Made by a program: the position numbers and the translations under genes. A stretch of DNA of 25,890 nucleotides from Myxococcales bacterium (GTDB lineage Bacteria > Myxococcota > Myxococcia > Myxococcales > Myxococcaceae): positions 1-25,890 of the forward strand of contig PMBV01000245.1 of the NCBI GenBank assembly GCA_003153055.1, read 5' to 3'. Under the pieces are notes generated by a model. That model made no database searches. It saw nothing but the letters and a program-made list of their open reading frames with translations, and was not told the DNA's origin. Of the stretch, positions 1 to 25,890 are shown one piece after another (the first letter of the stretch is position 1; each line of letters opens with the position of its first letter).

Positions 1-1
1 C

Positions 2-1879
2 GCCCTCGGGGCCGGCGAGCCCGAGACGCCGAGCGACCAGAGCCTCGTCTTCTACAACGCCCGGTTGGCGCTCAGAGAGGCCCAGCCCACCGAGGCGCTC
101 AAGCTGTGGCTGTTGCGCAACGCGCTCGTCTCCGGAGGGCAGGGGCTGTCTCCTCATGACGAGGAGTTTCGCTCGGTGGCGTGGGCGGCGCTGGGGGCGG
201 CGGGGCTCTGCGAGGACGGCTTCCCTCGGGACGACGAAGGCGGGGCTGGCCTCTGGCCGCTCGCGCTGCACAACACGGTGGTGAGCGCCATGGTGAAGGG
301 CCGGCCCCAGGCGCCACCGTCACCCTTCGACGCCTTCGAGGTGGGCCGCCAGCAGCGCCTCATCTCGCTGCTCGACGTGCTGTCTGGGGCCGAGCTGGCG
401 TCGGTGAGCTTCCATCGAACGACGTGCCTGCTCCCCGATGTCGTCGGGCTCACGCTGGGGAACCTGCCTGGCCTCGAGCTCGATGATCGCTACGCCGTGG
501 GGCTGTTTCTCAAGGCGGTGCTGCGCCAGTCACTCTCGACGCTCGACCGGAGCAAGGTCGAAGGGGTGGCGGCCATCGAGGCGCGGATTTTTGATCTCGA
601 CCTCGCGCTCATGGAGCTCCAGTCGCGGGCGGCGAAGAAGGCGGCGTCGGAGGCCGAGCGCAAGGCGGCGAAGGCAGGCGTGTCGAAGGCTGGGGTGCGC
701 GAGGTGCGTGCCAAGGAGGAGTCCTTCAGGCCCACCGAGGCCCAAGCGCGGCTCCTCCAAAGCAGTCTGAGTTGGCCGGCCGCCCAGTGGCTGTCGCTGA
801 GCCCCCAGCGGAGGCTGGCGCTGTTCGCCCGGGCGCGGTCCTTCGTTGGTAGGCCGTCGGAGCACGAAGCCGTCATCCTCTCGAACATCGACGCGCTCCT
901 CGACCGCCGTGCTGGGGAAGAGATCGCCTCGTGGGTCGGTTTCCTCGGGGTGAAGGAGTCGCCGGATCGACGGGCGCTGGTGACAGCCGGCGAGCGGGGC
1001 AAGCGGCTCCTCGAGCTGGAGCCCTCGACCGGTTTCAAGGAGCGCGCCACCATCGCGCTGCATCGTGGCGTCTCGTTCCTCGAGGCAGGGCGCACCCAGG
1101 ACGCGCTGCGCTCCTTCGCGGCGGCGACGGCCTTCGCCGAGGAGTCTCGCGAGCCCGCGGCGGTGTTGGCGCTGGCGATGCGGTGGCTGTCGTATGTGCT
1201 GGGGTCCTACGAGACGAGCGGAGACGTGGTCGCCACGCTGAGGGCGCTGGTGCCGGCTCAGGAGTACAACGCCGTCATCGAGGACCTCGTGTGGCGGGCG
1301 GCCTTGCGTGTCGATGAGCGCTCCTTCGAGCGGCTGGTGGCCAGCCGGCACCGAGGCGGGGCGTTCGATCGACGGGTCGACCGGCTCAGGCTGTTGGCGC
1401 GGGGCAGGGCTGGCGAGCTGGCCACTCAGCTCCGTGACGCGGCAAAAGACGAGCCGAACCTGACGCTGGTGTTCACCCGGCAGCTCATCGATCACATCGA
1501 GGCCGAAGACGCCGGAGCTCGCCGGGCGAACGTGCCGTTGCTCAAGCTCCTGGAGCAGATTCTCACCGGCCTCGAGGCGCAGGACGATGGACGAAGCGCG
1601 TCGGCCCGCCTGGCTGGTGAGCTCCTCGAGCGCGTGCAGGCGGTGCTCGAGGGGCTGGCCGACCTCGACAGCTCGGCTGAAGCTCGGGCCCGCGCGCTCG
1701 CCCCGGGCCATGAGACGTTCGCAGGAAACGTCCGGCTGGCTCCGGTCGACCCGCTGCCGTGGCCCTTCGTGGCACCTGAGCCGGCGGCGCCCTCGGCCTT
1801 CGTGCCGCTCGAGCTCCGGCCGGTGGAGTGGAGAGACGAGCATGGTGAGCTGGTGTTCGGGTGGAGGATCTCCGAGTGA
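2..1879 (+). CDS. Partial large helical-repeat-like protein of unknown function (5' end outside window)
   Basis: The frame is open from the left edge (reading in frame from base 2), so the true start lies upstream and the N-terminus is missing; the TTG at 65 is only the first possible start codon inside the window. About 625 residues are visible. The protein is Ala/Leu/Arg-rich and mostly helical, with an Ala/Lys/Glu-rich, coiled-coil-like segment coded around 610-730 and TPR-like helix pairs around 1030-1320 (pattern with GVSFLEAGRTQDALRSFAAA). The end is Pro-rich and closes with a short beta-like segment ending FGWRISE. No catalytic motif, signal peptide or membrane segment is visible in this part. 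It overlaps the next gene by a GTGA stop-start, so the two are probably translated together. I do not recognise the family; a scaffold or regulatory role is possible but not shown. Confidence 0.85.
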   Translation, partial: ALGAGEPETPSDQSLVFYNARLALREAQPTEALKLWLLRNALVSGGQGLSPHDEEFRSVAWAALGAAGLCEDGFPRDDEGGAGLWPLALHNTVVSAMVKGRPQAPPSPFDAFEVGRQQRLISLLDVLSGAELASVSFHRTTCLLPDVVGLTLGNLPGLELDDRYAVGLFLKAVLRQSLSTLDRSKVEGVAAIEARIFDLDLALMELQSRAAKKAASEAERKAAKAGVSKAGVREVRAKEESFRPTEAQARLLQSSLSWPAAQWLSLSPQRRLALFARARSFVGRPSEHEAVILSNIDALLDRRAGEEIASWVGFLGVKESPDRRALVTAGERGKRLLELEPSTGFKERATIALHRGVSFLEAGRTQDALRSFAAATAFAEESREPAAVLALAMRWLSYVLGSYETSGDVVATLRALVPAQEYNAVIEDLVWRAALRVDERSFERLVASRHRGGAFDRRVDRLRLLARGRAGELATQLRDAAKDEPNLTLVFTRQLIDHIEAEDAGARRANVPLLKLLEQILTGLEAQDDGRSASARLAGELLERVQAVLEGLADLDSSAEARARALAPGHETFAGNVRLAPVDPLPWPFVAPEPAAPSAFVPLELRPVEWRDEHGELVFGWRISE

Positions 1880-2517
1880 AGCGCGGCGAGCTTCGGCGTC
1901 AGCTCAGGCGGAGAGCGAAGGAGCTCCGGGCCCAGCTCTCCGATGCGCGCCGTCAGGTCAGAGACAGGGTCGCGGGCCTCGAGGTGGTGCAGCGGGAGCG
2001 ACGGCGCCGACGGCTGAAGCAGGCCGCGGGCCTCGCGATTGTCATCGCGCTGTTGCTCTTGATTCGATGTGACTGTGGGCGGGTGAGCCCTGAGGTCGCC
2101 GCCGAGGTCGCGCCGGTCGTCGATGCTGGGGTCCAGCCGCGGCCAACCGTTGCGACGGCCTCAAAGGCGTTGGAGGCACGCGTGGAGCGTCAGCCCAGGG
2201 CGGCCTTCACAACACAGGCACAGGAAGCCAGTTCCTGGCTCGACGAGTTCCGGCTCCAGGTGGCGGCCCGGAGCCCTCGGCTGGCGCGCTGCTTCAGCGG
2301 AGCCGAGCACCCCGGGGCGTTGAGGTGGAGCGTGGCCCTGAACCCGTCGAGCGGCGCCGTGTCGGACCATCAGCTTGATCTGGTCGGCCCAGACCCCGAC
2401 TTGCAGACGAAGCAACGAGAGTGTCTCGAGCGCGCGCTGTCGAGCCCGCCGTATGCGCTGGCCGGGGCCTCGGAAGACGCCCTCGCTCGCAGGGTGAGCT
2501 TGGTGATCGAGTTCTAG
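1876..2517 (+). CDS. Small single-pass membrane protein with AgmX/PglI (TonB-like) C-terminal domain
   Basis: The GTG start at 1876 overlaps the upstream TGA (GTGA) and has a GGAGG at 1863-1867 with 8-bp spacing; a longer start at 1861 would include that Shine-Dalgarno and is less likely. The product has 213 residues. The first ~45 are very basic and helical (many Arg/Lys/Gln), followed by one membrane segment near residues 46-60 (AAGLAIVIALLLLIRC), so the N-terminus should be cytoplasmic. A linker of about 70 residues leads to a C-terminal domain of about 80 residues with the layout seen in AgmX/PglI tails of myxobacteria: a helix with LARCF, strands with RWSVALNPSSGAV, a CLERAL helix and a final beta strand. 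Such tails are TonB-like periplasmic modules that link inner- and outer-membrane parts. Family assignment is by eye and moderate; the partner is unknown. Confidence 0.85.
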   Translation: MKRGELRRQLRRRAKELRAQLSDARRQVRDRVAGLEVVQRERRRRRLKQAAGLAIVIALLLLIRCDCGRVSPEVAAEVAPVVDAGVQPRPTVATASKALEARVERQPRAAFTTQAQEASSWLDEFRLQVAARSPRLARCFSGAEHPGALRWSVALNPSSGAVSDHQLDLVGPDPDLQTKQRECLERALSSPPYALAGASEDALARRVSLVIEF

Positions 2518-2614
2518 AAGTAGGCGACGTCACCTCACCGCACCCGTCGTTGCATGAGGATTCTCCATACGCTAAACAGGCACGCCGCTGGGTGCTCATT
2601 GGGGGAGGCGCCGG

Positions 2615-4081
2615 ATGACGATTGGCCGATGGCTTCTGGACGGGTGGTGTGTCAAAGATTTCACGCGCGAGTATCGCTTCTTCCTTTCGTGGGACTGGTA
2701 CCGGCTCACGTGTGAGGAACCTACGCCACCGGAACAGCTCAGCACCTGGGACGCCGAGCGCGTCATCGAGAGGAATGCCTGTGAGCCCAACCACTTGGGC
2801 AATCGGGTCATCGAGTCGCTGTATCGCGCCGTGACCCGTCAAGAATGCCTCCCGAGCGTCGCTTCTCGAGACCTCGAGAATCTCATGTTGTCGACGGTGC
2901 TTGAGGCGGTGAGCTCTCGGCGACTGGTGGCGGTACAGGTCGAGTGGTCCGTCCCAGACCAGTATGTTGCTGACCCCGAACCGGAGCTCGAGAATCCGAC
3001 TGAGCCCCTTCCTCCGGCCACGTTTGAGTTGCAGGTCGTGCTGGACTGCGACAGCACAGCGATCACCCGCCTCCGCCTCGACGTCAAGCCACAGGACGAA
3101 CGGGACTTCCGCGACTTCGCCACTGACGGAGATGGCTGGATTCGCATCGAGCACTCGCCACAGACCCCGACACACGTTCGGTCGCCACAGGGCATGACCG
3201 GCTTCCGACTCGACGACTGCGCCGTCGTGGTTGGCTGGGGCCTCGCGCCCCTCGAGAGGCAGGAGACTCCGAAGAGAGACCGGCCTACGGACACACACAT
3301 CCGGCGTCTGGTGGAGATCTCCGAGTACCATGTGCGAAACGGCGACTCGCAGGCCAGCCTCGCCACTCGCGCGAAGATGAGCTGGGCGGACCTCGCCTAC
3401 TTCAACTGGGGAACGAGGGGGCCGGAGGAAGTAGACCAGCACCTCCTGCTTGAGGTCGGCTGCCGGAAGAAGGGAAGAAATGGCGGTTTCGTCTTCTCTG
3501 ATGCAGACAAGCCCGGCATCATCCTGATTCCGAAGCCCTTCTCCCATGACGGGCTCTCGGCCGGCATCAAGAACGTTCTGAGAGTCAAGCCGCTCGAAAG
3601 GAGGGTCTTCGAGGTGGAGATCGTGTCGGATGAAGGACTGCCCATTCCCGACGCTCAGTTTGACGCCGAGCTTGTCGACGGCCGGACGGTGCGCGGCGTG
3701 ACCAACGCCAATGGGAAGGGCATCATCCTGAACCCACCGAGCGGCCGAGTGGTCGTGAGGGTGGTGGACCCCGATGACGTCCTGGCCAAGGCGCTCGCAG
3801 TGGCCACTCGAAACGGCTTCTCAAAGCAGGAGCTCACGGCGTTGTTTCGAATGCTGCAGAACAGCCCATCTACGGTGAACCGGGCGGTGCAGGCCTACAA
3901 CACGCACTTCAACGACTACTCGGCCGAGGGTTTCCTTCGGGACGTCGACTTCATCGTCACGGACCCGGACGCTCGGCGTGTCGTTCACAGCTTACTCACG
4001 GCGGCGGGACTCGCGAATACGAGTGCTCTCCAGAGGTTCGGCTGGCGGCTGCAGGACGGGGGGCGCACATGGGAGCGCTGA
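2615..4081 (+). CDS. LysM-like protein of a type VI / polymorphic-toxin cargo cluster
   Basis: The ATG at 2615 has a GGGGAGG at 2602-2608. The 488-residue product has no signal peptide or membrane segment. Residues ~1-230 are not recognised. Residues ~238-308 form a LysM-like module (YHVRNGDSQASLATRAKMSW, then the pattern NWGT, a VGC and a closing IPKPF) that I associate with proteins encoded next to type VI secretion and polymorphic-toxin effectors in Proteobacteria and Myxococcota. Residues ~331-385 look like a small carboxypeptidase-regulatory/Ig-like beta domain (EGLPIPDAQFDAELVDG, VTNANGKG). The rest is helical. It overlaps the effector-like gene downstream by 13 bp, so the products are probably made together; an adaptor or delivery role is inferred. 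Codon choice is less GC3-biased than in flanking genes, suggesting acquired DNA. No VgrG, PAAR or Hcp is encoded in the window. Confidence 0.85.
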   Translation: MTIGRWLLDGWCVKDFTREYRFFLSWDWYRLTCEEPTPPEQLSTWDAERVIERNACEPNHLGNRVIESLYRAVTRQECLPSVASRDLENLMLSTVLEAVSSRRLVAVQVEWSVPDQYVADPEPELENPTEPLPPATFELQVVLDCDSTAITRLRLDVKPQDERDFRDFATDGDGWIRIEHSPQTPTHVRSPQGMTGFRLDDCAVVVGWGLAPLERQETPKRDRPTDTHIRRLVEISEYHVRNGDSQASLATRAKMSWADLAYFNWGTRGPEEVDQHLLLEVGCRKKGRNGGFVFSDADKPGIILIPKPFSHDGLSAGIKNVLRVKPLERRVFEVEIVSDEGLPIPDAQFDAELVDGRTVRGVTNANGKGIILNPPSGRVVVRVVDPDDVLAKALAVATRNGFSKQELTALFRMLQNSPSTVNRAVQAYNTHFNDYSAEGFLRDVDFIVTDPDARRVVHSLLTAAGLANTSALQRFGWRLQDGGRTWER

Positions 4082-6144
4082 AATACCGCATCGCCTCTCA
4101 ACCACAGTACCAGACGGTCTCGCCGGGCGCGGAGGTCGACTACTGGTGCGAGCAACTCTACGACACCATCGAGGCGGCCGACGGGCCCAGAGACGGCTTC
4201 CAGTGGTATTGCTTGAACGATCCACAAGCGGTTGCCGAGCGAGGGCTGCCGTGGGTGGTTCGGGGCTCGGCGATGCAGAAGTGGGCCAAGGCTCGTTGGG
4301 ACACGGCGGGGCGTCACCACGTCCAGTGCCACGTACGTTTCACCGACGGGGCCCAGCACGTCTACGAACAGGTTCAGTGTGTCGACCAGGTCGACGCCAT
4401 TCTCTCTCGCGAGCTCGAGCGGGCGCGCCGAGAGGGAACGAACAGCCCTGATTCGGCGCATTCCGCAACTCAGAGGTACGTCCAGCTCCTCAGGGACATC
4501 GAGGTTCAGTATCCGATCCGAGACGCGGGGAAGAAGAAGCAGCACGATGACCTGATCGCTGGCTATGGGGCGTACCTCTCGAAGCTGGAGGAACTCCTCG
4601 CCTGGACCAAACTGGGGCCTCGGTATCCCATCCACGCGGTGCACCTCGCGACCCAGACCCAAGAGCGGACGACCCTCAACGTCTTCGTGTCTCGTGTCAA
4701 TGCAGGGGCGTTTGGGCAGCAATGGCGTCTGGTCGACTGGACGAATCCGCTCGACCGGACTCGGACGAGCCGCCACGAAGGCTCTGGTGCGACGGCGTGG
4801 GAGGCAATTGCCGCGGCGATCGATGCCTGGGCCTCGGGCGGCAATCGCTACGCAAGCGGCAGGCTCGAGTACGCCGTTCCAGGGAATGTGGCGCCGGGCG
4901 AACCGCTCGCCGGGGCCTTCGACACCAGTGGCTCGACAACGTGGGACAAGCTGGCCACGGGGCTGGAGTGGATCGGGATTGCAGCCGCTGGCGTCGCGTT
5001 CGTGGTCGGGATTGTTGCTCCCGTCCCCGGCTCAAGCCTCCTGTCGGCCGCGATCTGGACGTCGGTGTTCTCGAGCACAGCCGCGGCGACTATCAACATC
5101 GGCCAGCGTCATGAGGAGGGCTTCGGGGATTGGCGCGATGACGCCTTCGATACGCTCACGATCGTCGGCAACCTCTTCGCCGGAGCCAGCATGTGGGCCA
5201 AGGGCGCGACTGTTCTCGCCCGGAATGCCGAGGGCAAGCTGTTGCGTGCCACCCTCATTGGGCAGGTGGGGACGGACGCTGTCCAGGGAGTGCTCATCGG
5301 CGTCGAGCACCTGAAGGCGTTCGACGAGATCATGAACGCCCCGGACCTCATGCCCGATGAGCGGGCGCACAAGCTCTTGGAGTTGTTTCGGTCACTCGCG
5401 GTCGCTGGCGTCCTGACCTATGTCAGTGTCAAGGGGACAAAGGCCGACCTCGAGAACCTCGGTTCCAAGGCGAAGCACCTCGCCGGGGAGGAGGCACGGG
5501 CGCCGAAGGAGAAGCTCAAGGACCTGGCGGACCCGAAGAAGACAGTTGACATCACCAAGGTGCCTCCAGCGGAGACACACACCAACGACGAGAAGTTGAC
5601 GGTTACCGCCCAAACGGCGCAGCGCCGATCGGCAGGGCAGGAGCGGGCGAAGTCGCCTTTTGAGTCGAAGTTTTTGGAGAGTGACGATTGGGTCAACTTC
5701 AAGATCTCAGACAATCTCATCTGGCTTGAACACGTGCGATCCGGGCAAGGCAATGATCCGAAAATGAACTGGATCTTCAGGGCGGAACTCAAGAAGGGAG
5801 CGGTTGAGATCAAGGTCCGTGTTCGCGGCCGTGACGGCGCTGGCAACCCGTCGCAGTCCGACCGACTCAGGGGACGGGAATGCTACGAAATGATGTTCGA
5901 ACATTTCGAGGCGAAGGGTCGGAGGATCGAGGCATGGAAGGGCGAATTTGCCTGGGACAACTACAGGGCCGTCAAACAAGCCATCGCGTCGGGGGCGACG
6001 CCAAAAGAGGCGATCCTGCAGTCCGTCACGGCGAAGTTCTGGAGGGAGTGGGCGGAGAGGAAGGGACTCCGGGCCGAGGTGCTTCAGGCTGAAGAGATCG
6101 AGGGTGAGGAGTTCGCGTTCTTCGTGAAGTTCGTTCCGAAGTGA
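4069..6144 (+). CDS. Effector-like protein with central membrane-inserting region and unrecognised C-terminal domain
   Basis: The 691-residue product starts at the ATG at 4069, inside the previous gene. Residues ~1-120 hold a beta-rich domain with Cys/Trp/His pairs (GRHHVQCHVRF). Residues ~150-290 are mixed. Residues ~300-345 are strongly hydrophobic and Gly/Ala-rich, followed by an amphipathic, Gly-rich stretch to ~465; this arrangement is typical of the pre-toxin/translocation part of type VI and other polymorphic toxins. A Lys/Glu/Pro-rich linker (~465-530) leads to a C-terminal domain (~535-691) with the pattern G-x2-I-x2-W-x-G-x-F, SGATPKEAI and KFWREWA. I recall similar helical tails in Rhs and other polymorphic toxins but cannot name an activity. 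No classical nuclease (HNH, PD-ExK), NADase or lipase motif is evident. There is no N-terminal signal peptide, fitting delivery by a contractile or similar machine. The toxin role is inferred from domain order and context. Confidence 0.85.
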   Translation: MGALKYRIASQPQYQTVSPGAEVDYWCEQLYDTIEAADGPRDGFQWYCLNDPQAVAERGLPWVVRGSAMQKWAKARWDTAGRHHVQCHVRFTDGAQHVYEQVQCVDQVDAILSRELERARREGTNSPDSAHSATQRYVQLLRDIEVQYPIRDAGKKKQHDDLIAGYGAYLSKLEELLAWTKLGPRYPIHAVHLATQTQERTTLNVFVSRVNAGAFGQQWRLVDWTNPLDRTRTSRHEGSGATAWEAIAAAIDAWASGGNRYASGRLEYAVPGNVAPGEPLAGAFDTSGSTTWDKLATGLEWIGIAAAGVAFVVGIVAPVPGSSLLSAAIWTSVFSSTAAATINIGQRHEEGFGDWRDDAFDTLTIVGNLFAGASMWAKGATVLARNAEGKLLRATLIGQVGTDAVQGVLIGVEHLKAFDEIMNAPDLMPDERAHKLLELFRSLAVAGVLTYVSVKGTKADLENLGSKAKHLAGEEARAPKEKLKDLADPKKTVDITKVPPAETHTNDEKLTVTAQTAQRRSAGQERAKSPFESKFLESDDWVNFKISDNLIWLEHVRSGQGNDPKMNWIFRAELKKGAVEIKVRVRGRDGAGNPSQSDRLRGRECYEMMFEHFEAKGRRIEAWKGEFAWDNYRAVKQAIASGATPKEAILQSVTAKFWREWAERKGLRAEVLQAEEIEGEEFAFFVKFVPK

Positions 6145-6170
6145 TACAGGACGGCGCAGCAGAGGTAATC

Positions 6171-7136
6171 ATGGCACTTCCGGGTGAAATTCTGGGCGAG
6201 TTCGTCGGCGAGCTGAGGGCAAGGCGTGCCGCTGGCGCGACCCCGTATGAGCTCCTCCGATTCTTGGAGGATCACGGAGTCCGGACCAGAACCGATACAT
6301 TCCGTGCGGCATTCCTTGGCTGGTTTTCGTGGGTTGCATTTCTCACTCACGATGAGTCTGGGGCGCCGATAGCGGAGGAGACGATCAATCGGAAGATTGA
6401 GCGCGGCTTTGCGGCCATTGCCGCGGATGGGGATGGTTGGCACTCAGCACCCCCTTATCCGGACGTCATGGGCCGCAGGGATCGTGAGGCAATTCGCTCG
6501 GTTTCAAAAAGTCGCGACTGCTACATCATCGTCCGATCCAGCCATCCAAGAGCGCGTCACTATCGGCATCGAGTCGGCCACCGTCCGGCGCCCGCGCGTC
6601 TCGTCGCGATCGTCCGTGACCAGGAACCGTCCGCCGGGTTGTACGCGGCCGACCCATCAGATTCCCGGCTCACGGCTCTCCTTCGGGTAGTTCGGCCCGG
6701 GTGTACCTATGATTCATACGTCGGTGAGCTCCGACAGGCTGGCTATTCAGTGGCCCCAGAGGCCGACGGTTGGGTTATTCTGAACGGCATGGACGAGGCT
6801 TTCTATCCCGGCTACGTCATTCAGGGCGTGTACGACAAAGAGTCAGGAAACAACCTCTGGACGCGCAACTTGGGTGAGGCCATTCGGCGGGAACTCAACG
6901 TTCGAATGGGCGCGAGCCTTGTCGTGCTCGGTCCACGTGACCTCTGGCAGCTGAGGGAATCGGAGCTCAGCTGCATGTTGGCAGGGCCCCAGTTCCCAGT
7001 GCATGTATTCGGGCCTCGCCCCGGCGGCAATGTAGACGACTTTGTGGACTTTTCATCGCTGCAAGACTCCTACGGGTCACGATGCTTCGCCTGGCACTTC
7101 AGCAGCGAGCCAGCACCCCCGGGAGCATCGATATGA
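6171..7136 (+). CDS. Hypothetical protein in effector cluster, candidate immunity or accessory protein
   Basis: I prefer the ATG at 6171 (321 residues), which has AGAGG at 6161-6165. A GTG at 6141 in the same frame overlaps the upstream stop as GTGA and would add 10 residues. The product is soluble, without signal peptide or membrane segment; I do not recognise its family. The C-terminal third is acidic and rich in Gly/Tyr/Trp (for example MDEAFYPGYVIQGVYDKESG). A central segment coded around 6500-6620 is unusually Arg/His-rich (RSSHPRARHYRHRVGHRP), while the +1 frame there reads more like ordinary protein and has higher GC3, so a pair of compensating frameshifts is possible. Its place right after the effector-like gene, with coupling to the next gene by ATGA, fits a cognate immunity or accessory role, but that is context only. 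Base composition is among the least GC-biased in the window. Confidence 0.75.
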   Translation: MALPGEILGEFVGELRARRAAGATPYELLRFLEDHGVRTRTDTFRAAFLGWFSWVAFLTHDESGAPIAEETINRKIERGFAAIAADGDGWHSAPPYPDVMGRRDREAIRSVSKSRDCYIIVRSSHPRARHYRHRVGHRPAPARLVAIVRDQEPSAGLYAADPSDSRLTALLRVVRPGCTYDSYVGELRQAGYSVAPEADGWVILNGMDEAFYPGYVIQGVYDKESGNNLWTRNLGEAIRRELNVRMGASLVVLGPRDLWQLRESELSCMLAGPQFPVHVFGPRPGGNVDDFVDFSSLQDSYGSRCFAWHFSSEPAPPGASI

Positions 7137-7921
7137 AAGCGAAGCGAGACGAACTCGTTCGAGGACGAGCGGACGCTCTCCGTGCCTATTCAAAGGCGAT
7201 GGATGCGATGGAAATGACCAAGCTGTACACGGACGCCGAGCAGGCCGCGCTCAAAGAGGCAGACGAGCACTTCCGCCGCGCCGTCGAGCTGGAGGAAAGC
7301 TACCTGAAGGAACTCCCCCGTGTGGTGATGTCTCGGTGTCCGTTCGACCACCAACCGCTTTACCGAACGTTCGACCCATTTGGCCTCGATGGCCCCTGGT
7401 GGCGGGGAGACGCGAGTCCCGAGGAGCCGGTTGCCTGTCGGCACTTCCTGGTGTTGGACGGCGCGCTCAGCTTCAACGGAAGGCCAGCGCAGGCGGGTTC
7501 TTTCGAGGTTCGACCAGGGCCTCAGGTTCCATTTGTGATTCCGCGCCTCCTCGAGAAGGAGGGGGTGAAGGCGGTCGTTTCGATGCTCGCGATGGAGAAT
7601 GGTTATGTTGCGTACCCGGTTGCCTATTTTGCCGAGCGGCGGCCCCCTCCGCAGGAACTGACCGCCACTTGGGGCAGGACGCTCTATCTCTACGAAACCC
7701 AACTGGGTGAGACCTCATGGAGAGTCGCGAGCGAAGTCCGCGACTTCGAGCTCGATCCGTGGCTCACGTCCGGCAAGCTCCTGTGGACGTCCGGGAATGG
7801 CGACGCCATGAGGCTGAAGCAGGGCACTGATTGTCCCCATGCCGGACTGCGTGGTGAGCGGAGGCCCGCGGTGCTCGAAGGCGACCGAGTCTGGTTTGAT
7901 GTGCCCCACGGCGGGCAATGA
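7133..7921 (+). CDS. Hypothetical protein of type VI/toxin-associated family (CPFDH motif), candidate immunity/accessory
   Basis: The ATG at 7133 overlaps the upstream stop (ATGA) and has GGGAG at 7121-7125 with 7-bp spacing, giving 262 residues; an in-frame ATG at 7082 would lie inside the previous gene. Residues ~1-65 form an amphipathic, charged helix region (RAYSKAMDAMEMTKLYTDAE). A conserved-looking core follows: LPRVVMSRCPFDHQPL, then FGLDGPWWR, then a PGPQVPFVIPRLL strand-turn and AYPVAYFAERRPPP. I associate this pattern with uncharacterised proteins near type VI effector loci in Gram-negative bacteria. No enzyme motif is visible, and there is no signal peptide or membrane segment. It is last in the four-gene island and is followed after 19 bp by the convergent end of the minus-strand operon, with no obvious T-rich terminator between. 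Confidence 0.85.
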   Translation: MKAKRDELVRGRADALRAYSKAMDAMEMTKLYTDAEQAALKEADEHFRRAVELEESYLKELPRVVMSRCPFDHQPLYRTFDPFGLDGPWWRGDASPEEPVACRHFLVLDGALSFNGRPAQAGSFEVRPGPQVPFVIPRLLEKEGVKAVVSMLAMENGYVAYPVAYFAERRPPPQELTATWGRTLYLYETQLGETSWRVASEVRDFELDPWLTSGKLLWTSGNGDAMRLKQGTDCPHAGLRGERRPAVLEGDRVWFDVPHGGQ

Positions 7922-7940
7922 CCCAAGGCTCGAGCCCGGC

Positions 7941-8510
7941 TCACTCCAAGAAGGGACGCGGCCGCTCGTTGGGGGCCTTGGCCGCGGCCTTCACCTGCGC
8001 ACGCTCCAGCGCCGCACGCGCACTGCCCCGCCGAATCGACATCGCACCCAGCACGGCGCGGAGCTGGCCGAGCCCGGAGTGACACGCCGTTGCCTGCGCC
8101 CGCCGGGCCTTGGCCTCCGACGGATCCGCCCCATCGAGCTTGGCCCGAACCTCCGCCTCGGCAGTGGCCGCGACCAACGCCTGCTCCGCGCAGCCCCGGC
8201 TCGCCTCGACCAACTCCAGCGCTCGCTCCTTCTCCCGCAGCGTTGCCTCGGCGTACTTCACCTGCGCCTCGGCCTCAGCAGCGAACACCGCGTCGACCTC
8301 CGCGCCCTGCGCCTCGCGGACTCGCTGCGCCGCGGCCACGTCGGCCTCAGCCTCGGCCCGCGTCGCCCGCGCCTCCTGCACGCGCGCCTGGGCAGTCCTC
8401 AGCTCCTCCTCGGAGTCCTTCAGCCATACCTGCCCCTCGTAGGGGAGCCGGGGGCCGGACGCGCAGCCGGCGAGGCAGGCGGCCAACACAGAGAAACGCG
8501 CGGGGCTCAC
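7941..8510 (-). CDS. Coiled-coil outer-membrane lipoprotein (last gene of Glt/Nfs-like operon)
   Basis: The GTG at 8510 overlaps the stop of the preceding gene (GTGA at 8507-8510), giving 189 residues. The N-terminus is a short lipoprotein signal with lipobox LAGC (start VSPARFSVLAACLAGCASG). The rest, after a short segment with LPYEGQVWL, is a long Ala/Glu/Arg-rich helix expected to form a coiled coil, with two cysteines (SRGCAEQ and ATACHSG) that could form a disulphide. A longer reading upstream in the same frame exists but would run through the preceding gene and is rejected. It is the last cistron of the run starting with the beta-barrel gene, so it probably acts at the outer membrane with those proteins. 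No family is recognised from the sequence. Confidence 0.85.
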   Translation of the reverse strand: MSPARFSVLAACLAGCASGPRLPYEGQVWLKDSEEELRTAQARVQEARATRAEAEADVAAAQRVREAQGAEVDAVFAAEAEAQVKYAEATLREKERALELVEASRGCAEQALVAATAEAEVRAKLDGADPSEAKARRAQATACHSGLGQLRAVLGAMSIRRGSARAALERAQVKAAAKAPNERPRPFLE

Positions 8511-9001
8511 GGTGCCACCACCTCGGCTGCGAAGGGCCCGAACACCGCTCGTCCAGAGGCGAAGTCGGCCCCTGGCTCGAAGGTGATGGAGATGCGCCCC
8601 TCGACGGTCTTGGCCGCTCCTGGGCTCGCTGTGAGCGAGAAGGTGCCCCGGAGGATGGGCGGGAAGGTGGTGTGCTCGTCTTGGTAGACGTTGCGAGTGA
8701 CGCTCCCGCGCTGGATGCCGCCGTCCAGCACCTCGGCGAGGTCGAGCATCATCAGCCCCTGCAGGTTGGGCTGGTCGCTCACGTTGACGGACACCTTGAG
8801 CGGGGTGTCCCACTGGGTCCCTCGCGCTCGGAGAAACCGCAGCGAGAAGGAGCTGGGGAGCACCTCGAGGGTGGAGCGCTCGTAGGCGAGGTCGATCTCC
8901 TGCGCCAAGCTCCCGTCGAGAGCCGCCGCGTCTCCACAGCCGAGCAGCACCACGCTCGCCAAAGCCAACCAGACCATCATGTATCGCATCTCACTCCTCA
9001 T
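8507..9001 (-). CDS. Small lipoprotein, GltE/NfsE position in Glt/Nfs-like operon
   Basis: The ATG at 9001 overlaps the stop of the large TPR gene (ATGA, 8998-9001), matching the coupling used throughout this operon, and has GGTGAG upstream. An alternative ATG at 8989 has AGGAG 4 bp away and gives 160 instead of 164 residues. The N-terminus is a type II signal with lipobox LLGC (Cys near residue 22), followed by GDAAALDGSL. The mature part is beta-rich with a central polar, loop-like region and reads as one beta-sandwich. No catalytic motif is seen. In the Myxococcus Glt and Nfs machines, as I recall, a small lipoprotein (E) follows the large TPR protein (D), so the order here suggests a GltE/NfsE-like role. 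That equivalence rests on gene order and needs a profile search. Confidence 0.85.
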   Translation of the reverse strand: MRSEMRYMMVWLALASVVLLGCGDAAALDGSLAQEIDLAYERSTLEVLPSSFSLRFLRARGTQWDTPLKVSVNVSDQPNLQGLMMLDLAEVLDGGIQRGSVTRNVYQDEHTTFPPILRGTFSLTASPGAAKTVEGRISITFEPGADFASGRAVFGPFAAEVVAP

Positions 9002-12000
9002 CGCAGGCTCACCGCGGTGGACGAGCACCGCTGCCACTCGGGATCCGCCGCAGGACCGGTGAGCAACCCTTTGTCTCCAACCTTCGCCAGGTCTGCCTGG
9101 GCGCCCTCGACGTCTCCAAACCGACAGCGCAGCGCAGCCAGGTTGCCTCGGGCCAGCGCGTAGGTGGGGTCCGAGGCCAGGGCCGACGAATAGGCCCGCC
9201 CGGCCTCGGTGGCCTCGCCGACCTGGAGCAGCGCCCAGCCCAAGCCGGCCAGCGCCGGGGCGTTGGCCTTGTCAGCCTCGAGCGCGCGGAGGAACGTGAG
9301 TCGAGCGGCCTGGGGGTTGCCGCGCTGGAGGTACGCCGTGGCGAGGGCGGTCAGGCTCGCGGCGTCCTTGGCGCGATCCACGTTGCCCTGCAGCTTCTTG
9401 GGCAGGGCGGTGGCGTCGGGCCCCGCCACGCGGGCCCAGGTCGCTCGCGCCTCGTCACTCTGTTTTCGGCAACCCACCACCGCGTCGGTGAAGACGCCCA
9501 TCTCCTCCGCGCGCTGGACGCACGTGTGGAACGTCTCCGTCGCTTGGGCTCGAAGCGGAGCGACTTGCTGCTCGACCGCGCCTTCCTCCGCTCCACCTTC
9601 GCCGGCCGCGCCTGTCGCCGCGCTGGCCAGCTCGAGGTAGCCCAGGCCCACTCGCCACAAGGACGCCACCGCCCACTCCGGCGAGCCCATCGAGGCGATG
9701 CGGACATAGCGCGGCACCAGGGACCTCCAGGCCACCGCCTTGGCCTCCAGCTCGGTTGGGCCGAGCTTCTTGAAGGCTCGGAATTCGGGCTCGGTGGCGA
9801 ACCAGGCCCCGCGGGCCGGCGCGTCGCCTCCACCCGCCGCCGCCAGCCGCTCCCACACCCCGTCAGGCGGCGTCCTCGTCAGCTCCGCCACCACCGCCAG
9901 CGCCCGGAGGTTGGCGCGATCTCGCTTGAGCGCCTCCCGTGCGGTGGCCAGCGCGTCCTCGGCGCGGTCAGCCTTCACCAGCTGCTCGGCGATGCCCGCG
10001 TACTGCTCCGCCGCTTCCTTCGCCGGTGCCTGCTCGGCGGCCTTCGTGAGCAGCCGTGCCCCGCGGGCCGGGTCGCCCAAGGCAAACTGGAGGTTCCCTG
10101 CCGGCCCCAGCGCCCCGGCCTTCTCGTACCACTCGGCGGCCTCGGCGAACCGGGCCGTCTCGGAGGCTGCCTTCGCCAGCGTCCCATACACGCCCTTGGC
10201 CTGGGGCGCTTTGGGGTGTTGTTGGATCAGCCGGAGCCCGAGCTCCCGCTCCTTCTCGAAGTCGCCGGTCTCCGCGGCCGCGAGCATGGCCGCGGCCAGC
10301 GTCCGAGCCGCGGTGGGCTCGTCGCTCGCCGCCGCCGCTGCCTCCTCGAGGCCCTGCACCACGTCGCCCGTCTTGCTCGCGGCGGCCAGCGCCAGATCAG
10401 ACATCGCCTCGCCCTCCGCGTCTGACATCACCTTCTTCACGTCGGCCTTGAGGGAGCTGGGGAGCGCCGCGGCGAGGAAACGCTGGCCGGCGTCGAGGAG
10501 GCCTGGAACGTCGCGCACGCGGTAGTACGACTCCATGGCCAGGTGGGCGGCGGCCACCGCGTCTTTGTGCTCGGGGTGGGCGACGGCGAAGGCGCGGAAG
10601 CGCTCGGCGGCCGTACGGAGCTCGCCGTCGTCGAAGTGGGCGCGGGCGATGGCCATCTCCAGCTCGACGTGGTTGGCGTTCTGGGGGAAGCGCTCGAGAA
10701 AGGCCGCACCCTCCAGCTTGATCGCGGCGCGGGCTTCGACGGTCTCCAGGCGGCTCCGACGGTCGAGCTCGGTCGGGGCCAGCGCCTCACGGTAGGCCAC
10801 CAGCACCCCCCACCGCGCGGCCTCTTCCTTGGCTGGGTCCACGCCTTCCATCCGCTGGGCGAGGGCCTCGAACTGTCGGGCCGCCTCGGGGTAGTCGTGG
10901 GCGGCGAACAGGACGTCAGCCCGGTTCTGCAGCATCTCCGCGACCCGGGCCTCGGGTCGGAACAAGCTCAGGTACTCGGCGTAGGCGCGGGCTGCTTCGG
11001 TCGCCAAGGCGGGCTCCTTCTTCTTCTGCGCGGCCTGGTGCAGGCGAGTGGCCAGGTCGCGCGACATCTCCTCGAGGCTGTCGAGCTGCTTCTTGCGCGC
11101 GGCCGGCTCCAGTGCGTAGTCGCGGCGAACGCCCACCGCGGCGCGCACCATGAAGCCGACGTCGACCGCTCGGGGCACCGCTTTGGCGCCCGCCAGGATG
11201 AGGGCGTCGTACAGCTGCCCCACCCGCTCCACGTCATGCTCCGGCTCGGGGCGTACGGCCAAGAGCTTGCGCAGGGCTCCCACCGCGTGCTCCGGCTGTT
11301 GTTTCACGCTGTATCGGCCAGCGAGCTTCTCGAGCACCAGGGCGTAGGTGGCGCTGGAGTCGGCCAGGCGCTCGAAGTACGCCAGTGCGCCCTTGGGGTG
11401 CTTCACCTCGACGTAGCTGAAGGCGAGGTCGACCAGGGCCTCGCGGCGCACGTCGAGGACCTTCTGGGCGTCGGGGCCCTGGGGCTTCTTCATCTTCACC
11501 ACCGAAGCGAAGAAGTCGAAGGCCCCCGCGTGATCGCCCTGGTTCACGCGGATCCACCCCAGCTTGTACCGGGCCATGGCGCTGGTGTGGCCTGGCGGTG
11601 CGTACTGCGCCACCCGGTAGTGCCGCTCGGCCTCCTTCAGGTCGGCGGCGTCGAAGTAGTGGTCACCGACGATGAGCTCACCCTGCTTGGCCAGCGGGCT
11701 CTTGGGGTGCTTCTTCGTCAGGTCCACCAAGGTGGCCACCATGTCGTCGAACTTCCCCAGCTCGCGCTGCTCGTGGGCCATGAAGAAGAGCGCCTTGTCT
11801 GCCCCCGCGTAGTCTGGCGACTCCTTGAGGAGCCGGCCATAGAGTGCCACCGCCTTCTCCTTGAGGAGGCGGACCTCCGGTGAGGTCAGCGAGCCCTTCT
11901 CGTCGCTGGCACGCTTGGCCGCCAACTGGTGGAACACCAGGCGGCTCTTCTGAACGTACAGCTCGCACAGGCGGAAACGCAGCTCCGGGAGGTACTGGGC

Positions 12001-12126
12001 CGTCGGGGTGCGCGCGGCGAGGGTCTCGGTCTCCTCCATGGCTCGCTCGACCTTGGCGAGCTCGGCCTCGATCTTCGCGAGGTCGCCCGTTGCGGCGAGC
12101 ACCAGACTGGTCACGAGCGCGATCAT
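8998..12126 (-). CDS. Large periplasmic TPR protein, GltD/NfsD-like
   Basis: The 1042-residue product starts at the ATG at 12126, overlapping the previous stop by ATGA. The N-terminus is a short export signal (MIALVTSLVLAATGD). Almost all of the rest consists of helix pairs with TPR spacing, for example around residues 130-210 (ALFFMAHEQRELGKFDDM; RYKLGWIRVNQGDHAGAF), 400-440, 500-560, 660-780 and the C-terminal block ~935-1010 (ALAGLGWALLQVGEATEAG; ALARGNLAALRCRFGDVE). There is no membrane segment beyond the signal, so a soluble periplasmic scaffold is expected. Position between a ~530-aa TPR protein and a small lipoprotein, downstream of an outer-membrane beta-barrel, matches the C-D-E order of the Glt (gliding) and Nfs (spore coat) operons, where D is a large TPR protein. 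The TPR assignment is firm; the Glt/Nfs equivalence is inferred from size, repeats and order. Confidence 0.9.
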   Translation of the reverse strand: MIALVTSLVLAATGDLAKIEAELAKVERAMEETETLAARTPTAQYLPELRFRLCELYVQKSRLVFHQLAAKRASDEKGSLTSPEVRLLKEKAVALYGRLLKESPDYAGADKALFFMAHEQRELGKFDDMVATLVDLTKKHPKSPLAKQGELIVGDHYFDAADLKEAERHYRVAQYAPPGHTSAMARYKLGWIRVNQGDHAGAFDFFASVVKMKKPQGPDAQKVLDVRREALVDLAFSYVEVKHPKGALAYFERLADSSATYALVLEKLAGRYSVKQQPEHAVGALRKLLAVRPEPEHDVERVGQLYDALILAGAKAVPRAVDVGFMVRAAVGVRRDYALEPAARKKQLDSLEEMSRDLATRLHQAAQKKKEPALATEAARAYAEYLSLFRPEARVAEMLQNRADVLFAAHDYPEAARQFEALAQRMEGVDPAKEEAARWGVLVAYREALAPTELDRRSRLETVEARAAIKLEGAAFLERFPQNANHVELEMAIARAHFDDGELRTAAERFRAFAVAHPEHKDAVAAAHLAMESYYRVRDVPGLLDAGQRFLAAALPSSLKADVKKVMSDAEGEAMSDLALAAASKTGDVVQGLEEAAAAASDEPTAARTLAAAMLAAAETGDFEKERELGLRLIQQHPKAPQAKGVYGTLAKAASETARFAEAAEWYEKAGALGPAGNLQFALGDPARGARLLTKAAEQAPAKEAAEQYAGIAEQLVKADRAEDALATAREALKRDRANLRALAVVAELTRTPPDGVWERLAAAGGGDAPARGAWFATEPEFRAFKKLGPTELEAKAVAWRSLVPRYVRIASMGSPEWAVASLWRVGLGYLELASAATGAAGEGGAEEGAVEQQVAPLRAQATETFHTCVQRAEEMGVFTDAVVGCRKQSDEARATWARVAGPDATALPKKLQGNVDRAKDAASLTALATAYLQRGNPQAARLTFLRALEADKANAPALAGLGWALLQVGEATEAGRAYSSALASDPTYALARGNLAALRCRFGDVEGAQADLAKVGDKGLLTGPAADPEWQRCSSTAVSLR

Positions 12127-13706
12127 CGCCCAGGCTCCTCGCAGCGATCATCCAGCGCCACCCGGAAGTCTCGCAGCTCGTCGTTCCAGTATTCACCGGT
12201 GAAGCGGTAGCTTACGTCGAGCGGGCCGACCGGCTCGGGACGAGTCGGAGCTGGCGCCGCACTGTTCACTTCGAGCTGTGCGTTGAGCTTCATTCCCACC
12301 TCGTAGTCGATGACGCGCGCCTGCTCGGCGGCGTCGAGGAGTTGCTCCGCCAGGGCCTCGAGTGCCGTGTCGAGGCGCGCGTCCCGCACCCGCTCCGCCT
12401 CGCCGAGCTCGGTGGCGTAGAGGTCCGAGAGGTGCCCGGTGAGCCGTTCACCCAGGGCACCGCCTTCGCGGGCGAGTCGAGACCGCTCCGCGTCGACGCG
12501 CTCGAGGTAGGCTTGGGTTCGGGCCACCGCCGGGCGGGCGAGGGCCGCGGCGCGCAGCGCTCTCACCTCGGAAAGCTCCCGGCGTTGGCGAATCGCCTCC
12601 AGGGCCGAATCGAAGCGTCGCAGCAGCTCGCGAGCCGCCCCCCGGGCGCCGAGGTAATGGCAGCGGTCGAGGAAGAGCTGGGCCCGGAGCAGCTCTCGGT
12701 CCGGCAGGAAGGCGGAAGCGAAGGCGGGGGCGTCGAGGGTGAGGAGCAGCGAGAGGGCATCTTCGGTGCGGCCGAGGCGGTAGCTGGCCCAGGCCTCCTC
12801 GAGGTAGAGGGACGCCCGGCCCGGAGCCAGGGGCGGGAGCACCGCCTTCTGGTAGGCGTCGAGGGCGCCAGTGAAATCCTTGGCCTCGTACCGCAGCCGG
12901 GCCAAGGCGAGCTGGGCCTCCAACCGCACCGCCGGTGGCGCCAGAGCCGCAGCGGCGAGTGCCGCGAACGGGCCAACCAGTCGCTCGGCGGGGTCCCGCC
13001 GCTTCACCCGTGTCACCAGCCGGGCCAGCTCGGCCTGCGCCGCCTCGGAGGTCCCCGGCGGGATCTTCGAAAAGCTGGCCTCGGCCCACTGGAGGCGGCC
13101 GGCTTTGAGGTCCACCAGCCCTTGGACCAGGCGGACGCGCCGCGACGCCTCATCGGGGAGCGCCGCCACGTCGAGCGGCGCCAAGATGCGCTCCTCCAGG
13201 CCGTCCTCGTGGCTCTGGTCGAGCCCACGCACCAGACGGCTCACCGCCTCGCCCACGACGACCGGATCCGCGCGCTCGTGGATGATGCGAATGAGCCACG
13301 CGGTCGAGGCTACCGTGTAGCCAAGGCGGTTGAGGGCGTCGGCGAGCTCGAGCATCGCCGGAGCGTACAGCTCGGCGGTCGACGGGGCCTCGAGGAGCCA
13401 GGCGTGCAGCTCCGGGGCGTCGCCGAGCGGATCGAGGCCACGGGCACCGGTCCTGACGGCGTCGACGAAGGCGGGCGCGGGCGCGGGCCCATGGGAGGGC
13501 ACAGTCCCATGCGAGGGCGCCGGCTCAGGCGAGGGTCCCGGCTCAGACGAGGGCACGGCTTCAGACGAGGGCACGGGCTCAGACGAGGGCGGCTCAGACG
13601 AGGGCGCGGGCTCGGACGAGGGCACGGGCTCAGGCGAGGGCGCAGGCGCGGCGTCCGCGGAGAGCAGGGCCAGGGCGAGGTACGGTATGACAGTCAGTGG
13701 CGTCAC
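12123..13706 (-). CDS. Periplasmic TPR protein with Pro/Ser-rich linker, GltC/NfsC-like
   Basis: The GTG at 13706 overlaps the stop of the beta-barrel gene (GTGA), giving 527 residues. Residues 1-20 form a signal peptide (VIPYLALALLSADAAPA). Residues ~21-80 are a low-complexity Pro/Ser/Glu linker coded by an 18-bp tandem repeat (13522-13644). Residues ~85-330 hold TPR-like helix pairs (LADALNRLGYTVASTAWLIR; ALARLRYEAKDFTGALDAY; EAWASYRLGRTEDALSLLL). Residues ~340-470 are charged and coiled-coil-like, and the C-terminus has a conserved-looking YRFTGEYWNDELRDF segment with a final Cys. Two-stop coupling on both sides ties it to the beta-barrel and the large TPR gene. In Myxococcus, GltC is the TPR-containing partner of the beta-barrels GltA/GltB at the outer membrane; size, domain order and neighbours support a GltC/NfsC-like role. 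Confidence in the CDS is high, in the name moderate. Confidence 0.88.
   Translation of the reverse strand: MTPLTVIPYLALALLSADAAPAPSPEPVPSSEPAPSSEPPSSEPVPSSEAVPSSEPGPSPEPAPSHGTVPSHGPAPAPAFVDAVRTGARGLDPLGDAPELHAWLLEAPSTAELYAPAMLELADALNRLGYTVASTAWLIRIIHERADPVVVGEAVSRLVRGLDQSHEDGLEERILAPLDVAALPDEASRRVRLVQGLVDLKAGRLQWAEASFSKIPPGTSEAAQAELARLVTRVKRRDPAERLVGPFAALAAAALAPPAVRLEAQLALARLRYEAKDFTGALDAYQKAVLPPLAPGRASLYLEEAWASYRLGRTEDALSLLLTLDAPAFASAFLPDRELLRAQLFLDRCHYLGARGAARELLRRFDSALEAIRQRRELSEVRALRAAALARPAVARTQAYLERVDAERSRLAREGGALGERLTGHLSDLYATELGEAERVRDARLDTALEALAEQLLDAAEQARVIDYEVGMKLNAQLEVNSAAPAPTRPEPVGPLDVSYRFTGEYWNDELRDFRVALDDRCEEPGR
13522..13644. repeat. 18-bp tandem repeat coding a Pro/Ser/Glu linker
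   Basis: Seven imperfect units of about 18 bp (core ggctcagacgagggcacg on the plus strand; one unit is 15 bp) run head to tail. On the coding (minus) strand they encode (V/A)PSSEP-type hexapeptides of the periplasmic linker in the GltC-like TPR gene. Units are multiples of 3 bp, so gain or loss keeps the frame. The array is a likely site of length variation between strains. Confidence 0.85.
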
Positions 13707-14308
13707 GGGGCCCCGAGGCTGATGGCCATGGCGAGCTGGAGGTCCAGCACGTTGAAGGGCTTCTTGTCGACGACGACGTGGTCGAGCACCTCCAGCCTGA
13801 TCGACAGCCAGTCCGTGACGAACACCCGCAGCCCGCCGCCCAGGGCGACGCCGGGGGCGAAGACCGCCTGCGTCACCACCAGGTCAGCTCCGATCGACAG
13901 GTAGAGGCCGCCATGCAGCAGGGCCGAGTTCATGAACGCCGCCTTGCCGTAGAGGGCGTTCCACACCAGATCCGAGCCCACCATCCAGTGCACCTCGGGG
14001 AAGTCGGTGACCTTGAGGTACAGCCCCTCGATCTGCTGCCGGAGCCCGGTGGAGAACGGCATCGAGAAGGTGCCCCGGCCCACCCGCCAGGCGAAGTGAG
14101 GGCTGAAGTGGTACGTGTAGCCGACGTTGACCGTGAGGGCCTTGTAGAAGGCATCGAGGGGCAAGAAGCCCGCGCTCACCGTCAGCTCGTGCTTGAGCTG
14201 GTACTGGCGATGCTGGACAACCTGCACGGCGGCTGGGTTCTCTTCCTCGGCTCGAGCTGCCCCGACGCTCGCCAGCACCATCAGCATCACCAGGCCTGTC
14301 TTCGACAT
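13703..14308 (-). CDS. Outer-membrane beta-barrel protein, GltA/GltB/CglE-like
   Basis: I choose the ATG at 14308 (201 residues), which has GGAGG upstream and begins directly with a signal peptide (LVMLMVLASVGAARA, cleavage after ARA near residue 20). The mature protein has alternating hydrophobic strands and conserved-looking blocks: VVQHRQYQLKHEL, GFLPLDAFYKAL, YTYHFSPHFAWRV, ALYGKAAFMNSALLHGG, GLRVFVTDWLSIRLEV, and it ends in a short strand. This layout matches the myxobacterial outer-membrane beta-barrel family that includes CglE and the GltA/GltB and NfsA/NfsB barrels. It is the first gene of a four-overlap operon with TPR proteins and lipoproteins. Expected role: the outer-membrane pore or anchor of a trans-envelope machine for motility or surface polysaccharide. 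Which paralogue it is cannot be told by eye. Confidence 0.88.
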   Translation of the reverse strand: MSKTGLVMLMVLASVGAARAEEENPAAVQVVQHRQYQLKHELTVSAGFLPLDAFYKALTVNVGYTYHFSPHFAWRVGRGTFSMPFSTGLRQQIEGLYLKVTDFPEVHWMVGSDLVWNALYGKAAFMNSALLHGGLYLSIGADLVVTQAVFAPGVALGGGLRVFVTDWLSIRLEVLDHVVVDKKPFNVLDLQLAMAISLGAP

Positions 14309-14388
14309 GTGTACACGCCCTCCGCGCCGCCGGTGTTTCACCCGCCATGCCGCGCTCAAAAGTGAAACCTCGAGTGGGCACCGGGCGC

Positions 14389-14406
14389 CGAACCCCGCTG
14401 GGTTCG
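14389..14406. other. Short hairpin in the gap between vWA/TSP3 gene and beta-barrel operon
   Basis: The 232-bp gap 14309-14540 holds a perfect 7-bp inverted repeat (CGAACCC / GGGTTCG, loop CGCT). On the minus strand it lies ~135 bp after the stop of the vWA/TSP3 gene and ~80 bp before the beta-barrel start. A weakly T-rich stretch (GGTTTCACTTTT on the minus strand) follows about 20 nt later, too far for a textbook intrinsic terminator. It may be a terminator, an operator or chance. No convincing promoter was found by eye in the rest of the gap. Confidence 0.3.
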
Positions 14407-14540
14407 CGCTCCTGGGCGAGGGCGCCTCACCACACCACTGTGAACCTTTGTCTCCAGTGGAGCACGAATGCACCGATCCGTGTGGTCAGACTTACAGTTG
14501 ACCACGATGCGAGCGTGGCCGGTGCGATCGAGGTTTGAGT

Positions 14541-16061
14541 CTACTGGCCGAAGAACTTGAAGTCGCTTGGCTGCACCTCGATGACCTCACCGCCTTCGCT
14601 ATAGGGCACGACCTTGCGGGCGACGCGGTAGATCAGCGTCCCGTGCGGGTCGTCTTGCCTCGATTGATCGAGGTAGAGCTCGATGACGTTCTCGAGCGCC
14701 GCGTGGTTCGAGGTGGCGAGGGTGCGACCCAGGGTGACGTTGCGGACCTCGAAGTCGATGCAGTCGGGGTTCGCGAGCTGAGGCTTGAACACCGCGTAGT
14801 CGTACTTCCAGTGGGCCCGCTGCGAGTCGATCGCATTGCTCGCGGTGTGCACCCGAAGCTCCTCGACATCGTTGTACCCGTCGAGGTCTCGATCCGAGTC
14901 GTGGTTGGGGAAGGTGGCGTCCTGGAGGATGGTGAAGTCCAGCTCGTCGGGCACCAGGTCGGGGTCCTTCTTGCTCACCGAGCCGAAGTCCGAGTCCGGG
15001 TCGGCGGGATCCGTGGAGAGCCAGCTCTCCTCACAGTCGTTGAGCCCGTCGTGGTCGGTGTCTTTGCCGATGTCGGTGCTGGTGCAGGTGCACTCGCCGC
15101 CCACCTTCGCCGCTGGATTCCAGCCCACCCTCGCCTCGAGAGAGTCGTTGCACCCGTCGCCGTCGGTGTCACGGAGCGTGGGGTCGGTGCCGAGGATCGC
15201 CTCTCTCGCGTCGGAGAGGCCGTCGCCGTCGCTGTCGACCTCCTGGCCGTCGATGACGGGGAGCATCGACCGGTTGGTCACCAGGAAGAAGCGGTGCACG
15301 TAGGTGCGCCGGATGCTCGAGAAGTCGAAGCCCGTGTAGTCGATGGCGTCGCCGTTGGGGAAAGACTTGAACACGCCCTCCCCCGCGACGGCCATCTTCT
15401 GGAGCAGGCTGGTGGCCGTGTCGGTGCCGCCGCCGAGATACACCGTGTTGAGGTTGATGCCGCCCACGGAGGACTTGAGCGCCATGATGGTCTGCACGAC
15501 CGAGACGTCCTCGGCCTCCGTGCTGCCGTCGGTGGGGATGCCGTCGGACAGGAAGATGATGACATACCGGGTTCGCTTGGCCTGGGCGGTGTCGACGTTC
15601 ACGTCGGCGGTGATCTCGCTGAGGGCGAGGTTGAGGGCGACCAGGTACGGCGTCTTCCCGTTGCCCGGGCTGGCGACCGCCTGCTCCTGGGTGATGAAGA
15701 GGGCCGAGTCGTCGGTGAAGCGAGGGGTGCTGAACACCGCCGTCTTCTCGCTCGAGAACACCTCGCCACCGAAGAACACCTTCCCGGGGGCGGAGAGCTT
15801 GGTGACCAACTCCTCCACCGCCGTGTAGCGCCCCTTGTTGGGGTCGTTGTCTCGCATCGAGCCGGTGTCGTCGATCACCATCCAGATTTTGACTGGGAAC
15901 ACCACCGTTTCCGGGTCTTCGTTGCAGAAGCTCCCTTTGATGCTGTTCGGCTGAACCTCGGGCATTGGCAGCGGATCCTGCCGGGGCAGAAACACGTCGG
16001 CATCGGTGCACCCCGCGGCCAGCATCGCGAGCGCCAGCGCCGGACTTCGGAGGATTCGCAT
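14541..16061 (-). CDS. vWA + thrombospondin type 3 repeat lipoprotein, CglD-like surface adhesin
   Basis: The ATG at 16061 (506 residues) begins directly with a lipoprotein signal, lipobox LAAGC (Cys18); longer starts would add 43 residues before the signal. Residues ~55-260 form a von Willebrand A domain with a MIDAS of the D-x-T-x-S type (D64, T66, S68 in VIDDTGSMRDND), a conserved-looking threonine in GNGKTPYLVAL and the strand YVIIFLSDGIPTDG. Residues ~275-420 hold Asp-rich thrombospondin type 3 calcium-binding repeats (DSDGDGLSDAREAILGTDP; DTDGDGCNDSLEAR; DTDHDGLNDCEES; DSDRDLDGYNDVEEL) with cysteines likely paired. A ~75-residue beta-type C-terminal domain follows. The vWA-TSP3 lipoprotein architecture and the neighbouring beta-barrel/TPR operon recall CglD and CglB of Myxococcus gliding motility. 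The domain calls are firm; the CglD name is a by-eye inference. It is expected at the outer membrane or cell surface and dependent on divalent metal. Confidence 0.92.
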   Translation of the reverse strand: MRILRSPALALAMLAAGCTDADVFLPRQDPLPMPEVQPNSIKGSFCNEDPETVVFPVKIWMVIDDTGSMRDNDPNKGRYTAVEELVTKLSAPGKVFFGGEVFSSEKTAVFSTPRFTDDSALFITQEQAVASPGNGKTPYLVALNLALSEITADVNVDTAQAKRTRYVIIFLSDGIPTDGSTEAEDVSVVQTIMALKSSVGGINLNTVYLGGGTDTATSLLQKMAVAGEGVFKSFPNGDAIDYTGFDFSSIRRTYVHRFFLVTNRSMLPVIDGQEVDSDGDGLSDAREAILGTDPTLRDTDGDGCNDSLEARVGWNPAAKVGGECTCTSTDIGKDTDHDGLNDCEESWLSTDPADPDSDFGSVSKKDPDLVPDELDFTILQDATFPNHDSDRDLDGYNDVEELRVHTASNAIDSQRAHWKYDYAVFKPQLANPDCIDFEVRNVTLGRTLATSNHAALENVIELYLDQSRQDDPHGTLIYRVARKVVPYSEGGEVIEVQPSDFKFFGQ

Positions 16062-16471
16062 GGCGGGCAGCCCTTCAGCTTTCGTGCCACGAGCCAACGG
16101 CGCATTTCCGCGACCGCTCTCTTTGGCCGCCACCATCGTGCGATCGCGAGTTGGCGGAGCATCGGCGCTCCAGTGGATAGCCCAGTTCACAGGGAGCCTC
16201 TCTCAGCGCGGACGCCGGCCATCACTCGGGCGGACCACGGTGTGCACTGCATTGAACACAACACATCCACGAAATGAGAATCTGCGAGGTGGCTCATACT
16301 CAATACAAGTCGTCGAGACGAGCGGCCTGGAACATGCTTGGGCCCGTCATCGTCTAATCTGTGGAACTGCGATCGGAGGGCGAGCGCAGGAGGACGGGGT
16401 CGGGCGTGGCGCGGGTCGCATGAGGCGATCAGCAGACCGGACCGTTGGGCTTGGTCCGAAGGAGATACGTG
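16062..16471. other. 410-bp divergent intergenic region between two vWA lipoprotein genes
   Basis: This gap separates the minus-strand vWA/TSP3 gene from the plus-strand vWA lipoprotein and must hold both promoters. It is more AT-rich around 16235-16330 than the flanks. The best plus-strand sigma70-like match by eye is TTGAAC (16252-16257) followed after 18 bp by GAGAAT (16276-16281), which is weak. A good Shine-Dalgarno AAGGAG (16459-16464) serves the plus-strand gene. No RNA gene or clear operator was seen. Confidence 0.4.
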
Positions 16472-17785
16472 ATGACTCGCATGACCTATTCTTTCCTCTT
16501 CGGCGCCCTGGCTGGCTTCGCGCTGGCGTCCTGCACGAGCACGGCGAGCTGCGCCGTGAGCTCCGACTGCCAGTCGGGGCAGGTGTGTCTGCCCTCCGGG
16601 GCATGCGCTCGGTCATGCAGCTCCGAGAGCCAATGCTCGACGGGTGAGAAGTGCACCTTCGGCGGCTGCGTCGCCCCCGTCAGGAGCGGGACGGGTGGCG
16701 CGAGCGGGACGGGTGGCGCGAGCGGGACGGGCGGTGCGAGCGGGACGGGCGGTGCGAGCGGGACGGGCGGTGCGAACGGAGAGGGTGGGACTGGCGGCGC
16801 CAGCGGGACGGGCGGATCGAGCGGGTCGGGAGGGGGGAAGGCCAGCGGAGGTGGGGGCGGCTCCACCGTGGACGCAGGCTGTGGTGAATCGTTCAGCCCG
16901 ACGGTCATCCCGGCGAATTTGATGATCGTCCTCGACAAGTCCAGCTCCATGAACGAGCGGATCGACGGGACGACGAAGTTCGACGCGGCGGTCGCGGCCA
17001 TCAAGCAGGTCATTGCCAAGTACCCGGCGATCAACTTCGGGCTCGAGATGTTCTCGGTGCCAGCGGGCAGCGGGAGGCAGAACGACTGCACGAACGGGCC
17101 GGGGAAGATCTACGTGAACATCGCTCCGAATACAGGTCCGCAGATCGAGAGCTCGATGGCGGTGAGCGCCGACGGGAATGGCACTCCCATCGCCGGCGGT
17201 CTCACGGTCGGCGGCCAGGACCCGGCGCTCAGCGACGCGACCCGCAGCGAGAATGTCGTCGTCGTCACCGACGGCGAGGAGAACTGCAAGGGCGATCCGG
17301 TCTCGGTGATAGCGGGTCTGCTCGCTCGCACCGTGTCGGTCAGGACCTGGGTGGTTGGCTTTGGCTCGCAGGTCGACGCCACCACGCTCACGAACATGGC
17401 CGTCGCGGGTGACACGGCACGCTCGACGACGCCGAAGTACTACCAGGCCGATGAGCCGGCCGACCTCCTGGCCGCCCTCGCAGCCATCGCCCAGGGCGCC
17501 TCGTGCACCTTCGCCCTCAACCAGCCTCCCCCGGTCGCTGACGGAGGTGGGTACGCGCAGGTGACCATCGTAATCAATGGGGCGACGATTCCTTGGGATC
17601 CGACCCACGTCTCCGGTTGGGACTACGACTCGGCGACTGGCCGCATGACGCTCTACGGAGCGGCCTGTCAGTCCCTGGGCTCGGGAGGCTCCTCGTCAGG
17701 GTCGGGAGCAGCCTCGGTCGGGGTCCAGTACGCCTGTGCGAGCAGCCAGCCCGATCCGGTCGAGCCGCCCAACGAAGACCATTAG
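16472..17785 (+). CDS. vWA-domain lipoprotein with Cys-rich N-terminus and Gly-rich repeat linker
   Basis: The ATG at 16472 has AAGGAG 7 bp upstream and yields 437 residues; an earlier in-frame start at 16445 lacks this. The lipobox is LASC (Cys21). Residues ~27-66 have two regularly spaced Cys clusters (C-x6-C-x4-C-x5-C-x3-C repeated), a small disulphide module common in myxobacterial surface lipoproteins. Residues ~71-135 are a flexible Ser/Gly/Thr linker with five identical SGTGGA hexapeptides coded by an 18-bp array. Residues ~148-355 form a vWA domain with MIDAS D155-x-S157-x-S159 (VLDKSSSMNE), DGNGTPIAGGL and VVVTDGEENC. A short Cys-containing C-terminal domain ends in an acidic/Pro tail. 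Probable surface-exposed, metal-dependent binding protein; the ligand is unknown. It is transcribed away from the other vWA gene and is followed after 93 bp by the cellulase gene. Confidence 0.92.
   Translation: MTRMTYSFLFGALAGFALASCTSTASCAVSSDCQSGQVCLPSGACARSCSSESQCSTGEKCTFGGCVAPVRSGTGGASGTGGASGTGGASGTGGASGTGGANGEGGTGGASGTGGSSGSGGGKASGGGGGSTVDAGCGESFSPTVIPANLMIVLDKSSSMNERIDGTTKFDAAVAAIKQVIAKYPAINFGLEMFSVPAGSGRQNDCTNGPGKIYVNIAPNTGPQIESSMAVSADGNGTPIAGGLTVGGQDPALSDATRSENVVVVTDGEENCKGDPVSVIAGLLARTVSVRTWVVGFGSQVDATTLTNMAVAGDTARSTTPKYYQADEPADLLAALAAIAQGASCTFALNQPPPVADGGGYAQVTIVINGATIPWDPTHVSGWDYDSATGRMTLYGAACQSLGSGGSSSGSGAASVGVQYACASSQPDPVEPPNEDH
16685..16774 (+). repeat. 18-bp tandem repeat array coding SGTGGA
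   Basis: Five consecutive 18-bp units (two agcgggacgggtggcgcg, three with gcggtgcg at the end) encode identical SGTGGA hexapeptides. A degenerate 27-bp stretch and one more related unit follow at 16802-16819. All units keep the frame, so slippage would change the linker length without disrupting the vWA domain. Confidence 0.95.
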
Positions 17786-20755
<2,970 letters not shown>

Positions 20756-20758
<3 letters not shown>

Positions 20759-20803
20759 GCACCGTTCGAGGGTGACGCACGGCTGGCAGGACGTCGGTGC
20801 TCA
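20756..20803. other. 9-bp inverted repeat spanning the convergent stop codons
   Basis: TGAGCACCG (20756-20764) and CGGTGCTCA (20795-20803) form a perfect 9-bp inverted repeat with a 30-nt loop. The left half contains the cellulase TGA and the right half contains the stop codon of the minus-strand Rpn-like gene. It could act as a bidirectional terminator, but no T-tract follows on either strand, so this is weak. Confidence 0.3.
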
Positions 20804-21052
20804 GTGCCGCGGGCCGAAGACTCTGTCGACCGACGTGGCGGAGAGTGCTCGCTTCAGCCACCGATCGACTTCCTGCGCGCTGGCGGCCTTCACTCGGTTC
20901 CGCGTCTCTCTGGCAACCGAGCCGAAGCGCTCCTTGAGAACGACCAGAAGGGCCTTTGCCCTGCCCTCGGCGACCCCTTTGGCCATCCCCTCGGCCATCC
21001 ACTCCCTGGCCGCCATCGACAACATCTCTTCCTCGTATTCCGGCATCACTCG
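20773..21052 (-). repeat. Left arm of near-identical inverted repeat (RpnS module copy 1)
   Basis: The 280-bp segment read on the minus strand matches 22023-22326 read on the plus strand. By eye there are about six single-base differences plus one 24-bp block missing here. The match begins 6 bp before an ATG (21046 on the minus strand), runs through the stop codon at 20801-20803 and continues 28 bp further. Beyond both ends the two copies diverge at once, apart from a short CCCTCG after a 3-bp gap outside. Confidence 0.95.
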
Positions 21053-21196
21053 GCCCTTCGCCAATCGCCTTCGCGCCATCTCCCTCAAGAGGTCGGCATC
21101 ACTCATGCTCCCCAGCGGGTGCCGTCGTTGGGTGGCGTACTGCTCGTCACTGGCGTGCGCGGCATTCGGCGGCGGCTCATTCGGCAGGTAGATCAT
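20801..21196 (-). CDS. Rpn C-terminal (RpnS-like) protein, stand-alone inverted copy
   Basis: The open frame gives 131 residues from the ATG at 21196, or 81 residues from the ATG at 21046, which has GAAGGG 7 bp upstream. Residues 51-131 are identical to the C-terminus of the Rpn nuclease encoded on the opposite strand, except for one Asn/Ser change and the absence of eight residues (two four-residue repeats). The first 50 residues (MIYLPNEPPPNAAHASDEQY onward) do not match that nuclease and contain no PD-(D/E)XK motif. In known Rpn loci the C-terminal part is also made alone (RpnS) and blocks the full-length toxin. This copy may be a separate antitoxin, a spare C-terminus swapped in by inversion, or a remnant. 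The three synonymous and single replacement differences hint that the protein sequence is maintained, though the count is small. Confidence 0.65.
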   Translation of the reverse strand: MIYLPNEPPPNAAHASDEQYATQRRHPLGSMSDADLLREMARRRLAKGRVMPEYEEEMLSMAAREWMAEGMAKGVAEGRAKALLVVLKERFGSVARETRNRVKAASAQEVDRWLKRALSATSVDRVFGPRH

Positions 21197-21271
21197 GCGC
21201 TTCCCCGGCTTGTCGATCCCCTTGACGTTCGGGCCAGAATCTCAATCTGGGCGTGCACCCTCTGCACCCTT

Positions 21272-21309
21272 CGACCTCTACCTATGTCAGAGGTGTCTGG
21301 TAGAGGTCG
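21272..21309 (+). promoter_or_regulatory. 11-bp stem hairpin in the leader of the Rpn gene
   Basis: CGACCTCTACC (21272-21282) and GGTAGAGGTCG (21299-21309) form a perfect 11-bp inverted repeat with a 16-nt loop, ending 1 bp before the GGAGG Shine-Dalgarno (21311-21315). The loop contains another AGAGGT (21289-21294) that could pair with the left arm instead, and a third AGAGG lies next to the start (21319-21323). It may be an operator or an RNA structure controlling translation. No clear promoter was identified in the 127-bp divergent gap, although TTGACG occurs at 21222. Confidence 0.55.
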
Positions 21310-21323
21310 TGGAGGGCGAGAGG

Positions 21324-22298
21324 ATGGCGAGGATGGGGGCAGAGAAGAAACACCCGCACGACAGGTTCTTCAAAGTGCTGATGGGCTACGCGCTGGCAGT
21401 GAAGGCGCTCTTGCGTGAGCGGCTGCCGAAGGAGCTGGCTGCCCAGCTGAGCGATCGGGTGGCCAGGCTGGTCGATGGCTCGTTTGTCGACGGCGGCCTG
21501 GGCGAGCATCTTGCGGATCGGCTCTTCGAGGCTAGGACGAAGGCGTCGGAGGCGTTCTTCTGCCTCCTGGAGCACAAGAGCGCGCCGGATCGAAGTGTCG
21601 CGCTTCAGTTTCTCGAGTACGTCACGTATGCGTGGAAGCGGTCGGCCAGTGGAGGGAAGGACGACAGGCTTCCTCCTATCATCCCCGTGGTCGTGTACCA
21701 CGGAGTCGTGCCCTGGAACGTTCCCTCCATGTTCTCCCAGTTGGTCCGGGAGACGCCGCGGCTGGGGGTGAAACCGGTGGATTTCCAGATGGTCGTGGTG
21801 GACGTGGGCGCCATCGACGATGGAGCGCTGTCAGCGGATCCAACGCTTCATGCGGGGCTCATGGCGCTCAAGTATGCGACGAGGGAATCGCGCCAACGGG
21901 GGAAGTTGGGCGCTGTGTTAGCGGCGCTGAAACAGGCCCCCTGGCTCGTTCCCACGGGCCTCACGTATATACTGGCGACGTACAGGCGAGTTGACCGGGC
22001 GACCGTGCTCAAGGAAGTGAGGCGAGTGATGCCGGAATACGAGGAAGAGATGTTGTCGATGGCGGCGAGGGAGTGGATGGCCGAGGGGATGGCCAAAGGG
22101 GTCGCCCAAGGCGTCGCCAAAGGGGTCGCCGAGGGCAGGGCGAAGGCCCTTCTGGTCGTTCTCAAGGAGCGCTTCGGCTCGGTTGCCAGAGAGACGCGGA
22201 GCCGAGTGAAGGCGGCCAGCGCGCAGGAAGTCGATCGGTGGCTGAAGCGAGCACTCTCCGCCACGTCGGTCGACAGAGTCTTCGGCCCGCGGCACTGA
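21324..22298 (+). CDS. Rpn-family recombination-promoting nuclease / putative transposase (RpnL)
   Basis: I choose the ATG at 21324 (324 residues) because GGAGG lies 8 bp upstream and the protein then starts close to the typical HPHDRFFK opening; the frame is open further upstream without support. The N-terminal ~115 residues fit the PD-(D/E)XK fold of Rpn/Transposase_31 proteins: GSFVDGGLGEHLADRLFEA with D65, then FCLLEHKS with E83 and K85, then QFLEYVTYAW. VPVVVYHG-type and helical middle parts follow (IIPVVVYHGVVPWN). The C-terminus (~236-324) is a charged helical domain with four-residue repeats GMAK-GVAQ-GVAK-GVAE-GRAK. Rpn proteins are DNA nucleases; recent work describes them as phage-defence toxins restrained by their own separately translated C-terminus. 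A near-identical inverted copy of that C-terminus lies ~1 kb away. The family call is firm; defence function is inferred from the family. Confidence 0.93.
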   Translation: MARMGAEKKHPHDRFFKVLMGYALAVKALLRERLPKELAAQLSDRVARLVDGSFVDGGLGEHLADRLFEARTKASEAFFCLLEHKSAPDRSVALQFLEYVTYAWKRSASGGKDDRLPPIIPVVVYHGVVPWNVPSMFSQLVRETPRLGVKPVDFQMVVVDVGAIDDGALSADPTLHAGLMALKYATRESRQRGKLGAVLAALKQAPWLVPTGLTYILATYRRVDRATVLKEVRRVMPEYEEEMLSMAAREWMAEGMAKGVAQGVAKGVAEGRAKALLVVLKERFGSVARETRSRVKAASAQEVDRWLKRALSATSVDRVFGPRH

Positions 22299-22326
22299 GC
22301 ACCGATGTCCTGCCAGCCGCGCGTCA
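22023..22326 (+). repeat. Right arm of near-identical inverted repeat (RpnS module copy 2)
   Basis: The 304-bp segment covers the last 90 codons of the Rpn gene and 28 bp after its stop. It matches the left arm (20773-21052, minus strand) except for about six bases and an extra 24 bp near 22107 coding two more four-residue repeats. The arms enclose 970 bp (21053-22022) carrying the whole catalytic half of the nuclease and its leader hairpin. Confidence 0.95.
22029..22298 (+). CDS. Candidate internally translated RpnS antitoxin (gene within gene)
   Basis: An in-frame ATG at 22029 (Met236 of the nuclease) is preceded by GTGAGG with 6-7 bp spacing and would give 89 residues: MPEYEEEMLSMAAREW, the GVAK-type tetrad repeats and the helical tail. 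In characterised Rpn loci the C-terminal domain is translated from such an internal start and inhibits the full-length toxin; its dimer helix carries four-residue repeats of variable number, as seen here. The start of the duplicated arm 6 bp before this ATG supports it as a functional unit. There is no direct evidence of translation. Confidence 0.5.
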   Translation: MPEYEEEMLSMAAREWMAEGMAKGVAQGVAKGVAEGRAKALLVVLKERFGSVARETRSRVKAASAQEVDRWLKRALSATSVDRVFGPRH

Positions 22327-22350
22327 GGTCCCTCGGGCGCCCCTCCTCAG

Positions 22351-23193
22351 TCAGTTCACGTGGTCGGCCGCGCTCGGCGGGGGCGACAGCTCGCGAACCT
22401 GGCCACTGTCGAGATCGTAGACCGCTCGAATCATCGTCAGCTCGCCCTCCTTGACCAGCTTGGCCAGAAGCGGGCTCCGTTGGAGGATCTCCTCGGCGGT
22501 GGCGGCGACGTTGGCTTCGACGCCCCGGTGCACCAGCTCGTCACCGGTGAACTTTCCCTTGAGGCCCTCGAGTGAGGGACCGAGCTCCTTCATCAGCGCC
22601 TCGAGGTTCGGGCTGGGCATCTTCCCGCCCTGGCTGGCAGCGGTGACTGCGCCGCACTTCTCGTGACCCAGCACCACCAAGAGCCGGGTGTGGAGGTGCT
22701 CGGCAGCGTACTCCATGCTCGCCAGGCCGATGGTGTCGGCCACGTTCCCCGCTGACCGGACCACGAAGAGCTCGCCCAGCGTCTGGTCGAACACCAGCTC
22801 CGGCGGCAGACGGCTGTCTGAGCACGACAGCACGATGGCCTTGGGGTGCTGCCCGGTGACCAGCGCCTTTCGCTCGGCGCCGAAGTCGTGACTGTGCACG
22901 TGCCCCGACATGAAGCGCCCGTTGCCCTCGAAGAGCGACTCGACCGCGCCCGTGGAGTCAGCGGCCCCAGGCTCCTCGGCCTTCTTCGGTTCCCCAGTCG
23001 CGGGGGCGCGCGCTTCCTTGGCTGGCGCTCGGGGCGGGCCCTTCGGCTGCGAGCGCCCTTCGGCCACCGTCTTTCTGAGGTGGGGTGGGGTGGGCGGCGG
23101 GTTGATCGTGCGAACGATGACCACACCGCCGATGGCGACGGCCCCGATGGACTGCACTGCGATCAGCACAGGGAGGATGGGGAGGCGCTTCAT
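22351..23193 (-). CDS. Membrane-anchored beta-class carbonic anhydrase
   Basis: The ATG at 23193 gives 280 residues; a longer reading to 23271 adds a poor N-terminus. No strong Shine-Dalgarno is visible. Residues ~5-28 are one hydrophobic segment (LPVLIAVQSIGAVAIGGVVIV) acting as a signal anchor, followed by a Pro/Ala/Lys/Glu-rich linker (~31-80) and a beta-carbonic anhydrase domain (~83-270). Zinc and active-site residues are present: C124-S-D126-S-R128, and H177-x2-C180 in VLGHEKCGAV, plus the typical VVRSAGN strand. The enzyme interconverts CO2 and bicarbonate; the anchor suggests the domain faces the periplasm. It is read in the same direction as the carboxylase-M15-TlpA genes but is 141 bp away, so it may have its own promoter. 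A 7-bp inverted repeat (CCACGGG / CCCGTGG, 23213-23240) lies in its leader. It converges on the Rpn gene. Confidence 0.93.
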   Translation of the reverse strand: MKRLPILPVLIAVQSIGAVAIGGVVIVRTINPPPTPPHLRKTVAEGRSQPKGPPRAPAKEARAPATGEPKKAEEPGAADSTGAVESLFEGNGRFMSGHVHSHDFGAERKALVTGQHPKAIVLSCSDSRLPPELVFDQTLGELFVVRSAGNVADTIGLASMEYAAEHLHTRLLVVLGHEKCGAVTAASQGGKMPSPNLEALMKELGPSLEGLKGKFTGDELVHRGVEANVAATAEEILQRSPLLAKLVKEGELTMIRAVYDLDSGQVRELSPPPSAADHVN

Positions 23194-23334
23194 CGCAAAC
23201 AAAGCTGAGCAACCACGGGGCCAGCGCCAGTCACCCGTGGTCATGGCGGCCCGTGTGGGTCCCATCGACATCGCAGGTCACCGGAGACCTCTTGAGCGGG
23301 GCGGGTCGTTCAAGGGGTGACCCGTGCTCCGGCC

Positions 23335-23892
23335 CTACTCCGCGGCGAGCCGCTCGACGAGCCCGACGACCGCCGCCTCCTCGGCCGCGCCCGTCAGGCG
23401 AGTGACCAGGTGACCCTCGCGGTCGGTGATGAAGAGCGTGGGGAGCGAGGTCACCCCGAAGCGCTCCTCGACCTCCGGGTCTCCCAGCACCGCGAAGCGC
23501 TCCAGGCCGCGGACCTGCTGCGAGAACTCCCTCACCAGGGGCACCTGCCCCGGCGGGTCGTCTTCACTGATGGCCACGAAGGCGACCCCGCGCGACTCGA
23601 CGCGCTTGGCCAGCTCCACGAGCCAGGGCATCTCGGCGCGGCATGGAGGGCACCAGGTCGCCCAAAAGTCCACCACGACGACCTTGCCGCGCAAGTCACT
23701 GAGTCGCACCCGGCCCCCTTCGAGCCGAGGCAGGTCGAAGTCGGGCAGTGCCGCGCCCCGTTGCTCCTGCGACGCGGGGGCGCCCGTGGGCCTCGTCAGC
23801 TGGGTGTAACCGGCGGCCAGCGCCAGGGCGACCGCGAGGCCCCCCAGCCCCGCGGCGATGAACCTGCGTGCGTTGTCGTCACTGCCTGGCAT
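23335..23892 (-). CDS. TlpA-like membrane-anchored thioredoxin-fold disulphide oxidoreductase
   Basis: The ATG at 23892 gives 185 residues, with AAAGG upstream. Residues ~10-30 are a hydrophobic signal anchor ([19 protein letters not shown]). Residues ~48-185 form a TlpA/ResA/AhpC-TSA-type thioredoxin domain: [20 protein letters not shown], then [20 protein letters not shown] with the redox pair C81/C84, and the cis-proline loop SLPTLFI (P151). It should act in the periplasm as a thiol reductant or in redox maintenance of exported proteins such as c-type cytochromes. It follows the M15 peptidase gene by 10 bp and is probably cotranscribed with it. The specific partner cannot be told from sequence. 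Confidence 0.95.
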
Positions 23893-23902
23893 GACTTGCC
23901 TT

Positions 23903-24724
23903 TCACGGCGCGGGCGCCACGTCTCGGCAGGCCTCGCTCAGCAGCTCCGGCCGATACTCGAAGTGCATCGTGTCGAAGTGCTGCCACCGCCCGCCCCAGA
24001 TGAAGCCCTCGGCCTCGAAGGCGTCGACGATGGTCTGAGGCACGGAGTTTCGCCACACCAGGGGCTCACCCCGCGGTGTCCATCGCCAGTAATGCGAGCG
24101 GTCGACGTTGAGGTCGATGGCGATGCCCCAAGCGTGTGTCGACAGGTTCTTGGAGCGCGCGATGCGGCGCCAGATCCACGTGCCCCCGATGTTGGTGAGA
24201 AAGGGTCCCAGCCTGGGGTTCTGCTTCACTTCTGGTGCGAGGCGGTCGACCACCCTGGCGAGCGCTGGCGCGGCGAGCTCGTGGAACGGGTAGCGCAGCC
24301 CGAAGAACCGAACCTTCACCAAGTGGTCGGCCACGTCCTCGCGGGTCGCGCCGTAGGTCGCCTTGAGGAGCTCCTCGACGCGGATCCGCCCTGGGTCCTC
24401 CAGCGGGCCGGCGTCGGTGGCGTCGATGGGGCGAATGGGGCCTCCGACGTAGGGGGCCCGGTAGAGGTCTGCCAGCGTCGGAGTGGCCTCCACGTCGAGG
24501 CCACCGTCGCCTGGCCCAGAAGGGAGCGCCTGCCAGGGCAACCAGGTGCCGTCGGTGAGCTCGAGGCCCCACCCGGCGTCGGGGCGGAGCGAAACCCGGC
24601 CCGAATACCAAGTGGGCAAGCATGACAGCCCCCGCGGAGGCGAGCCCCCGTCGGGTGGCTCGAGACCCGCGTCAGCCGACAGCGCCAGCGCCAGCGCGAC
24701 CGTTGTCCACACTCCCACGGTCAC
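23903..24724 (-). CDS. M15-family zinc peptidase (D-Ala-D-Ala carboxypeptidase/endolysin-like)
   Basis: The GTG at 24724 overlaps the stop of the biotin-carrier gene (GTGA) and has no good Shine-Dalgarno, so translation is probably coupled. The product has 273 residues. The N-terminus is a signal peptide ([17 protein letters not shown]). Residues ~30-125 are not recognised and contain one Cys. The catalytic part (~130-262) has the M15 zinc motif S-x-H-x2-G-x-A-x-[15 protein letters not shown] with H197 and D204, and [18 protein letters not shown] with H254, matching the peptidase M15_4/VanY-type layout. It should cleave peptides of peptidoglycan in the periplasm. Joining a cell-wall peptidase to a biotin-carboxylase operon by stop-start overlap is unusual and probably reflects compact gene packing. 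Confidence 0.92.
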
Positions 24725-25245
24725 TCGACGACGACCAGCGGGGCCCCGTTGTCGACGGTCTGGCCTTCTTTGACGAGCACCTCGGTGACCTTCCCGGCGC
24801 GGGGGGCCTTGAGCTCGTTCTCCATCTTCATCGCCTCGACGACGACGAGCCCGTGGCCCTCGACCACCTCGTCACCTTCCTTGACGAAGATCTTCACCAC
24901 CTTGCCAGGCATCGGGGCACACACCGTCTGTTTGCCCTCGACGCCGAAGCCCACCGCCTGGCGCAGCCGCATCTGCCGCTCGTCGACGATGTCGACCCGA
25001 GTGGCCTGCCCGCGGAGGAACACCGTCACCTCGTCGCCGTGGCCGTCGAACTCCACCGCGTAGGAGTTGCCCTCGACGATCATCGAGACGGCGCCGTGGG
25101 AGAGGTCGAGCGAGTCGATCTCGAAGCGATGGCCGTCCATGGTGATGGCGTAGCGGCCATCACCCAGCGACTCGACCTCGATCTTGGTCGGCTCGGCCTC
25201 TTTGGTGGCCAGGTTCTTCGCGAAGTACGTCGATTTGCGCACCAT
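24721..25245 (-). CDS. Biotin carboxyl carrier protein of acyl-CoA carboxylase
   Basis: The ATG at 25245 has GGAG upstream and lies 3 bp after the stop of the biotin carboxylase gene. The 174-residue product ends in a biotinyl domain (~107-174) with the biotin attachment site EAMKMEN (Lys140) and the AP(M)PGKV turn before it. The first ~95 residues are a beta-rich domain (RYAITMDGHRFEIDSL) like the carrier-side extension seen in propionyl-CoA-type carboxylases. The protein carries carboxybiotin between the biotin carboxylase and a carboxyltransferase that is not in the window. Substrate (acetyl-, propionyl- or other acyl-CoA) cannot be settled here. Confidence 0.96.
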   Translation of the reverse strand: MVRKSTYFAKNLATKEAEPTKIEVESLGDGRYAITMDGHRFEIDSLDLSHGAVSMIVEGNSYAVEFDGHGDEVTVFLRGQATRVDIVDERQMRLRQAVGFGVEGKQTVCAPMPGKVVKIFVKEGDEVVEGHGLVVVEAMKMENELKAPRAGKVTEVLVKEGQTVDNGAPLVVVE

Positions 25246-25248
25246 GGG

Positions 25249-25890
25249 TTAGCTCCGCCTCCAGCTCGCGACACGTCGACCTTGGGCCCGCCAGGGCGAC
25301 ACGCCGCCCGAGGAGCCGGAGGCCTTGGCCGCATGAATCGTCGCCGCCTGCTTCTCGGCCCGGTGATGGGCGTACACGGCAGCCGCGAGCATCGACGCCT
25401 TGGTCAAGGTGGGGTCGCTCTCGCCCAGGAGCTTCTGGTGCTCCCGCCCGAGGAACCCGGTGTCGTAGTCGCCGTTGACGAACACCGGGTGCTCGATGAT
25501 GTGCTTCAAGTAGCGGATGTTGGTGGTGATGCCCTTGAGCACGTACTCCTCGAGGGCTCGGCGCATGCGCAAGATGGCCTCGCGCCGCGTGGGGGCCCAG
25601 ACCGACAGCTTCGAGAGCATGGGGTCGTACACGTTGGGGACGGTGTAGCCGGCATACACGCCCGAGTCGTCGCGGAGGAACGGCCCGCTGGGCACGCGGA
25701 TGTATTGGATACGCCCCGGAGACGGCATGAAGTTCGTGCTCGGGTCTTCGGCGTAGATGCGCACCTCGATGGCGTGGCCCCTGGGCTCCACCGGCTCGAG
25801 GAGCGGGAGCACCCCGCCCTGGGCCACGTGGATCTGCCAGGCCACCAAATCGATGCCGGTCACCCACTCGGTCACCGGGTGCTCGACCTG
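25249..25890 (-). CDS. Biotin carboxylase, C-terminal part (gene continues past window edge)
   Basis: The frame is open at the right edge, so only the last ~213 residues are present. The first visible residues are QVEHPVTEWVTGIDLV, the conserved biotin carboxylase ATP-grasp segment containing the catalytic Glu and nearby residues. HAIEVRIYAEDPSTNFMPSPG and the DPMLSKL segment follow, typical of the BC C-terminal domain. After the core there is a longer tail (~60 residues, Ala/His/Arg-rich, GSSGGVSPWRAQGRR) than in short AccC proteins, as in the propionyl-CoA-type alpha chains that lack the fused carrier. It makes carboxybiotin from ATP and bicarbonate on the carrier protein encoded next. Stop TAA is 3 bp before the carrier start, so they form one operon. 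Confidence 0.95.
   Translation of the reverse strand, partial: QVEHPVTEWVTGIDLVAWQIHVAQGGVLPLLEPVEPRGHAIEVRIYAEDPSTNFMPSPGRIQYIRVPSGPFLRDDSGVYAGYTVPNVYDPMLSKLSVWAPTRREAILRMRRALEEYVLKGITTNIRYLKHIIEHPVFVNGDYDTGFLGREHQKLLGESDPTLTKASMLAAAVYAHHRAEKQAATIHAAKASGSSGGVSPWRAQGRRVASWRRS

What the first reader, a model, noticed from the sequence alone, without database searches (positions are those of the whole stretch)
20773..22326. Potential invertible Rpn nuclease locus with two alternative C-termini
Near-identical inverted arms (280 and 304 bp) flank the leader and catalytic half of an Rpn nuclease. Both arms encode the same C-terminal module in opposite directions. Homologous inversion of the 970-bp middle would join the catalytic half, in frame, to the other C-terminus, which has two fewer four-residue repeats. 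This resembles the logic of invertible hsdS loci but for a toxin/antitoxin-type defence gene, which I have not seen described. The arms are seen; the inversion and its role are inferred. Rpn proteins as phage-defence toxins with variable C-terminal repeats is established knowledge.
Basis: partly seen in the sequence, partly recalled or inferred. Interest (0 to 1): 0.85.

Follow-up and report, generated by a model that had tools for sequence, protein, structure and literature searches.

The report
Divergent extra copy of Rpn antitoxin
Beside a bacterial self-toxic nuclease gene sits a second, backwards copy of the nuclease's own tail, most likely a separately made antidote protein with a different repeat number; the idea that the DNA between them flips is possible but unproven.

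Summary
The arms are real: 20773-21052 and 22023-22326 are inverted copies with 6 mismatches in 280 columns plus one 24-nt (two-repeat) difference, flanking the leader and catalytic half of an Rpn nuclease (PF04754). The inversion switch is possible (in-frame arms, exact runs up to 91 nt), but no inverted junction and no close relative's locus was available to test it. Better supported: the left arm is a stand-alone copy of RpnS, the intragenic antitoxin that Zhong et al. described inside rpn genes. The copy begins at the internal start region and ends 28 nt past the stop. Tail copies in 5 of the 6 other loci that could be placed, and in E. coli rpnE/ypaA, break within about 16 nt of a predicted internal start. 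Of 160 full-length rpn genes, 9 had stand-alone tail copies within short flanks; only this one is inverted. Tail lengths differ in 7 of 8 loci compared, mostly by four-residue repeats. Since repeat mismatch broke recognition in the published RpnC test, the copy is probably not its neighbour's antidote. A new variant of a known kind; inversion remains the bold untested reading.

The parts
21324..22298 (+). rpnL: full-length Rpn nuclease (324 aa), PD-(D/E)XK catalytic half plus helical tail
   Evidence: PF04754 E 4.2e-37, residues 11-188; D13, D65, E83, K85 invariant in all 13 sequences of alignment A2, the window and 12 relatives; 26% identity to E. coli RpnE over 191 aa; ATG 21324 preceded by GGAGG (read)
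22029..22298 (+). intragenic rpnS (long form): 89 aa from M236 (22029) or 82 aa from M243 (22050)
   Evidence: Conserved internal Met with Shine-Dalgarno signal: 65 of 77 aligned genes have Met in the columns around M243, mean anti-SD energy -9.7 against -3.0 at other ATGs (65 genes) and -5.0 at Glu-matched codons (62 genes), 0 of 5000 resamplings each; this gene's own value is weaker, -5.9 at M243, and -7.9 at M236
22023..22326 (+). right arm of the inverted repeat (304 nt)
22092..22115 (+). 24 nt (two 12-nt repeats, eight residues) present only in the right arm
20773..21052 (-). left arm of the inverted repeat (280 nt)
20801..21025 (-). stand-alone rpnS copy (short form), 74 aa from ATG 21025 (M243 equivalent); 81 aa from ATG 21046
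   Evidence: open frame; SD GAGG-AAGAG-ATG inside the arm, -5.9 kcal/mol; AlphaFold2 mean pLDDT 81, helices 4-34, 39-47, 50-60, 66-70
21053..21196 (-). in-frame upstream extension (49 aa) of the stand-alone frame; real or chance coding
   Evidence: GC by codon position 0.65/0.50/0.81, like rpnL 0.67/0.45/0.81; no Pfam match in this part
21197..21323 (.). leader between the divergent frames, with an 11-bp perfect palindrome at 21272-21309 just upstream of the rpnL ribosome-binding site
   Evidence: 9-bp core located, extended by reading; hairpin; no sigma-70-like promoter found in 20700-22400

Best explanation
The locus is an Rpn toxin-antitoxin gene (rpnL with intragenic rpnS) that carries an additional, divergently oriented stand-alone rpnS gene. 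The stand-alone gene arose by copying only the RpnS cistron (its internal start region, the four-residue repeats, the helical domain and 28 nt past the stop) into the upstream flank in reverse. It is expected to be translated from its own ribosome-binding site as a small helical protein that dimerises through the repeat helix. Because it has two repeats fewer than the neighbouring RpnL, it is expected to neutralise RpnL proteins carrying the short tail (such as the P0121 type), not this RpnL, so it acts as a spare antitoxin of different specificity. Shown: the anatomy, the breakpoint, the internal-start signal across the family, and the repeat difference. Inferred: expression, antitoxin activity and specificity.
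For: Arms begin 6 nt before ATG M236 and 27 nt before ATG M243, and end 28 nt after the stop. In other loci with stand-alone tail copies the homology also starts close to a predicted internal start: L010 -12, L048 -5, L167 -16 (two of its five copies), L170 -1 (a 43-nt match; the rest is diverged), and L050 strong identity from about -16 by eye with weak similarity to -36. Positive control: in E. coli K-12 rpnE/ypaA the same scan ranks the ypaA-type start first and the homology starts at -12. The internal Met has a strong SD signal across the family. Zhong et al. (PMC10327210, whole main text read) show RpnS antitoxins made from internal starts, stand-alone rpnS genes, and that only RpnCS with the same repeat number blocks RpnCL. 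Stand-alone and intragenic tails differ in length in 7 of 8 loci compared. The frame is open, with 3 synonymous and 1 non-synonymous of 4 coding differences.
Against: No expression or activity data. L140's copy starts 51 nt upstream of the best start; L066 matched only over 113 nt inside the tail and L154 gave no DNA match, and three of the five L167 copies align from other points. The tail has no detectable sequence similarity to E. coli YpaA; RefSeq marks ypaA a pseudogene and RpnE inactive, although Zhong et al. detected the tagged YpaA protein. The DUF4351 match is below cut-off (14.2 against 25 bits), and Foldseek found no match to solved structures. In the window gene M236 ranks only third by SD energy among start codons of its 3' part and M243 is not in the top three. 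In the left arm M236 has a weaker SD (-4.5 against -7.9), so M243 would have to serve. No promoter-like site was found. A recent duplication would look intact even without function.
Confidence: 0.6

Rival explanations
1. Invertible locus: homologous recombination between the arms flips the 970-bp middle, so the catalytic half is joined alternately to the long and the short tail, while the other tail becomes the stand-alone antitoxin. If the promoters lie in the middle segment they travel with it, so only repeat number, and hence toxin-antitoxin pairing, would switch.
For: Arms are long, 97.9% identical, in frame, 970 nt apart, with exact runs of 91, 58, 44 and 39 nt. Tail type and repeat number occur in all four combinations among close copies: long with RH end (right arm), short with RH end (left arm, P0121), long with AKS/PH (P0001), short with AKS/PH (P0122). 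That is what exchange between long and short copies would give. P0121 joins a catalytic end to the short tail.
Against: No inverted junction was seen. No close relative's locus could be read. P0121's part upstream of the tail differs from this gene at 3 of 44 residues (P0001 differs at 1), so it is not simply this locus flipped. Repeat number changes readily in this family (PMC10327210), so the four combinations need no exchange. 12 of 13 stand-alone copies lie on the same strand as their gene, where recombination between the copies cannot invert, so inversion is not a general mechanism of the family. No recombinase family turned up among 21 other window frames scanned against Pfam, 11 of them without any match at the thresholds used; not every frame of the window was scanned.
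Confidence: 0.14
2. Decaying by-product: a recent inverted partial duplication of the rpn 3' end with no function of its own, kept alike by recency or gene conversion.
For: 97.9% identity suggests recency or conversion; Zhong et al. describe duplications around rpn genes and suggest the nuclease itself may be involved in them (PMC10327210); only 1 of 160 genes surveyed has this arrangement.
Against: The copied unit is bounded at the RpnS start region rather than at a random point, and the frame is intact. P0122, a 74-aa protein starting at the same Met with the same short repeat form, exists on another contig with different tail residues, which suggests an older, maintained short copy; its surroundings could not be read.
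Confidence: 0.2
3. Assembly artefact: a false join at a repeat placed a tail copy from another rpn gene (P0121 type) next to this gene, or fixed the middle in an arbitrary orientation.
For: The record may be metagenomic (no whole genome held, which lists other possible reasons). Arms near 300 bp exceed short reads, and the other close copies sit on short contigs of 978, 1,039 and 3,287 bp.
Against: The arms differ at six positions and by 24 nt, and each has its own flank; the GH9 frame ends 15 nt before the left arm and the carbonic anhydrase frame ends 25 nt after the right arm, both open.
Confidence: 0.06

Closest known systems
Stand-alone rpnS genes, e.g. E. coli ypaA (rpnES) downstream of rpnE (PMC10327210; locus L208)
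   Same: A second copy of only the RpnS part, starting at the internal ribosome-binding site, next to the full gene, with a different tail length (61 against 56 aa)
   Different: ypaA lies downstream on the same strand; here the copy is upstream and divergent, so the two copies form long inverted repeats around the catalytic half
Rpn (YhgA-like, Transposase_31, PF04754) RpnL/RpnS toxin-antitoxin genes
   Same: Catalytic domain and residues, four-residue repeats, internal start with SD
   Different: Tail domain not detectably related in sequence to E. coli YpaA; below the cut-off of the narrower NCBIfam model TIGR01784
Invertible hsdS (type I restriction specificity) loci, e.g. the S. pneumoniae cod locus (PMC11709252, search listing with start of abstract only)
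   Same: Inverted homologous segments could exchange the tail of an expressed defence gene in frame
   Different: No inversion shown; no recombinase found in the frames scanned; the alternatives differ by only two repeats and one residue; the second copy is itself a complete antitoxin-like frame, not a silent cassette
Divergent full-length rpn pairs in a Rhodobacteraceae MAG (L013, L017)
   Same: Inverted rpn tails, about 85-90% identical at the DNA level
   Different: Both partners are complete genes with catalytic halves; their tails lie 3-4 kb apart

Membership tests
Rpn / Transposase_31 nuclease (PF04754) | Transposase_31 domain above gathering score | tested here: met
   128.2 bits against 21, E 4.2e-37
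Rpn / Transposase_31 nuclease (PF04754) | PD-(D/E)XK catalytic residues | tested here: met
   D13, D65, E83, K85 invariant in all 13 sequences of A2; they align with the RpnE PHD, SD and EHQ motifs; RpnA D11A, D63A, E82A and Q84K lost all three phenotypes (PMC5350276, passages)
Rpn / Transposase_31 nuclease (PF04754) | Four-residue repeats in the first helix of the tail | tested here: met
   MAKG-VAQG-VAKG-VAEG; helix 237-284 in the model
Rpn / Transposase_31 nuclease (PF04754) | Nuclease toxicity and phage defence | not testable with these tools
   needs the bench
NCBIfam subfamily TIGR01784 (narrower Rpn model) | Score above the curated cut-off | tested here: not met
   36.9 bits against 52.1; so not filed under this subfamily, only under PF04754
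Stand-alone RpnS antitoxin gene | Encodes only the RpnS part, with its own start and ribosome-binding site | tested here: met
   74-aa frame 20801-21025 with SD -5.9 kcal/mol inside the arm; the frame can also be read from farther upstream, ATG 21196
Stand-alone RpnS antitoxin gene | Copy boundary at the internal start | tested here: met
   -6 nt from M236, -27 nt from M243
Stand-alone RpnS antitoxin gene | DUF4351 (PF14261), as some stand-alone RpnS are annotated | tested here: inconclusive
   14.2 bits against cut-off 25, E 0.046
Stand-alone RpnS antitoxin gene | Antitoxin activity | not testable with these tools
   needs co-expression
Cognate antitoxin of this particular RpnL | Same number of four-residue repeats (rule from the published RpnC test) | tested here: not met
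   two repeats fewer than the neighbouring RpnL; YpaA also differs from RpnE, so this does not bear on being an RpnS
hsdS-type invertible locus | Inverted homologous arms in frame with an expressed half gene | tested here: met
   (arms and frame; expression not tested)
hsdS-type invertible locus | Both orientations found in a population or among relatives | not testable with these tools
   no reads, no whole genome, no close relative locus
hsdS-type invertible locus | Linked invertase (in many such loci; recalled) | tested here: not met
   no recombinase family among 21 other frames of the window scanned with Pfam, 11 of which matched nothing; general recombination would not need one

The most novel reading that the evidence does not exclude
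A toxin-antitoxin specificity switch: recombination between the divergent RpnS copy and the toxin's own RpnS part flips the promoter and catalytic half, so that cells alternate between a long-tailed and a short-tailed Rpn toxin, each with its matching intragenic antitoxin, while the other antitoxin is always supplied in trans and protects sister cells that carry the other form.
Probability: 0.13. Interest if true: 0.8.

Novelty: new variant of a known kind. Interest (0 to 1): 0.45.

Why it matters
It shows a stand-alone Rpn antitoxin copy in divergent orientation, which creates long inverted repeats inside a toxin-antitoxin gene and makes in-frame exchange of tails by general recombination at least possible. 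The survey adds a pattern that can be tested directly: stand-alone RpnS copies tend to be cut out at the internal start, and in 7 of 8 loci compared they differ in tail length from their neighbour, mostly by four-residue repeats. If repeat number sets pairing, as published for RpnC, these copies would be spare antidotes to other Rpn variants rather than back-up for the neighbour. That bears on the open question of why the repeats vary so fast.

Tried and rejected
Own-genome search: no whole genome held. Related loci: one genome-contig scan gave 49 loci, best-segment identity at most 47%. Viral contigs gave nothing by protein or by an arm DNA pattern. Plasmids gave nothing by protein at E 1e-20, phages nothing by DNA. 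In 195 genomes of the G001 phylum the best full-length match was 41% identical. PDB by sequence: three weak matches to other proteins. Foldseek: nothing at or below E 0.001 for either model. PADLOC, 6 frames: one weak hit, 'putative invertase' C3a178, E 0.00087, to residues 227-271 of RpnL, the stretch around the start of the repeats; not taken as evidence of an invertase. Rfam at gathering thresholds: none in 20500-22600. Promoter scan of 20700-22400: no sigma-70-like site; one terminator-like site, as many as chance gives.

First SD test with M236 as the start failed: only 6 of 77 genes have Met in that column, and the energy did not differ from control (p 0.265). The Met near M243 is the conserved one. 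The 'all positions' control was spoiled by unpaired energies and was redone with energies clipped at 0 (control -3.5, 0 of 5000). The internal Met was placed by alignment (four adjacent columns accepted; 12 of 77 genes without Met there were left out), and many genes are related copies, so the 65 are not independent.

Survey filters: 203 sources (202 loci and the window; L089-L093, which hold another gene, left out) gave 160 distinct full-length frames in 157 sources, the window included. After hits confined to the repeats were dropped, there were 21 extra tail hits; 8 were dropped because an rpn catalytic region lies just upstream of them, and 13 were kept, in 9 loci. One search, with looser rules, also listed L006 and L034 (copy cut by a contig end), L047 (several copies), L031 and L044 (weak), and L039 (opposite strand, convergent, but its 208-aa frame includes catalytic sequence, so a second rpn gene rather than a lone tail). 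A DNA scan of the same 160 genes for inverted tail copies also gave short self-overlapping hits in L155 and L175. Flanks examined were short (median 1,443 nt up, 1,143 nt down), so more distant copies are missed. L066 and L154 were left out of the length comparison.

Papers: searches of the open-licence library showed no report of an inverted or invertible rpn locus, but in all of them but only the top 12-25 of larger hit lists were shown, and I saw titles and starts of abstracts only. One search was rejected for a character and not repeated in that form. 'invert' occurs twice in PMC10327210, neither about RpnS orientation. PMC5350276: 12 of 23 passages for six terms seen; 'inverted' and 'inversion' occur 0 times there.

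Full report
Observation. The window holds two inverted arms, 20773-21052 and 22023-22326. A direct alignment gives 6 mismatches in 280 columns and one 24-nt insertion in the right arm at 22092-22115. Exact shared runs reach 91 nt. The right arm is the 3' end of a 324-aa Rpn protein (ATG 21324, stop 22298) with a Transposase_31 domain (E 4.2e-37) and the PD-(D/E)XK residues D13, D65, E83 and K85, invariant in all 13 sequences of the alignment, the window and 12 relatives. It scores below the cut-off of the narrower NCBIfam model TIGR01784 (36.9 against 52.1 bits). The left arm encodes the same tail on the other strand with two four-residue units fewer.

What the tail is. Zhong et al. (PMC10327210; main text read) showed that the tail of Rpn proteins is also translated on its own from an internal start as an antitoxin, RpnS. 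They also showed that stand-alone rpnS genes exist (E. coli ypaA next to rpnE, and copies downstream of rpnC in some strains), that the number of four-residue repeats varies, and that in their RpnC test only an RpnS with the same repeat number blocked its RpnL. I therefore asked whether the arms are 'alternative C-termini' or RpnS cistrons.

Internal start. In an alignment of 77 rpn genes from the fetched loci and the window, 65 have a Met in the columns around M243. The Shine-Dalgarno energy there averages -9.7 kcal/mol, against -3.0 at other ATGs of the same genes, -3.5 at all other codons and -5.0 at Glu-matched codons (62 genes); none of 5000 resamplings reached it in any of the three controls. 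The window gene has -5.9 at M243, weaker than average. An earlier test at the M236 column was negative (6 of 77 genes have Met there; p 0.265).

Breakpoints. The arms start 6 nt before ATG M236 and 27 nt before ATG M243 and run 28 nt past the stop, so the M243 ribosome-binding site lies wholly inside the copy. Of the 8 other loci with stand-alone tail copies, 6 could be placed. Homology starts at -12 (L010), -5 (L048), -16 (L167, two of five copies; the other three align from other points), -1 (L170, a 43-nt match) and about -16 by strong identity (L050, by eye; weak similarity to -36) from a predicted internal start, and at -51 in L140. L066 matched only over 113 nt inside the tail and L154 gave no DNA match. 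The predicted start ranks first by SD energy in L010, L048, L170 and L140, and second in L050 and L167; in the window M236 ranks third and M243 is not in the top three. As positive control, E. coli K-12 rpnE gives the ypaA-type start as the top internal start, and homology to ypaA begins at -12. RefSeq marks ypaA a pseudogene, but Zhong et al. detected its tagged product. So the unit that tends to get copied is the RpnS cistron.

Orientation and repeat number. Among 160 distinct full-length rpn frames, 9 loci have stand-alone tail copies, 13 copies in all; 12 are on the same strand as the gene and only the window's is inverted. Inverted tails in L013 and L017 belong to complete divergent gene pairs, and L039 is a convergent pair at 73%. 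Stand-alone against intragenic lengths: window 81/89, L050 107/84, L010 74/74, L048 96/104 (six repeats fewer, longer end), L140 91/79, L167 94 and 94/106, L170 78/66 (diverged), rpnE/ypaA 61/56. So 7 of 8 loci differ in length, mostly by four-residue units. With the published RpnC result, the usual stand-alone copy would not match its neighbour.

Close copies. P0001 (93% identical, long form), P0121 (fragment: slightly different catalytic end joined to exactly the left-arm tail) and P0122 (74 aa from the M243 start, short form) come from short contigs. Tail residues and repeat number occur in all four combinations. This fits exchange between long and short copies within lineages, but also repeated change of repeat number. 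The contigs themselves could not be read.

Inversion. The geometry allows it: the arms are in frame and homologous, and the whole leader lies in the middle segment, so a flip would exchange only which tail is fused and which stands alone. Nothing here shows that it happens. No genome or close relative was available. No recombinase family was seen among 21 other window frames scanned; 11 of those matched nothing at the thresholds used, and not every frame was scanned. Same-strand copies, as in the other loci, cannot invert by recombining with their gene.

Placement. A myxobacterial type of host is my inference. The immediate neighbours are a GH9 cellulase gene and a carbonic anhydrase gene, not defence genes.

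Structure. AlphaFold2 gave mean pLDDT 77 for the full protein, with a long helix 237-284 followed by short helices, and 81 for the 74-aa protein, a long helix followed by short ones. This resembles in outline the three-helix RpnA-S described in PMC10327210, but Foldseek matched neither model, so the fold is not confirmed.

Conclusion. Best reading: a divergent stand-alone RpnS antitoxin gene of different repeat number beside an RpnL/RpnS gene, a new variant of a known kind. The invertible-switch reading stays open at about one in seven.

Noticed in passing
window 21272-21309: 11-bp perfect palindrome CGACCTCTACC-N16-GGTAGAGGTCG directly upstream of the rpnL ribosome-binding site; possible operator or leader hairpin (fold z -1.7); its 9-bp core with a 10-20 nt loop was not found in 207 loci.
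   Followed up: partly
window 21053-21196, minus strand: The stand-alone frame continues 49 codons upstream of the arm with coding-like GC per codon position (0.65/0.50/0.81) and no Pfam match there; the small gene may have acquired a new N-terminal part.
   Followed up: partly
L167 (positions in reverse complement) 394-3322: One rpn gene with five same-strand tail hits on both sides, two of them clean copies with three repeats fewer: an array of RpnS-like copies.
   Followed up: partly
L013, L017 and other CATOSB01 loci: A Rhodobacteraceae MAG with 25 PF04754 matches, including divergent full-length pairs with about 85-90% identical tails; a possible place to look for tail exchange.
   Followed up: no
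L050/L004: Stand-alone RpnS copy with five more four-residue repeats than its neighbour RpnL (107 against 84 aa).
   Followed up: partly
window 4069-6144: 691-aa frame with a borderline Ntox3 score (27.0 against cut-off 26.9) and no stretch passing on its own; probably spurious.
   Followed up: no
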